Assembly: GCF_024498295.1 (NCBI RefSeq)
Contig: NZ_CP101827.1
Coordinates: forward strand, 1,058,001 to 1,122,000
From: Thermocaproicibacter melissae
GTDB lineage: Bacteria; Bacillota; Clostridia; Oscillospirales; Acutalibacteraceae
Reading direction: 5' to 3'
Length of the DNA stretch: 64,000 bases
In this document: one piece after another, positions 1-64,000 of the stretch
Layout: each line of letters opens with the position of its first letter
Numbering within the stretch: position 1 is the stretch's first letter
Notes under the pieces: model-generated
The model's database searches: none
Told to the model about the DNA's origin: nothing
Seen by the model: the letters and a program-made list of their open reading frames with translations, nothing else
Position numbers and translations under genes: made by a program

Positions 1-522
1 AATGCGAATTTTTTCGCCTTCGTTAATGAAAAGCGGAACTTTAATTTCTGCACCTGTCTCAACAGTTGCCGGTTTTGTTGCGTTTGTTGCGGTGTCGCCT
101 TTGAAGCCCGGCTCGGTCTTAATGACTTCGAGTTCAACAAAGTTCGGCGGCTCAACCCCGAAAACATTGTTCTTGTAGGAAAGAACTTTGCATGTCATAT
201 TCTCTTTTACAAACTTGAAGTTGTCACCGAGAACGCTCTTGCTAATCGGAATCTGCTCAAAAGTATCGGGATCCATGAAATAGTAAAGATCACCGTCATT
301 GTAAAGGTACTGCATTTCCTTGCGCTCAATGAAAGCGGTCGGGAACTTATCGTTCGGGTTGAAAGTACGCTCCGTCACGGCGCCGGAAATAACATTACGA
401 ATCTTTGTGCGGACAAATGCCGCGCCCTTACCCGGCTTAACATGCTGAAATTCGATAATGGAATAGACATTGCCGTCCATTTCAAATGTTGCGCCGTTAC
501 GGAAATCACCTGCTGATATCAT
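1..522 (-). CDS. efp: Elongation factor P (3' end cut by window edge)
   Basis: EF-P rescues ribosomes stalled on polyproline stretches. The visible 174 residues start [10 protein letters not shown] and hold the KOW-like domain I with the tip motif KPGKG. Lys32 sits where Bacillus EF-P carries its modified lysine. Domains II and III follow, up to the start of the conserved C-terminal segment (GEKIRI), so only about ten residues are missing. It is downstream of aroQ on the same strand, but a TTGAAA-17-TAAAAT promoter lies in between, so it can be transcribed alone. The pepP peptidase that often separates aroQ and efp in Firmicutes is absent. Identity is very secure; the end lies outside the window. 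Confidence 0.97.
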
Positions 523-560
523 TGGTCTTAGCCCCCATTAATTTATTCCAAACATATTAT

Positions 561-589
561 ATTTTATTATATTTTCCGCGGTTTTTCAA
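561..589 (-). promoter_or_regulatory. Sigma-A promoter for efp
   Basis: On the minus strand TTGAAA (584-589) is followed by a 17-base spacer and TAAAAT (561-566), 39 bases before the efp start. The surrounding 523-628 stretch is AT-rich and holds no other gene. Read from sequence only. Confidence 0.6.
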
Positions 590-628
590 TAGATATTTCG
601 CTCCCTGCCGCGCCAGGGAAAAGGGATA

Positions 629-1066
629 CTACAAAAGGTTCTTCAAGGCCGAAAGCGCAAGGAGATAACTGTATTTGCCGAAACCCGTAATCTGACCGAC
701 ACAAACCGGAGCAATTACACTTTTATGGCGGAATTCTTCCCGTGCATAAATGTTGCTCATGTGCACTTCTACAAAAGGAATGCAGACAGACGCAATTGCA
801 TCGCGCAGAGCATAACTGTAATGCGTAAGCGCACCTGCATTGATGATGACGCCGTCATATTTACCCCGAGCCTCGTGGATTCGGTCAATCAGGTCGCCTT
901 CATGGTTCGACTGGTAAATCTCACATTCAAAGCCGATCTGTTTTGCATATTCTTTGACCTGCAAATTAATGCTGTCAGCCGATTCATCGCCGTAAATTCC
1001 CTTTTCCCGGATTCCGACCATATTGAGGTTCGGTCCAAGCAAAAGAAGAATCTTTTTGGTATTCAT
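629..1066 (-). CDS. aroQ: Type II 3-dehydroquinate dehydratase
   Basis: Catalyses the trans-dehydration of 3-dehydroquinate to 3-dehydroshikimate in the shikimate pathway; type II enzymes are small dodecamers. The 145 residues are normal for the family. Expected active-site features are present: GPNLN at 11-15, Arg20 and Tyr25 in the flexible lid, Asn76 in INAGA, His82, the EVHMSN stretch with Glu100 and His102, and Arg113. The start ATG has an AGAGGATG ribosome site inside the 3' end of yqeG, two bases downstream of the yqeG stop, so the two genes are probably co-transcribed and coupled. No other shikimate gene is next to it. Confidence 0.95.
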
Positions 1067-1068
1067 CT

Positions 1069-1593
1069 TTAATCATCCTCTGCATGATCCGTCTTAATTC
1101 CGCTTTGTAATTCCAACTTCCGGCGAATCGGCCGTTCTAGCCTTCGCCGCACCCGAAAACTAAACGAATCTTCTTTCGATTTCGGAGCAACCAAAACGGA
1201 CTTCATGCCCGAAAGGTTGGCGCCCAGAATATCCGTAAAGATCTGATCCCCGACTACAACGGTGTGTTCGCGTTGTACCTTCAATTTGTGGGCAGCATGC
1301 AGATATGCAGCCGGCAGCGGTTTCATTGCCATTGAGCAAAACGGAAGTCCGTAAAGTGCCGCAAACGGTGCAACGCGGCTACTGCAATTATTGGATATAA
1401 TCAGCAGCTTAAAACCGTCTTCGCTGATTTTTTTTGCCCACTCGATCGACCCCGGGAACGGCTCCTGAGAGCCGTCTTCGGCAAGTGTGTTATCAACATC
1501 CAGCAAAACTGCCGCAGCATCAAGTTTATGAAGAAGCAACGGCGTAATGTCGGTTATTCGGGCCACATAAGCCGAAGGCATTAAGATTGGCAA
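1069..1593 (-). CDS. yqeG: YqeG family HAD-IIIA phosphatase
   Basis: A 174-residue HAD-superfamily protein of the YqeG type. Motif I is DVDNT (Asp32 and Asp34), motif II is the ISNN stretch, and motif III/IV is GDQIFTD. This subfamily is related to mitochondrial phosphatidylglycerophosphate phosphatase, but its substrate in Firmicutes is not settled. The start is taken as TTG at 1591-1593 because AGGAGG sits seven bases upstream; the next in-frame ATG, four codons later, would be too far from it. It leads a short operon with aroQ. The C-terminal tail is basic then acidic and probably disordered. Confidence 0.88.
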
Positions 1594-1632
1594 CTACGTA
1601 CCTCCTGTGAAAAGAAACCAGAGTGTAAACCC

Positions 1633-1660
1633 AAAAAAGCGGGCTTACTGCCCGCTTTTT
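1633..1660 (-). terminator. Terminator of rpsU
   Basis: Inverted repeat GCGGGC / GCCCGC with a five-base loop (1639-1655). Read on the minus strand it is followed by six T residues. The plus-strand side is also T-rich, so the signal could work in both directions. It lies between rpsU and yqeG. Confidence 0.85.
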
Positions 1661-1681
1661 GCACTTCACCTTTGCAACAAC

Positions 1682-1858
1682 TTACTTGTACTTACGCTTA
1701 CGAGCTGCCTCAGATTTCTTCTTACGTCTTACAGAAGGCTTTTCATAGGCTTCCCTTTTGCGGATTTCAGCGATAACTCCAGCCCTAGCGCACTGCTTTT
1801 TGAAACGCCTTAATGCGCTGTCCAGAGATTCGTTTTCCTTGACTCTAATCTCAGCCAT
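1682..1858 (-). CDS. rpsU: 30S ribosomal protein S21
   Basis: A 58-residue basic protein beginning [19 protein letters not shown] and ending in a lysine/arginine-rich tail ([15 protein letters not shown]), the typical form of S21, which helps mRNA-16S rRNA pairing on the small subunit. It has its own consensus promoter and its own terminator, so it is a single-gene unit here. In many bacteria rpsU is joined to dnaG and rpoD; here those genes are about 13 kb away on the same strand. The start has GGGAGGGAAG upstream. Confidence 0.96.
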
Positions 1859-1919
1859 TTATCTTCCCTCCCATCCGCCAAAAGGCAGGGGTTATTAGCA
1901 AAACATGCTACATTAGTTA

Positions 1920-1948
1920 ATTATACTGATTTTCTCACATACTGTCAA
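1920..1948 (-). promoter_or_regulatory. Consensus sigma-A promoter for rpsU
   Basis: Perfect hexamers on the minus strand: TTGACA (1943-1948), a 17-base spacer, TATAAT (1920-1925), about 60 bases before the S21 start. Nothing else coding is visible in 1859-2004. Confidence 0.9.
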
Positions 1949-2008
1949 GATTAATCTTAAATAGCATACATATATGTAGAATTATCGTAATTTTTCTGGC
2001 ACATACAA

Positions 2009-2044
2009 AAATATCCGAAGCTGCCGAAACAGCTTCGGATATTT
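2009..2044 (-). terminator. Terminator of tuf
   Basis: A 14-bp perfect inverted repeat (2009-2022 and 2031-2044) with an eight-base loop. On the minus strand the stem runs into a T-rich tail. It lies 34 bases after the tuf stop and closes the str operon. Confidence 0.9.
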
Positions 2045-2078
2045 ATCTGTTTTCGTAAATCAGGCAGAATCCCTGAAA

Positions 2079-3281
2079 TTACTCCAAGATCTTGGTAACA
2101 ACGCCGGAACCAACGGTGTGGCCGCCTTCACGGATAGCGAAGCGGAGGCCTTCTTCCATAGCAACCGGGGTGATCAGTTCAACTGTCATCTCAACGTTGT
2201 CGCCAGGCATGCACATCTCGGTGCCTTCCGGCAGAGTGATAACGCCGGTAACGTCCGTTGTACGGAAGTAGAACTGCGGGCGATAGTTGTTGAAGAACGG
2301 AGTATGACGGCCGCCTTCATCCTTAGTAAGGACGTAAACCTTGCCCTGGAACTTGGTGTGCGGATGCACTGAACCCGGTTTTGCGAGAACCTGGCCGCGC
2401 TCAATTTCGTCTCTCTGGATACCGCGGAGAAGAACACCAATGTTGTCGCCAGCTTGTGCGAAATCAAGGGTCTTGCGGAACATTTCAAGTCCTGTGATAA
2501 CGGACTTCTTCTTCTCCTGAGACAAACCGACGATTTCAACTTCATCGCCGATCTTAGCCATACCGCGCTCAACTCTACCAGTTGCAACGGTACCACGGCC
2601 GGAGATGGTCATAACATCTTCAATCGGCATCAGGAACGGCTGGTCAGCCTTACGTTCCGGATTCGGAATGTAATTGTCAACAGCTTCCATCAGGTCGAGA
2701 ATGCACTTGTATTCCGGAGCATTCGGATCGGTGGAGGTGGATTCGAGAGCCTTCAGAGCAGAACCCTTGATGATCGGAGTATCGTCACCCGGGAAGTCAT
2801 ACTCATTCAGGAGGTCACGGATTTCCATTTCAACGAGGTCAAGCAGTTCAGGATCGTCAACCTGGTCAACCTTGTTCATGAAAACTACGATATAAGGCAC
2901 GCCAACCTGACGAGCGAGCAGGATGTGCTCTCTGGTCTGGGGCATCGGGCCGTCAGCAGCAGAAACAACGAGGATTGCGCCGTCCATCTGAGCAGCACCG
3001 GTGATCATGTTCTTGATATAGTCAGCGTGGCCCGGGCAGTCAACGTGAGCATAGTGACGCTTCTCGGTCTGATACTCAACGTGAGCAGTGTTGATTGTGA
3101 TTCCGCGTGCTCTTTCTTCCGGAGCCTTATCGATGTTTGCATAATCGACAAAGTCAGCTTCGCCCTTGAAGTTAAGGACTTTCGTGATAGCAGCGGTCAG
3201 TGTGGTTTTACCGTGGTCAACGTGACCGATGGTCCCGATGTTTACATGGGGTTTGGAGCGGTCAAATTTTTCTTTTGCCAT
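2079..3281 (-). CDS. tuf: Elongation factor Tu
   Basis: GTPase that delivers aminoacyl-tRNA to the ribosomal A site. The 400 residues match the family length. G1 is GHVDHGKT (19-26), G3 is DCPGH (81-85) and G4 is NKVD (136-139), followed by the two beta-barrel domains ending in VVTKILE. The start has AGGAGGACCCCAA before ATG. It is the last gene of rpsL-rpsG-fusA-tuf, but the 100-base gap after fusA contains a likely separate promoter, as expected for a protein needed in excess over EF-G. Identity is certain. Confidence 0.99.
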
Positions 3282-3339
3282 TTGGGGTCCTCCTTTTTAT
3301 TATCCGATTATAAGTTTCTAAAAGCTACTTAATGGTAAT

Positions 3340-3368
3340 ATTCTAGCAACAAAAGTCTCAAAAAGCAA
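3340..3368 (-). promoter_or_regulatory. Likely internal promoter for tuf
   Basis: Minus strand TTGCTT (3363-3368), 17-base spacer, TAGAAT (3340-3345), in the fusA-tuf gap. The -35 is imperfect, so the call is moderate. Confidence 0.55.
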
Positions 3369-3382
3369 GCGCATTTTAGCCT

Positions 3383-5464
3383 TTACTCTGACTTTTTCGC
3401 ACGGCTGGTAATGATCTTCTCAGAGATGTTCTTCGGAACCTCAGCATATTCTCCCGGCTCCATTACATACTGGCCGCGGCCCTGAGTCTTGGAACGCAGG
3501 TCAGTTGCATAACCGAACATTTCCGAGAGCGGAACACGCGCACGAATTTGCTGTGCGCCCGGAATCGCATCCATGCCTTCAATCATGCCGCGGCGAGAGT
3601 TCAGGTCGCCCATAACGTCGCCCATATACTCTTCCGGAACAATGACTGTAACCTTCATAATCGGCTCAAGGATAACCGGTTGAGCCTTTGCCATAGCGTC
3701 TTTGAACGCCATAGAAGCGGCAATCTTAAATGCGAGTTCCGAGGAGTCGACTTCGTGGTAAGAACCATCATACAGCGTGACCTTTACATCCACAACCGGA
3801 TAGCCAGCAAGAACACCGGCCATCATAGCGCCCTGGATACCTTGGTCAACAGCAGGAATGAATTCCTTCGGAATTGCACCGCCTGTAATCTGGTTGACAA
3901 ACTCATAACCCTTACCCGGGTTCGGCTCAATTTTGATCTTAACATGACCGTACTGACCATGACCGCCGGACTGCCTTGCGTATTTGTTTTCAACATCTGC
4001 AGTACCGCGGATGGTTTCTTTGTAAGCAACCTGCGGCTTACCGACGTTTGCTTCAACATGGAATTCACGCATCAGTCTGTCAACGATGATTTCCAGGTGA
4101 AGTTCGCCCATGCCTGCGATGATGGTCTGGCCGGTTTCCTCATCGGTATAAGCCCTAAAGGTCGGGTCTTCTTCCGCCAGTTTGGAAAGGGCAATGCCCA
4201 TCTTCTCCTGGCCAGCCTTCGTCTTCGGCTCAATTGCGACGCGGATAACAGGCTCCGGATACTCCATGGATTCGAGAATGATCGGGCGCTTCGGGTCGCA
4301 GAGTGTATCACCGGTAGTAGTTGCCTTCAGGCCCACTGCTGCGGCGATGTCGCCGGCATAAACGGTCTCAAGGTCTTGCCTGTGGTTTGCATGCATCTGC
4401 AAAATACGGCCCATGCGCTCATTCGTGTCTTTCACGGAGTTATAAACCGTAGCGCCGGCATTGAGAGTTCCGGAATAAACACGGAAGAAAACGAGCTTTC
4501 CGACGAATGGGTCCGTAGCAATCTTGAATGCCAGAGCGGCAAACGGCTCGTCGTCGGACGCATGGCAATCTTCTTCTTCACCCGTATTCGGGTTGGTTCC
4601 GCGGATAGCGGCAACGTCAGTCGGAGCGGGCAAGAAAGCGACAATTGCGTCAAGCAGTTTCTGAACGCCCTTGTTTCGATAGGAAGAACCGCAAGTGACA
4701 GGAACCATCTTATTGGCAATCGTAGCCTTGCGGATGCCGGCTATAATTTCTTCCTTCGTGAGTTCTTCCCCGTTCAGATATTTCTCCATGAGGTCGTCGT
4801 CCTGCTCGGCAACAGCCTCAATGAGCTTTGCATGATATTCTTCGGCAAGGTCTTTCATGTCTTCCGGAATTTCCTCGACCTTCATGTCCTTGCCCATTTC
4901 ATCATAATAGACGTCAGCTTTCATATCGATCAGGTCAATAATACCCTTGAAGGTATCTTCACTGCCGATCGGAAGCTGAATCGGAACGGCGTTGGCTTTG
5001 AGGCGCTCGCGCATCATATTGACGCAGCGGAAGAAATCTGCGCCCATGATGTCCATCTTATTGACATAAGCCAAACGCGGGACACCGAACTGCTCGGCCT
5101 GACGCCACACCGTCTCGGACTGCGGCTCGACGCCACCCTTAGCGCAGAATACTGTTACAGAACCATCCAGCACGCGAAGGGAACGCTCAACCTCGACTGT
5201 AAAGTCGACGTGGCCCGGGGTATCAATGATATTGATACGATGGCCCTTCCAGAAGCATGTTGTTGCTGCGGAAGTGATGGTAATGCCGCGCTCCTGCTCT
5301 TGCACCATCCAGTCCATGGTAGCAGCGCCGTCATGAACTTCGCCGATTTTGTGGTTGATGCCCGTATAGTAAAGGATACGTTCCGTCGTGGTTGTCTTTC
5401 CTGCATCGATATGCGCCGTAATACCGATATTGCGGACTAAATTTAGTGGTACTTGCCTAGGCAT
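3383..5464 (-). CDS. fusA: Elongation factor G
   Basis: Translocation GTPase, 693 residues as usual. G1 is AHIDAGKT (17-24), G3 is DTPGH (81-85) and G4 is NKMD (135-138). Domain IV and V follow with the expected [15 protein letters not shown] and [10 protein letters not shown] stretches. The ATG is preceded by GTAGGAGGGAATT. It lies 38 bases after rpsG, so the two are clearly co-transcribed. No second fusA-like gene is in the window. Identity is certain. Confidence 0.99.
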
Positions 5465-5502
5465 AATTCCCTCCTACATACTGAAAACGTGCAGAACCGC
5501 AT

Positions 5503-5973
5503 TTACCAGCGATAATGAGCAAATGCTCTATTCGCTTCCGCCATTTTATGCGTCTCATCGCGCTTCTTGGCGGCACCGCCCGCACCATTCACAGCGTCGA
5601 GAATTTCGCCGGCAAGCCGTTCTTTCATTGTTTTTTCTGATCTCTGGCGAGCGTAGTCAGCCATCCAGCGCAGACCCAAAGTCTGTCTTCTCTCTGGCCG
5701 AACCTCAATCGGAACCTGATAAGTTGCACCGCCAACACGGCGTGCCTTTACTTCCAGGGACGGCATAACATTCTCCATTGCCTGCTCGAAAACTTCAAGC
5801 GGATCTTTGCCTGTTTTGTCCCTGACAATATCAAATGCGCCGTAGACGATTTTCTGGGCTACGCCCTTCTTGCCGTCATACATAACATTATTAATCAAAC
5901 GTGTAACTAATTTGGAATGATAAAGTGGATCCGGCAAAACATCACGTTTCGCGGTTGAACCTCTTCTTGGCAC
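5503..5973 (-). CDS. rpsG: 30S ribosomal protein S7
   Basis: Primary 16S rRNA-binding protein that nucleates assembly of the 30S head. The start is set at GTG (5971-5973) because AAGGAGGG lies just upstream and the product then begins [12 protein letters not shown] and is 156 residues long, exactly the usual size. An upstream in-frame extension of 17 codons lacks a ribosome site. It lies 164 bases downstream of rpsL. That gap contains no gene; a weak 7-bp inverted repeat (6070-6076 with 6100-6106) may be leader structure. Confidence 0.97.
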
Positions 5974-6137
5974 TTTACTTCCCTCCTTCACAGAAATGAT
6001 ATCATCGGTACTCGAAAGCGACAAACTCCCGTGGCCAATACAGAGGCGTTAAATCTATATTCAAACGCCGCTGCATCCTGTTTTTCAACATGCACAAATA
6101 TGCAGCCGTAAGGTTTCTGTCTTAAAAATCAACCGCT

Positions 6138-6572
6138 TTACTTAGCGGCTTTTGCAGCGCCGGCTTTCGGTCTCTTTGCACCATATTTGGAGCGACCCTG
6201 CATACGTCCTGCAACGCCCTGTGTATCGAGGGTTCCGCGGATGATGTGGTAACGCACACCAGGCAGGTCCTTTACACGACCGCCGCGGATCATCACAACA
6301 CTGTGCTCCTGAAGGTTGTGGCCGACGCCCGGAATATAAGCACTAACTTCGATTCCATTGGAAAGCCTAACTCTTGCAATCTTTCTAAGTGCGGAGTTCG
6401 GCTTCTTCGGGGTCGCGGTCTTTACGACTGTGCAAACACCACGCTTCTGCGGAGAATTCTGATCGATCGGAACCCTTTTCTTGGCATTCCAGCCTTTCAG
6501 AAGGGCAGGAGCCTTCGCCTTGCGCACGGGGACTTCTCTCCCTTTGTTGACGAGCTGATTAAAGGTTGGCAT
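6138..6572 (-). CDS. rpsL: 30S ribosomal protein S12
   Basis: Decoding-centre protein, 144 residues starting [16 protein letters not shown]. The [10 protein letters not shown] loop has the streptomycin-sensitive lysine, and the [27 protein letters not shown] block is intact. The start ATG at 6570-6572 follows GAGGAGGTGTACT; a 27-codon upstream in-frame extension has no ribosome site and is not used. First gene of the str operon, with its own promoter reading out of the 3' end of rpoC and a hairpin in the leader. Confidence 0.97.
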
Positions 6573-6638
6573 AGTACACCTCCTCACACGAAAATATCTA
6601 TGTTCAACGGCCGAAAAGACCGCAAAACAACATATTTG

Positions 6639-6671
6639 GGTCTGTTCTGCCATACCTCGGCAGAACAGACC
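6639..6671 (-). other. 13-bp hairpin at the predicted 5' end of the rpsL transcript
   Basis: Perfect inverted repeat GGTCTGTTCTGCC / GGCAGAACAGACC (6639-6651 and 6659-6671) with a seven-base loop. No T-run follows on the minus strand (CAAATATG comes next), so it is not an intrinsic terminator. It begins about seven bases after the predicted start of the rpsL promoter transcript. It may protect the mRNA 5' end or serve as a processing site between the rpoBC and str messages; that role is inference. Confidence 0.7.
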
Positions 6672-6693
6672 ATCACAATTCGTTAGTATATCA

Positions 6694-10236
<3,543 letters not shown>

Positions 10237-10253
10237 GCCCTGGCCCCTTCCTG

Positions 10254-13200
10254 TCAATTAATGCCGTCGTCTGAATCAGAATCGAAATCGAGCATTTCGT
10301 CTTTTTCAAACAAAACGTCGTCGTCCTTTTCTTCGGAGAAATCGTCTGAAACATCAAACAAGTCATCGCCTTGGTCGACATCGCCGCTTTCGTCTCCCTC
10401 AACGGAGTAGCCCTCAAGGTTATCCGCGACGTTCGGCTCATCGAAGTGGTCTTCCTGCGGATTGAACCCGATATCGTCGTCGTCAAAGGTTTGTTTCAGG
10501 TCGATCTCTTCGTTGTTTTCATCCAGAACCTTTACATCGAGCGCCAACGCCTGAAGTTCCTTAATCAAAACCTTGAAGGATTCCGGAATACCCGGCTTCG
10601 GAATATTCTGGCCTTTAACGATGGCTTCGTAGGTCTTAACACGGCCGACAACATCATCGGACTTCACGGTCAGGATTTCCTGCAGGGTATAAGCAGCACC
10701 GTAAGCTTCAAGCGCCCAAACTTCCATTTCGCCGAAGCGCTGACCGCCGAACTGAGCTTTACCGCCCAAAGGCTGCTGCGTAACCAGCGAATACGGTCCG
10801 GTGGAGCGAGCATGAATCTTATCGTCAACCAGATGGTGAAGTTTGAGGTAATACATATAGCCAACGGTAACCGGGTTATCGAAGTATTCTCCGGTTCGGC
10901 CGTCTTTCAGCATAATTTTTCCGTCTGGGCGCATTCCCGCCTGCTTCAGGCACTCTACGATGTCGTTTTCATGCGCACCGTCGAACACCGGCGTCATAAT
11001 CTTCCAGCCGAGCAGCTTTGCGGCAAGGCCGAGGTGAACTTCCAGAACCTGACCGATGTTCATACGGGAAGGCACGCCCAACGGGTTCAGCACGATGTCG
11101 AGTGGGGTACCGTCCGGCAGGAACGGCATATCCTCAACCGGCAGGATGCGGGACACAACACCTTTGTTACCGTGGCGGCCGGCCATCTTGTCACCCACGG
11201 AAATCTTACGCTTCTGCGCAATATAGCAGCGGACGACTTTATTGACACCCGGGCTCAATTCGTCGTGGCTGTTCTCGCGGGTAAATACTTTAACATCAAC
11301 AACGATGCCGTATTCGCCGTGCGGCACACGCAGAGAGGTATCGCGCACCTCACGCGCTTTCTCGCCGAAAATAGCACGGAGCAAGCGCTCTTCTGCGGTC
11401 AGCTCGGTCTCGCCCTTCGGGGTAACCTTGCCGACGAGGATATCTCCCGCACGGACTTCAGCACCGACGCGGATAATACCGTTCTCATCGAGATCACGGA
11501 GGAGGTCTTCATTCACGTTCGGAATATCACGCGTAATTTCTTCGGGCCCGAGCTTGGTATCGCGGGCTTCCGTCTCATATTCTTCAATGTGAATCGAGGT
11601 AAATACATCCTCACGGACAACTTTTTCGCTGATCAGGACAGCGTCTTCGTAGTTATAGCCTTCCCAGGTCATGAAGCCGATGAGCACATTTTTGCCAAGG
11701 CTGATTTCGCCGTCTTTGGTGCCTGGGCCGTCAGCGATGACATCGCCGGCGTTGACACGGTCATTGACGGAAACAATCGGGACCTGGTTAAAGCAGGTTC
11801 CCTGGTTGGAACGCATGAATTTAATGATGTGGTAGGTATCAATCTCACCATCATCGGTGGCAATCTTGATTTCATCGGCGCTTACGCTGCGGACAACGCC
11901 GGAGCGTTTTGCGAGGACGCAGACGCCGGAATCGACGCCAGCCTTATATTCCATGCCGGTGCCGACAATCGGGGATTCCGTTTTAAGCAGCGGCACAGCC
12001 TGCCTCTGCATGTTGGATCCCATCAACGCACGGTTCGCGTCGTCGTTTTCGAGGAACGGAATCATTGCCGTTGCGACAGAAACAACCATCCGCGGTGAAA
12101 CGTCCATGAAATCTGCTTTTTCACGTTCCACTTCAACGAACTCGCCGCGGTAACGGCCATTTACTTTCGCATGGACGAAATGTCCTTCTTCATCGAGCGG
12201 CTCATTCGCCTGAACAACAATGTAGTTATCCTCCACGTCTGCCGTCATGTAGACGACATCTTTGGTAACAACACCGGTTTTCTTATCAACGCGGCGGTAC
12301 GGCGCTTCGATAAAGCCGTATTCGTTGATGCGTGCGAATGTGGCAAGGTAGGAAATCAAGCCGATGTTCGGGCCTTCTGGTGTCTCAATTGGGCACATAC
12401 GGCCGTAATGGGTGTAATGAACATCGCGGACTTCAAATCCTGCACGGTCTCTCGACAGACCGCCGGGGCCAAGGGCGGAAAGACGACGCTTATGCGTCAG
12501 CTCTGCAAGCGGGTTGGTCTGATCCATGAACTGCGAAAGCGGTGATGAACCGAAGAATTCACGGATTGCAGCAACAACCGGACGAATATTAATAAGAGAA
12601 TGCGGTGTGAGGACTTCAAGGTCCTGAGCCTGAAGCGTCATACGCTCGCGGATAACACGTTCAAGGCGTGAAAAACCGATGCGGAACTGATTCTGGAGCA
12701 GTTCGCCGACCGAACGGATGCGGCGGTTGCCCAGGTGGTCAATATCGTCCACATTGCCGAGGCCGACAGCGAGGCAATTCAGGTAGTTGATGGAAGCGAA
12801 AATATCGTCAATTGTAATATGCTTTGGAACAAGGTCGTCAGCTCTTGCAATGAGCTGTTTCTTGATCTCCTCGTCAGAAGAACAGGAATCGAGAATCTCG
12901 CGCAAAACTTTGAACGAGACGCGCTCATTGATGCCGCACTCTTCCTTTGCATCGAAGTTGACGTACTTGGAAATGTCCACCATACCATTGGATATGATTT
13001 TGACTTCCTTGTCTCCAACTTCCACAAAGGCTTCGGTTACGCCGGCATTGTCAATGTCCGCTGCGAGTTCGCGGGTAATGACAGTGCCCTCTTCCGCCAT
13101 GACTTCACCCGTGTACGGGTTGACAATCGGTCTTGTAATCTTCTGACCGGTCAGGCGGCCGGCAAGTGCCAATTTTTTGTTGTATTTATAACGGCCCACG

Positions 13201-14012
13201 CGGGAAAGATCATAACGGCGGGCGTCAAAGAAAAGGCCATTCAAATGAGCCTGTGCACTTTCAATGGTAGGCGGCTCGCTTGGTCTGAGTCTGCGGTAGA
13301 CTTCAAACAGAGCATCCTCCATGTTTTTGCATGGGTCTTTTTCAATGGTAGCGTTAATTCGATCGTCATTGCCGAAGAAATCGCGGATCTGCTCATCGGT
13401 TCCAAGGCCAAGGGCACGGATGAAAACAGTTACCGGAAGCTTACGGTTCTTATCAATGCGCACATAAAAAACGTCGCTGGCATCCGTTTCATATTCCAGC
13501 CAAGCGCCGCGGTTCGGAATGACCGTGGTGCTGTAAAGCTCTTTGCCCGTTTTGTCATACTCCATTTTATAGTAGACGCCAGGAGAACGAACGAGCTGTG
13601 AAACAATAACACGCTCAGCGCCGTTGATAACAAAAGTGCCGCTTTCCGTCATGATCGGAAAGTCACCCATAAAGACTTCGGATTCTTTGATTTCGCCGCT
13701 TTCCCTGTTCAGCAGGCGGGCAGTGACGCGCAGAGGAGCCGAATAGGTAGCATCGCGTTCCTTGCATTCTTCCACACTGTAATTTGGATGGTCGGAGTCC
13801 AGTTTATAGTCCACAAAATCCAGGACAAGGTTGCCGGTGTAATCGGTGATGCCGGAAACTTCCTTAAAGACTTCCTTGAGGCCTTCATCGAGGAACCACT
13901 GATACGACTTTTTCTGGACCTCAATCAAGTTCGGCATATTTAGGACTTCGTCGATACGCGCAAAACTCATGCGTGTATTCTTGCCGACCTTCACCGGTTT
14001 GACATTCACCAT
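10254..14012 (-). CDS. rpoB: RNA polymerase beta subunit with a long acidic tail
   Basis: Beta subunit of RNA polymerase, 1,252 residues from the preferred start. The product then begins [17 protein letters not shown] like close homologues, with GGAG eleven bases upstream; an ATG 14 codons earlier (14054) has no ribosome site. The rifampicin pocket ([19 protein letters not shown] and SALGPGGL) has the sensitive-type residues. After the conserved end, the last 78 residues contain about 33 Asp/Glu and only two Lys, an acidic and probably disordered tail. rpoB is not preceded by rplJ-rplL; it has its own promoter after a terminator. The stop lies 17 bases before rpoC. Confidence 0.98.
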
Positions 14013-14178
14013 CGGCTCAATCACTCCATTCATAAATTTGACATTCCGCGGCATAAATCAGGTTTTAAAAGGCTGTGCATACACCATTGCTGAGAAGATT
14101 TGCTTGCCTTTTTGGAATTCCTGTGTTATGATAGTACAGAACCATTTGTGACAATTTTCCATGATGATGCAGTTTACT

Positions 14179-14207
14179 ATTTTACTACAAGATTCCTGCT
14201 GTGTCAA
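14179..14207 (-). promoter_or_regulatory. Sigma-A promoter for rpoBC
   Basis: Minus strand TTGACA (14202-14207), 17-base spacer, TAAAAT (14179-14184), about 165 bases before rpoB, leaving a long untranslated leader with no recognisable riboswitch. Confidence 0.8.
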
Positions 14208-14259
14208 GGCTTTTCTTGCATAACGAATTGTCAAGCATCATACTGTTATTAGAACGATA

Positions 14260-14290
14260 AAAGCGTCGAAGGGATAACCTTCGGCGCTTT
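14260..14290 (-). terminator. Terminator after the rpoD/Rrf2 operon
   Basis: 13-bp stem with one mismatch (14260-14272 and 14278-14290), five-base loop; T-rich on the minus-strand exit. It sits directly after the Rrf2 gene stop and insulates rpoB from it. Confidence 0.8.
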
Positions 14291-14293
14291 TTG

Positions 14294-14710
14294 TTATTTC
14301 TTTGTTTCGCAAGCCGTGCCCTGCTTTGCTGCAGCAAATGTGTAAGAATCGAGTTTCTGTCGAACCAATCCGGAAATCTCGTCATAAATTCCGTGGAAGC
14401 GGCAACCTGCCGTATGGGCACAGCCGTACTCCGTCTGCTGACATCGGCTGATCATATAAGGGCCTTCCACCGCTTCAATTACCTGACGGAGTGTAATGCG
14501 GTCCGCACTTCTTGCAAGCGCATAGCCGCCGTGAACACCTTTGTAGGAAACAATGATCTTTCCGGCAACAAGTTTCCGCAAAATTTTCAAAGCAAACCGC
14601 AGCGGCACCTGTGTTTTCGCAGCAAGCGTTTTCGCATCGACTTTCTGGTTCGACTGCGAAAGTGCGTCCACAATGCGAACCGCATAGTCGGCTTCAAGCG
14701 TCATAACCAT
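14294..14710 (-). CDS. Rrf2 family transcriptional regulator, Fe-S type
   Basis: A 138-residue winged-helix regulator. The N-terminus LEADYAVRIVDALS and the recognition segment VPLRFALKILRKLVAGKIIVSYKGVHGGYAL are typical of Rrf2 proteins. Three cysteines (Cys90, Cys97, Cys103; spacing 6 and 5) occur where IscR and NsrR bind an iron-sulfur cluster, so it probably senses cluster status, NO or oxygen. It lies 18 bases after rpoD and likely shares its message; no isc, suf or nif genes are adjacent, so its target is unknown. GAGGAG precedes the ATG by eleven bases; a second ATG two codons on is possible. Confidence 0.88.
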   Translation of the reverse strand: MVMTLEADYAVRIVDALSQSNQKVDAKTLAAKTQVPLRFALKILRKLVAGKIIVSYKGVHGGYALARSADRITLRQVIEAVEGPYMISRCQQTEYGCAHTAGCRFHGIYDEISGLVRQKLDSYTFAAAKQGTACETKK

Positions 14711-14728
14711 AGAAGCGGCATCTCCTCA

Positions 14729-15820
14729 TCAATCCAGAAAATCTTTCAGCTTCTTGCTGCGGCTTGGATGACGCAGTTTCCGCAGAGCCTTTGCTTCAAT
14801 CTGACGAATTCGTTCACGGGTAACGTTGAACTCCTTACCGACTTCCTCAAGGGTACGGGAGCGCCCATCTTCGAGGCCGAAGCGGAGACGCAGAACCTTT
14901 TCTTCCCTCGGTGTCAGCGTATCGAGCACATCAGCAAGCTGTTCTTTGAGCAGTGTGTGGGAAGCGGCATCCTGCGGCGCCGGAGCGTCGTCATCCGGAA
15001 TGAAGTCGCCGAGATGGCTGTCTTCCTCTTCGCCGATCGGCGTTTCCAGTGAAACAGGCTCCTGTGCAACGCGCATAATTTCACGAACCTTATCGACCGG
15101 CATGTCCAACTCTGCGGCGATTTCCTCTGCCGTCGGCTCATGCCCGTTCGTGTGAAGCAGCTGGCTTGAAACCTTCTTTACCTTATTAATGGTCTCGACC
15201 ATGTGGACCGGAATACGAATGGTTCTTGCCTGGTCTGCGATTGCGCGGGTGATGGCCTGACGAATCCACCAAGTGGCGTACGTCGAAAATTTGAACCCTT
15301 TGGTGTAGTCGAACTTCTCGACTGCTTTAATCAAGCCGAGATTTCCTTCCTGAATGAGGTCAAGGAACTGCATTCCGCGGCCGAGGTAGCGTTTGGCGAT
15401 GCTGACAACGAGACGCAGGTTTGCCTCGGAAAGGCGCTTCTTCGCGCTTTCATCGCCATTCTTGATGCGGACGGCGAGATCAATTTCCTCTTCCGGCGTC
15501 AAAAGCGGAACGCGGCCGATCTCTTTCAAATAAACCTTGACCGGGTCGTCGATTGCGATGCCCTCTGTGCTCAGAGCGGTGTCGAGGTCTTCGATGTCAT
15601 CGTGGCCTTCCAAGCTGATGTCGTCAATGGAATCATCGCCGAAATCTTCCACGATTTCCACGCCCTGTGCTTCGAGGTTGTCGTAGAACTTTTCGATCTG
15701 TTCCGGTTCAAAGTCCAGTTCGCCCAGTGCATCCAAAATTTCTTTGGTCGTGAGCTGACCTTTGCTTTTGCCCTGTTCGATTAACTCCCTAATTACCGTT
15801 TTCTTATCCGGTACCGGCAT
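14729..15820 (-). CDS. rpoD: Primary sigma factor (sigma-70/sigma-A)
   Basis: Housekeeping sigma factor, 363 residues, close in size to Bacillus SigA. Region 1.1-like N-terminus, region 1.2 ([17 protein letters not shown]), region 2 with the -10 recognition helix ([17 protein letters not shown]), region 3, and region 4 with the -35 reading helix ([20 protein letters not shown]) are all visible. The ATG at 15818-15820 follows AAATAGGAGGCAAAAGT; an in-frame upstream extension lies inside dnaG and is not used. The gene follows dnaG by 11 bases. The consensus promoters in this window are of the kind it should recognise. Confidence 0.98.
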
Positions 15821-15831
15821 ACTTTTGCCTC

Positions 15832-17589
15832 CTATTTCTTTTGCTGTTTCAACTTTTCCAGATATTTCTCTATTTCCCCTAGCTGTGCCTGTGCGGCATT
15901 GCCTAATCTGCGGTTTTCGTCTTCCTGCCGGATTACATTCACATATTCTAGAGCGTCTTTCCATTCAGCGGAGACGCCGTCGTGCTTTGCGAGAATGCCG
16001 GCCAAGTAGGAAAGCTCGTCCGGCGAAAATTCTTCGGCAAGATCGGTCAAACTTACAGACTTTTCCTCTTTCATTCTTCCCACAATTCGCGCATATACAC
16101 GGCGATTGAATTCTGTGATAAATTTTTCAGGTGGTAAAAGTTCGTAAATTCTTTCAAAACTGCCAGGATTCTTCATTAAATAAGCAATAAGTGCTTCTTC
16201 TGCGGCTGCCGCACGGAGATGCTGTGCCTTTTCGGGATTGATGTTATCCCTGTAACCGACTGCTTTCTGGCGGATTTCTCGGAATTCCTGCCGACGGCGG
16301 TTTTTTTCGATTTTTCGCCTTTCGGCATTAACCTGACTGAGCAGCGTTGCCGTTTCGATTCCCGTTTCCTCGGCGACCTTGCCGGCATACACCTCGCGCT
16401 CCACATTATTGTCCAGAGCCGCAAGCACCTGCACCGATCCGCGCAGGTAAGCAACTCGCCCTTCCGCGGTTTGAAGGTTACAGCCTTCCTTTGCCTTCTG
16501 CAGCTGGTACTCCACATCATTGCCGCAGTTGTCAAGCATCTGCTTGAACCTCAGCGCGCCGTAAGTCTTTATGTACTCATCGGGGTCCTTGCCGCCTGCG
16601 ATGCTGAGCACCTTCACAAGCAAGCCGGCCGAACGCAGCATTGGGATTGCCCTTGCCGCCGCTTTCTGGCCCGCGCCGTCGGAATCATAAGAAACGACGA
16701 CTTCTTTCGCATAGCGCGACATAAGCCTTGCTTGGGACGGGGTCAGCGCCGTTCCGAGCGTTGCCACGGCGTTTGTAAAACCCGCTTGATGCAGGGAGAT
16801 TACATCCATGTATCCTTCGCAGAGAATCAGGCGGCCGCCGTTGTTGTTCTTGGCAAAATTCAGTGCAAACAGCATGTCCCCTTTATTGAAAACCGGCGTA
16901 TCCGCTGTGTTGAGATACTTCGGTTTATCGTCGCCGAGCGTTCTGCCGCCGAAAGCAACCACATTGCCGCGCAGGTCAATAATCGGGAACATGACGCGGC
17001 CGCTGAACCTGTCTACGGCTCGGCCGCTGCGAGACTGAAAGGCTACATTGGCGAGAATCATCTCCTGCTGGGTGAAGCCCTTTTTCTCGAGGTGGTCCAC
17101 CAAAGCAAAGCGACCGGGCGGAGAATACCCCAGCCCGAAATGGCGGATGGTGGATGCCTGAAGCTGACGCTTTGAAAAATATTCCCTGCCTGCCGCTCCG
17201 GCTTCCGACATCAAAACCGAATAATAAAAGCGCGCCGTTTCACGGTTCAAAGCCAGAATGCGTGTCCGGAGCTTGGCCATGCCGTCATCGACCTGATTCT
17301 CCGGAACCGTCAGTCCGGCACGCTGTGCAAGAAAGCGGACAGCCTCCATGTAGTCAAGATTCTCGATGCGCCTTATGAATGTGATGACGTCCCCTCCAAC
17401 ACCGCACCCGAAGCAGTAAAAAGAACCGTTATCCGGGTATACGTTGAAGGATGGTGTTTTCTCACTGTGAAACGGGCAAAGCCCCACAAGGTTCTTTCCG
17501 CTCCGCTTCAGATTGACATAGGACGACGCGACTTCTGCCATGTCGCATCTTGCTTTGAGTTCTTCCAGAAATGATTCCGGCAATGGCAT
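15832..17589 (-). CDS. dnaG: DNA primase
   Basis: Makes RNA primers at the replication fork. 585 residues. The CHC2 zinc ribbon is at Cys38, His41, Cys59 and Cys62; the catalytic core has the toprim motif [13 protein letters not shown] and a downstream DSDGAG; a helicase-binding C-terminal domain ends LEKLKQQKK. The start is the ATG at 17587-17589 with AGGAGATGATGCC before it, giving [12 protein letters not shown] as in homologues. Order dgt-dnaG-rpoD is a form of the macromolecular-synthesis operon, here without rpsU. Confidence 0.97.
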
Positions 17590-17633
17590 GGCATCATCTC
17601 CTTGCCCGGCTCGCCCTATCCGCGAAAGCACGG

Positions 17634-18629
17634 TTATAGCTTCCACGACTTCGGGACGTAGATTTTCTCAAAAAGCTGAACCGCATAGTGGTCAGTCATT
17701 CCTGCAATAAAATCGCAGACTGCGCGCTCCATCCCATCGCGCTCCGCGATGGGAAGCATATCCTCGGGCAGGGCACCCGGTTTGTTGAGGTATTCGTAGA
17801 GGGCCTCAATCAAAGCCGGCACCTTTTTCTCCTCGGACTTTGCGTAGGGATTACAGTAAACATGCTCATCCATGAACGCCGCCAGATCATCGAATGCTTC
17901 TTTCACAGCCGCATCCATGGCAATGCGACCTTCGACACTGTTCTCAACGACCGAATGAACAAGCGTATCAATCCGTTCGGATTTGCTCGTGCCGAGCACA
18001 TCGGTAATTCTGCGCGGAATATCACGTTCGCGCAGGACTCCCGCGCGTTCCGCATCGTCAATATCATGGTTCAGATAAGCAATGCGGTCGGCAATGCGGA
18101 CGATGCGTCCCTCAGGTGTTTCGGCTTCTCTGCCTTTGGTGTGGCACAGGATTCCGTCACGAACCTCATAGGTCAGATTCAGGCCCTTGCCGCCTTTTTC
18201 GAGCTTCTCCACAACACGTTTGCTCTGCTCGTAATGGCGGAACCCGCCGGGAAAAATCGCATTCAAAGCCCGTTCGCCGGCATGTCCAAACGGCGTGTGA
18301 CCGAGGTCATGTCCCAGAGAAACCGCTTCCGTAAGGTCTTCGTTGAGCCTGAGCGCCCGCGCAATGGTGCGGGCAATCTGGGCAACTTCCAGTGTATGCG
18401 TCAGGCGCGTGCGGTAATGGTCGCCCTCCGGGGAAAGAAAAACCTGCGTTTTATGTTTCAGCCGCCGGAATGCCTTGCAGTGGATAATCCGATCCCTGTC
18501 GCGCTGATATTCGGTGCGCAGGGTGCATGGTTCTTCCGGCATTTCACGGCCTTTTGTTTTCTTGGAAAACGATGCGTAGGGTGCTAAAATCATTTCCTCG
18601 ATTTCTTCGGTACGTTCCCGGACAGTCAC
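17634..18629 (-). CDS. dgt: dGTP triphosphohydrolase-like HD protein
   Basis: 331-residue HD-domain protein of the deoxyguanosinetriphosphate triphosphohydrolase-like family, which splits dNTPs to nucleoside and triphosphate. The metal-binding pattern is RLTHTLEVAQ (His78), GHDLGHTPFGH (His107-Asp108) and a later Asp in IADRIAYLNHDID. The start is GTG (18627-18629) with AAGGAGGTCTGCCC upstream. It is first in the dgt-dnaG-rpoD run, 44 bases ahead of dnaG, linking dNTP pools and replication. Substrate range cannot be told from sequence. Confidence 0.9.
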   Translation of the reverse strand: MTVRERTEEIEEMILAPYASFSKKTKGREMPEEPCTLRTEYQRDRDRIIHCKAFRRLKHKTQVFLSPEGDHYRTRLTHTLEVAQIARTIARALRLNEDLTEAVSLGHDLGHTPFGHAGERALNAIFPGGFRHYEQSKRVVEKLEKGGKGLNLTYEVRDGILCHTKGREAETPEGRIVRIADRIAYLNHDIDDAERAGVLRERDIPRRITDVLGTSKSERIDTLVHSVVENSVEGRIAMDAAVKEAFDDLAAFMDEHVYCNPYAKSEEKKVPALIEALYEYLNKPGALPEDMLPIAERDGMERAVCDFIAGMTDHYAVQLFEKIYVPKSWKL

Positions 18630-18723
18630 GGGCAGACCTCCTTACGCAATTTCTTCTTTCCTTTTGGTTTTCTATAGTAATATACGCAGGAAGGACGCTT
18701 TTTCCCTGCTTTCGAGCGAAAAA

Positions 18724-19350
18724 TTACGGCAAAACAGGGTAATATTTTTTCTGTCCTAAAACCGCATCACAGGTTCCGCAGGTGGCGTCAGCCAATGCTT
18801 TACGGAATTCTTCCGCATTTTCGCAAGGCAGATGGAACCGTACTGTAACCTGTTCGGTAAAATCCGTGGCATCAATGGTTCCGCTGTGCGCGGCAATCAG
18901 CTGCGGAATTCTTCCGTAGTTTGCATAGTCACAGGAAAGCTCCGCCTCAAAACAGGGCGACATGGTAACAATCTGCGCCGCATGGAGCGCGATGGAGGCG
19001 CCGTGCGAATAGGCGCGCACAAGGCCGCCCGCCCCCAGAAGGATTCCGCCGAAATACCGTGTTACAACAACGGCAGTGTCCGTAACACCGGATTTCTGAA
19101 GAACATCCAGTACAGGGACTCCTGCCGTGCCTTGCGGTTCCCCATCATCGGAGTACCGCTGAATATGGCCGCTGCGAAGAATGTAGGCATAAACATTATG
19201 GGTCGCCGTGCGTTCGGCTTCCCGCACGGAACGAATGAAGGCAACTGCCTCCTCTTCCGTGCTGACAGGTTTTGCCCTGCCGATAAAGCGGGATTTCCGC
19301 TCCGTAAACTCGTCTTGCGCTTCGCGGAGCACCGTTTTATATGCTTCCAT
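18724..19350 (-). CDS. yigZ: YigZ/IMPACT family protein
   Basis: 208 residues. The N-terminal IMPACT domain has the conserved block RYSDDGEPQGTAGVPVLDVL and the glycine-rich RYFGGILLGAGGLVRAYS; a C-terminal DUF1949-like ferredoxin fold follows. The molecular role is not established; human IMPACT and yeast Yih1 act on the GCN2 stress pathway and bacterial relatives are often annotated as translation or proline-peptidase related. It stands alone between dgt and rpmE. ATG with GGAGAG upstream. Confidence 0.9.
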   Translation of the reverse strand: MEAYKTVLREAQDEFTERKSRFIGRAKPVSTEEEAVAFIRSVREAERTATHNVYAYILRSGHIQRYSDDGEPQGTAGVPVLDVLQKSGVTDTAVVVTRYFGGILLGAGGLVRAYSHGASIALHAAQIVTMSPCFEAELSCDYANYGRIPQLIAAHSGTIDATDFTEQVTVRFHLPCENAEEFRKALADATCGTCDAVLGQKKYYPVLP

Positions 19351-19362
19351 GTTTTCTCTCCG

Positions 19363-19396
19363 GAAAAAACAGGCGGCGCTTACAAAAGCGCCGCCT
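19363..19396 (-). terminator. Terminator of rpmE
   Basis: Perfect 11-bp GC-rich stem (19371-19381 and 19386-19396) with a four-base loop and a six-T tail on the minus strand, between rpmE and yigZ. Confidence 0.9.
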
Positions 19397-19419
19397 ACCG
19401 TGCAGATGCGAAAAATAAA

Positions 19420-19623
19420 TCACTTGTCGAGTCCATAGCGTTTTTTGAACATATCGACACGGCCGCTCGTATCAACCAGCTTCTGCTTGCCTGTGAAGAA
19501 CGGGTGGCATTTTGAGCAAATTTCTACGTGAATGTCTTTCTTCGTAGACCTTGTATGAATCACATTGCCGCATGCGCAGGTGATTGTTGTTTCCTGGTAC
19601 GCCGGATGAATCTTCTCTTTCAT
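19420..19623 (-). CDS. rpmE: 50S ribosomal protein L31 (zinc form)
   Basis: 67-residue large-subunit protein. Cys16, Cys18, Cys36 and Cys39 form the zinc-binding site that marks the C+ type, so this is the zinc-replete paralogue rather than the zinc-independent ytiA type. The ATG at 19621-19623 has AAAGAGGTGACAG upstream; an in-frame extension of 23 codons is not used. Single-gene unit with a strong terminator. No Zur site was recognised. Confidence 0.96.
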
Positions 19624-19731
19624 TTCTGTCACCTCTTTGTCCGAACTACAACATAACAGTGGAATTATATCATACATTATTTCCGAATGCAAGTTGTTTT
19701 TGGGTTATCGGTTTTATTTTGACCGATTGCC

Positions 19732-21057
19732 CTAAATTACCTTTTTTGTCTTCCACTTTCCGCTCCGATAACGGATGGTAAAAACAATCATGCGCACGGA
19801 CCAGTCGATATACATGGCGCCCCACACGCCCTGAACTCCCAAATGGAACACTTGGGTCAGGATAAAGCAGAAGCCGATGCGGAAGACCCACATGGAAATT
19901 GTGGATGTGAGCATCGTAAAGCGCACATCGCCCGCCGCGCGAAGTGCATTCGGCAAAAAAAACGACGGAATCCAGATTGTGGCGCTGCAAAACGCAAAAA
20001 GCTGAAGAATCTGAATTGCGGTTGCCGACGCGACGGGGTCAAGGCTATAAACGCCGACCACAGCTTTCGATGCAATTAAGAGCATTATATTCATCGTGCC
20101 CATCGAGATATACGCGGTGCGCATCAGGCGCTTGGTATAATACTGTGCCTGGTCATAATCTCCCGCGCCGAGGCACTGCCCCACGATGGTGATAAGTGCA
20201 AGGCTGCACGCGTTGCCCGGAATATTTGCCACACTGGAAATGCTGCCTGCAACCGCGTTGGCCGCAATGGCAGAGGTGCCGAATGTTGTAACGACACGCT
20301 GAACAATCAGCTTGCCAATTTGGAACATACCGTTTTCAAGGCCGTTCGGAACTCCTATGTGCAAAATTCGGAACACCATATCCGGCAGAAAGCAAAACCG
20401 GAACGGATGATCAACATAAATCGTATTAACCGGCCGGCAAATCAGAATTAGCATAGCGATTGCAGCTAAGATTCTCGCAAAAAGCGTTCCAATGCCTGCG
20501 CCCATCGCTCCAAAGCCGCAGACAAATATGAGAACCGCGTTTGTGCCGATGTGGACAACATTGTCAATGAGCGAGACCATCATGGAAATTTTACTGTTGC
20601 CCATGGCGCGGAACAGAGCCGCGCCCGCGTTATAAATTGCCAGAAAGGGGTAAGACAATGACGTGAAGAAGAAATAAATCTGCGCGTTCTTCATCACCTC
20701 AGCATCAAGATCTCCATAGACGAGATAGATAATCTGCGTCCGGAACGCAAGGCAGAGGGCCATAACCATTGCAGCTAAAAAGGTTATAGCATAGAGGAGC
20801 TGCTTTGCTGCAGTGCAGCCCGACTCCTTGTCTCCCCTCCCGATATACTGCGCAGCAACGACGGCTCCGCCGGTAGCGAGGGCGGAAAAAATCTGAATGA
20901 GTAAGACATTGATAGCGTCGATGATAGATGTTCCGGAAACGGCTGCTTCCCCTACATTTGCAACCATCATGGTATCGGAAAGTCCGATGGTAACTGCTAA
21001 AAGTTGTTCCCCAGCAAGCGGAAGAATCAGATTGACAAGCTGCTTACGGGTAAACAT
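19732..21057 (-). CDS. MATE family efflux transporter
   Basis: 441-residue membrane protein with about twelve hydrophobic segments in two similar halves, beginning MFTRKQLVNLILPLAGEQLL. This fits the NorM/DinF multidrug and toxin extrusion family, which exports cationic compounds using Na+ or H+. The start follows AGAGGAAATAAAAAACCC; an upstream in-frame extension of 53 codons lacks a ribosome site. It lies downstream of the VanY-like gene on the same strand with a 130-base gap. Substrate is unknown. Confidence 0.9.
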   Translation of the reverse strand: MFTRKQLVNLILPLAGEQLLAVTIGLSDTMMVANVGEAAVSGTSIIDAINVLLIQIFSALATGGAVVAAQYIGRGDKESGCTAAKQLLYAITFLAAMVMALCLAFRTQIIYLVYGDLDAEVMKNAQIYFFFTSLSYPFLAIYNAGAALFRAMGNSKISMMVSLIDNVVHIGTNAVLIFVCGFGAMGAGIGTLFARILAAIAMLILICRPVNTIYVDHPFRFCFLPDMVFRILHIGVPNGLENGMFQIGKLIVQRVVTTFGTSAIAANAVAGSISSVANIPGNACSLALITIVGQCLGAGDYDQAQYYTKRLMRTAYISMGTMNIMLLIASKAVVGVYSLDPVASATAIQILQLFAFCSATIWIPSFFLPNALRAAGDVRFTMLTSTISMWVFRIGFCFILTQVFHLGVQGVWGAMYIDWSVRMIVFTIRYRSGKWKTKKVI

Positions 21058-21187
21058 TGGGTTTTTTATTTCCTCTTTTTTGAAACTCGTATGGCATCTC
21101 TTTCCTATAAAATGTTGATGTATTGAAAGAAGCGGTTTCAGGCATTCCGCGCAGAAACCATTGAGAAGAAAAATACAGAGGAGTGTC

Positions 21188-22039
21188 TCATCCTCTGCTC
21201 GAAAGGTATTGTACATACTCTTCCAGACTCATCGAATATTCCCGCATCTTCAAAGCATTGTCGCGACCTACATAACGGTAGCAGGAAGAATCGCCGATAT
21301 GCTTTGTTTTGCTGTTGATTCCATCCGCGGCGGAAGGATCATCCGGATAGCGCAGGATAAATCCGTAATCGGCAGCATAACGCTGCAGCCAGCGGTATTG
21401 AGCCGTCTGACGGAACTGAGATTTCTCTGCTCCCTTCGCGGTAAAACAGACAGAAAGGCCCGTTTGGCTGTCGGTGTATCCGCCTTCGCCCACGGTGGCC
21501 TGTGCCTTGTCCTCTGCGCGGATTCGTGAGAGTTTCTGTTCGGTCATCAGCCGCTTTACTTCCGCCTGGAATTTTTGGTTCTGCGTCTGTTCATCAACAT
21601 AGCCGGAAGTTATGGTGAGCGGACATCCGGCTGCTTCCGCCGCCTCCATCATCCTGCGAAGGGCCGGAACGATTCTCGCATCCACTTGAACCGAACCATA
21701 TTCCGTCAACTGCGGCCGGTAATCGTCCGGAATCTTCTGGGATGAATTGACAAGCAGCAGATTCAGCGAATCATCATATTCCGGCAGGCCGTCATCCGCA
21801 GAGGAAACGGAAGATGTCATATATGCGGAAACTCGTTTTTTCATCTGATCCGCGGTATTCTTGACATTCATCAGGGCAAGAACAACCCCGGCGGCAACAG
21901 AAATGCCAAGAAACACAGCCACAACGGTCATGATGATGCGAAGCTTACGCACTTCATTTTGTCTGCGCCAATCGTCATGGCTTTTTATGACTTTTTCACG
22001 TTTTATGTACAAGGCACTCTTTTCCTCCAAGGAAGGCAT
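21188..22039 (-). CDS. VanY/M15-like membrane protein with replaced zinc ligands
   Basis: 283 residues: a charged cytoplasmic N-terminus, one membrane helix (about 36-57) and an extracellular domain with the D-Ala-D-Ala carboxypeptidase (M15B/VanY) fold. Recognisable blocks are LTITSGYVDEQTQNQKF (142-158), YTDSQTGLSVCF (188-199), YRWLQRYAADYGFILRYP (215-232) and YRYVG (254-258). In active members the zinc ligands come from SxHxxGxAxD and WHxRYVG; here those positions read Ser191, Cys198 and Cys253. It may be non-catalytic, or bind metal differently, or carry a disulfide there. The ATG has only a weak ribosome site. Fold is fairly sure, activity is not. Confidence 0.75.
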   Translation of the reverse strand: MPSLEEKSALYIKREKVIKSHDDWRRQNEVRKLRIIMTVVAVFLGISVAAGVVLALMNVKNTADQMKKRVSAYMTSSVSSADDGLPEYDDSLNLLLVNSSQKIPDDYRPQLTEYGSVQVDARIVPALRRMMEAAEAAGCPLTITSGYVDEQTQNQKFQAEVKRLMTEQKLSRIRAEDKAQATVGEGGYTDSQTGLSVCFTAKGAEKSQFRQTAQYRWLQRYAADYGFILRYPDDPSAADGINSKTKHIGDSSCYRYVGRDNALKMREYSMSLEEYVQYLSSRG

Positions 22040-22141
22040 CCGTCATGATTCGTGAACATTCTTGAACATTAATTATTGTATAACTTATCGGATATGTTTG
22101 CAACCGTGAGCCCTAAAAACCCCAACAGGGTATAAATTGAT

Positions 22142-22170
22142 TTGATTGGCTTCGTGGAGTGTGGTATGAT
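22142..22170 (+). promoter_or_regulatory. Sigma-A promoter for pyk
   Basis: TTGATT (22142-22147), 17-base spacer, TATGAT (22165-22170), 75 bases before pyk. It lies in the 206-base gap between divergent genes; nothing else is seen there. Confidence 0.75.
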
Positions 22171-22245
22171 GTATGCTAGATATTTTTTATTTGTGAATAG
22201 GCAAAATAAATAGTAGATATTCCAATCGAAAGCGAGGCTGACCTA

Positions 22246-24012
22246 ATGACCAGAAAAACAAAAATTATATGCACACTTGGGCCCGCTACAAAAGATGAAA
22301 ATATTATTCGCCAGCTGATGCTGAGCGGTATGGATGTAGCACGATTGAATTTTTCTCATGGTACGCATGAGCAGCAGAAGGTCTATTCCGACGCGGTGAA
22401 GAAGTTGCGTGCGGAGCTGAATCTTCCGATCGCCTTGATGCTTGACACGAAAGGGCCAGAAATTCGCACCGAGGAATTTGAACATCCGGTGGTTTTGAAA
22501 GAAGGAGACAACTTCACGCTGACTTCACGCGAAATTCTGGGAACCCAGCAGGGGTGCTCTGTTTCGTTTAAGAATCTTCCGGCAGAAGTAGCCCCCGGGA
22601 ACCGAATTTTGATTGATGACGGGCTGATTGAGCTAAAGGTCATTTCCGTCAGTGGCCCCGACATTCTCTGCACTGTCATGAACGGCGGAGAGGTTTCTTC
22701 GCACAAAAGCATTAACGTGCCCGGAATTCGTCTCTCCATTCCGTTCATCAGCGAGAAAGACAGGCAGGACATTGCCTTCGCCGTACGGGAGGATTTCGAC
22801 TTTATTGCGGCATCCTTCACCCGCTGTGCGGAGGATATCATGAGCCTGCGCAGCGAACTGGAAAAACTCAACTGCCACAAGATTCGTATTATTGCAAAAA
22901 TTGAGAATTCCGACGGAGTGAACAACATTGACGAAATCATCCGTGTTTCCGACGGCGTCATGGTGGCGCGCGGCGACCTAGGTGTTGAAATTCCGTTTGA
23001 AGAAATTCCGAGTATTCAAAAGAAGATCATCAGCAAGGCCTCCAATGCAGGAAGGCAGGTCATCACCGCCACACAGATGCTGGACTCCATGATTAAGAAT
23101 CCTCGCCCAACCCGTGCGGAGACAACCGATGTGGCAAACGCAATCTACGACGGAACAAGCGCCATTATGCTTTCCGGTGAGACAGCAGCCGGCGCGTATC
23201 CAGTACAGGCCGTAAAGACTATGGCAAAAATTGCGGAGCGCACGGAAAGCGACATTGATTATTACGACCGCTTCCGGAAGCGCGCCATTACCGAGCGGCC
23301 CGACGTTACTTCCGCCATTTCGCACGCGACCTGCACAACTGCGCACGACCTCGGCGCCACCGCAATTCTGACGGTAACGAAATCGGGACGTACGGCGCGC
23401 ATGATTTCAAAATACCGCCCCGCCTGCCCCATTATCAGCGGCACAACAGACCCGACGGTTTACCGGCAGATGAATCTTTCTTGGGGTGTCATTCCCATTA
23501 TGGTAGAGGAACAGGACAACACCGACAAACTGTTCGACCATGTTGTTGACGTCGCGCGGCGGAATCACCTCGTGAAAGACGGCGACCTTGTTGTCATTAC
23601 GGCGGGTACCCCGATTGGGCTTTCCGGCACGACAAACCTCTTAAAGGTTCAGCTTGTGGGCAACGTACTCGTAACCGGAATCGGCGCTTCCAAGGGTTCC
23701 GTGTGCGGCAATGTGTGCATCTGCAAAACACCGGACGAAGTTGCAAAGTATTTCAAGAACGGAGATATTCTGGTCATTCCTAAAACCTCTAACGAACTTC
23801 TTCCCTATTTGAAAGCCGCTTCCGCCATTATTACCGAGAAAGACGGCGTGAACTCCCACGCTGCCATTGTCGGCATGGCGCTCGACAAGCCGGTGATTGT
23901 GGGTGCAAAAAATGCAACCCTTATTTTGAAGAGCGGCACCACGGTAACGGTTGACGGCATGCGCGGCATTGTTTACAGCGGCAAGGAATGCAAAATCGCA
24001 GATAACTCCTGA
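22246..24012 (+). CDS. pyk: Pyruvate kinase with C-terminal PEP-utiliser domain
   Basis: Last ATP-yielding step of glycolysis: PEP + ADP to pyruvate + ATP. 588 residues, longer than the about 470 of the minimal enzyme because of an extra C-terminal phosphohistidine-like domain (roughly 485-585, with NSHAAIVGMALDKPVIVG), as in Geobacillus and many Clostridia. The barrel starts TRKTKIICTLGPAT and has IIAKIENSDGV and the MVARGDLGVEI stretch. GAGGCTGACCTA precedes the ATG. Monocistronic, with a promoter and a strong terminator. Confidence 0.97.
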   Translation: MTRKTKIICTLGPATKDENIIRQLMLSGMDVARLNFSHGTHEQQKVYSDAVKKLRAELNLPIALMLDTKGPEIRTEEFEHPVVLKEGDNFTLTSREILGTQQGCSVSFKNLPAEVAPGNRILIDDGLIELKVISVSGPDILCTVMNGGEVSSHKSINVPGIRLSIPFISEKDRQDIAFAVREDFDFIAASFTRCAEDIMSLRSELEKLNCHKIRIIAKIENSDGVNNIDEIIRVSDGVMVARGDLGVEIPFEEIPSIQKKIISKASNAGRQVITATQMLDSMIKNPRPTRAETTDVANAIYDGTSAIMLSGETAAGAYPVQAVKTMAKIAERTESDIDYYDRFRKRAITERPDVTSAISHATCTTAHDLGATAILTVTKSGRTARMISKYRPACPIISGTTDPTVYRQMNLSWGVIPIMVEEQDNTDKLFDHVVDVARRNHLVKDGDLVVITAGTPIGLSGTTNLLKVQLVGNVLVTGIGASKGSVCGNVCICKTPDEVAKYFKNGDILVIPKTSNELLPYLKAASAIITEKDGVNSHAAIVGMALDKPVIVGAKNATLILKSGTTVTVDGMRGIVYSGKECKIADNS

Positions 24013-24033
24013 CCCATAACACCGATGCATAGA

Positions 24034-24068
24034 AAAATCCGGTTTCCAAGCAAGGGAAACCGGATTTT
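24034..24068 (+). terminator. Terminator of pyk
   Basis: Perfect 14-bp stem (24034-24047 and 24055-24068) with a seven-base loop ending in TTTTCTTT. Confidence 0.9.
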
Positions 24069-24126
24069 CTTTGCACATTTTGTCGACCGATATTATACTG
24101 GAACTAACATGCGGCATATTGCAAAA

Positions 24127-24156
24127 GAAGATGGAGCACACTTGTGCTCCAGCTTC
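24127..24156 (-). terminator. Terminator of asnB
   Basis: Stem TGGAGCAC / GTGCTCCA (24132-24139 and 24144-24151) extended by four more pairs after one mismatch; the minus-strand exit is TCTTCTTTTG. It follows the asnB stop directly and faces the pyk terminator. Confidence 0.65.
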
Positions 24157-24163
24157 TTATCTT

Positions 24164-26095
24164 TTACAGATTAACCGGAACTTTCTCGGAGTCTTCGCTG
24201 CCGACCACCGCAGGCTGCTTTGCCTTGCCGGAAGAGAAGAAATCCGGCATATCGCCTTCTTCGTGAGAAGCCCCGTTGAAGTAAACATCATACCAGACGA
24301 GGAAGGCAAAGATTGTCCAAATCTTACGGCTGTTGTCGTATTTGCCGCTGCGGTGAGCATCGAGCAAATCGACCAAGAAATCCGTGTTAAAGAACTGTTC
24401 CGCTGTTTCTGAAGTAAAGGCAGATTTGACAATGCTATAGTATTTATCTTCCCGCAGCCATACGCGAATCGGCACCGGGAACCCAAGTTTTTTGCGCTGT
24501 GCCGTTTCTTCCGGCAGGTGACGCATTGCCGCTTCACGCAGCGCGTACTTGGTATTTTTTGCGTTTACCTTGAGACGGCGCGGCAGGCGCGACGCCACTT
24601 CAAAGACGCGGCGGTCAAGGAACGGGACACGAACCTCCACGGAGTTTGCCATGCTCATACGGTCTGCCTTCAGAAGGATATCGCCCGGCAGCCAGACATT
24701 GATATCGAGGTACTGCATCTTCGTTACGTCGTCAAGGCCCTGTGCACGTTCATACACCGGCTTTGTTACAAGCTGAGGTGCCGTAACCGGGATATTCTCT
24801 TTCAGCAGGCGTTTCTTTTCCGCCATAGAGAACATGCTACAGTTACCGATAAAGCGCTCTTCCAGCGTTTTTGAACCGCGAATTAAGAAACTTCTGCCCT
24901 TGACGGCGGGCATCTTTTCCGCAACTGCTCCCAGAGCACGGCGCAGTCCGCGAGGAAGGCGCTGGTAAGAAGCAAGGTCGTCCGGCTCATGATAGATGTT
25001 ATAGCCGCCGAACAATTCGTCGGAACCTTCTCCGGAAAGCACGACTTTTACATATTGGCGTGCCATCTTCATCACGAAATAAAGCGCTACGCAGGACGCG
25101 TCAGCAAGGGGCTGGTCCATAAAATACTGTATCTTGCGGAAATTGCCCCAATACTCTTCCGGAGTAATGACATGGTAGTGATGCTCTGTTCCAATTTTTT
25201 CGGAAAGCTCCTGAGCATAACCGATTTCGCTGTATTTTGCACCGCCTTCAAAACCCACAGTAAATGTTTTTTGACCGGAAAAATAGCTTGCAACATAGCT
25301 GGAGTCCACTCCACCCGAGAGGAGGCACCCTACCTCAACGTCACTGATGCGATGTGCCGCAACGGAATCTTCAAACACAGCTTCAATTTGAGAAACTGCC
25401 TCTTCTTCCGTCATGGTTTCATCCGGCTCGAACTTCGGTTCCCAGTAACGGTGCAGCTCCACTTTGCCGTTGCGGTACCAGAGGCAATGGGAAGGCGGGA
25501 GGCAGGAAACACCTTCAAAGAAGGTCTCGGTTATTGCCGGATATTCAAAGGAAATGTAATGGTTGAGAGCATTCTTATTCAGCTTTTTCTCAAAGCCGGG
25601 GAAATCAAGGATACTTTTAATTTCAGAGGCATAAATGAAGTGGCCGTTGACCGTTGTGTAATGCAGCGGTTTGATGCCAAAATAGTCGCGCGCCAAAAAC
25701 AGGGTTCCGTCCTTCTTATTCCAAATGGCAAATGCGAACATTCCGCGCAGCTTGCAGAGAAGGTCTTCGCCCCACTCTTCAAAGCCGTGCACGAGCACTT
25801 CGGTGTCCGTTTTTGTATAAAATTGATGGCCTTTTTCCACCAATATTTTCCGAAGCTCACGGTAGTTATAAATCTCACCGTTGAAGGTCACAACTAGTGA
25901 TTTATCTTCATTGTAAATCGGCTGATCGCCGGTGTTCAGGTCAATGATGCTCAAACGGCGAAAGCCCATGGCAATGCCGTCATCGGTGTAAATTCCGCTC
26001 GAATCCGGCCCGCGGTGCGTGATTCGGTCGGTCATCGTTTTAATTACCGCGTCACGGTCAATTACTTCACCTGTAAATCCTACAATTCCACACAT
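24164..26095 (-). CDS. asnB: Asparagine synthase (glutamine-hydrolysing)
   Basis: Converts aspartate, glutamine and ATP to asparagine. 643 residues. The N-terminal Ntn glutaminase domain begins with Cys2 as nucleophile (MCGIVGFTG, Cys kept after Met removal), with RGPDSSG and FNGEIYNYREL. The synthetase domain has the ATP pyrophosphatase loop SGGVDSS (260-266) and GEGSDELFGGYN. ATG follows ATAGGAGCATTTCT. It is a single gene, convergent with pyk. Some close family members amidate cell-wall peptides instead; the length and motifs here favour asparagine synthesis. Confidence 0.93.
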   Translation of the reverse strand: MCGIVGFTGEVIDRDAVIKTMTDRITHRGPDSSGIYTDDGIAMGFRRLSIIDLNTGDQPIYNEDKSLVVTFNGEIYNYRELRKILVEKGHQFYTKTDTEVLVHGFEEWGEDLLCKLRGMFAFAIWNKKDGTLFLARDYFGIKPLHYTTVNGHFIYASEIKSILDFPGFEKKLNKNALNHYISFEYPAITETFFEGVSCLPPSHCLWYRNGKVELHRYWEPKFEPDETMTEEEAVSQIEAVFEDSVAAHRISDVEVGCLLSGGVDSSYVASYFSGQKTFTVGFEGGAKYSEIGYAQELSEKIGTEHHYHVITPEEYWGNFRKIQYFMDQPLADASCVALYFVMKMARQYVKVVLSGEGSDELFGGYNIYHEPDDLASYQRLPRGLRRALGAVAEKMPAVKGRSFLIRGSKTLEERFIGNCSMFSMAEKKRLLKENIPVTAPQLVTKPVYERAQGLDDVTKMQYLDINVWLPGDILLKADRMSMANSVEVRVPFLDRRVFEVASRLPRRLKVNAKNTKYALREAAMRHLPEETAQRKKLGFPVPIRVWLREDKYYSIVKSAFTSETAEQFFNTDFLVDLLDAHRSGKYDNSRKIWTIFAFLVWYDVYFNGASHEEGDMPDFFSSGKAKQPAVVGSEDSEKVPVNL

Positions 26096-26315
26096 AGAAA
26101 TGCTCCTATCAGCAATTTTGTTTCTTCCGCTTCTGTGTTCATTCTAGATAAGTATGAGATTTGGTTTGTTAAAATATTACAGCATCCTCAGTGAACTTAA
26201 AATCTATTCCATATTTCAGCACATGATTAGCGCTGAAAACATACCGAGAATCTGTTAGATGATACCATAAATATTCCGAAAAGGCAAGCGCACGAATTTG
26301 TGTGTTGCGACGATT

Positions 26316-26354
26316 AGAAAAAGGAGCCTCTTGCTTTCCGGCAAAAGGCTCCTT
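26316..26354 (-). terminator. Terminator of the GH8 sugar-transport operon
   Basis: 14-bp stem (26321-26334 and 26341-26354), one G-U pair in the minus-strand RNA, six-base loop and a TTTTTC tail. The rest of 26096-26315 is AT-rich spacer upstream of asnB with no gene. Confidence 0.8.
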
Positions 26355-26384
26355 GATTTGTAATTTACGATAAATTCACTGGAA

Positions 26385-27530
26385 TCAACGAATCCGATAC
26401 TCACCGCTAAGTGCAAGGAACGCAAAGAAATAGAGACAATTATCATAATAGCGGCGGGCGCCAGTGCGCAAAGGAGTATTCCAGAAACGCCTGACACATT
26501 CTTCGGCATAAGGGCCGTTTGCAGCGAGGCTTGCTTCCGCATTCACAGCGCATATTGCAACCGGATGCAGCGCCTCGCCATCCAAAATCGTTCCGTCTAC
26601 CGCATAGATTCCCGTGGGATGGTCTTTCACGGTTTCACAGAAGAACTTCTGCACGCGGTTTGCCTCTTCAACAGCCCAGTCATCTCTTGCAAACCAGCTG
26701 TAATCCAACGCAATGTTCGCGACCGTCCGGTAGGCATCGCTGTAATACCAATCGTGGCGTCCCCATATCTTGGCATCTTTTGTATAAGGTGTGCCGTCAA
26801 ATTCGGAATATTCCGGGCTGAGACCGGTAACGGGGTGACATGCTTTTTTCAGGTAAGCACGACTCGCCGCAGCCGCCTGTTTCCAAAACGGACGGTCCTC
26901 TTCATTTGCCCACTTAGCGAACAGCTCATAGAAATGAGGCAAATGATAGGATGGATCGGTGAAATCTGCTTCTGCAATAAACCGAATCAGCTTATTGTTC
27001 GGATCCCACATAGCGCGACCGGTTTCTCCGGGCTTTTCGCCCTTATGTACGCAGATATGAAGAAGTTCTCTTGCGCATGCACTGTAATTATAGATTCCTT
27101 CGCCGTCTCCCCATCTATGAGAGGCAAACAGTAGTGCCATTGCAAAGTACTCTTCCCCGTCCGGCGCAGCACCGTAGGCATTTTTCGAGCCATCCGGTGC
27201 GCAGGACCACGCAAAGTAACCGGCATTTGGCCCTTTTGACAGGCGCATGTAGGTTACCGCCCATTTCCAGAGCCTGTCGAACTCCTCTTTACGGTCCATC
27301 TGAACGCACATCATCATGCCGTATGACATGCCTTCCGTGCGGACGTCAAGGTTTCCGGTATCTTCGATATATCCCATATCGTCGCCTACCGGGTGATAGA
27401 TTCTTTCATCCTCCGAACCGTAAAAAAGAGTTTGAAAAATTTCATCTCTGCGTTTTCTGATTTCGCTTTCACTGTAACCGTATTCCGCAAATACGTTGCG
27501 GTAACGGCCTGTTTCATACGCACCTTGCAT
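26385..27530 (-). CDS. GH8 reducing-end xylose-releasing exo-oligoxylanase (Rex-like)
   Basis: 381 residues without a signal peptide, so cytoplasmic. It resembles the Bacillus halodurans Rex enzyme, which removes xylose from the reducing end of xylo-oligosaccharides. Conserved blocks: GDDMGYIEDTGNLDVRTEG with the likely catalytic acid Glu66, GYFAWSC, DPSYHLPHFYELF, the likely base Asp265 in YYSDAYR, and LHPV with His322, the loop residue that gives Rex its exo action. ATG has GAAGGAAATAAAAG upstream. Last gene of the importer operon, which fits intracellular processing of imported oligosaccharides. The link to xylan is strong by similarity, not tested. Confidence 0.85.
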   Translation of the reverse strand: MQGAYETGRYRNVFAEYGYSESEIRKRRDEIFQTLFYGSEDERIYHPVGDDMGYIEDTGNLDVRTEGMSYGMMMCVQMDRKEEFDRLWKWAVTYMRLSKGPNAGYFAWSCAPDGSKNAYGAAPDGEEYFAMALLFASHRWGDGEGIYNYSACARELLHICVHKGEKPGETGRAMWDPNNKLIRFIAEADFTDPSYHLPHFYELFAKWANEEDRPFWKQAAAASRAYLKKACHPVTGLSPEYSEFDGTPYTKDAKIWGRHDWYYSDAYRTVANIALDYSWFARDDWAVEEANRVQKFFCETVKDHPTGIYAVDGTILDGEALHPVAICAVNAEASLAANGPYAEECVRRFWNTPLRTGARRYYDNCLYFFAFLALSGEYRIR

Positions 27531-27571
27531 CTTTTATTTCCTTCGTTTTGTAATATTTTTTGTGATTATCC

Positions 27572-28504
27572 TTATTCTTTCACTGCGCCGAGCGTCATAC
27601 CGGTGATAAAATACCGCTGCAGGAACGGATAGAGACAAACAATCGGGAGCATTGTGAGAATGGAACCGGCTGCACGGATGGATGCCGGTGTAATCATGTT
27701 ACTAGTTTGTTTTTGGCCGTAGCTGCCGCCTGCTGACGCGGTCGTTGCAGCAGAAAGGAGCTTCATCAATTCATACTGAAGTGTCGTGTACTCATCATTC
27801 ATGCGGTTGTACAGCATCGCATCGAACCAGCTGTTCCAATGAGCAACTGCAATGAACAGCGCAACAGTTGCCAGAACAGGCGTACACAGCGGCAGGATAA
27901 TTTTGAAAAAGATCGTCATATATCCTGCACCGTCAAGCTGAGCGGATTCCTCAAGGCTTGCTGGAAGGTTCTCCATGTAGCTCCGAATGACCATCATATT
28001 GAAAGCTCCCGTCAAGCCCGGAACAATATATACCCAAAAGCTGCTTGTCAGGCCAAGATCTCTGTAAAGCAGGAAGACAGGAATCAGTCCGCCGTTGACA
28101 TACATCGTGATGACCCAGAAAAGGTTCATCTGTTTCTTCCAAAGATATTTCGGTCTGCTGCAGATGAAGGCAAGCAGGGCCGTCACAAAAAGGCCCAAGA
28201 CTGTTCCGAGCACAGTACGTTCAACACTAACCCATAAACCGGTCACAAGGTTTTGTTTATTGAGAACAGCCTTATAGTTTGCTGTTGACCACATGCGCGG
28301 CCAGAGATAAATTCCGCCGCGAAGTGCGTCTGCTGCGTTATTAAAAGAAATCGCCAACTGGTTTAAGATAGGATATAACGTGAGAGCGACAACAAGTGTG
28401 AGAAAAATGGTATTGCAAATAACAAAGGCACGGTCTGCCGGTGATTGCTTGATTTTTGATTTACTTCGCGTTTCTGCGGCAGCAGCAAGAGTTTTTTCCG
28501 CCAT
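27572..28504 (-). CDS. Carbohydrate ABC transporter permease (LplC/YtcP type)
   Basis: 310-residue inner-membrane permease with about six helices and the EAA-like loop (ENLPASLEESAQLDGAGYMTIFFKIILPLCTP) that contacts the ATPase. The C-terminal end QRYFITGMTLGAVKE is characteristic of the LplC/YtcP group of CUT1 sugar transporters. TAAGGAGGAATCAAC precedes ATG. It lies 12 bases after the other permease and 41 before the GH8 gene. No ATPase is encoded in the locus, as is usual for this group, which shares an MsmX-like ATPase encoded elsewhere. Confidence 0.92.
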   Translation of the reverse strand: MAEKTLAAAAETRSKSKIKQSPADRAFVICNTIFLTLVVALTLYPILNQLAISFNNAADALRGGIYLWPRMWSTANYKAVLNKQNLVTGLWVSVERTVLGTVLGLFVTALLAFICSRPKYLWKKQMNLFWVITMYVNGGLIPVFLLYRDLGLTSSFWVYIVPGLTGAFNMMVIRSYMENLPASLEESAQLDGAGYMTIFFKIILPLCTPVLATVALFIAVAHWNSWFDAMLYNRMNDEYTTLQYELMKLLSAATTASAGGSYGQKQTSNMITPASIRAAGSILTMLPIVCLYPFLQRYFITGMTLGAVKE

Positions 28505-28516
28505 GTTGATTCCTCC

Positions 28517-29470
28517 TTAGAACAGCCTTGTATCGCTGTAACGCTTTGCAATTGCATTTGTAATCAGGATCAATATAATAGCTACGGCACTTCTGAAAAT
28601 ACCGGCCGCAGTACCGAGGGCGTAGTTACTCTGACTGATACCCCATTTCAAAACGTAGATATCTATTGTTTGGGAGAAATCCCTTATAACGTCATTCCCC
28701 ATGATATATTGAACTTCAAAGCCCGAGTTCAAAACATTGCCGACATTCAGAATCAAGAGAAGGATGATGGTATTTGCTATGCCAGGAAGCGTTATGTAAC
28801 GCATTTTGACCCAGCGTCCGCCGCCGTCAATAGCTGCAGCTTCATAAAGGCATGGGTCAATAGAAGTAATCGAAGCGAGATATATAATTGCATTCCAACC
28901 GGTTTCCTTCCAAACTACCGCAGCGGCAACAAGCCACCAAAATGCCGGTCCGTTTGAGAAGAAGTTAACCGGAGAATTCACTACATGCATTTTCATGAGT
29001 AAGTCGTTAACAATTCCGGTGTCGCTAAGAGTATCAAAAAGAATTCCGCACGCTACTATCCAAGAAAGGAAATGCGGAAGGTAAGATACCGTCTGCACAA
29101 ACTTCTTACCGATAATGTTGCGAACCTCATTCAAGAGAATTGCAAATAAAATGGCAAAAAAGGTGCTGAAAATAAGATTCAGCATGCTCATTGCTATGGT
29201 ATTACGAATTGTCAGCCAAAAATCATGATCTTCAAATAATGTTTGGAATACTTTAAGCCCAACAAATTTCGAGCCAAAGATGCCATCTGCCGGGCGATAA
29301 TCTTCAAAACCCATCAACCAACCGACTAACGGTAAATAGCAAAAGATAAAGCCATAGATAAAATATGGAATTGAAAGAATAAGCAGCGTTTTTTGAGATT
29401 TTGCTTCCTTCCACCACGCCTGCCGTGCCAGCTTTCGCTGTAACTTCTTGTCTGCAGTATTGGCGTTCAT
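28517..29470 (-). CDS. Carbohydrate ABC transporter permease (LplB type)
   Basis: 317-residue permease with about six helices; typical LplB features are PYFIYGFIFCYLPLVGWLMGF near the N-terminus, SYLPHFLSWIV in the middle and the EAAAIDGGGRWVKMRYITLPG coupling loop. The start is ATG at 29468-29470 after AGAGGTGAATTCT; an in-frame extension of 19 codons is not used. It forms the importer channel with the neighbouring permease and the lipoprotein upstream. Confidence 0.92.
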   Translation of the reverse strand: MNANTADKKLQRKLARQAWWKEAKSQKTLLILSIPYFIYGFIFCYLPLVGWLMGFEDYRPADGIFGSKFVGLKVFQTLFEDHDFWLTIRNTIAMSMLNLIFSTFFAILFAILLNEVRNIIGKKFVQTVSYLPHFLSWIVACGILFDTLSDTGIVNDLLMKMHVVNSPVNFFSNGPAFWWLVAAAVVWKETGWNAIIYLASITSIDPCLYEAAAIDGGGRWVKMRYITLPGIANTIILLLILNVGNVLNSGFEVQYIMGNDVIRDFSQTIDIYVLKWGISQSNYALGTAAGIFRSAVAIILILITNAIAKRYSDTRLF

Positions 29471-29536
29471 AGAATTCACCTCTGAGCAATCTTTGAGTAA
29501 TCTTAAGGAATAAATGGGAGAATGCAACTATAAAGA

Positions 29537-29573
29537 AGCAAGCGGCGGGCCAAACCATGCCGCGCCGCTTGCT
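29537..29573 (-). other. Intercistronic hairpin between binding protein and permeases
   Basis: Perfect 11-bp GC-rich arms (29537-29547 and 29563-29573) around a 15-base loop, in the 160-base gap after the binding-protein gene. The exit TCTTTATAG is only weakly T-rich, so it may be a partial terminator or a 3' stabiliser giving more binding protein than permease. Function is inferred. Confidence 0.65.
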
Positions 29574-29630
29574 GCCACTAGTTCGGCGATTTTGACGTTT
29601 TATTGTAGGAACGCCATACTTTACCGCTGA

Positions 29631-31352
29631 TTATTTGTTCTCCTCTGCGAACTTAATACGGTTATCCAGTTCTTTCTGCATAGCATCGAGGAAGTCCTGA
29701 GGTTTGCAGTTGTTATAGTCCTTCATATAATTGTTCCATTCGGTTTCAAAATCTTTAGCCATAACAACTTTCGGCAGATCCTTGTGCTTGATTTCACCCA
29801 TCTTCGTCCACGCAAGGCCTTCTTTTGTCGAAGAGTTCAGCGTGTTGGAATATGTGTACATCGGGTACCAGTCACCCGGCTTGTCGTTGTAGCCGAGCAT
29901 ATCGCAATAGTTCTTCGCACCATAGGCCTTGAAGACTTCCTTAACGTCATCATTCAAAGTCTTTTCAAACAGGGCAGGCTGACGATCCGGAAGAGCAGCA
30001 TTCTTGCCATCCGACAGCATGCCGCCGACGGTCGGGAACCAACTGTACGGGCAGAGGTTTGCGGCTGCATAATCCTGGTTGCTGCAATTTGCGATCTGTT
30101 CATCTGTGCGGTTGAAGAGACCATTTTCATCGACATAATAGTCTTTGTCTTTAATGCCCCAGTTACGGAGAATAATAGCTTCGTCACTGAGAAGGTCATT
30201 TACAAACTGCAGAGCGCCATCAACATCTTTGCAGTCCTTTGTGATGGCAAGACCGCTGGAAACATTCAGAACGCTGCCATCTTTGGTGTGCCACTGGTTC
30301 TTGACACCGTCTCTGATGGTGATCGGAAGAGGAACATAGTCGCAGCCCTCTTCATAGAGTTTCTGAGTTTTGATGGACGCGTTAACGCTACCTGAGAAAT
30401 CCCACCACTGGTCAATCATACCGAGCACACGGCCGGTGGACAGCTTGGAGATGTACTGGTCATACTTCTGAGTAAAGCTCTCCGGGTCGATAATGCCCTT
30501 ATGATACTCTTCGTTCAGTTTCTTGAAGTACAGTTTTGCGGTCGGCGTGGTGTTGTAGTCGATGATCTTCTTTTCTTTCGGATCAACGATAACAGAACCA
30601 TCGTTCGGATAGCCATCGAGGAATTCCGGAGCATTCTCGAGGCAGAAATAACGCCAGTCATCGCAAAGAATGGTGTAGCCGATATTCGGCGTACCGTTCT
30701 TCATCTTCGGGTTAGCCTTCAGATAACGCTCAATCAGATCAAAATACTGATCCATTGTCGTAATCTTCGGGTAATTCGCCCATTTCAGAACGCGGCACTG
30801 AATCCAGAATGCTTCGTCGTTATGTACAGTTTCATTCGGCTTCCCCCTAAAGCTACTGAACTGCGGGATGTAGTAGATGTGGCCATGTACCTGTTTGATC
30901 TGCGCCCACTGCAGTTTTGTAAACTTGTCCTTGATGTTCGGATACTTGTCAATTTTGTCATCCAGTTCAATGAGTGCGCCAGCCTGAATCAGCTGAGAAG
31001 TAGCATCGGAACCCTCAATGAAATCCGGGTAATCGTTGCCGGCAATCAAAGTACCGACAGCTTCTTCTGCTGCCTGACCAGTAAGCCATGTTTCCGTTGA
31101 AGTAGCCCCAGTAAGTTCATTAAGCTTTAGCTTAGCTGCGCTATCCTCTTTCGTTTCTGCACCGGCCAGCGGCTCTGCGAAGAATGCCTTAAACTTCTTC
31201 AGCTCCCCACTCTTCTTGCTAGAAGCAGTAGTGCCCGCGCCGGTGTTGCCGCCAGCAGAAGAGGTAGAGTCTGACTTTTTGCATCCAACGCAAGCACCGG
31301 CCATCAGTGCTGCGCAAAGAGCAATTGCCAAGGCTCTTTTTGCACTTTTCAT
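29631..31352 (-). CDS. Lipoprotein sugar-binding protein of the CUT1 importer
   Basis: 573 residues, the long extracellular solute-binding type (LipO/YtcQ-like) that delivers oligosaccharides to LplBC permeases. A lipoprotein signal runs MKSAKRALAIALCAALMAG with candidate lipidated cysteines Cys21 or Cys24, then a Ser/Gly/Thr-rich linker (about 27-50). CATGGAGGGATAAGTT precedes ATG. The neighbouring cytoplasmic Rex-like GH8 suggests xylo-oligosaccharides as ligand. It is the first gene of the operon and carries the regulated promoter. Confidence 0.92.
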   Translation of the reverse strand: MKSAKRALAIALCAALMAGACVGCKKSDSTSSAGGNTGAGTTASSKKSGELKKFKAFFAEPLAGAETKEDSAAKLKLNELTGATSTETWLTGQAAEEAVGTLIAGNDYPDFIEGSDATSQLIQAGALIELDDKIDKYPNIKDKFTKLQWAQIKQVHGHIYYIPQFSSFRGKPNETVHNDEAFWIQCRVLKWANYPKITTMDQYFDLIERYLKANPKMKNGTPNIGYTILCDDWRYFCLENAPEFLDGYPNDGSVIVDPKEKKIIDYNTTPTAKLYFKKLNEEYHKGIIDPESFTQKYDQYISKLSTGRVLGMIDQWWDFSGSVNASIKTQKLYEEGCDYVPLPITIRDGVKNQWHTKDGSVLNVSSGLAITKDCKDVDGALQFVNDLLSDEAIILRNWGIKDKDYYVDENGLFNRTDEQIANCSNQDYAAANLCPYSWFPTVGGMLSDGKNAALPDRQPALFEKTLNDDVKEVFKAYGAKNYCDMLGYNDKPGDWYPMYTYSNTLNSSTKEGLAWTKMGEIKHKDLPKVVMAKDFETEWNNYMKDYNNCKPQDFLDAMQKELDNRIKFAEENK

Positions 31353-31410
31353 AACTTATCCCTCCATGTTGTTGTGATTTTGCAATCACCTTATTCATGC
31401 TGCTAGGCTA

Positions 31411-31439
31411 ATTATAGACGAATTGCACAAACCCCACAA
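31411..31439 (-). promoter_or_regulatory. Promoter of the sugar-importer operon
   Basis: Minus strand TTGTGG (31434-31439), 17-base spacer, TATAAT (31411-31416). The weak -35 next to repeat sites fits an activator-dependent promoter. Confidence 0.75.
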
Positions 31440-31470
31440 CGGGGGAAAGTTTTGTTCCATTCGGGGGAAA
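31440..31470 (-). promoter_or_regulatory. Direct-repeat operator, likely YesN (AraC-type) site
   Basis: Two identical 9-base repeats, TTTCCCCCG on the minus strand, at 31462-31470 and 31440-31448. They are 22 bases apart, two helical turns, and the second abuts the -35. This is the classic geometry for an AraC-family activator, and the yesMN regulator pair lies just upstream. The link to YesN is inference. Confidence 0.7.
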
Positions 31471-31511
31471 ATATAGAAGTTGTGAAAAGTACTACATTTC
31501 TGTTTTGTGAA

Positions 31512-33125
31512 CTAATCATTTTTGTTTCTTTGCGTAGAGTTTGCCAAGCGGCGGAATTTTGTTGGCGTACAGCCTTTCAATTTCACAAAACGATCAATGA
31601 AGTAGTCGATATCATGATAACCGACTTGTTCGGCAACCTTGTAGACCTTTTCATCGGTGGTGAGAAGCAGCTGGGCCGCTTTTTCCACGCGCAAAGCCGT
31701 TAAGTAGCTTTTAAAACTGACGCCGAACTTTTTCTTGAAAACCTGCCCCAAATAGGCACTGTTCAAGTAGTATTTTTCACTCAAGGTTTTCAGGCTTATG
31801 TCATCGGCATAATGCATCTGGATTTCCTGCTCAATTTGGCCGAGCACGCCACGGACGCTCCTGTTCCGGATGGAAGCCAGATATTCCGAATATTCTGTTA
31901 CAAAATTTAGAAAAATTTTCTCATTGTCATAGGTTCCGTCAGTATTAAAGGCATTTTCGGTTATGTAGTGAAGGATATCTTCCTGATTGATATTGTCATC
32001 CTGCTGAATCGCAAGGTGAATCAGTTGGAAAAGGAAATAATTCATATCAAGTGCAATTAAATCCTCATCAACATTGTTGACGCGGAAACGGGTATAAAGT
32101 TTGGAAACGCACTCCTTAATTGCCTCTTTGTTGTTCGCTGAAACCGCGTCAATCAAGGAATCAATAATTTTCTTGTCCGCGGAAAACGTACCGGAATCCG
32201 ACTTCATCCTGTTCTCCGCCAGATTGGTGTCATGATTAACGGTAAAGGCCCGGCAAGTCTTGGCGATTGTGGCGGTTCGGTAAGATTCCGAAAGTTCCGT
32301 TAATTTCTGAACTTGCGAACCTACATAGTACAAAATGGGATGCCGGACCTCCTGAGAAACAAAGGAGCGGAGCTTTTCCAAAAAATCAGCAGAGGTCATG
32401 CCAAGATGAGAACACAGTTCTCGGCAACAGATGATGCCGACATCGTAACAACCTTTTCGCTGCGAGACCCCAAAGATGCAGTATAGTCCTCCGTCTTTCC
32501 CGATGAAATCAAGGCAGGCGCGGTAGAGATTCCTCTGGATAGTACGTTTTTCTTCGTCGGTCATGGATGCATATTCGCTGTCGTTTTCTGCTTCCATTCC
32601 GACATATTGTAAATCCGTCGCATTGCCCAGCCTCTGCTGAACATTCTCCAAGTCTGAACTGTCATATTTCCCCATCAGAAGCGCGACCATGCTTCTTGCG
32701 TAGAAGGCATTCTCCATGAGGGCACTGGTCTTTTTTTCTTCATGTTCTTTTTCTACACTGCTTGAAACCTCATTCAGGAGCTTTAAAAGATCATTCTTCT
32801 GCACCGGCTTTAGAATATATTCTGTGCAATGAAGCCGGATGGCCTGCTGTGCGATTTCAAAATCCTTGATGCCGCTCAAAAAGACAAAGCGGGCGTCAGA
32901 TATCTTTTCCTTCCGAATCGTTTCAAGCAGTTCTATCCCGTTCATCTGCGGCATGCGGATATCGGCTATAATCAAGTCGACATGGGTATGGCGCAGTATT
33001 TCAATGGCCTGCAATCCGTTTTCTGCCGTGGCTTCAATATGAAAGCCCTGCGCCTTCCAGTCGATTATTTCGCGAAGTCCTTGAAGAATAAAAGGTTCAT
33101 CATCAACAAGAAGGACTTTAAGCAT
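31512..33125 (-). CDS. yesN: YesN-type response regulator with AraC DNA-binding domain
   Basis: 537 residues. The N-terminal receiver has LLVDDEP and the phosphoacceptor Asp55 in IIADIRMP; a middle region of about 300 residues is poorly conserved; the C-terminal double helix-turn-helix (about 437-535) shows LSEKYYLNSAYLGQVFKKKFG and VAEQVGYHDIDYFIDRFVK. It starts three bases after the kinase stop, so the pair is co-expressed. Members of this group activate adjacent carbohydrate uptake operons, and a matching direct repeat lies before the binding-protein gene. Confidence 0.93.
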   Translation of the reverse strand: MLKVLLVDDEPFILQGLREIIDWKAQGFHIEATAENGLQAIEILRHTHVDLIIADIRMPQMNGIELLETIRKEKISDARFVFLSGIKDFEIAQQAIRLHCTEYILKPVQKNDLLKLLNEVSSSVEKEHEEKKTSALMENAFYARSMVALLMGKYDSSDLENVQQRLGNATDLQYVGMEAENDSEYASMTDEEKRTIQRNLYRACLDFIGKDGGLYCIFGVSQRKGCYDVGIICCRELCSHLGMTSADFLEKLRSFVSQEVRHPILYYVGSQVQKLTELSESYRTATIAKTCRAFTVNHDTNLAENRMKSDSGTFSADKKIIDSLIDAVSANNKEAIKECVSKLYTRFRVNNVDEDLIALDMNYFLFQLIHLAIQQDDNINQEDILHYITENAFNTDGTYDNEKIFLNFVTEYSEYLASIRNRSVRGVLGQIEQEIQMHYADDISLKTLSEKYYLNSAYLGQVFKKKFGVSFKSYLTALRVEKAAQLLLTTDEKVYKVAEQVGYHDIDYFIDRFVKLKGCTPTKFRRLANSTQRNKND

Positions 33126-33128
33126 CGA

Positions 33129-34988
33129 CTAATTCTCCTCCCCTTTTTCCGAATTTTCGATTGTCCCCGGAGTGCCTTCAGTTTTCTGCGCTTGTACAAA
33201 TTTAAGCGGAATATGTATCGAGACCGTTGTTCCGATTCCCTCTTCACTCTCAACATAAAACCGACATTGATTCTGGCTGAAAGATTTCAGCCGGACACAA
33301 GCATTCATAACGCCGATTCGGCTGCCTTTCTGCCTCAGGCGTTCAACGCTTGCGTGGTTCATATTGTCCAGCATCACTTTAAGCTCCGCTTCGGACATAC
33401 CGATTCCGGTGTCCTCCACCTCAAGTATCATTTCATCTTCCGAAGAGCTTACATCAACAAAAACCCATCCAGGGCTTGTTTTGGATTCGATTCCATGGAC
33501 GCATGCGTTTTCAACAAACGTAACAATGGTTAACTTTGGAATATTTCGATTCGCACAATCAGGATCGACATGAATGCGGTAAGAAAGCTGGTCGCCAAAC
33601 CGATATTTCTGGAGCTGTAAGTAAGCTTCCGCAAAGCGAATCTCTTCGGCTACCGTAATAATATCCTGAGACCATTCCACCGAGCTTCTCATCATCAGCG
33701 AAAGCTTGCAGATCATATCCGCGGTTTCGTCTTCATGGCGGATAACGCTGTGCATGCGGATACTTTCCAAAGCATTGAAAAGGAAGTGAGGATTAATCTG
33801 GCTCTGTAATGCAAGCAATTCGGCGCGCTGGCGGGCGATGTGCGCAGCCTGTTCTTCCAGCCTTCGTTTATAGACAACATGAATCAATTCATTGATTCGG
33901 ACGGCCATTCTGTTGTAGCTGTGCATGAGTTCGCCAATTTCGTCGTGCCCTCGGATATCCGGAATCTTTTCGATATGGCCTTCGTTTCTGCCGACCGTTG
34001 CAAGATGTTTGCTCAGTTTCGTGAGGCGGTAGGTAAAGGAGCGGTTAATTAAGTACATGAAAGCAATCGGAACCAATAAGCTAAACGCAATGGTTATCGT
34101 AATCAGCATGGCATTGTTTTGAACTACCTGCATAATACTTAGGTCTTTCTTCAGGACATAAATGTCATACTGTTTGGAATAGAGTTGAATGGATTGCTTA
34201 ATTCCGATTTTATCTCGCTCTTTTTGTGTCAGTGTATCAAACGGCGCATCCTTTGAAGTATTTCCTTGGTTAGAAAAGAGAATCGTGTCGCCGCTGCAGA
34301 CATAAACGGCATAGTTAAAATCCGCATTCAGAATTGCATTTTCAATTCCGCTGTAATCAAGATCCAATTTCATGAGTTTATCGCATCCCGGCGACCAGTT
34401 CATTTTGCGGATAATGCTGATTGCCCGCACCGGGTTCCGCCGATTGCCTTGCTCATCCGTATCCGAAATATAAGCGGATATTTTGAGTAAAAGGCCAGAA
34501 TCAATAAAATCCTTGAACCACTTCTGATTGCGGATACTGTTGTAATTGCCGAATTCACCGCCGGCAATGATGGTGTCGTTGTCGGCGTAAAAGTGCAACG
34601 TAGCGCCCCGGGCTATCGTACTCACATCTCCAAAGGAATTGTTTTTGATTTCTGAGTAGCGTACATAAAAATCGTAGGGAGAAGAAAATTGAGTATTCAA
34701 AAAATCATTAATGGTGCTGTTCATCCAGAAGTCTTTTGTAATAAACACTGCATCGTCGAATTTTTGCCCTATGGTGTATTTGACCGCGTTAGAGACATCT
34801 TGCATCTCATCTTCCTGACGGCGCGTTTCCATATTCAACAAAGTCGTCAACAACAGTCCGTCCAACATCGTCATCGGGAGGATCACACACACAATATACA
34901 TCAGAAACAATTTCTTTTTTAATGAGAAATCATCTAACTTTCTGTAAAGCATATTCAGAGCGTATTGGATCCGCGCACTGAGTCTCAT
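33129..34988 (-). CDS. yesM: YesM-type sensor histidine kinase
   Basis: 619 residues. A helix at about 27-49 and another at about 292-314 flank a 240-residue extracellular sensor (dCache-like). HAMP follows (about 320-372), then the LytS/YesM His-kinase motif LQSQINPHFLFNALESI with His401, then an ATPase domain with VENACVHGIE and VEDTGIGM. It probably senses the oligosaccharide, perhaps through its binding protein, and phosphorylates the YesN partner. It follows an AT-rich 290-base gap (34989-35278) in which I could not choose a promoter; that gap otherwise holds only the dat terminator. Confidence 0.93.
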   Translation of the reverse strand: MRLSARIQYALNMLYRKLDDFSLKKKLFLMYIVCVILPMTMLDGLLLTTLLNMETRRQEDEMQDVSNAVKYTIGQKFDDAVFITKDFWMNSTINDFLNTQFSSPYDFYVRYSEIKNNSFGDVSTIARGATLHFYADNDTIIAGGEFGNYNSIRNQKWFKDFIDSGLLLKISAYISDTDEQGNRRNPVRAISIIRKMNWSPGCDKLMKLDLDYSGIENAILNADFNYAVYVCSGDTILFSNQGNTSKDAPFDTLTQKERDKIGIKQSIQLYSKQYDIYVLKKDLSIMQVVQNNAMLITITIAFSLLVPIAFMYLINRSFTYRLTKLSKHLATVGRNEGHIEKIPDIRGHDEIGELMHSYNRMAVRINELIHVVYKRRLEEQAAHIARQRAELLALQSQINPHFLFNALESIRMHSVIRHEDETADMICKLSLMMRSSVEWSQDIITVAEEIRFAEAYLQLQKYRFGDQLSYRIHVDPDCANRNIPKLTIVTFVENACVHGIESKTSPGWVFVDVSSSEDEMILEVEDTGIGMSEAELKVMLDNMNHASVERLRQKGSRIGVMNACVRLKSFSQNQCRFYVESEEGIGTTVSIHIPLKFVQAQKTEGTPGTIENSEKGEEN

Positions 34989-35194
34989 TTTCCTACCTCC
35001 CCGCCCAAAAATTATCCTGGAAACGGCCTGTCTCTATACATCCGTTATGATTTATAATAATTATATATTAGCATATTAATAGATTTTTTGCAATATTTTT
35101 AGTGCATTTGCACAAATAAAACTGTGAATATTTTGATTTTCTCCCTTTTTTTCTAAAAAAAGAGTCAAACGTCTAAAAAAATCGAGGCAACAAA

Positions 35195-35224
35195 AAACAG
35201 GTGTCCCATATTGGACACCTGTTT
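35195..35224 (-). terminator. Terminator of the oppA-like/dat operon
   Basis: Perfect 12-bp stem (35195-35206 and 35213-35224), six-base loop, six T on the minus-strand exit. Confidence 0.9.
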
Positions 35225-35278
35225 CTTCTACTCTTGTTCTTGCCGGATATCGGTTCCCATGCAATGTGAAAACTTCTG

Positions 35279-36145
35279 TTAACCGGTGCAATCAGCAAAC
35301 ACCGCACCGGTATATTCTTCAAATTCTTTGACAGCCGCCTGCTGCAGAATATGCAGCGTTTTCGGGTCTTTTCCGCCCACGGCTTTCCCGTCAATTTCAC
35401 AAGCGGCATTGCAGAGAGTACCGGAACTATGGACAAGCACCTCATCGGCATTCATCATTTCATCAAGCGTAAAGGCCTTCTCCTCAACGGCGATTCCGTT
35501 TTGCTGGGCCAGCGCTATCAGATGCTTGCGCGCTGTGCCCGGAAGAATCAAATTGCTCAGCGGTGCCGTACGGAAAACGCCGTCTTTGAGAATGGAAATG
35601 TTGCTGTGTGCACATTCTGTTACCATATTACCGCGGTGGAACACAGCTTCATCGCAGCCGGCTTCCTTTGCCTGCTGCGCAGCCATGACCGATGGAATCA
35701 GATTAATTGTTTTAATATCACAGTGAAAAAAGCGAGTGTCCTCCACTGTAATTAAGCGATATTTTTTATCAATTGCAGTAAGAGTGGACGGCGTAACGGT
35801 GATGAGCAGATTTGCGGAACCGTTCTCCGGAAACGCATGATTGCGCATACCGGTTCCGCGTGTGGCCTGCCAATAAACAAAATAGCAGTTTGCTCCGTCT
35901 ACGCGGTCCACGCAACTTTGCAGTATCTTGGCTAATTCTTCCGGCTCGATATTGAGATTGATGCGCAGTTTTCTGCAGCTCGAATAAAAACGGCTGATAT
36001 GGTCTTCAATCTTAAAAATCACATTGTTTGCAGCGTATGTAGCGTCATAAACGCCGTCGCCAAAATATACGGCACGATCGTTCATCGGGATGGTCATTGT
36101 TTCAATCGGTCCGGTTTTTCCGTTATAATAGCCAATGTTCTGCAT
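35279..36145 (-). CDS. dat: D-amino-acid aminotransferase (class IV)
   Basis: 288-residue PLP enzyme. Lys145 in HCDIKTINLI binds PLP and Glu177 is the pyridine partner. Arg101 and His103 in RGTGMRNHAFP match the Arg98/His100 carboxylate trap that marks bacterial D-alanine aminotransferases rather than branched-chain enzymes. It would convert D-alanine or D-glutamate and 2-oxo acids. The ATG at 36143-36145 has GGAGG six bases upstream; a TTG four codons earlier overlaps that site. It lies 23 bases after the OppA-like gene, which hints at use of D-amino-acid-containing peptides. Confidence 0.88.
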   Translation of the reverse strand: MQNIGYYNGKTGPIETMTIPMNDRAVYFGDGVYDATYAANNVIFKIEDHISRFYSSCRKLRINLNIEPEELAKILQSCVDRVDGANCYFVYWQATRGTGMRNHAFPENGSANLLITVTPSTLTAIDKKYRLITVEDTRFFHCDIKTINLIPSVMAAQQAKEAGCDEAVFHRGNMVTECAHSNISILKDGVFRTAPLSNLILPGTARKHLIALAQQNGIAVEEKAFTLDEMMNADEVLVHSSGTLCNAACEIDGKAVGGKDPKTLHILQQAAVKEFEEYTGAVFADCTG

Positions 36146-36168
36146 AGCAGCCTCCAAATGATATAAAT

Positions 36169-37788
36169 TTACTCTTTGCCCGCATTGATAAAGTCGACAC
36201 CGCCGCCGTAGGGGTGAAAGATAATTCCTGTAACACCCTTCGCGATGGCATAGTAACTCTTCCCATAATAAAGCGGGTAGAAAATTGCCTTTTCATTCAG
36301 GTATTTCTCTGCACTTGCATATTCGGCAGCTTCTTCACTACCACCCGTTGACTGCGCTGAGGCAATTAGGGCATCGTAGCTTGCATCCTTCAAGCCAGCG
36401 GGATTGTTTGAATTCGTGCTCAAAAATTGCGAGAGTAAAAAATACGGCCCGTCTGCGGAAGGAGTGAGCGGATAAATTGCAAGGTCATATTGGCCAGATT
36501 TTACCGCACTCAGAAGGCTTGAAGTATCCATCGGCTTGAGATTGAAATAATTGTTGAATGTATCATTCCAAGCGGCAATCATTTCATTTGCAACAAGCTT
36601 GTTGGCAGAATCATTGGGGCACAGCAACGTAACGGAGTCCACTTTTGCCCCGCCGAGTTCGTTTAGACCTTGCGCAAGAAGCGACGCGGCATTCTCGTCC
36701 TGCCGCAAATAAAACGGCCCGCCCACCAGTGAGCGGTAAAGTTGACCGTTCAACCTGGTGTTGGGCAAAATGATATTCTCGGCAGGGGAAGTATCGGCGG
36801 GTAGATGCGCAAGCACTGCCGAACGGTCCAAAGCCTGTATAAATGCCCGGCGAACCTTCTCATTTTGAAACAGGCTCGACTGCACATTAAAGCCAAGCCC
36901 CCATGTGGTATCTTCCACAGAAGCGATGGTGCAGCCTGCCTTTTTCGCAGCATTCACCTTAGAAGCCGCAATCGGGACTGCATCCAGAGAAAGGGTCTTC
37001 ATAGAACCGATTGGGTCGGTTTTAACCGCTGAACTGTTGTCTATGGTGAAGATAATTTTTTCCGGAAGAGGAGTTGTTCTGCCGGAATAGGAAGAACGGC
37101 TCACAAGATTCACGCTTTTCCCCTGCGTCCATCCGTAACTGCCGTCAATGCGGAACGGCCCGTTCCCCATCACATACTTTGTCTTAATCCCATAACGTCC
37201 TTTTGTGCTTTCAAAGAATTTTTGATTGCACGGCATGAAAGCCGGAGAAGCCGTAAGCCTCGGAAAGTCGGGACAAGAATATTCAAGAGTTACAACAAGC
37301 GTACGAGCGTCCTTTGCTTCCACACCGATGGAACTTACAGGCACTTTGCCTTCGTGGGCGCTTTTCGCATTTTTGATGCAATAAAACTGTGTGCAGGCGG
37401 GCGAACCTGTTGCCGGGTCAACAGCACGGCGGAATGCGTAAACAAAATCCGAAGCCGTTACGTCGCCATAGTCGGAATTGGACCATTTTGCCCCTTTGCG
37501 CAGATGGAAAGTAAACTGGGTGCTGTCGGAATTCGATTCCCATTTCTCCGCGACGCCCGGCTGTACTTCTTCCTTTTCGTCAAGCCTTGTTAAGCCTTCA
37601 AAAAGAGACTGAACCACGATGAGCGAAGAAGAATCGGAAGCGACCTGCGGGTCAAGCGACTGCGGGTCCGATTCCAAATAATAGCGGATTGTTTTTCCGG
37701 CTTTTTTCGCTTTGCCGCTTTTGCATGCGGTAAAAGAAAAGGCCATGACGGCTGCCAACAGCAAAGCAACCGCTTTTTTTATTTTCAC
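36169..37788 (-). CDS. OppA-like oligopeptide-binding lipoprotein
   Basis: 539 residues of the SBP_bac_5 family. A lipoprotein signal ends in FTAC with Cys22. Typical landmarks: ESDPQSLDPQVASDS, FHLRKGAKWSNSD, VTASDFVYAFRRAVDP and MGNGPFRIDGSYGW. The start is GTG (37786-37788) with AGGGGG nine bases upstream. No peptide permease or ATPase is nearby, so it must use a transporter encoded elsewhere. Because it is co-transcribed with dat, murein peptides are a plausible ligand; that is inference only. Confidence 0.9.
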   Translation of the reverse strand: MKIKKAVALLLAAVMAFSFTACKSGKAKKAGKTIRYYLESDPQSLDPQVASDSSSLIVVQSLFEGLTRLDEKEEVQPGVAEKWESNSDSTQFTFHLRKGAKWSNSDYGDVTASDFVYAFRRAVDPATGSPACTQFYCIKNAKSAHEGKVPVSSIGVEAKDARTLVVTLEYSCPDFPRLTASPAFMPCNQKFFESTKGRYGIKTKYVMGNGPFRIDGSYGWTQGKSVNLVSRSSYSGRTTPLPEKIIFTIDNSSAVKTDPIGSMKTLSLDAVPIAASKVNAAKKAGCTIASVEDTTWGLGFNVQSSLFQNEKVRRAFIQALDRSAVLAHLPADTSPAENIILPNTRLNGQLYRSLVGGPFYLRQDENAASLLAQGLNELGGAKVDSVTLLCPNDSANKLVANEMIAAWNDTFNNYFNLKPMDTSSLLSAVKSGQYDLAIYPLTPSADGPYFLLSQFLSTNSNNPAGLKDASYDALIASAQSTGGSEEAAEYASAEKYLNEKAIFYPLYYGKSYYAIAKGVTGIIFHPYGGGVDFINAGKE

Positions 37789-37941
37789 AGGTAATGCCCC
37801 CTGAACATTGTTCCGTATTATGTATACATAGTAATAATTTTAGCATTTTTGACGGTCGTTTTCAACAAACGTCTCCGCATTTCGGCTACGTCAAAACCAA
37901 CTGTGTCCAATTCTTCCATAGATATGCCGCTGCTTGCGTTC

Positions 37942-38532
37942 TCAGCGCTCCCGTTTCAGCATCAGCAGTGCGGCAAGGTAACAGACGGCAAGCAACAGAG
38001 TAAAATTCCAGCCTGTTTGAATCAGAATAAAAAAGCCCGCTGTCGCCAAAGGGAGCAGCAGACTCAAAGAAACCGCGGTAACAATCCGATCCGCTTTTTC
38101 GGGCTCCGTTTTTATGCAGAGAAATGCGCGAAGGACCTGCCCGCCGTCCAGCGGGGCAATCGGCAGCGCGTTAAACGCAAACAGAACCAGATTGGCATAG
38201 AAATGGATGCTCTGCCTTGTTTGAGGAATGCAGAAAAGCAGCACAGCAGCCGCAAGATTCGCCGCAGGGCCGGCAAGCGACACCAAAGCGTCCCGCTTGT
38301 AGCTGCGCTGCTCGTTCTGCCTGACGATGTCGATGCCAAACGCAGTAAAGCGCATCTGCTCCGGCACATTTCCGAGCAGCTTCATGGCAAGAATGTGCGC
38401 CGCCTCATGCAGCACTCCGCTGAGAAGCCCGGCAAAGGCTATGCCGCTGCTGTCCAGTGCAAGCACCAGCGCCACCACAGCAAGGAACGGGACGCCTACC
38501 GTTACGCAGCACTTTCCGACTCGAAATGTCAT
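37942..38532 (-). CDS. M50 site-2 protease, SpoIVFB-like
   Basis: 196-residue intramembrane metalloprotease with about six helices. The zinc motif HEAAH is at 42-46 in the second helix and the NALPIAPLDGG motif at 121-131 supplies the third ligand, the same layout as SpoIVFB, which matures pro-sigma-K in Bacillus. Its ATG overlaps the stop of the upstream membrane-protein gene (ATGA), so the two are translationally coupled. The presence of coat-protein genes nearby makes a sporulation role plausible. A general regulated-proteolysis role is the alternative. Confidence 0.85.
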   Translation of the reverse strand: MTFRVGKCCVTVGVPFLAVVALVLALDSSGIAFAGLLSGVLHEAAHILAMKLLGNVPEQMRFTAFGIDIVRQNEQRSYKRDALVSLAGPAANLAAAVLLFCIPQTRQSIHFYANLVLFAFNALPIAPLDGGQVLRAFLCIKTEPEKADRIVTAVSLSLLLPLATAGFFILIQTGWNFTLLLAVCYLAALLMLKRER

Positions 38533-39065
38533 TCCGATGCTCCAGCGGAAGTTTGCGCCTGTGAAACACCGGACTGTGCACCGGTTTGCGAACCAGCCTG
38601 AGACGCACCGGACTGCGTACCGGCCGCCGAATCCGCCTGAGAAGCACTAGGCTGCGCACCCGCAGCCGAATTGCTGTTCTGCGCGGAACCGGTTCCAGCA
38701 ACGGAGGCCGCTGCTCCGCTTTCTGAACCGACGACGGTTTTCGGCCCCGCCGCCGAAATATTATTCCAGAGTTCGACTACGGTTCGTCTGGCCTGATCAA
38801 TCTGTTCGTCCGCAATGATGGTATCATTCACTGCCTGAACATACCACGCGCGCACGGTCTGAAAAAGTTCTCCGCCGAGCACGCGAAGGACAAGAGCCGC
38901 AACAAGGACGGCGATGCTTACCGAAATTTGGATGACGGTCAGCAGTTTGATTCCCCCGCGAGGCGCATTTTCAGGTTCATTTTCTTCTTCCGGTTCCTCG
39001 TCATAATCAAAGTCGGAGAGGTACTCCTCATTCAGGGATTCCTGATCCATATCGCGGTCCTGCAT
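38529..39065 (-). CDS. Unknown single-pass membrane protein coupled to the M50 protease
   Basis: 178 residues, not recognised. Very acidic N-terminus (about 8-33), one membrane helix (about 40-61), a short conserved-looking segment (WYVQAVNDTIIADEQIDQARRTVVELW, read as about 74-100) and a low-complexity Ser/Ala/Gln/Gly tail (about 115-178) built of imperfect GAxxSxSQA-type repeats. The start ATG at 39063-39065 has GGAGG upstream. Position and topology match SpoIVFA, the partner of SpoIVFB, but the SpoIVFA peptidase-like domain is missing. Role is inferred only from coupling. Confidence 0.7.
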   Translation of the reverse strand: MQDRDMDQESLNEEYLSDFDYDEEPEEENEPENAPRGGIKLLTVIQISVSIAVLVAALVLRVLGGELFQTVRAWYVQAVNDTIIADEQIDQARRTVVELWNNISAAGPKTVVGSESGAAASVAGTGSAQNSNSAAGAQPSASQADSAAGTQSGASQAGSQTGAQSGVSQAQTSAGASE

Positions 39066-39154
39066 AACATCTGCCTCCTGCGTTTCATTTTTCCGATGAA
39101 CATGCCTCTCTGAAAAGATATGTTCGTTGTCCGGAAAAGATAACAGGACAACAA

Positions 39155-39189
39155 AAAACACCGAAGAGCTTTAGGCCCTTCGGTGTTTT
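39155..39189 (-). terminator. Terminator of nfnAB
   Basis: 12-bp perfect stem (39155-39166 and 39178-39189), eleven-base loop, TTTTTTG exit on the minus strand. Confidence 0.88.
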
Positions 39190-39201
39190 GCTATGGTTCG
39201 A

Positions 39202-40593
39202 TTATTTCTTGGAGCGGATGTATTTGTCAATGGAACGGGCTGCTTCTTTGCCGCCACCCATTGCGAGAATTACGGTCGCGGCACCGCTGACGGCGTCACC
39301 GGCAGCGAACACGCCCTCGCGTGTTGTCTCCATCGTGTCGTCTTTCACGACGATGCAGCCATGGCTGTTTGCCTCAATGCCTTTCGTGGTGGAGCGGATG
39401 AGCGGGTTCGGCGAGTTGCCGATTGCCATTACAACGCAGTCCACAGGAATCTTGAAATTGGAGCCTTCCACCGGAATAGGTTTCCTGCGGCCGGAAGCGT
39501 CCGGCTCGCCGAGTTCCATGCGGATGCACTCGATTGCATTGACTTTGCCGTTCTCATCGCCGAGAATCTGAACCGGATTGCACAGGAGGTCGAAAATGAC
39601 GCCCTCCTCTTTCGCATGGTGAATTTCTTCGCGGCGTGCAGGCATCTGCTCTTCCGCACGGCGGTAAACGATGTGCACGCTTTCCGCGCCGAGGCGAAGA
39701 GCGGTGCGCGCAGCGTCCATTGCCACGTTGCCGCCGCCGACGACGGCCACGTTCTTCGGGTGAATAATCGGGGTATCGTAATCCGGCTTGTAAGCCTTCA
39801 TCAGGTTGACACGGGTCAGGAACTCGTTGGCCGAATAGACGCCGACAAGCCCCTCGCCCGGAATGTTCATAAAGTTCGGCAGGCCTGCGCCCGTTCCGAT
39901 AAAGACGGCCTCATAGCCGTTTTCAAACAATTCGTCCACGGAGAGGACTTTGCCGATGACCATGTCGATTTTAATCTCGACGCCCTTTGCTTTGAGCGTA
40001 TCGATTTCCCGCTGCACAATCTCTTTCGGCAGACGGAACTGCGGAATGCCGTACATCAGCACACCGCCTGCGGCGTGAAGCGCTTCAAACACGGTGACGG
40101 AATAGCCCATAGCTGCGAGGTCTCCCGCGCAGGTCAGGCCGGCAGGGCCGGCTCCGACGACAGCGACCTTATGGCCGTTGGGCTCAACCTTTTCCGCCTC
40201 ATCTTTGCCATGCTTCATGTGCCAGTCTGCGACAAAGCGCTCCAGGCGACCGATAGCGACCGGCTCGCCTTTGATGCCGCGCACACAATTGTGCTCGCAC
40301 TGATTCTCCTGCGGGCAGACACGGCCGCAGATTGCTGGCAGGGAGTTTGTCATCTTAATGGTGCGGTATGCACCCTCATAATCTCCCTCGGCAACCTGCT
40401 GAATAAAATCAGGAATATGCACAGCCACGGGGCAGCCTTTCATGCAGGGCTTGTGCTTGCAGTGGAGGCAGCGTTCTGCTTCGTTCTTTGCCATTTCTTC
40501 GGTGTAGCCGTAAGAAACTTCGTCAAAATTTTTGTTGCGTACATTTGGCTCCTGCTCCGGCATCGGAGTCTTTTTCGGATTCATATTAGGCAT
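39202..40593 (-). CDS. nfnB: NfnB, NADP(H)-binding subunit of bifurcating transhydrogenase
   Basis: 463 residues, related to the small subunit of glutamate synthase. N-terminal cysteines CLHCKHKPCMKGCP and CGRVCPQENQCEHNC bind two [4Fe-4S] clusters; VVGAGPAGLTCAGDLA binds FAD and VVGGGNVAMDAARTA binds NADPH. Paired with NfnA it couples NADH and reduced ferredoxin to NADP+ reduction by flavin-based bifurcation, as in Clostridium kluyveri. Without a GltB gene beside it and with NfnA overlapping, Nfn is far more likely than glutamate synthase. GGAGGGCGCAAAAA precedes ATG inside the nfnA end. Confidence 0.92.
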   Translation of the reverse strand: MPNMNPKKTPMPEQEPNVRNKNFDEVSYGYTEEMAKNEAERCLHCKHKPCMKGCPVAVHIPDFIQQVAEGDYEGAYRTIKMTNSLPAICGRVCPQENQCEHNCVRGIKGEPVAIGRLERFVADWHMKHGKDEAEKVEPNGHKVAVVGAGPAGLTCAGDLAAMGYSVTVFEALHAAGGVLMYGIPQFRLPKEIVQREIDTLKAKGVEIKIDMVIGKVLSVDELFENGYEAVFIGTGAGLPNFMNIPGEGLVGVYSANEFLTRVNLMKAYKPDYDTPIIHPKNVAVVGGGNVAMDAARTALRLGAESVHIVYRRAEEQMPARREEIHHAKEEGVIFDLLCNPVQILGDENGKVNAIECIRMELGEPDASGRRKPIPVEGSNFKIPVDCVVMAIGNSPNPLIRSTTKGIEANSHGCIVVKDDTMETTREGVFAAGDAVSGAATVILAMGGGKEAARSIDKYIRSKK

Positions 40594-41434
40594 TTTTTGC
40601 GCCCTCCATCAAACGACAGTTAAATTCACGTGCAGCCTCGCGTTCCATTTCGTAATAAGTTCTGGAGCGCTTGATGGCTTCATCAAAATCGACCTCATGT
40701 CCGTCGAAATCCGGGCCGTCCACGCAGGCGAACTTTGTCTTTCCGCCAACGGTAAGCCGGCAACCGCCGCACATTCCGGTTCCGTCAATCATAATCGGGT
40801 TCATGCTGACGATGGTTTTGATTCCGTATTTCTTGGTAAGCTCACTGACAGCACGCATCATGACAAGCGGCCCGATGGCGACAACGACGTCATAATTTGC
40901 GCCACCCTCGATTTGCTCGCGGAGTGCGTCGGTTACAAAGCCCTTGTGGCCGTTGGATCCGTCGTCCGTCATGACAATTAGCTTATCGCTGACACTGCGC
41001 ATTTCGTCTTCCAGAATGATTAAGTTTTTATTGCGGAAACCGGCAATCATATCGACTTCGGTCCCCTGCGCATGCAGCGCTTTTGCCTGCGGATAAGCAA
41101 TGGCGCAGCCGGCGCCGCCGCCGATTACCGCGGCTTTCTTGTAGTCAGTGAGGTTGCTTGGCTTGCCGAGCGGGCCGATGAAATCGAGCAGTGCATCTCC
41201 CTCGCCTAGCTGGTCGAGAAGCATCGTCGTTTTTCCAACGATCTGATATATGATAGTTACTGTCCCTTTTTCACGGTCATAGTCGGCAATGGTCAGCGGA
41301 ATTCGCTCACCGTGCTCATTGACACGAAGAATAATAAATTCTCCTGCTTGTGCTTTTTTCGCGATGAACGGTGCGTCGATTACCATGAGCGTCATGGAAT
41401 CGTTCAGTTTCCGCTTTTGCAGAATTTGAAACAT
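40586..41434 (-). CDS. nfnA: NfnA, NADH-binding subunit of bifurcating transhydrogenase
   Basis: 282 residues of the ferredoxin-NADP reductase/PyrK type. FAD-binding barrel, NAD domain with VIGGGAGCAIAYPQAKAL, and a C-terminal [2Fe-2S] site GMCGGCRLTV with a further Cys in FACVDGPDF. Forms the Nfn complex with NfnB; the genes overlap by eight bases. In fermenting Clostridia this supplies NADPH for biosynthesis from NADH and ferredoxin. AGGAAGTGTCGCA precedes ATG. Confidence 0.92.
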   Translation of the reverse strand: MFQILQKRKLNDSMTLMVIDAPFIAKKAQAGEFIILRVNEHGERIPLTIADYDREKGTVTIIYQIVGKTTMLLDQLGEGDALLDFIGPLGKPSNLTDYKKAAVIGGGAGCAIAYPQAKALHAQGTEVDMIAGFRNKNLIILEDEMRSVSDKLIVMTDDGSNGHKGFVTDALREQIEGGANYDVVVAIGPLVMMRAVSELTKKYGIKTIVSMNPIMIDGTGMCGGCRLTVGGKTKFACVDGPDFDGHEVDFDEAIKRSRTYYEMEREAAREFNCRLMEGAKNA

Positions 41435-41487
41435 TGCGACACTTCCTATGCAGTAAATTGTTAAAATCCGGACAATCCGGATACTTC

Positions 41488-41517
41488 ATTATACACATAA
41501 CAAACATTCATTTGCAA
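41488..41517 (-). promoter_or_regulatory. Sigma-A promoter for nfnAB
   Basis: Minus strand TTGCAA (41512-41517), 18-base spacer, TATAAT (41488-41493), 54 bases before nfnA. The rest of 41435-41601 is AT-rich spacer; I saw no hairpin terminator after the kinase gene. Confidence 0.7.
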
Positions 41518-41601
41518 CCGCTTGAGGCAAATTGCACCAGTTTGTTCAATGTAAATTCTATCCAATAATTCCATTATATAAAACCAAAATTGTCTTTTTT
41601 C

Positions 41602-42546
41602 TTAACCCTTAAGTGAACGGAGCGTAACAAAGGAAAGACTCTCCAACACTTCATCTTTCGTGCAAAGCTGTGTGCCCTGCTTGGACGCGGTAACGGTGCC
41701 CGCAGCTACCGTAATGCGTGCAATGTCTTCGAGCTCCGCTCCGCGAAGCAGTGCTCCAGCCAGTGCTCCCACCATCGAATCACCAGCACCGGTAGCGCTC
41801 GCCGCGGTAATCTTCCACGGCTTGGCGCAAAACGCCTGATGCTGATTCATCACAACGGCACCGTCGGCGCCCATGGAGATGATAACAACAGAAATTCCGG
41901 CAGTCGTCAGCTCACGCCCGGCATCGAGAATACTCTGCATCGTTTCGAGGGAACGGCCGGTCAGCCTGCGAAGCTCCGCGAGGTTCGGCTTCACGGCATA
42001 AGGGACTTTACAGATTCCTTCCCGCAGCGCCTCCCCGTCTGCATCAAGAATTGTACGGACGCCGAACTGCCTCGCTTCATCAAGCAGACACGCGTAATAG
42101 TCTGCCGGAACAGCAGGCGGCAGGCTGCCGCTTAAAACGACAAGCTTCGCTTTTCCGCAGAGTTCACGGAACTTTGCCTCAAACCGACGAAGGTCTGCCT
42201 GCGCAATCTCCGGCCCCCTTTCGTTAATTTCCGTCATGCTGCCCGTTTCTTGATCGAGAATCTTCAGATTGATGCGTGTTTCGCCCGATATATCAATCAG
42301 CGCGTCGCCGATGCCTTCCTTTGAGAGCGACTCATGGAGCAGACTTCCTGTATTCCCGCCTGCGAAACCGACAACTGCGACTTGTGGGCCAAAACTTTTT
42401 AGAACGCGTGCAGCGTTGATTGCCTTTCCGGCGGGGTCAACGCGGGAAGAGACTGCCCGGTTCAGTCCACCCGGAGTGAAATTCTTTACTTCTACCGTTC
42501 GGTCAACCGATGGATTCAGTGCAACTGCAACAACTTGTGCCGCCAT
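41602..42546 (-). CDS. PfkB-family hexose-phosphate kinase (1-phosphofructokinase type)
   Basis: 314-residue ribokinase-superfamily enzyme. ALNPSVDRTVEV at the N-terminus is typical of 1-phosphofructokinase and tagatose-6-phosphate kinase; the catalytic GAGDSMVGALAGAL lies near the C-terminus. No fructose PTS or fruR is adjacent, so the sugar phosphate is unclear and I give no symbol. Start is ATG at 42544-42546; the ribosome site (GGGCGGG) is fair, and an upstream 13-codon extension is possible. Single gene, divergent from the WYL regulator. Confidence 0.85.
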   Translation of the reverse strand: MAAQVVAVALNPSVDRTVEVKNFTPGGLNRAVSSRVDPAGKAINAARVLKSFGPQVAVVGFAGGNTGSLLHESLSKEGIGDALIDISGETRINLKILDQETGSMTEINERGPEIAQADLRRFEAKFRELCGKAKLVVLSGSLPPAVPADYYACLLDEARQFGVRTILDADGEALREGICKVPYAVKPNLAELRRLTGRSLETMQSILDAGRELTTAGISVVIISMGADGAVVMNQHQAFCAKPWKITAASATGAGDSMVGALAGALLRGAELEDIARITVAAGTVTASKQGTQLCTKDEVLESLSFVTLRSLKG

Positions 42547-42769
42547 TTCATTTCCCGCCCTTCTGCCGGTGTTATCTCTGCACACCGGATTTCTTTTATT
42601 TTCCTCCGGAAAGGATTATTTTGTCAATCGCTTGCTGCAAATGACCGGTTCCGACGCACCAGTCAGTAGAAATATCTGAATATGCCAAAAAATGCAGAAA
42701 CATCTGCTTTTCTTATTCGGCCGAAAAATGTATTTTAAGAACTTAATGTCCATTTATTTCCTTTTTTCG

Positions 42770-42778
42770 TGCTATAAT
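42770..42778 (+). promoter_or_regulatory. Extended -10 promoter for the WYL regulator
   Basis: TGC followed by TATAAT (42773-42778) gives an extended -10; no good -35 is visible. It is 24 bases before the gene start. Confidence 0.5.
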
Positions 42779-42801
42779 ATTCCGGAAGGGATGTGGAAAC
42801 C

Positions 42802-43800
42802 ATGCAGAAAACAGAAAAGCAAAAAATGAAGCTGCTGTACTTAATGAAACTGCTAGTTGAACAGACAGACGAAGACCATCCGCTAACGATTGCGCAGATT
42901 ATTGATGAACTTGCGAAAAACGGTATCCACGCCGAACGCAAAAGCATTTATGCCGATATCAATGCGCTCCGCGAGTATGGGCTCGACATCACTTCCCGAA
43001 AATCCAAAACGACCGGATATTTCATAGCGAGCAGAACCTTTGAGCTCCCGGAACTGAAACTGCTGGCCGACGCGGTGGCTTCGTCAAAATTTATCACGGA
43101 GAAAAAATCGAAACAACTGATTCAAAAAATCGAAAGCCTAACAAGCTGTTACGAGGCAAAACAGCTTCAGCGGCAGGTTTATGTAACCGGCAGAGTAAAA
43201 AATGCCAATGAAAAGATTTATTATAATGTTGATTCCATTCATCAGGCGATTGCGCAGAAAAAGCAAATTTCCTTTCGCTATTTTGAGTATACGGTGGATA
43301 AAGAAAAAGAATACCGCCACGGCGGTGATCTTTATTATGCTTCTCCCTACGCGCTTTCTTGGGACAACCAAAACTATTACCTCATTGCCTATTATGAGCG
43401 GTATCAGAAAATTTCGCATTTCCGCGTAGACAAAATGGAAAACATTGAGCTGCTGGATACACCGGCGTGCGAATTGCCGGAAGGAGAATTCGATGTTGTC
43501 GAATACTCAAGAAAGCTGTTCGGAATGTACGGCGGAGAAGAAGAACTGATTCGCCTGCAGTTTGACAATTCGCTCATCGGCGTTGTTCTGGACCGGTTCG
43601 GCATGGACGCGGACATTCAAAAAGCTGACGAGCACAGCTTTATTGTGACATTCCATGCTTTCGTCAGCCCTACCCTGCTTGGATGGATTTTTGAATTCAC
43701 CGGAAAAGTGAAAGTGCTGGAACCGGAAAGTCTAAAGCAGAAGCTGCGCATGAAAGCGATGGAATGTTTGAAAATGAATTCCGATGACAGAACATTATAA
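42802..43800 (+). CDS. WYL-domain transcriptional regulator
   Basis: 332 residues. N-terminal winged helix-turn-helix (about 15-75, LTIAQIIDELAKNGIHAERKSIYADINALREYG), then a WYL domain (about 135-225, with NYYLIAYYERYQKISHFRVDKM) and a C-terminal WCX-like extension. WYL proteins bind nucleic-acid or nucleotide ligands and control varied genes, sometimes DNA-damage or phage defence; no such genes lie beside it here. ATG at 42802 is chosen over a GTG nine bases earlier, which sits too close to GGAAGGG. Confidence 0.88.
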   Translation: MQKTEKQKMKLLYLMKLLVEQTDEDHPLTIAQIIDELAKNGIHAERKSIYADINALREYGLDITSRKSKTTGYFIASRTFELPELKLLADAVASSKFITEKKSKQLIQKIESLTSCYEAKQLQRQVYVTGRVKNANEKIYYNVDSIHQAIAQKKQISFRYFEYTVDKEKEYRHGGDLYYASPYALSWDNQNYYLIAYYERYQKISHFRVDKMENIELLDTPACELPEGEFDVVEYSRKLFGMYGGEEELIRLQFDNSLIGVVLDRFGMDADIQKADEHSFIVTFHAFVSPTLLGWIFEFTGKVKVLEPESLKQKLRMKAMECLKMNSDDRTL

Positions 43801-43803
43801 AAT

Positions 43804-43843
43804 GAAAACGAGGCAGGGAGATTTTTGACCCTGCCTCGTTTTC
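43804..43843. terminator. Bidirectional terminator between WYL regulator and coat gene
   Basis: 15-bp perfect stem (43804-43818 and 43829-43843), ten-base loop, with A-run and T-run on either side, between two convergent genes. Confidence 0.9.
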
Positions 43844-43849
43844 TTTAGC

Positions 43850-44149
43850 TTAGCTTTGCGCTTTCTGACTTGCGTACTGCTGCTTTGCCTGATTGACTTT
43901 CTGCTGGTCAGCAGCCGGTGTCTGATACCAGCCGCGCTGCTTCATCATGTCAAACACTTCTGCCTGAATCTGATGCTCTTCATTCAGAATCGACATGAAG
44001 CCGTCGCGTACATTCGGCGTTGCACATTCATTGGTAAAAGTATTGTAGGTGTCGGTAATAAACTTTTGGGAGGACAGAACGTCGTTCATCAAGTCACGTT
44101 CTTGTAGATTGCTGCTGGGCTGATTTCCGCTTACTTGTGAAAAATTCAT
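43850..44149 (-). CDS. CotF-like spore coat protein
   Basis: 99 residues of the CotF family, a ferritin-like helical fold found in spore coats: DLMNDVLSSQKFITDTYNTF and LNEEHQIQAEVFDMMKQRGWYQTP are typical, and the C-terminus is Gln/Ala-rich. It is expected to be made in the mother cell and placed on the spore surface. GAGAAGGAGAAA precedes ATG. It follows the 61-residue gene by 13 bases. No clear sporulation-sigma promoter was identified. Confidence 0.82.
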   Translation of the reverse strand: MNFSQVSGNQPSSNLQERDLMNDVLSSQKFITDTYNTFTNECATPNVRDGFMSILNEEHQIQAEVFDMMKQRGWYQTPAADQQKVNQAKQQYASQKAQS

Positions 44150-44162
44150 TTTCTCCTTCTCC

Positions 44163-44348
44163 TCAGTTCAAAAAACTCATGAGTCTGTCATAATGTGCCT
44201 GATGCTTTTGGGCAATTGCATCACATTTCTGTTTCAGTTCTTGGTCGGTGCACATTTGAGAATAGGCTTTCATCTTCGCAATGAGCGTCTGCTCGCTGGA
44301 AAGCTCATCCTCAATGGCAGACAATTCTTTTTCGGTAATTTGTGCCAA
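44163..44348 (-). CDS. Small helical protein paired with CotF-like gene
   Basis: 61 residues, all-helical in appearance (MAQITEKELSAIEDELSSEQ, then LIAKMKAYSQMCTDQELKQK). It resembles the N-terminal part of CotF-like proteins and ends RLMSFLN. The start is TTG (44346-44348) with GGAGTG upstream. Likely a coat-associated partner of the next gene; exact role unknown. A short GC-rich hairpin (44373-44388) lies upstream without a T-run. Confidence 0.7.
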   Translation of the reverse strand: MAQITEKELSAIEDELSSEQTLIAKMKAYSQMCTDQELKQKCDAIAQKHQAHYDRLMSFLN

Positions 44349-44454
44349 AATCGCAACACTCCTTCTTTTTCCGCAGCGGTTTCGCTGCTGTAATTTCGCT
44401 TTTTATTATCCGATGTTTTGGGCAGAATATGCAGTGCTACAAAAATCGGCGGGT

Positions 44455-44826
44455 TTATGTAGTCCCCTGCACTTTCTGCCTATCTGTTAGGCCAAAACTT
44501 ACAGAAAGAGCTTTATCCACTTCACTCATCGCTTTGGAGTCGAGGCTTCCCATGCGCTCCTTCAGGCGATGCTTATCAATGGTGCGAACTTGTTCCAGCA
44601 GAACAATAGAATCTTTTGCGAGACCTGACGTCTTCGCATTCACGAATATATGTGTTGGGAGATTTGCTTTGGTACGCTGGCTCGTAATTGCCGCCGCAAT
44701 TACCGTAGGACTGAACCGATTGCCAACGTTGTTCTGAACGATCAATACAGGACGAATGCCTCCTTGCTCCGAACCGACAACCGGACTAAGGTCGGCGTAA
44801 AAAATATCGCCCCTTCGGACAATCAT
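44455..44826 (-). CDS. mazF: MazF/PemK family endoribonuclease toxin without visible antitoxin
   Basis: 123 residues from ATG at 44824-44826, which has GGAG ten bases upstream; a GTG nine bases earlier is too close to that site. RRGDIFYADLSPVVGSEQGGIRPVLIVQN and the later TSQRTKANLPTHI and LLEQVRTIDKHRL are typical of the EndoA/NdoA branch that cuts mRNA at short sites. In Bacillus the order is acpS, a lipoprotein gene, alr, mazE (ndoAI), mazF; here acpS and the lipoprotein are kept upstream, but alr and the antitoxin are missing. The 180 bases upstream hold no ORF of antitoxin type. Confidence 0.9.
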   Translation of the reverse strand: MIVRRGDIFYADLSPVVGSEQGGIRPVLIVQNNVGNRFSPTVIAAAITSQRTKANLPTHIFVNAKTSGLAKDSIVLLEQVRTIDKHRLKERMGSLDSKAMSEVDKALSVSFGLTDRQKVQGTT

Positions 44827-44997
44827 AATTTTCACGCTCCGATTCTATAATCAAAGATTTTCTGGTAGGTATTTTTGTCAGCTTTTTCTGCAAATATACC
44901 AAGCATTTAGCTTGATATCATAATATTAATGAATCGGCCGGCTTGACATGGAACAAGGCATTTTTCGCGTACTTCTCCGCACAGGATTTTGGGCATG

Positions 44998-45025
44998 AAA
45001 AAAGCACCGGTGTGTAAACCGGTGC
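44998..45025 (-). terminator. Terminator after the lipoprotein gene
   Basis: Stem GCACCGGT / ACCGGTGC (45004-45011 and 45018-45025), six-base loop, T6 exit on the minus strand. It separates the lipoprotein gene from mazF, which therefore needs its own promoter; I could not define one in 44836-44997. Confidence 0.85.
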
Positions 45026-45040
45026 CGAAATTTGAAATTT

Positions 45041-45577
45041 TTATTGGTAAGATTCCGCAAAGGCCGACTCGAAAGCCGGCTGTGTAAAATCGTGAAATTC
45101 CGCGGCAATATTCAAATCCGAAACAGTAAGCTGCGTGATATTGCCCGTGCTCCCGTCCGCGGTAATGGCAAAGGAAGTTCCCTCCATGTTTCCGCGGAAC
45201 ACATTGCCGTCCACGCTTTCCAGCGCGTTCGTCTGCTGCACCCAATCGAGGATTCTTACGATGACAGATGCAAAGGAATTGTCGGGCAAATCACAGGTTT
45301 GGCTTTCGTCTTCCAAACCCTGATAGGTCTGGCGGAATCCATCGCCGTTCCAGTACCATTTCAAACCCGCGCCGTCTCCCGAAAGGATTTCGATGGAAAC
45401 AGAACGCAGTCCCGCCCGCTCAATGGCGCAAGTATACTTGCCGTTCGGCGTGGTTATGTCTGCCTGACAAGAAAAAACGAGATTTAGGTCTTTCGGGCTC
45501 ATCTGCTTCTGTGCCGCGGAACAACCGGCAAACGAAAGCAGACAGCAGACAAGTAAGACCGCAAAAATCCGCTTCAT
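45041..45577 (-). CDS. Lipoprotein of unknown function (YdcC-position)
   Basis: 178 residues with a lipoprotein signal ending SFAGC (Cys19). The mature part has alternating strands (DITTPNGKYTCAIERA, GLKWYWNGDGFRQTYQGLED) that suggest a LolA-like half barrel. It occupies the place of Bacillus ydcC, between acpS and the alr-mazEF genes. GGGGAGGCGGTT precedes ATG. Function unknown; a role in lipid or lipoprotein handling is a guess from fold. Confidence 0.75.
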   Translation of the reverse strand: MKRIFAVLLVCCLLSFAGCSAAQKQMSPKDLNLVFSCQADITTPNGKYTCAIERAGLRSVSIEILSGDGAGLKWYWNGDGFRQTYQGLEDESQTCDLPDNSFASVIVRILDWVQQTNALESVDGNVFRGNMEGTSFAITADGSTGNITQLTVSDLNIAAEFHDFTQPAFESAFAESYQ

Positions 45578-45613
45578 AACCGCCTCCCCAGAAGGCGGAA
45601 AGCGCTTTCGCGA

Positions 45614-46861
45614 CTACCGCCCAAGTTCCCGGAACAGTTCCGGCAGCATATTGACTAGGTCTGTTGGTAGCATGGCGCTCTGAGAAAAACGAGCCGCGCA
45701 GCGGTCGCCAGCGAGTCCGTGCAGCCAGACTCCGCCTGCCGCAGCCTCAAACGGCTGGATTCCCTGAGCCGCGAACGAAGCAATCATTCCCGCAAGCACG
45801 TCGCCGCTTCCGCCCTTTGCCATGCCCGGGTTTCCGGTATCGTTCCGATATAGCTTTCCGTCCGGGGACGCGACCAGAGTTCCGGCTCCTTTGAGCACAA
45901 GAATGACGCCGTGCTCTTTGGAGAATGAACGGGCGGTCTCCTCCCGGTGAGACTGAATCCAGCGGGGCGTCGTATTCAAAAGGCGCGCCATTTCCCCGTG
46001 GTGCGGCGTGAGGATGACCGGTGCTTTGCAGACCTGCAGTTCATCTATATGCTCTGCCAGAAGATTTATTCCATCCGCGTCCACAATGACTGGAACCTGT
46101 GACTCCGCAAGCACATGCTTTAATGCGCAGCGCGCCGCATCGCTTTTCCCGAGGCCGCAGCCAATGAGCACGGCACTGGCCCGGCGGATTGCCGCCGAAA
46201 GTGCAATTTCGTCTTGGGGTGAAGCCGAGCCGTTCGGATTCGGATGCAAAATGGTAAAGACAGGTTCCGCAAGGCGCGAAGCTACAATGGGATAAATGGA
46301 ATGCGGCAGCGCAGCTTCGACGATTCCCGCGCCGCAGCGGAGCGCCGCGCTAATGCTCATGGCTGCAGCGCCGGCCATGCCTTCGCTGCCGCAGACGCAC
46401 AGCAGTCTGCCGTAATCTCCTTTATTGCTTTCCAAAGCGCGGGGCTTTAAAGCATTGCGCAGAATCTGCAGGCCTTCCGACTCCGGCAGCGGAGGAACGT
46501 CGTCGTCTTCACGCACCACAACGGCAGAAGCATACCGGTCGGTGTGGGTTAGGCTCACGCTGAACCGCGAATTGCCTGCCAGTTTAAGCGCTCTTCCGGA
46601 AAGCTGCAGTACAGGTTTGCCGGTCCGTTCCTCGTGTATAACCTGAACCTCACGCAGCGAAAAGGCCCAAAGGCCGGTTCCAATCGCTTTGGAAAAAGCC
46701 TCTTTCGCGCAAAACGCTGCGGCGGCACTTTCAACGGAAAATCCGCGCTTCGCTAGCCAGGCGAGTTCGGCAGTGCCGAACACCCGGCTGCAAAAGCGCG
46801 GATTCTGCATGGATTTTCGGATTCTTTCAATTTCTACAAGGTCAGTGCCTACCGAAAACAA
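45614..46861 (-). CDS. Fused holo-ACP synthase and NAD(P)H-hydrate dehydratase
   Basis: 415 residues. Residues 1-120 are AcpS, which attaches phosphopantetheine to acyl carrier protein: SVGTDLVEIERI with Asp7 and KEAFSKAIGTG with Glu54 as Mg ligands, then VSLTHTDRYASAVV. Residues about 130-415 are NnrD, the ADP-dependent repair enzyme for hydrated NAD(P)H: TPHHGEMARLL (285-295), VLKGAGTLV and GNPGMAKGGSGDVLAGMI (343-360). The NnrE epimerase domain usually joined to NnrD is absent. The start is TTG (46859-46861), with AGGTGG six bases upstream, overlapping the previous gene by 20 bases. Confidence 0.9.
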   Translation of the reverse strand: MFSVGTDLVEIERIRKSMQNPRFCSRVFGTAELAWLAKRGFSVESAAAAFCAKEAFSKAIGTGLWAFSLREVQVIHEERTGKPVLQLSGRALKLAGNSRFSVSLTHTDRYASAVVVREDDDVPPLPESEGLQILRNALKPRALESNKGDYGRLLCVCGSEGMAGAAAMSISAALRCGAGIVEAALPHSIYPIVASRLAEPVFTILHPNPNGSASPQDEIALSAAIRRASAVLIGCGLGKSDAARCALKHVLAESQVPVIVDADGINLLAEHIDELQVCKAPVILTPHHGEMARLLNTTPRWIQSHREETARSFSKEHGVILVLKGAGTLVASPDGKLYRNDTGNPGMAKGGSGDVLAGMIASFAAQGIQPFEAAAGGVWLHGLAGDRCAARFSQSAMLPTDLVNMLPELFRELGR

Positions 46862-47351
46862 CGAAAGCCACCTGCCTCGGCATGAACGGTTTGATCGCTT
46901 CCAAAACACGCTCTTCGGGGTCAAACACCACAAGAACGTTGCCGTATTTCGATGTATGCGCGCAGAAATACCAGCTGTTTTCACCGGAATCTGTCTGTGC
47001 GGTATAGTATGGCGTATATCCGCTCTTGTTCTTTACAATTTCCGGCCGGAATTTTCCCATGTCTTCAATGTCATGCGCATCAACGGAAACGACACGCTTG
47101 CGGCTGCGGCGGTTAATGATTTTGTCGATGGTGATATCTCCGTTGGTTACGCTGTATTCAAACTCAACATTGCGGGCGGAAATCAGGTAATAAGCACCGA
47201 AAATGACACCGACAATGACAAGAAAGCTGATTGCAGGAATCAGGAATGATGCAAATATGAGAGCAAGGCCGCCAATAATAATGGCAGCAATAATGAGATA
47301 ATCTTTCGTACTGAATTTTTTCTTGACAATTTGTTCCACAAAGATATCCAT
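46842..47351 (-). CDS. Small membrane protein of unknown function
   Basis: 169 residues. A short cytoplasmic N-terminus, two closely spaced hydrophobic segments (about 17-58) and a C-terminal soluble domain of beta-strand character (EFEYSVTNGDITIDKI, WYFCAHTSKYGNVLVVFDPEERVLEAIKPFMP) that looks PH-like. I do not recognise a named function. TTTCGGAGGACGAAA precedes ATG. Its 3' end overlaps the AcpS-NnrD gene and supplies that gene's ribosome site, so the two are coupled. Confidence 0.7.
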   Translation of the reverse strand: MDIFVEQIVKKKFSTKDYLIIAAIIIGGLALIFASFLIPAISFLVIVGVIFGAYYLISARNVEFEYSVTNGDITIDKIINRRSRKRVVSVDAHDIEDMGKFRPEIVKNKSGYTPYYTAQTDSGENSWYFCAHTSKYGNVLVVFDPEERVLEAIKPFMPRQVAFVVFGRH

Positions 47352-47479
47352 TTTCGTCCTCCGAAATTTTATTCATAATTCGCAACACTTTTGTAACTTT
47401 ATTTATTGTAGCATGATAAAATAAGTTTTACAATTATGTTTTTACAGTTTCCGGAACACATCCTCTCCGATTTCTGCGC

Positions 47480-47508
47480 TTGCATTTTCTCCCACACCGT
47501 GCTATATT
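47480..47508 (+). promoter_or_regulatory. Promoter of pheST
   Basis: TTGCAT (47480-47485), 17-base spacer, TATATT (47503-47508), just upstream of the T-box leader. A TATAAT at 47511-47516 is an alternative -10 without a matching -35. Confidence 0.6.
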
Positions 47509-47529
47509 ACTATAATACTAGGAAATATT

Positions 47530-47765
47530 CTCAAACGCTGTGAAAAAGGAAGTAACCGTTTTTCCCCGCCTTCAAAAGAGAAGCATGTCACCGGCTGAAA
47601 GCATGCTGTTGGCTGAAATTCGGCGAAGTTCCCTTTGGAGCGGCACGGCTGAACCTTTCAAAGCAGTAGGCCGTGACGGGTGGCTTCGTTAAATAGCCGC
47701 AAGAGTAAATTTTAGGGTGGTACCGCGAAGTGAAGCCTTCGTCCCTTTGGGGATGAAGGCTTTTT
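47530..47765 (+). promoter_or_regulatory. T-box riboswitch, phenylalanine-specific
   Basis: The leader carries the T-box core AGGGTGGTACCGCG (47714-47727), which pairs with uncharged tRNA, an AGTA bulge motif near its start (47550 region) and the specifier segment GAAGTTCCC followed by TTTGGAG. TTC at 47629-47631 is a Phe codon, matching pheST downstream. An intrinsic terminator (47735-47760) ends it. Uncharged tRNA-Phe would favour the antiterminator. The 5' boundary is approximate. Confidence 0.93.
47735..47765 (+). terminator. T-box regulated terminator
   Basis: Stem GCCTTCGTCCC with GGGATGAAGGC (47735-47745 and 47750-47760, one G-U), four-base loop, T5 tail. Confidence 0.9.
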
Positions 47766-47802
47766 GTTATTCCACCTTATTTGAAAGAGAGGAACCGAGT
47801 TT

Positions 47803-48822
47803 ATGAAAGAGCAGTTGGAAACAATCCGTAAAAAAGCGGAACAGGATCTGCTCCGTGCGGCCGATAAAAAAGCGCTTGAAGATCTTCGCATCCGCTACCT
47901 CGGCAAAAAAGGCGAGCTGACAGCCATCTTAAAACAGATGGGCAGCCTGTCTGCGGAAGAGCGCCCTGTCATCGGCCAGCTTGCAAACCAGATTCGCGCA
48001 CACATCGAAGAAGAACTGACGGCGCGCGCCGCGGAAATCCGCGAAGCCGAAACCGAACGCCGTCTGAAAAAGGAAAAAATTGACGTTACCCTTCCCGGTA
48101 AGCGCCGCGAGCTGGGGCACAAACACCCGCTGAACATCGAGCTGGACGAAATCAAAGAAATCTTCATCGGTCTTGGGTTCGACATTGTAAGCGGGCCGGA
48201 AGTGGAATACGACTACTACAACTTTGAGGCTTTGAACCTGCCGAAAGACCATCCCGCGCGCGACACGCAGGACACGTTTTATATTACCGACAATATTCTG
48301 CTGCGCACACAAACCTCACCGGTTCAGGTGCGCACCATGGAGAAGCAGAAACCGCCGATTCGCATTATCTCGCCCGGACGCGTTTACCGCTCCGATGCGG
48401 TAGACGCCACGCACTCCCCTCTGTTCCACCAGATTGAAGGACTCGTGGTCGACAAGGGCATCACATTTGCCAACCTGAAAGGCACGCTCGAAGTCATCAT
48501 TAAGCGCCTGTACGGAGAAGATTCCGTTGTTCGTTTCCGCCCGCACCACTTCCCGTTCACGGAACCTTCCGCCGAAGTTGACATTCAGTGCTTCAACTGC
48601 CACGGCGAGGGCTGCCGTCTCTGCAAAGGGGAAGGCTGGATTGAACTTCTCGGATGTGGAATGGTTCACCCGAAGGTTCTCTCCAATTGCAACATCGACC
48701 CCGAAGTTTACAGCGGCTTTGCGTTCGGCATGGGACTGGAACGCCTTGTCATGCGCAAATACAACATTGACGACATGCGTCTGTTTTTTGAGAACGACGT
48801 CAGATTTCTGAAACAGTTTTGA
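47803..48822 (+). CDS. pheS: Phenylalanyl-tRNA synthetase alpha subunit
   Basis: 339-residue catalytic subunit of the alpha2-beta2 enzyme that charges tRNA-Phe. N-terminal coiled coil, then class II motifs: [20 protein letters not shown], the [11 protein letters not shown] loop, [17 protein letters not shown] and [15 protein letters not shown] (motif 3). A four-cysteine [14 protein letters not shown] knuckle is present before motif 3, as in other Firmicutes. Expression is set by the T-box leader. pheT follows after 15 bases. Confidence 0.98.
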
Positions 48823-48837
48823 GGAGGCGCGGATATT

Positions 48838-51216
48838 ATGAATCTTTCCATGAAATGGCTGAAAGAATTTGTTCCGCTTGACGATATGCCGATCCGCACG
48901 TTTACGGAAGCAATCACCATGAGCGGGTCTAAGGTGGAAGGCTGGGAAAAGGAAGGCGAAGAGATTTCAAACGTAGTCGTTGGCAAAATTGTCTCTTTGG
49001 AACGCCACCCAAACTCTGACCACCTCTGGATTACCAAAACGGACGTCGGTTGCGGCGAGCCGCTTCAGATTATTACCGGTGCGCAAAACCTCAAGGTAGG
49101 CGACATTGTTCCGGTGGCCCTGCATAATTCCACGCTCCCCGGCGGAAAAAAGATTAAGAAGGGAAAACTCCGCGGCCTTGAGAGCAACGGGATGCTCTGC
49201 TCCCTCGGCGAGCTTGGCCTGACTAAGCACGATTTTCCCTATGCCATCGAGGACGGAATCTTTGTTCTGCAAGAAGACTGCTACCTTGGTCAGCCGATTT
49301 GCGAAGCGCTCGGCTTAAATGACACAAAGATTGAGTTTGAAATTACAAGTAACCGCCCTGACTGCTTCTCGGTCATCGGTCTTGCCCGCGAAGTTGCAGC
49401 GACGTTCCACAAGCCTTTGAATTTACACACACCGGTGGTAAAAGGCGGCCACGGTTCCTGCGCGGACCTTTTGAAGGTTCGTGTGGAAGCCCCCGACCTC
49501 TGCCCGATGTACTCCGCCCGCGTTGTAAAGAACGTGCGCGTGAAACCTTCTCCACGCTGGATGCGCGAACGCCTGCGCGCAATGGGAGTACGCCCCATTA
49601 ACAACATCGTTGACATCACGAACTATGTGATGTTGGAATACGGTCAGCCCATGCACTCCTTCGACTATTCGCTGCTCGCCGGCCATGAGATTCATGTGCG
49701 CCGCGCCAAAGATGGTGAGTGCATCCGGACACTCGACGGAACCGACCACAATCTGACCAGCAACAACCTTGTCATCGCCGACGCCGAAAAACCGGTGGCT
49801 GTTGCCGGCGTTATGGGCGGTGAAAACAGTGAAATCACTGACAGCACGACGACGATTGTGTTTGAATCCGCCTGCTTCAACGGTCCGTCCGTGCGCCGCA
49901 CGGCCCGCAGCCTCGGCATGAGGACGGATGCCTCCGCGCTCTATGAAAAGGGCCTTGACCCAAACAACTGTCTGCCCGCGCTTGACCGCGCCTGTGAATT
50001 GGTGGAGCTGCTGGACGCAGGCGATGTGACGGACGGCGTTGTAACCGATGTTCACTACACCCCCGAGCATCGCAGAATTCCGTTCGATGCAGACTGGATT
50101 AACCGTTTCCTCGACACGCATCTTTCCGCGGATGAGATGAAGGAAATTCTCGAAAAACTCGAATGTACCTTTGACGGCAATGACATCATTGTGCCGACCT
50201 TCCGTCCGGACCTCGTACACAAGGCGGATATTGCCGAGGAAATTGCACGTTTCTACGGCTATGACAAGATTCCCGCAACGCTCCTGAGCGGCGGTGCGCA
50301 GGGCAAATATACCCCGCGCCAGAAATTCGACAAAGCCTTAGGGGAAGCGATGATTTCGCTCGGTGCAAGCGAAATCATGACGTACTCGTTCATCAGCCCG
50401 AAATACTACGACAAAATTTGCCTGCCAGCCGACTCGCCGCTTCGCAAATCCATTACCATTCGCAACCCGCTCGGTGAGGACACTTCCATCATGCGCACCA
50501 CTGCCCTTCCGTCCATGTTGGAATCCCTTGCGAGAAACTACAACAACCGCAACGAATCCGCTTGCCTGTATGAACTTGCAACCGTTTATCTTCCCACGGA
50601 AGAAGATAAGTTGCCGGAAGAACTGCCGAAGCTCATCTGCGCCATGTACGGCGATGGCTACGACTTCTTCACCGCAAAGGGAATGGTGGAAGACCTGTTT
50701 GACCGCTTCGGCATCACCGACTGGGACATTGAAGCAACCTCAGAGGACCCGAGCTACCACCCGGGACGCTGCGCAAAGCTGAGCGTCGCAGGCGAAGACC
50801 TCGGCATCATCGGCGAACTGCACCCGAAGGTGATGGAAAACTACGGCATGGACTGCCGCGCCATCAGCTTCACGCTTGACGTCAACACCCTGTACCGCCA
50901 CGCACAGCTCGTGAAAACGTATGTTCCGCTGCCGAAATTCCCGGCGGTATCGCGTGACTTTGCACTGCTTTGCGATGACGAAACACCGGTGAGAACACTT
51001 GAGCAAGCAATCCGCGCGGGTGCCGGCAACCTTCTGGAGAAAGTCAAGCTGTTCGACGTTTACAAAGGGGAACAGATTGAAAGCGGCAAGAAAAGCGTTG
51101 CCTTCAGCGTTACGCTTCGCTCCAGCGACAGCACCCTCACCGAGGAACGCGTTTCCGGTGCAGTAAAGAAAATCATCCAGGAACTCGAGAAGGTCGGAGC
51201 CTCGCTACGCCTCTGA
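48838..51216 (+). CDS. pheT: Phenylalanyl-tRNA synthetase beta subunit
   Basis: 792 residues. Order of domains: B1/EMAP-like tRNA-binding region (about 40-155, GAQNLKVGDIVPVALHNSTLPGG), B3/B4 editing domain (about 210-385), B5, catalytic-like core (about 470-680) and the C-terminal ferredoxin-fold anticodon-binding domain (KFPAVSRDFALLCDDETPV onward). It completes the synthetase and edits mischarged Tyr-tRNA-Phe. GAGGAGGCGCGGATATT precedes ATG. Confidence 0.98.
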   Translation: MNLSMKWLKEFVPLDDMPIRTFTEAITMSGSKVEGWEKEGEEISNVVVGKIVSLERHPNSDHLWITKTDVGCGEPLQIITGAQNLKVGDIVPVALHNSTLPGGKKIKKGKLRGLESNGMLCSLGELGLTKHDFPYAIEDGIFVLQEDCYLGQPICEALGLNDTKIEFEITSNRPDCFSVIGLAREVAATFHKPLNLHTPVVKGGHGSCADLLKVRVEAPDLCPMYSARVVKNVRVKPSPRWMRERLRAMGVRPINNIVDITNYVMLEYGQPMHSFDYSLLAGHEIHVRRAKDGECIRTLDGTDHNLTSNNLVIADAEKPVAVAGVMGGENSEITDSTTTIVFESACFNGPSVRRTARSLGMRTDASALYEKGLDPNNCLPALDRACELVELLDAGDVTDGVVTDVHYTPEHRRIPFDADWINRFLDTHLSADEMKEILEKLECTFDGNDIIVPTFRPDLVHKADIAEEIARFYGYDKIPATLLSGGAQGKYTPRQKFDKALGEAMISLGASEIMTYSFISPKYYDKICLPADSPLRKSITIRNPLGEDTSIMRTTALPSMLESLARNYNNRNESACLYELATVYLPTEEDKLPEELPKLICAMYGDGYDFFTAKGMVEDLFDRFGITDWDIEATSEDPSYHPGRCAKLSVAGEDLGIIGELHPKVMENYGMDCRAISFTLDVNTLYRHAQLVKTYVPLPKFPAVSRDFALLCDDETPVRTLEQAIRAGAGNLLEKVKLFDVYKGEQIESGKKSVAFSVTLRSSDSTLTEERVSGAVKKIIQELEKVGASLRL

Positions 51217-51255
51217 TTTCGCCGCATCACCCGTTATCACATCGGCAAAATTCTC

Positions 51256-51284
51256 TTGCATTTGACCCATGTATGTTGTATGAT
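51256..51284 (+). promoter_or_regulatory. Sigma-A promoter for ireB
   Basis: TTGCAT (51256-51261), 17-base spacer, TATGAT (51279-51284), 24 bases before the ireB start. Confidence 0.65.
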
Positions 51285-51307
51285 AATGGAATACGGGGGG
51301 TGTTTCC

Positions 51308-51553
51308 ATGCTGGATAAGACGATGACTTTTTCTCTCGGCCATGACCATGAAGATGACATCCGCAAGATTCTTATATCGGTCTATGATGCGCTGAAAGAA
51401 AAGGGATATAACCCGATTAATCAGATCGTAGGATACATTTTGTCCGAGGATCCCACCTATATTACGACCCACAACAATGCTCGCAGTCTTATCTGCAGGA
51501 TAGACCGCGACGAACTGCTGCAGGTATTGTTGAAATCATATCTCGGTGAATAA
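51308..51553 (+). CDS. ireB: IreB family regulatory phosphoprotein (UPF0297)
   Basis: 81 residues starting [18 protein letters not shown] and ending LLKSYLGE, the full UPF0297 signature. In Enterococcus faecalis IreB is phosphorylated near its N-terminus by the PASTA kinase IreK and affects cephalosporin resistance; Thr5 and Thr7 here are the matching positions. Usually the Holliday-junction nuclease gene ruvX follows; here the next gene is an unknown one. GGGGGGTGTTTCC precedes ATG. Confidence 0.92.
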
Positions 51554-51602
51554 AGCGGCTGATGGCCGCTCCGTTCCCGATACGGCAGGAAGGATGAAAC
51601 GA

Positions 51603-51905
51603 ATGGCTGAAAAATCCGCAAAGGAACCGCAGTTCCCCACTTACAAAGGGAAGCCGCTTGTGCGCTGCGGCGATGTGCTGTATTATGGAAGCATGGCCGA
51701 CCGTTATGTGGTTCGGCTTGAAGTGAAAAGTAAGAAAAAGGTTAAGGACATGGATGTGGCCGACAAAGTCTCCGTTCAGCTGATGCTGACCGACCAGACG
51801 AACCGAAGCCGCAAGCAAATTGTAAAAACGAGTGAGAAAAGCGGTCTTTATCTTGCCATGGACCTCGCAGAAGTTTGGCTGCGGAGAGCCCTCGCCGAAA
51901 CCTGA
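51603..51905 (+). CDS. Conserved hypothetical protein downstream of ireB
   Basis: 100 residues, not recognised. Basic and mostly beta-strand in appearance: PTYKGKPLVRCGDVLYYGSMADRY, then KKKVKDMDVADKVSVQLMLTD and a C-terminal helix LYLAMDLAEVWLRRAL. No signal peptide or membrane helix. The ATG at 51603 has AGGAAGG nine bases upstream; an in-frame extension overlapping ireB by eight bases is also possible. It is followed by a hairpin and then nfo. Confidence 0.65.
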   Translation: MAEKSAKEPQFPTYKGKPLVRCGDVLYYGSMADRYVVRLEVKSKKKVKDMDVADKVSVQLMLTDQTNRSRKQIVKTSEKSGLYLAMDLAEVWLRRALAET

Positions 51906-51915
51906 CCGAAACAGC

Positions 51916-51960
51916 ACGGACTCGGAGCGCAAAAACGCGCACCGAGTCCGTTACTATTTT
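51916..51960 (+). terminator. Hairpin between the unknown gene and nfo (terminator or attenuator)
   Basis: Outer stem of 10 bp (51916-51925 and 51942-51951) plus an inner GCGC/GCGC pair, followed by TACTATTTT. The nfo ribosome site starts right after it. It may fully or partly end the ireB transcript. Confidence 0.65.
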
Positions 51961-51974
51961 ACAGGAGGAGTATC

Positions 51975-52814
51975 ATGCTGAAAATCGGATGTCATCTCTC
52001 CGCATCAAAGGGTTACCTCGCCATGGGAAAGCAGGCCGCGGAAATCGGAGCGAACACGTTCCAGTTTTTCACGCGCAATCCGCGCGGCGGCGCTGTGAAA
52101 GCCTTTGACCCGGAAGATATTGCGGCGTATCGGACTTTTGCGGAAGAACACGGGTTCTTCCCCATCCTTGCGCACGCGCCCTACACGCTGAACGCCTGCG
52201 CGGCAAAAGAAAACCTGCGCACGTTTGCCCATGAAACCATGGCGGACGATCTGAACCGTCTCTCTTATATTCCGGGAAGCATGTATAATTTTCATCCCGG
52301 AAGCCACGTTCAGCAGGGTGCTGAGGTCGGAATTCAGTACATCTGCGAAATGCTCAACGAAATTTTGAAGCCGGACCAGCCGACAACCGTTCTGCTAGAG
52401 ACCATGGCCGGCAAGGGCAGCGAAGTCGGGCGTTCGTTTGAAGAAATCCGCGCAATCCTTGACGGAGTGGAACAGCAGCAGGTTATGGGCGTATGCCTCG
52501 ACACCTGCCATGTCTTCGACGCGGGTTACGACATTGTGAACCGGTTGGACGACGTTCTTGAGGAATTTGACCGTGTCATCGGCCTCAACCGGCTGAAGGC
52601 AATTCATCTGAACGACAGCATGAACCCGTTCGGCAGTCACAAAGACCGCCATCAGAAAATCGGACAAGGTACCATCGGCCTTGAGGCCATGGAAAGAATT
52701 ATAAACCATCCCATTCTGCGGGACCTTCCGTTCTACTTAGAAACGCCGAACGACGTTTCCGGATATGCGAAGGAAATCGCACTTCTGAAGGGACTGTACC
52801 ATGAAGAGGTATGA
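51975..52814 (+). CDS. nfo: Endonuclease IV (AP endonuclease)
   Basis: 279-residue zinc enzyme that cuts DNA 5' of abasic sites in base-excision repair. The TIM-barrel hallmarks are present: [70 protein letters not shown] and [24 protein letters not shown] precedes ATG. It overlaps the next repair gene, ogt, by 14 bases. Confidence 0.96.
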
Positions 52815-53283
52815 CGGGAGCCGATTCTGCAGGTGGCACTCTCCGATTGGAACGCTTGTGATTGTGGAAGACGGCGAAGGGATTACGAAACTTTCCCTCG
52901 CAGAAAACGCTCCGGCCGATTCGCGTGAAGAAATGACGCCGCTTCTTTGGGAAGCGGTGCAGCAGCTATCGGAGTACTTTGTGGGAAAGCGAAAAGAATT
53001 CTCACTGCCGCTGTCCCTGCACGGGACTCCGTTTCAGCTTGCTGACTGGGAAGCGCTGCGCACCATTCCCTACGGGGAAACGCGAAGCTACCGGCAGATT
53101 GCCGAGCAAATCGGAAAGCCCAAAGCCTGCCGCGCGGTCGGAATGGCAAACCACAAAAACCCGATTGCAATCATGATTCCGTGCCACCGCGTCATTGCGG
53201 CGGACAGGAGCTTAGGCGGCTACGGCTATGGGCCTAAGGTGAAGCGTTTTCTGCTGGAACTGGAAAAGCGGCATATCGGCTGA
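52801..53283 (+). CDS. ogt: Methylated-DNA--protein-cysteine methyltransferase
   Basis: 160 residues. Transfers alkyl groups from O6-alkylguanine to its own cysteine, Cys128 in IPCHRVI, and is used once. The helix-turn-helix segment ([25 protein letters not shown]) with the arginine finger precedes it. Start lies inside the end of nfo, so the pair forms a small DNA-repair operon. The ribosome site is weak, consistent with coupling. Confidence 0.95.
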
Positions 53284-53292
53284 CAAAAATAC

Positions 53293-53320
53293 GGGCTTCG
53301 GAAGAATACTTCCGAAGCCC
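53293..53320. terminator. Bidirectional terminator between ogt and the RNase gene
   Basis: 12-bp perfect stem (53293-53304 and 53309-53320), four-base loop; TTGTTTT on the plus exit and TATTTTTG on the minus exit, between convergent genes. Confidence 0.9.
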
Positions 53321-53330
53321 TTGTTTTGAA

Positions 53331-54929
53331 TTATCTGTCCCACTTGTCGCACAAAGCAAGGATCTGGTCGGCAAAGCGCGCGAGGTCTTTGTTGGCGCCG
53401 CCCTCGTTGTGCTGAATCACACGCATCAGCCGCTGGCCTGCGGCAATCAGGCGGCTGAAAGCGGGCGAAGTCTTCCCCGCTCCGCGAATCGGACGGCGTT
53501 TTTCCGGCGCAATCCCTTCGTCAAGGATTCGGTTCGCCGTAAGGTCGGCAACCGCACGGAAATTCGGGACATAGGAAGGAAAGCCGCGCTGCTTCAGTTC
53601 GTCCGCAAAATCCTGTGCGGTGAACTGCTCGCCGTGAACGACGAAAACGCGCTTTGGTTTCCGCTCAAACGATTCAATCCATTTTACCAAACCGGTGTGG
53701 TCGGCGTGGCCCGAAAGCGCTTTGAAATTGTATATCTGCGCCTGCACCGCAATCTGCTCGCCGAACAGTTTGACTTGCTTTACACCGTCGATGAGCATTC
53801 TGCCGAGCGTTCCTTCCGCCTGGAAGCCGACAAAAACAATGGAGCACTCCGGTCGCCACAGGTTGTGCTTGAGGTGGTGGCGGATACGCCCGGCTTCGCA
53901 CATGCCGCTTGAGGAAATGATGACCTTCGGCGACGGGTCTTCGTTCAAGGCACGCGATTCTTCGGTTGTGGAGCAGGTATGCAAATTAGAAAACTCCAGC
54001 GGGCGGAATCCGCTGCGGATTACCCGAACCGTATCCTCATCCGCGTAGCCGGTGAGGTCGCCGCTGTAAATCTTGGTTGCTTCCGCTGCGAGCGGGCTGT
54101 CGACATAGACCGGAAAATCCGGCAAACTCTTTACGATGTGCTGCTCTTTCATCTCACGGATAAAATACAGTAGTTCCTGCGTGCGGCCAACCGCAAAGCT
54201 CGGAATGACAACATTCCCGCCGGCGGCAAAGGTTTTGTCGAACACTTCGGCAAGTTCCGGTATGTAGCTGGCAATCGGGTCGTGTTCGCGGTTGCCGTAA
54301 GTGGACTCCATCACCACATAATCCGCCTCGGTCAGGTATTGCGGGTCGCGGATAATCGGCTGGTTCACATTGCCGATGTCTCCCGAAAACACGACGGTCT
54401 GTTTTTGCCCGTTTTCCTCCACATGGAATTCAATCGAGGCGGAACCGAGCAGATGGCCCGCGTCAATCATGCGGAAGCGAATCCCGTCAAAGAGTGGAAC
54501 CGTCTCGCCGTAAACGCAGGGCACCAAGTGTTTCAAAGTTTCTTCGGCGTCATCGAGCGTGTAGAGTGGTTCTTTGGCCGCTTCCCCCGCACGGCGTTTC
54601 TTGCGGTTTGCATTCAATGCGTCAACCATCTGGATATGCGCGCTGTCGCGCAGCATGATGCCGAGCAAATCACAGGTTTTGCCCGTGGCATAGATTTTGC
54701 CCTGAAAGCCTTCTTTCACAAGCAGCGGAAGGCGGCCGCTGTGGTCAATGTGCGCATGTGTGATGACAACCGCGTCAATCTGCGAAGGGTAAAACGGAAA
54801 CGAGCGGTTCTCCGACTCGCTTTCTCCCTGATAAAGTCCGCAGTCGATTAGAATTCTTTTCCCGCATGCTTCCAGACAATGACAGCTTCCGGTAACTTCT
54901 TTGTCCGCTCCGTAAAAAACAAGTTGCAT
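53331..54929 (-). CDS. Metallo-beta-lactamase/beta-CASP ribonuclease
   Basis: 532 residues. The MBL metal motif THAHIDHSG is at 57-65, followed by DAGHLLGSASIEF and the FSGDIGN metal site; the beta-CASP insert has PSFAVGRTQELLYFI and ends SSSGMCEAGRIRHHL; the RMMBL end has LSGHADHTGLVKW. This matches the CPSF73-like RNases of bacteria, related to but shorter in domain content than RNase J. The likely role is RNA processing. ATG at 54927-54929 has GAGGGG upstream. Single gene. Confidence 0.88.
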   Translation of the reverse strand: MQLVFYGADKEVTGSCHCLEACGKRILIDCGLYQGESESENRSFPFYPSQIDAVVITHAHIDHSGRLPLLVKEGFQGKIYATGKTCDLLGIMLRDSAHIQMVDALNANRKKRRAGEAAKEPLYTLDDAEETLKHLVPCVYGETVPLFDGIRFRMIDAGHLLGSASIEFHVEENGQKQTVVFSGDIGNVNQPIIRDPQYLTEADYVVMESTYGNREHDPIASYIPELAEVFDKTFAAGGNVVIPSFAVGRTQELLYFIREMKEQHIVKSLPDFPVYVDSPLAAEATKIYSGDLTGYADEDTVRVIRSGFRPLEFSNLHTCSTTEESRALNEDPSPKVIISSSGMCEAGRIRHHLKHNLWRPECSIVFVGFQAEGTLGRMLIDGVKQVKLFGEQIAVQAQIYNFKALSGHADHTGLVKWIESFERKPKRVFVVHGEQFTAQDFADELKQRGFPSYVPNFRAVADLTANRILDEGIAPEKRRPIRGAGKTSPAFSRLIAAGQRLMRVIQHNEGGANKDLARFADQILALCDKWDR

Positions 54930-55032
54930 CTGTTTTCCCCTCATTTCGTTTGATTCCGCACCATGCGGGAAACATCAGTTTTTTTCTTTTTCTGTCATTA
55001 TAGCATACACGGAGTCGAACGGCAAAAAAATC

Positions 55033-55061
55033 TTGTGCCACCCTCTCATCGGAGATATAAT
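55033..55061 (+). promoter_or_regulatory. Sigma-A promoter of the cyclophilin-ABC-hypAB run
   Basis: TTGTGC (55033-55038), 17-base spacer, TATAAT (55056-55061), 54 bases before the cyclophilin gene. Confidence 0.7.
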
Positions 55062-55115
55062 AAATTATATATAATGAGTTAGAATGCGCTTTAAAATCTA
55101 CATGGAGGTTTATCA

Positions 55116-55631
55116 ATGCGATACCCTATTGTTACGATGAAAACATCCGGCGGCACCGTGGAAATAGAGCTTTACCCGGACATTGCGCCGAATACCGTAA
55201 TCAATTTTATTTCCCTTATTAAAAAAGGTTTTTACGACGGGACGATTTTCCACCGCATCATCCCGAAATTCATGATTCAAGGCGGCGACCCGAAGGGAAA
55301 CGGCACCGGCGGCCCCGGTTACTGCATCCGCGGCGAGTTCACATCAAACCATTTTAGGAACGACCTGCAGCATACACGCGGCGTCGTTTCGATGGCGCGT
55401 TCCGTCAACCCGAACAGCGCCGGCTCCCAGTTCTTCATCATGGTGGACGACGCGCCGTACCTGGACGGCGAATATGCCGCTTTCGGCCGCGTGATTTCCG
55501 GCATGGAGGAAGTCGACCGCATTGTTTCGGTTCCCCGCGATTATGACGACAGGCCGCTGATTGAGCAAAAAATCATCTCGATGACGGTCGAAACCTTCGG
55601 CGAAAACTACCCCGAACCCAAAAAGGTCTGA
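55116..55631 (+). CDS. Peptidyl-prolyl isomerase (cyclophilin)
   Basis: 171-residue cytoplasmic cyclophilin that speeds proline cis-trans change in protein folding. FHRIIPKFMIQGGDP contains the catalytic Arg, and AGSQFFIMVDDAPYLDGEYAAFGRVISGM is typical. No signal peptide. ATGGAGGTTTATCA precedes the ATG. It is the first gene of a tight run with an ABC exporter four bases on. Confidence 0.95.
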   Translation: MRYPIVTMKTSGGTVEIELYPDIAPNTVINFISLIKKGFYDGTIFHRIIPKFMIQGGDPKGNGTGGPGYCIRGEFTSNHFRNDLQHTRGVVSMARSVNPNSAGSQFFIMVDDAPYLDGEYAAFGRVISGMEEVDRIVSVPRDYDDRPLIEQKIISMTVETFGENYPEPKKV

Positions 55632-55635
55632 GAAG

Positions 55636-57378
55636 ATGCATTTATTCCGCAGATTCATAAGCTACTACAAACCTTACCGGGCAATCTTCTACTTTGACAT
55701 GTTCTGCGCCCTCCTGCTTTCTGCGATTGATGTTGCTTTTCCGCAGATTCTGCGCAACCTGACAAACGGACTTTTCGCAGGCTCCGGCGACGAAATTCTG
55801 CGTATGCTGCCGTGGATTGGCGGCTCCTTGCTGGCAATGTATTTGGTCCGCTTCGGGTGCCAGTATTACATCACTTCGTGGGGGCACATCATGGGCGCAC
55901 GCATGGAAAGCAACATGCGTCAAGACCTTTTCGACCACTACCAGCGGCTTTCCTTTTCCTACTATGACCGGAACAACACCGGCGAAATGATGAGCAAGCT
56001 CGTCTCCGATTTGTTCGACATTTCGGAGCTGGCGCACCACGGGCCGGAGAATATTCTGATTTCCATTCTGAAAATTGTCGGTTCCTTTATCCTCATGCTG
56101 ATGATGAACGTGCCGATGACACTGATCCTCGCAGCGGTTACCGTCGTTATGATTGTGTTCAGCGTCCAGAAGAACAAAAAAATGCGCGCAATTTTCCTCG
56201 ACAACCGCAAAAAGATTGCCAGCGTCAACGCACAGGTGCAAGACAGCCTTGCAGGCATCCGCGTGGTGAAATCATTCGGCAACGAGGATCTCGAGCGCAA
56301 AAAGTTCGAGAAAAGCAACCTGCGCTTTCTTGACTCCAAGGTCAGCAGTTACCGCATTATGGGCAGCTTCCGCGCAGGAAACGCCTTTTTTGAAGGTTTG
56401 CTTTATCTCACCGTCGTCGTCTGCGGCGGAATCTTTGTCGCAAACGGTACTTTAAGTATAGCAGACTTATCGATATACGCTTTGTATATTGGAATCTTCA
56501 TCAATCCGATTGACGTATTGGTGGAATTTACCGAGCTGTTCCAAAAGGGATACTCCGGTTTCCGCCGTTTTGTTGAGGTCATTGAGACCCCGCCCGAAAT
56601 CAAAGACAAACCCAATGCAAAGCCTTTGAATTCCGTAAAGGGCGAAATCGAATTCAAAGATGTTTCGTTCCGCTACAATGAAGACGAATCCGTGCTGGAA
56701 CACATCAACCTGCACATTAAAGCCGGCGAAACGTTGGCGCTTGTCGGGCCTTCCGGCGGCGGCAAAACGACGCTCTGTTCTCTCATTCCGCGCTTCTACG
56801 ATGTGGCCAGCGGTCAAATCCTGATTGACGGCCATGACGTCCGCGATGTAACGCTCAAGTCCCTTCGCAGCGCAATCGGCATTGTGCAGCAGGATGTCTA
56901 CATGTTCTCCGGAAGTATCCGTGACAACATCGCTTACGGCAAACCTGACGCTACGGACGAAGAAATTCTGCGTGCTGCCAAAAGCGCGGGAATTCACGAC
57001 TTCGTGTGCAGTCTGCCCGACGGCTACGACACCTACGTGGGAGAACGCGGCACACGTCTGAGCGGCGGACAGAAACAGCGCATCGCGATTGCCCGCGTGT
57101 TCCTAAAAAATCCGCCGATTCTGATTCTCGACGAAGCAACGAGCGCGCTGGATAACGAAAGCGAGCGCTACATTCAGGCATCGCTCGACGCGCTATCGAA
57201 GGGCCGCACAACGATTGTGATTGCACACCGTCTTTCTACGATTCGCAACGCAGATGAAATCGTAGTCATTGCAGACGACGGCATCGCGGAGCGCGGCACA
57301 CACGACGAGCTTCTTGCAAAAGGCGGAATCTACGCGAAATACTATAACATGCAGTTTGAATCCTCGGCGGCCGTGTGA
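55636..57378 (+). CDS. ABC exporter (fused permease and ATPase)
   Basis: 580-residue half-transporter. About six N-terminal helices (1-310) and an ATPase domain with GPSGGGKTT (Walker A), LSGGQKQR (signature) and ILILDEATSALD (Walker B). It belongs to the BmrA/MsbA lipid and multidrug group and probably works as a homodimer. Substrate cannot be told. It lies between cyclophilin and hypA genes and starts four bases after the former. Confidence 0.93.
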   Translation: MHLFRRFISYYKPYRAIFYFDMFCALLLSAIDVAFPQILRNLTNGLFAGSGDEILRMLPWIGGSLLAMYLVRFGCQYYITSWGHIMGARMESNMRQDLFDHYQRLSFSYYDRNNTGEMMSKLVSDLFDISELAHHGPENILISILKIVGSFILMLMMNVPMTLILAAVTVVMIVFSVQKNKKMRAIFLDNRKKIASVNAQVQDSLAGIRVVKSFGNEDLERKKFEKSNLRFLDSKVSSYRIMGSFRAGNAFFEGLLYLTVVVCGGIFVANGTLSIADLSIYALYIGIFINPIDVLVEFTELFQKGYSGFRRFVEVIETPPEIKDKPNAKPLNSVKGEIEFKDVSFRYNEDESVLEHINLHIKAGETLALVGPSGGGKTTLCSLIPRFYDVASGQILIDGHDVRDVTLKSLRSAIGIVQQDVYMFSGSIRDNIAYGKPDATDEEILRAAKSAGIHDFVCSLPDGYDTYVGERGTRLSGGQKQRIAIARVFLKNPPILILDEATSALDNESERYIQASLDALSKGRTTIVIAHRLSTIRNADEIVVIADDGIAERGTHDELLAKGGIYAKYYNMQFESSAAV

Positions 57379-57409
57379 GCTGCCGTTCAACAGAAACGGA
57401 GCGTACCAG

Positions 57410-57751
57410 ATGCACGAACTTCCCATCGTCCTTGACATTATCCGCGTGATGAAGGACGAAGCCAAAAAGCACGGATTCCACGAGATAACGAAAATCACGC
57501 TTGTCATCGGTGAGCTTTCTTCCGTTGTGGATGAATCCGTACAGATGTATTTTGAAGTGGCGGCAAAGGACACACCCTGCGCAAATGCAAAGCTCGTCTT
57601 TGAGCACCGCCCTGCCATGCTGAAATGCACTGTATGCGGAACCGAATTTCCGCACGAAAAAAGTTTCGACTGCCCCGCCTGCGGCGGGAGCTCCGTTCTT
57701 ATTAAAGGTACTGGAACGGAATTTTATATTAAATCTTTCGACGGAAACTGA
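57410..57751 (+). CDS. hypA: Hydrogenase nickel metallochaperone HypA
   Basis: 113 residues. The MHE start (His2, Glu3) binds nickel and Cys73, Cys76, Cys88 and Cys91 form the zinc ribbon. It passes nickel to [NiFe]-hydrogenase with HypB. Longer in-frame readings run back into the ABC gene and are rejected. ATG at 57410 lies 31 bases after the ABC stop; the ribosome site is weak (GGAGCG). No hydrogenase genes or hypCDEF are in the window. Confidence 0.95.
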   Translation: MHELPIVLDIIRVMKDEAKKHGFHEITKITLVIGELSSVVDESVQMYFEVAAKDTPCANAKLVFEHRPAMLKCTVCGTEFPHEKSFDCPACGGSSVLIKGTGTEFYIKSFDGN

Positions 57752-57790
57752 CACCACCGCCGAAGTACGATTGAGAAAAGGAGTTTACAC

Positions 57791-58450
57791 ATGGAAGTTA
57801 TAATCATGAAAGAACTTCTGGAAGCGAACGAGAAGCTTGCAGAAGAAAACAGAGCCTATTTTTCCGGAAGGCATATTCTTGCCGTCAACCTGATGGGTTC
57901 CCCTGGATCCGGAAAAACCACACTGATTTCGGCGCTTGCAAAGGAGCTTGCCCCGATTTCGGTCGGCGTTATTGAAGGCGACATCGCATCCTCCATCGAC
58001 GCGGAAAATCTTGAGAAGCAGGGAATCCGTTCCTCGCAGATTAACACCTGCGGCGAATGTCATCTCGATTCGCGCGTTATCCGCGACGGCGCCGAGAAAA
58101 TCGACCTGCGTGACGCCATTGTCTTCATTGAGAATGTTGGCAACCTGATCTGCCCGGCAGAATTTGACTTGGGCGAAAACGTGCGTCTGCTCGCAGCAAG
58201 CGTTCCGGAAGGCGACGACAAGCCGTTCAAATATGTTCCGATGTTTAGCTATGCTGACGCTGTTGTGCTGACGAAATGCGACCTCAAGGAAGCTGTGGGC
58301 TTCGACACCGAAAACTTCAACAAGGGTCTGCGCGCAATTTCTCAGGCGCCTGTATTTGAAGTCAGCCTCAAGAAAGGCCAGACTCCTGCCGGTGTGAAAG
58401 AAATTGCCGACTACCTGAGGGCAAAGTACGAGGCGCTCCCCAAAGCATAA
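57791..58450 (+). CDS. hypB: Hydrogenase nickel-insertion GTPase HypB
   Basis: 219 residues of the SIMIBI GTPase class. P-loop GSPGSGKT at 36-43; Cys90 and His91 in CGECHLD with Cys121 in NLICPAEFDLG form the G-domain metal site; base-recognition motif TKCD follows. No histidine-rich N-terminal nickel store and no CxxCGC high-affinity site. AAAAGGAGTTTACAC precedes ATG. Pair with hypA implies a nickel enzyme elsewhere in the genome. Confidence 0.95.
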   Translation: MEVIIMKELLEANEKLAEENRAYFSGRHILAVNLMGSPGSGKTTLISALAKELAPISVGVIEGDIASSIDAENLEKQGIRSSQINTCGECHLDSRVIRDGAEKIDLRDAIVFIENVGNLICPAEFDLGENVRLLAASVPEGDDKPFKYVPMFSYADAVVLTKCDLKEAVGFDTENFNKGLRAISQAPVFEVSLKKGQTPAGVKEIADYLRAKYEALPKA

Positions 58451-58487
58451 GCCTTTTTCCTGCAAGCGGAAATATCTTCGTAAATTA

Positions 58488-58515
58488 TTGACAATTTTAT
58501 TCGTTGTTATATAAT
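58488..58515 (+). promoter_or_regulatory. Sigma-A promoter for the cytidylate-kinase-like gene
   Basis: TTGACA (58488-58493), 16-base spacer, TATAAT (58510-58515), 58 bases before the gene. No hairpin terminator was seen after hypB. Confidence 0.75.
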
Positions 58516-58573
58516 AATATTCGTAAGATATTTACAACTAGTCGGGCGATTTCGGGAACAGGAGTGGATTAGT

Positions 58574-59218
58574 ATGAGCCATTATGCAATTACCATCGCA
58601 CGCGGCTACGGAAGCGGCGGACGCAGAATCGGGCAAAAACTTGCCGACAGGTTGAACATTGATTTTGTTGACCGCGAGCTGCTGCAGCTTGCCTCCATTG
58701 AAAGCGGAATTAACGAAGAATTGTTCGGCGAGGCAGACGAACGCCTGACAAAACCGCTGTTGTTCAAAAATCTTCGGAAAAACCGCGTGGGCAATGTACT
58801 CACTCCAGAACAAAACGGCTTTATTTCTGACGAGAACCTTTACAATTACCAAGCAAAGGTACTAAGGAGCCTGCTGGAACGCGAGTCCTTTGTGGTAATG
58901 GGCCGCGCTGCCGACTTTATTTTCCGTGATTATCCGAACGTCCTCACCGTCAACATTCAGGCTTCGCGTGAGTTTTGCGTAAAGGCCACCATGGAGTACA
59001 ACGACCTTTCCGAAAAAGAAGCCGAGGCTTTTGTTGCGAAAACGGACAAATACCGCGAAGACTTTTATCGGTACTACACCGGTCAGGAATGGAATGTTCC
59101 GTCGAACTTTGACTTGTGCTTAAACAGTGAACGCCTCGGGGACGAAAACTGCATCCGACTGATTATTGAAGCGGCAAAGCTGAAAATCGGCTCAGACTTT
59201 GTTGTTCCGAAAGAATAA
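58574..59218 (+). CDS. Cytidylate kinase-like family protein
   Basis: 214 residues of the Cytidylate_kin2 type. Phosphate-binding start ITIARGYGSGGRRIGQKLA (7-25), a middle segment VVMGRAADFIF and a lid-like KTDKYREDFYRYYTG. It differs from the essential Cmk, and the substrate of this paralogous family is not established. ACAGGAGTGGATTAGT precedes ATG. Monocistronic with promoter and terminator. Confidence 0.85.
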   Translation: MSHYAITIARGYGSGGRRIGQKLADRLNIDFVDRELLQLASIESGINEELFGEADERLTKPLLFKNLRKNRVGNVLTPEQNGFISDENLYNYQAKVLRSLLERESFVVMGRAADFIFRDYPNVLTVNIQASREFCVKATMEYNDLSEKEAEAFVAKTDKYREDFYRYYTGQEWNVPSNFDLCLNSERLGDENCIRLIIEAAKLKIGSDFVVPKE

Positions 59219-59236
59219 ACCGTTAAAGGAAACCTC

Positions 59237-59266
59237 CCCGCCTTCGGAAACGGAGGCGGGTTTTTT
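59237..59266 (+). terminator. Terminator of the cytidylate-kinase-like gene
   Basis: 10-bp stem (59237-59246 and 59251-59260) with one T-G pair, GAAA loop, T6 tail. Confidence 0.9.
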
Positions 59267-59296
59267 CCGGGCTATACGCAGGGAGGATTTGAACCA

Positions 59297-59617
59297 TTGA
59301 GAAAAGCGATTGACTGGCACGCTCAGTATTTCATTCCGGAGCTGCTGTTCTTCCAGAACGGTTGTGTTTTCACCGGCAGTGTAAACAATGACGGCGAAAA
59401 GGAATTCCGCTACAAGCTGTCTCCTGCCCAAGAAGCGGAAGAAGGCGCAGATAGTGACCCTCCGCGCAGAGTCATTCTGGTGGAGGTCTGGTACGGGCCT
59501 TTCTGCTATGAAAAAAGCACAATAGAAGACCGGCACAGCTTCCCCATGGACGAAAACGGGCGGCAGGAAGCCATCAATTGGCTGGCTGCAAAATATGAGG
59601 AAATGATTCCGGGCTAA
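59297..59617 (+). CDS. Hypothetical protein, 106 residues
   Basis: Not recognised. Soluble, acidic, with aromatic-rich strands: AIDWHAQYFIPELLFFQNGCVFTG and RVILVEVWYGPFCYEKS, then DENGRQEAINWLAAKYEEM. The start is TTG (59297) with GGGAGG ten bases upstream; there is no in-frame ATG that fits. A small domain of the same unknown type could be a binding module. It ends in a bidirectional terminator. Confidence 0.6.
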   Translation: MRKAIDWHAQYFIPELLFFQNGCVFTGSVNNDGEKEFRYKLSPAQEAEEGADSDPPRRVILVEVWYGPFCYEKSTIEDRHSFPMDENGRQEAINWLAAKYEEMIPG

Positions 59618-59633
59618 AGCCTGCATCTGCCAA

Positions 59634-59680
59634 AAAAGAGCTGCGCTCCGACGGAAATTAAGTCGGAGTGCAGCTCTTTT
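59634..59680. terminator. Bidirectional terminator
   Basis: 19-bp stem with one G-T pair (59634-59652 and 59662-59680) and a nine-base loop, with A and T runs at the ends, between two convergent small genes. It touches the stop of the minus-strand gene. Confidence 0.9.
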
Positions 59681-59826
59681 TACGTGTCATCGACGATGGA
59701 TTGGAGGCATTGGATCAAGTCCTGCAGATTCTTGATTTGGACATTCTTCTCGAGAATGGCGTTTTTCAAGTCAATGGACAGCGACTCGAACCGGCTGCGC
59801 ATACTTGGATCAATATAAGACGCCAT
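59680..59826 (-). CDS. Small helical protein, 48 residues
   Basis: MASYIDPSMRSRFESLSIDL onward, two predicted amphipathic helices with heptad-like Leu/Ile positions (LKNAILEKNVQIKNLQDL), ending LQSIVDDT. The ATG at 59824-59826 has AGAGGTGATGCA upstream. I believe similar short proteins occur in related Clostridia but cannot name a function. It may form a coiled-coil dimer. Confidence 0.65.
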   Translation of the reverse strand: MASYIDPSMRSRFESLSIDLKNAILEKNVQIKNLQDLIQCLQSIVDDT

Positions 59827-59948
59827 TGCATCACCTCTTTGCATTATGTTGCCCGAAGAAGGCAATTTCAAACGCTGTTTCTAAATTTTTTCTATTTTTT
59901 GTATGAAGTGAAAAAAGCCTGCATAGCATAACGCAGAGGTGAACTGCA

Positions 59949-60137
59949 ATGGATTATTCCGGATACCAAGAATTTCCCTTCCCCTCGGAACTCACAGAGC
60001 AGGAAAAAAAGGCAAAGAAGTTTTTCCTTTCCTTGCCGGACGACGAACAGCTTGCCATGCTGAACGGGTGCTGCTCCTATGAGGAGTTCCGCAACCGCGT
60101 TTTCGCGCGGATGTCGGACATAGACGTCCGTGCGTAA
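59949..60137 (+). CDS. Small hypothetical protein, 62 residues
   Basis: Begins MDYSGYQEFPFPSELTEQE; the core LSLPDDEQLAMLNGCCSYEE is followed by a charged helix ending RMSDIDVRA. Soluble and cytoplasmic. ATG preceded by AGAGGTGAACTGCA. It is convergent with groEL and shares a bidirectional terminator with it. Divergent from the 48-residue gene. Function unknown. Confidence 0.65.
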   Translation: MDYSGYQEFPFPSELTEQEKKAKKFFLSLPDDEQLAMLNGCCSYEEFRNRVFARMSDIDVRA

Positions 60138-60143
60138 GGCACA

Positions 60144-60181
60144 AAAACAAGGCAGACGCCAATTGGCGCCTGCCTTGTTTT
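60144..60181. terminator. Bidirectional terminator of groESL and the 62-residue gene
   Basis: Stem of 7+5 pairs, one mismatch, then 4 pairs (60144-60160 with 60165-60181), AATT loop, A and T rich ends. Confidence 0.88.
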
Positions 60182-60212
60182 GTTTCCAGTAATCTGGAGG
60201 GAATGACGATGA

Positions 60213-61844
<1,632 letters not shown>

Positions 61845-61885
61845 CTATTCCTCCAAAATTTTTCTCAGTATTTTAAGCTATGCAA

Positions 61886-62200
<315 letters not shown>

Positions 62201-62227
62201 TTAGCACTCAATGTTCCCGAGTGCTAA
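62201..62227 (-). promoter_or_regulatory. CIRCE operator (HrcA)
   Basis: Perfect inverted repeat TTAGCACTC-9-GAGTGCTAA, the HrcA repressor site, just downstream of the groES promoter. It shows heat-shock control by HrcA, whose gene is outside the window. Confidence 0.98.
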
Positions 62228-62232
62228 CATAT

Positions 62233-62261
62233 ATTTTATCGACTTCCCTCTGAAAAATCAA
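62233..62261 (-). promoter_or_regulatory. Sigma-A promoter of groESL
   Basis: Minus strand TTGATT (62256-62261), 17-base spacer, TAAAAT (62233-62238), immediately before CIRCE. Confidence 0.88.
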
Positions 62262-62334
62262 GAGTTTTTCTATGAAAATCGGGAAGTTAATAATTTTTTT
62301 ACAAATAAAAAATGCCGTTCTGTCGCTGTTCCGC

Positions 62335-63474
62335 TCATTTTTCCTGCTCGTTCTTTTCTTTGAAATACATATAGTATTGGCAGCGAATCATTCCATTATA
62401 AAGTTTTCTGCGTTTTGCGGCCCTTCTTCCGAAACATTTTTCAAAGGTTTCATCCGGTGTGATGAAGGAGTAGCTCCAACCGCGGCGCGGAACAAACACC
62501 TTACCCATTGTACGGTAAATCTCCTCGGCTGCGCGAAGGTCAAGCAGGCGCTCTCCGTATGGCGGATTACAGATAACGCAGCCGAAATCTCCTTCTTCGC
62601 GGAAATCTGCAATATCGCGTCTTTCAACGTGTACGCAGCCGGAAACTCCTGCTTTCTGCGCGTTTTCCGCCGCAAGTGCTACCGCCGCGGGGTCAATGTC
62701 GTACCCTTTGGCGATAAAACCGGTATCGTGCATTTCGAGGGAACGGGCACGCTCGCGTTCCTTTTTCCAAACTCCGCTGTCGATGGTGTTCCACCCCTCT
62801 GCATCAAACCGGCGCGAAACGCCCGGCGCAATATTCAGCGCTGTCAATGCTGCTTCAATCAGAAGAGTGCCGGAGCCGCAGAACGGATCTATGAAATTCG
62901 CGTCGTGACGAACGCGCGAGAAATAAACCATTGCCGCGGCAAGTGTCTCACGAATCGGCGCTTCCGTGGCGTTGGCGCGGTACCCGCGTTTGTGCAAACC
63001 CGGGCCGCTCGTGTCAATCATGAGGCTGACCATGTCTTTCAGAATCAGAAAATGAATTTTGCGCGGAAGGCCTGTCTCCTCAAACCAGTTGACGGAGTAT
63101 TTGCTTTTCAGCCTTTCCACGACCGCTTTTTTGATGATGGACTGGCAGTCCGGAACGCTGGCAAGCTGCGAATTGAGGCAGGAACCGTTGACTGGGAAAG
63201 CATCGGTTTTGCCGATCCAGCGCTCCCACGGCAGATTTCTGACGCCTTGGAACAGTTCCTCAAAACTCCGTGCCGGGAAAGTCGCCATTAAGATTTGCAC
63301 GCGCTCGGCATAGCGGCTGCAGATATTGGCGCGCGCAATCATTTCGTCGGAACCGTCAAAAACGACACGGCCGTTCTGGGGTGCGACATTTTCAGCGCCC
63401 ATTTTCCGCAGTTCATCCGCCAAAGGTCCCTCAAGCCCAAACAGGCAGGGACAAACAAGCTGAAAATCACTCAT
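62335..63474 (-). CDS. THUMP-domain 23S rRNA guanine methyltransferase-like protein
   Basis: 379 residues. N-terminal ferredoxin-like plus THUMP RNA-binding region (about 1-160), then a Rossmann methyltransferase with DPFCGSGTLLIEAA (SAM site) and the catalytic NPPYGERL. This matches the RlmL/YpsC group that makes N2-methylguanosine in 23S rRNA. AAGGAGAAGAGGACGTA precedes ATG. It lies downstream of hpf after a terminator, and near groESL on the same strand. Confidence 0.9.
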   Translation of the reverse strand: MSDFQLVCPCLFGLEGPLADELRKMGAENVAPQNGRVVFDGSDEMIARANICSRYAERVQILMATFPARSFEELFQGVRNLPWERWIGKTDAFPVNGSCLNSQLASVPDCQSIIKKAVVERLKSKYSVNWFEETGLPRKIHFLILKDMVSLMIDTSGPGLHKRGYRANATEAPIRETLAAAMVYFSRVRHDANFIDPFCGSGTLLIEAALTALNIAPGVSRRFDAEGWNTIDSGVWKKERERARSLEMHDTGFIAKGYDIDPAAVALAAENAQKAGVSGCVHVERRDIADFREEGDFGCVICNPPYGERLLDLRAAEEIYRTMGKVFVPRRGWSYSFITPDETFEKCFGRRAAKRRKLYNGMIRCQYYMYFKEKNEQEK

Positions 63475-63497
63475 TACGTCCTCTTCTCCTTTGATTC

Positions 63498-63525
63498 AAA
63501 AAAAGGGGCTGCTTTGCGCAGCCCC
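63498..63525 (-). terminator. Terminator of hpf
   Basis: 8-bp GC-rich stem (63505-63512 and 63518-63525), five-base loop and T7 exit on the minus strand. Confidence 0.9.
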
Positions 63526-63542
63526 GCACAATCATAAGTTTC

Positions 63543-64000
63543 TTAAGCCGGTTCCGGTTCCAGCAGGCCGTAACCGCCGCCTCTCCGGCGGTACACAACG
63601 CTGATGTCTCCGGTTTCTTCGTTGCGGAACATAAAGAATTGATGGTCCAGAAGTTCCATCTGCAGAATTGCCTCATCCACACTCATCGGCTTCACGGCAA
63701 AGCGCTTTCTGCGAACAATTTGAAAGCTGTTCTCCTCATAATCTTCCTCCGAAGAATCGCTTTCGGGAATCAGCAGTTCAGCAGAGCTGAATTTCTTGTT
63801 CAAGCGCTTTTTATTTCTTCGGATTTGACTGCCCAAGGAAGCAATGACTTCATCGAGAGCAACATTCATTTCATTTGCGCGAGCTTCGGCGCGGTATATC
63901 ATTCCCCGGGAAAAGATGGTTATTTCGACGGTCTGGTGGTTTTTCTCCACTGTAACCACGACTTTCGCTTCTGCATCATCGCCGAAAAGACGGTCGAAAC
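63543..64000 (-). CDS. hpf: Ribosome hibernation promoting factor, long form (5' end cut)
   Basis: The visible 152 or so residues begin within the N-terminal domain (FDRLFGDDAEAKVVVTVEKN) and continue through the RaiA fold, a charged linker with acidic residues, and the C-terminal dimerisation domain (VRRKRFAVKPMSVDEAILQM onward, with YRRRGGGYGLLEP). The long form alone joins ribosomes into 100S dimers in stationary phase in Firmicutes. The start lies beyond the right edge; a GTG at 63957-63959 that could be read as a start is an internal Val codon. Confidence 0.95.
   Translation of the reverse strand, partial: FDRLFGDDAEAKVVVTVEKNHQTVEITIFSRGMIYRAEARANEMNVALDEVIASLGSQIRRNKKRLNKKFSSAELLIPESDSSEEDYEENSFQIVRRKRFAVKPMSVDEAILQMELLDHQFFMFRNEETGDISVVYRRRGGGYGLLEPEPA

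Follow-up and report, generated by a model that had tools for sequence, protein, structure and literature searches.

SpoIVFB, a membrane enzyme, turns on the last program of spore formation, and in Bacillus subtilis the gene of its regulator adjoins the gene of this site-2 protease (S2P). How, then, is the protease controlled in those spore formers where no SpoIVFA can be recognised? PMC12632252 states this as an open question. The window examined here, 64,000 nucleotides of the Thermocaproicibacter melissae genome (contig NZ_CP101827.1), contains a SpoIVFB-like gene preceded by a small gene for a membrane protein, referred to below as the partner. My reading is that this genome, although no SpoIVFA is recognisable in it, possesses a SpoIVFA-type helix protein at the expected place, and that the missing LytM domain is the reason why this protein goes unrecognised. 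Throughout, "SpoIVFA-type" denotes homology to the clostridial LytM-bearing proteins found at the SpoIVFA position, and not to Bacillus SpoIVFA itself.

Table 1. Features of the gene pair and of its upstream region (positions in the window).
Feature	Position	Strand	Remarks
CBS-less SpoIVFB-type M50 intramembrane metalloprotease gene	37942..38532	minus	196 aa, HEAAH + LDGGQ
LytM-less SpoIVFA-type partner gene	38529..39065	minus	178 aa; ATG at 39065, preceded by AGGAGG; stop 38529-38531
ATGA, common to partner stop and protease start	38529..38532	minus	by sequence; 4-bp overlap
AGGAGG ribosome-binding site of partner gene	39074..39079	minus	by sequence
Mother-cell (sigma-E/K type) -10-like box CATATCTT	39115..39122	minus	in silico
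GTTAT -35-like element	near 39140-39144	minus	in silico

As the preliminary description had it, the start of the protease gene overlaps the stop of the partner gene (Table 1), and through this overlap the two are likely to be translationally coupled. All 10 genomes of the window's genus, its own included, contain the gene pair, which is therefore not a product of chance; the genes overlap by 4 bp in eight of these and are separated by 3 nt in the other two (one contig, that of L008, starts within the partner, and the protease of L015 contains an assembly gap of N).

That the second gene encodes a SpoIVFB-like protease, also claimed at the outset, is upheld by a Pfam match (PF02163, 50.3 bits against a cut-off of 27.2), by the motifs HEAAH (residues 42-46) and LDGGQ (residues 128-132) and by a structural model that matches SpoIVFB. 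In an alignment of 25 sequences H42, E43, H46, N121, P124, D129 and G131 are invariant and L128 and G130 nearly so. An NCBIfam search with the protease returned sub-threshold matches only. A first scan of the genome contigs with a single protein as query gave no match. Against the SpoIVFB structure 8vjl the protease scores an E value of 8.6e-6. The AlphaFold2 (AF2) model (pLDDT 89; Foldseek E 6.5e-7) aligns with B. subtilis SpoIVFB bound to pro-sigma-K (8vjm) at Z 15.4 and rmsd 3.7 over 190 residues, and with 8vjl at Z 13.0. The archaeal S2P MJ0392 (3b4r) matches equally well (Z 16.3; all three matches span 189-190 residues), so the predicted fold is not specific to SpoIVFB. The protein stops at residue 196 and aligns to residues 3-201 of the 288 of SpoIVFB, its end coinciding with that of the SpoIVFB membrane domain; the C-terminal CBS domain of Bacillus SpoIVFB is absent, and 24 aligned relatives end at about the same place. 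Because the CBS domain is absent I label the protease SpoIVFB-type, CBS-less, which is a known kind of enzyme and one whose cleavage of pro-sigma-K is predicted only.

The partner has the architecture first described for it, and its residue composition confirms one helix, an acidic head and a Ser/Ala/Gln/Gly tail. The head (residues 1-38) contains 16 acidic and 2 basic residues and is followed by a single hydrophobic helix at about 39-66 (hydrophobic segment mean 2.59), a conserved juxtamembrane segment (67-104) and a tail (105-178) that is 84% S/A/Q/G/T and ends in ASE. Pairwise identity is 0.51 in the helix, 0.49 in the juxtamembrane segment, 0.26 in the head and 0.24 in the tail, in an alignment for which the start codons of two rows (L107 and L109) were guessed; the tail also varies in length, from 24 to 75 residues. 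The AF2 model places helices at 38-62, 66-81 and 86-105 with low confidence (mean pLDDT 55). Searches of Pfam and NCBIfam with the partner gave no match at E <= 1; no LytM/M23 domain is matched by Pfam, and the reading frame ends within the linker. Lacking LytM, the partner is not a SpoIVFA in the strict sense; its tail occupies the position of the linker between helix and LytM in relatives and, judged by eye, resembles that linker in composition. The idea that the lost LytM survives as a gene of its own was rejected where partner and protease meet, since the two leave no room for one between them.

The relationship of the partner to LytM-bearing proteins was examined with a profile of the helix regions, with M23 removed, of 24 M23-bearing proteins, none of them from the window's genus. 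Among 4308 open reading frames (ORFs) of at least 60 codons, drawn from the window and from relatives' loci, this profile found the window partner at E 7e-10 and all 10 partners of the genus at 1.6e-4 or better, and the first unrelated ORF, a zinc-ribbon protein of L076, at 0.025. A reciprocal profile of the genus partners recovered the M23-bearing protein of L090 at 6.9e-8 and those of L025, L024, L082 and L021 at 9e-5 or better. Since the profiles match in both directions, I regard the partner as the N-terminal part of a SpoIVFA-type protein, and not as an unrelated recruit. The LytM proteins that occupy the spoIVFA position in clostridia have themselves been described as a non-orthologous displacement of SpoIVFA (Galperin 2012, PMC3533761), and the partner resembles them in its slot upstream of spoIVFB and in its homologous helix region; it differs from them in that LytM/M23 is missing here, whereas the M23 of relatives keeps its zinc motifs. 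The proposal of a non-homologous substitute for SpoIVFA thus stands in one half, as the spoIVFA slot is indeed filled, and falls in the other, given the homology to relatives' proteins; and what had been called a novel partner is better seen as a shortened relative of a SpoIVFA-type protein, without LytM.

How widespread is this form? An M50 match was found in 54 of 60 genomes, including the window's own, and the M50 neighbourhoods of 51 were studied, leaving aside two contig-edge fragments (G010, G023) and one match at E 3.4e-4 (G050). At 25 of the 51 loci the gene upstream of the M50 gene bears M23 (Pfam confirms all 25) and encodes a helix, a linker, often Ser/Ala-rich, and then M23; exceptions are L018, known from its M23 end alone, and L021, frameshifted within M23. 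The upstream gene encodes a helix and no M23 at 24 of the 51, namely all 10 loci of the window's genus together with L014, L017, L019, L020, L028, L030, L031, L033, L076, L077, L083, L084, L089 and L094. A check of five of these short partners against Pfam gave no match. Seventeen of the 24 match the M23-free profile at 1.6e-4 or better and L089 does so at 0.018, and L031, L076, L077, L083, L084 and L094 are assigned by position and helix alone; the partners of L030 and L076 are separated from the M50 gene by 154 and 158 nt. At two of the 51 loci, L081 and L096, a partner upstream of the M50 gene was not found. Both of their genomes (G045 and G030, respectively) also lack a BofA match. Of 13 named loci also considered, 10 duplicate genomes of this set; L114 and L118 (Amazonia massiliensis) are additional and have the M23-less form, and L119 was dropped as not SpoIVFB-like. 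The closest named relative of the window is L107 (the same as G001), "Ruminococcaceae bacterium HV4-5-B5C", and L112 is G034, Caproiciproducens faecalis.

A tree of 53 M50 proteins (25 labelled M23, 26 short and 2 unlabelled) requires the M23/short label to change 8 times, 3 of these changes being forced by well-supported branches; without the 7 short rows that lack sequence-supported homology it requires 3 changes, 2 of them forced. The tree is limited by the shortness of the protein, by numerous long branches and four suspect joins, and by a bootstrap that had not settled. The genus and L014, L114 and L118 form a single clade of 13 (support 100/98). The M50 tree gives no direction to these changes; loss of LytM on more than one occasion would be the simpler reading, as the M23 form is spread across both halves of the tree. 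In the 24 M23-bearing proteins scanned, H-x3-D is intact in every case and HxH in 23, the exception being the frameshifted L021; L023 and L027 were judged from their sequences, the motif pattern having caught another site. Both motifs are kept in L016, L022-L027, L029, L032, L034, L078-L080, L082, L085-L088, L090-L093 and L095. The LytM of SpoIVFA is described as likely inactive in PMC3533761, whereas the LytM domains of these clostridia retain both zinc motifs. The frameshift of L021 lies at about 1200-1473 in a single-contig genome (G016), where Pfam covers positions 2-55 of 96 of M23, and may represent either ongoing decay or a sequencing error.

The window's own genome (G000; 1.96 Mb, 99.97% complete) encodes a SigK (TIGR02846, 301.8 bits against a cut-off of 298.65) with a hydrophobic N-terminal extension before SFPRPL, and thus a pro-sigma-K. 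It also encodes BofA (60.5 bits; VVNLTG, SPLT and GIPG), in which a Ser stands at the position aligned by eye to BofA Asn61, and SpoIVB, followed by a gene that I take by eye to be Spo0A-like, as well as SpoIVA, SpoIIIAH, two SASPs, SpoIIP and one S41 protease. Given these genes and others that, by eye, are presumably SigE-, SigG- and SpoIIGA-like, the organism is likely a spore former. I also looked for a distinct SpoIVFA/SpoIVFB pair elsewhere in the genome, which the preliminary description had held would speak against its reading, and none was found. Three M50 genes match PF02163. One of the other two (C1:771840-772820) lies between what appear by eye to be dxr- and ispG-like genes and is presumably of the RseP type, the other (C1:548153-548851) adjoins genes that I take to be scpA/scpB, and a search around both with the SpoIVFA-type profile found no ORF; a second pair was rejected on these grounds. 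None of the five M23 genes of the genome is near an M50 gene; one of them (C1:1348595-1349398) resembles SpoIIQ, judging by eye.

When would the operon be expressed? Mother-cell -10 boxes are given as CATA-type, CATATTAT, in PMC3789822, and a box of this kind precedes the operon (Table 1). A CATAY lies within 150 nt upstream of the partner start at 10 of 10 loci of the genus plus L014 (shuffles 2.2 +- 1.2), where inspection of the genus alignment by eye had drawn attention to it before the count, and at 22 of 33 other loci (shuffles 6.8 +- 2.2, maximum 14 in 300 shuffles); the count covers 43 of the 51 loci, 8 being omitted, with partner starts chosen by script. The strict pattern ATA-N13..17-CATAY occurred at 0 of the 10 genus-group loci and at 5 of the 33 others, so that the -35 element is not established, and a better-fitting -35 pattern was picked after viewing the alignment. 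The operon would be expressed in the mother cell, probably under sigma-E, although its predicted -10 box also fits sigma-K. An inverted repeat (GTTGTCC/GGACAAC, window ~39130-39157) overlaps the promoter region; the nearest relative, L006, lacks this repeat, which is probably due to chance.

Taken together, I consider it probable that the operon provides the SpoIVFB arm of the sigma-K checkpoint, with a LytM-less regulator that would restrain SpoIVFB together with BofA until trimming of its tail releases the protease. I infer the topology, binding, inhibition, trimming and timing of this system as follows. During sporulation, partner and SpoIVFB would be produced together in the mother cell, probably under sigma-E; the helix and juxtamembrane segment of the partner, with BofA, would keep SpoIVFB from the pro-sequence of sigma-K, the partner anchoring both BofA and SpoIVFB; and forespore-derived SpoIVB, the single S41/CtpB-like protease, or both would trim the exposed, disordered tail and so release SpoIVFB. 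As reported for B. subtilis in PMC3808539, SpoIVFA consists of an N-terminal domain, a helix (73-90), a linker and LytM (160-255); SpoIVB cleaves it at 154 and sheds LytM, CtpB then removes the linker (131-154), and it is this loss of the linker after LytM shedding that triggers sigma-K maturation. The SpoIVFA helix is said to pack against the C-terminal region of BofA (PMC12632252), and SpoIVFA residues 96-109 are a predicted SpoIVFB contact (PMC9042235). The conserved helix and juxtamembrane segment are the part that contacts BofA, and is predicted to contact SpoIVFB, in B. subtilis, which supports the regulator reading. The locus thus resembles the SpoIVFB/SpoIVFA/BofA system of B. subtilis in that a regulator gene adjoins the S2P gene, in the membrane fold of the protease and in the presence of BofA, SpoIVB, S41 and pro-sigma-K in the genome; it differs in that the regulator has no LytM and the protease no CBS domain.

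Other readings of the operon have to be weighed. Recruitment of an unrelated protein as a functional substitute for SpoIVFA, the view first taken, would fit the lack of Pfam and NCBIfam matches and of M23, and the low-complexity tail; but a profile made from the M23-free N-termini of other genera matches the partner, the reverse profile agrees, and the partner occupies the same operon slot, often with the same overlap, and I hold this origin to be highly improbable. It is also conceivable, if unlikely, that the partner is a decaying vestige, with SpoIVFB held by BofA alone or unheld and the small gene serving as a translation leader for the protease. The missing LytM, the variable tail, upstream ORFs as short as 65-105 codons in several genera and the presence of BofA in the genome would all accord with decay. 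The frame of the partner is nevertheless open in 10 of 10 genus genomes (in one it is cut by the contig end), conservation of its helix and juxtamembrane segment is roughly double that of its head and tail, and the short form has been maintained across the clade of 13.

Finally, the protease might act outside sporulation, for example in anti-sigma or signal-peptide cleavage, with the partner as its private membrane protein. M50 proteins are versatile and this one has no CBS domain. Its window neighbours, named by eye, are not sporulation genes either: upstream of the operon is what I take to be a gltA-like gene, downstream a solute-binding protein, and a presumably pfkB-like gene is also among them. 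Yet the genome also encodes pro-sigma-K and BofA, no other SpoIVFB-type pair was found in it, and a mother-cell-type -10 box precedes the operon. Moreover, spoIVA, which is not near the M50 gene in the window's genome, lies within ~3.2 kb of it in eight relatives (G002, G004, G007, G032, G034, G036, G047 and G053), three of them in the genus, and a role outside sporulation seems very unlikely.

The checkpoint reading can be extended, more tentatively. Without a LytM cap the partner resembles the SpoIVB-cut intermediate of B. subtilis, and on a bolder reading the pathway would skip a protease step: the regulator might be encoded already "shed" in more than one clostridial lineage, so that a single step (S41/CtpB-like or SpoIVB) would free SpoIVFB. 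I regard this as possible but doubtful. Like 4FAproc, the SpoIVB-cleaved intermediate of SpoIVFA described in PMC3808539, the partner has a head, a helix, a free linker and no LytM cap; unlike 4FAproc, this state would be encoded and not made by SpoIVB, and the C-terminus is ASE, not the Pro-Ala of the CtpB substrate, which speaks against CtpB-type trimming. Against a skipped step, SpoIVB is retained in 22 of 23 short-partner genomes, and given this the SpoIVB step should not be taken as dispensable. Among the 25 genomes with an M23 partner, 20 have BofA, 23 SpoIVB and 21 S41; BofA is found in 18 and S41 in 16 of the 23 with a short partner (G041, with locus L033, is counted there as without a partner), and no clear link emerges between partner type and the presence of these three genes in the 25 and 23 genomes. 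The S41 search gave no match in G003, G004 and G007, three of the ten genus genomes (71-88% complete), nor in the short-partner genomes G025, G029 and G033 (99% complete) and G028 (59% complete); an S41 step cannot be general, because six short-partner genomes besides G028 have no S41 match.

If the regulator is indeed encoded in its shed form, these lineages would have dispensed with the folded LytM cap that protects SpoIVFA in B. subtilis before SpoIVB cuts, and the LytM-less partner suggests a simpler control switch for the SpoIVFB step. The partner also offers a naturally pared-down regulator for studying which portion of SpoIVFA is inhibitory and whether cleavage by SpoIVB is required. 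Of the two components, the protease being of a known kind, it is this LytM-less variant of a SpoIVFA-type regulator that appears to be new; the literature searched yielded no description of a LytM-less SpoIVFA.

A further observation concerns the sigK gene of two relatives. In G001, of the same genus as the window, it appears to be divided into an N-terminal and a C-terminal part that are colinear and separated by about 17 kb (minus strand, C17:155602-155985 and 138087-138455), and in G030 it likewise appears in two parts, about 34 kb apart (C11:15921-16262 and 50228-50578). Such a split sigK resembles that produced by the skin element of B. subtilis.
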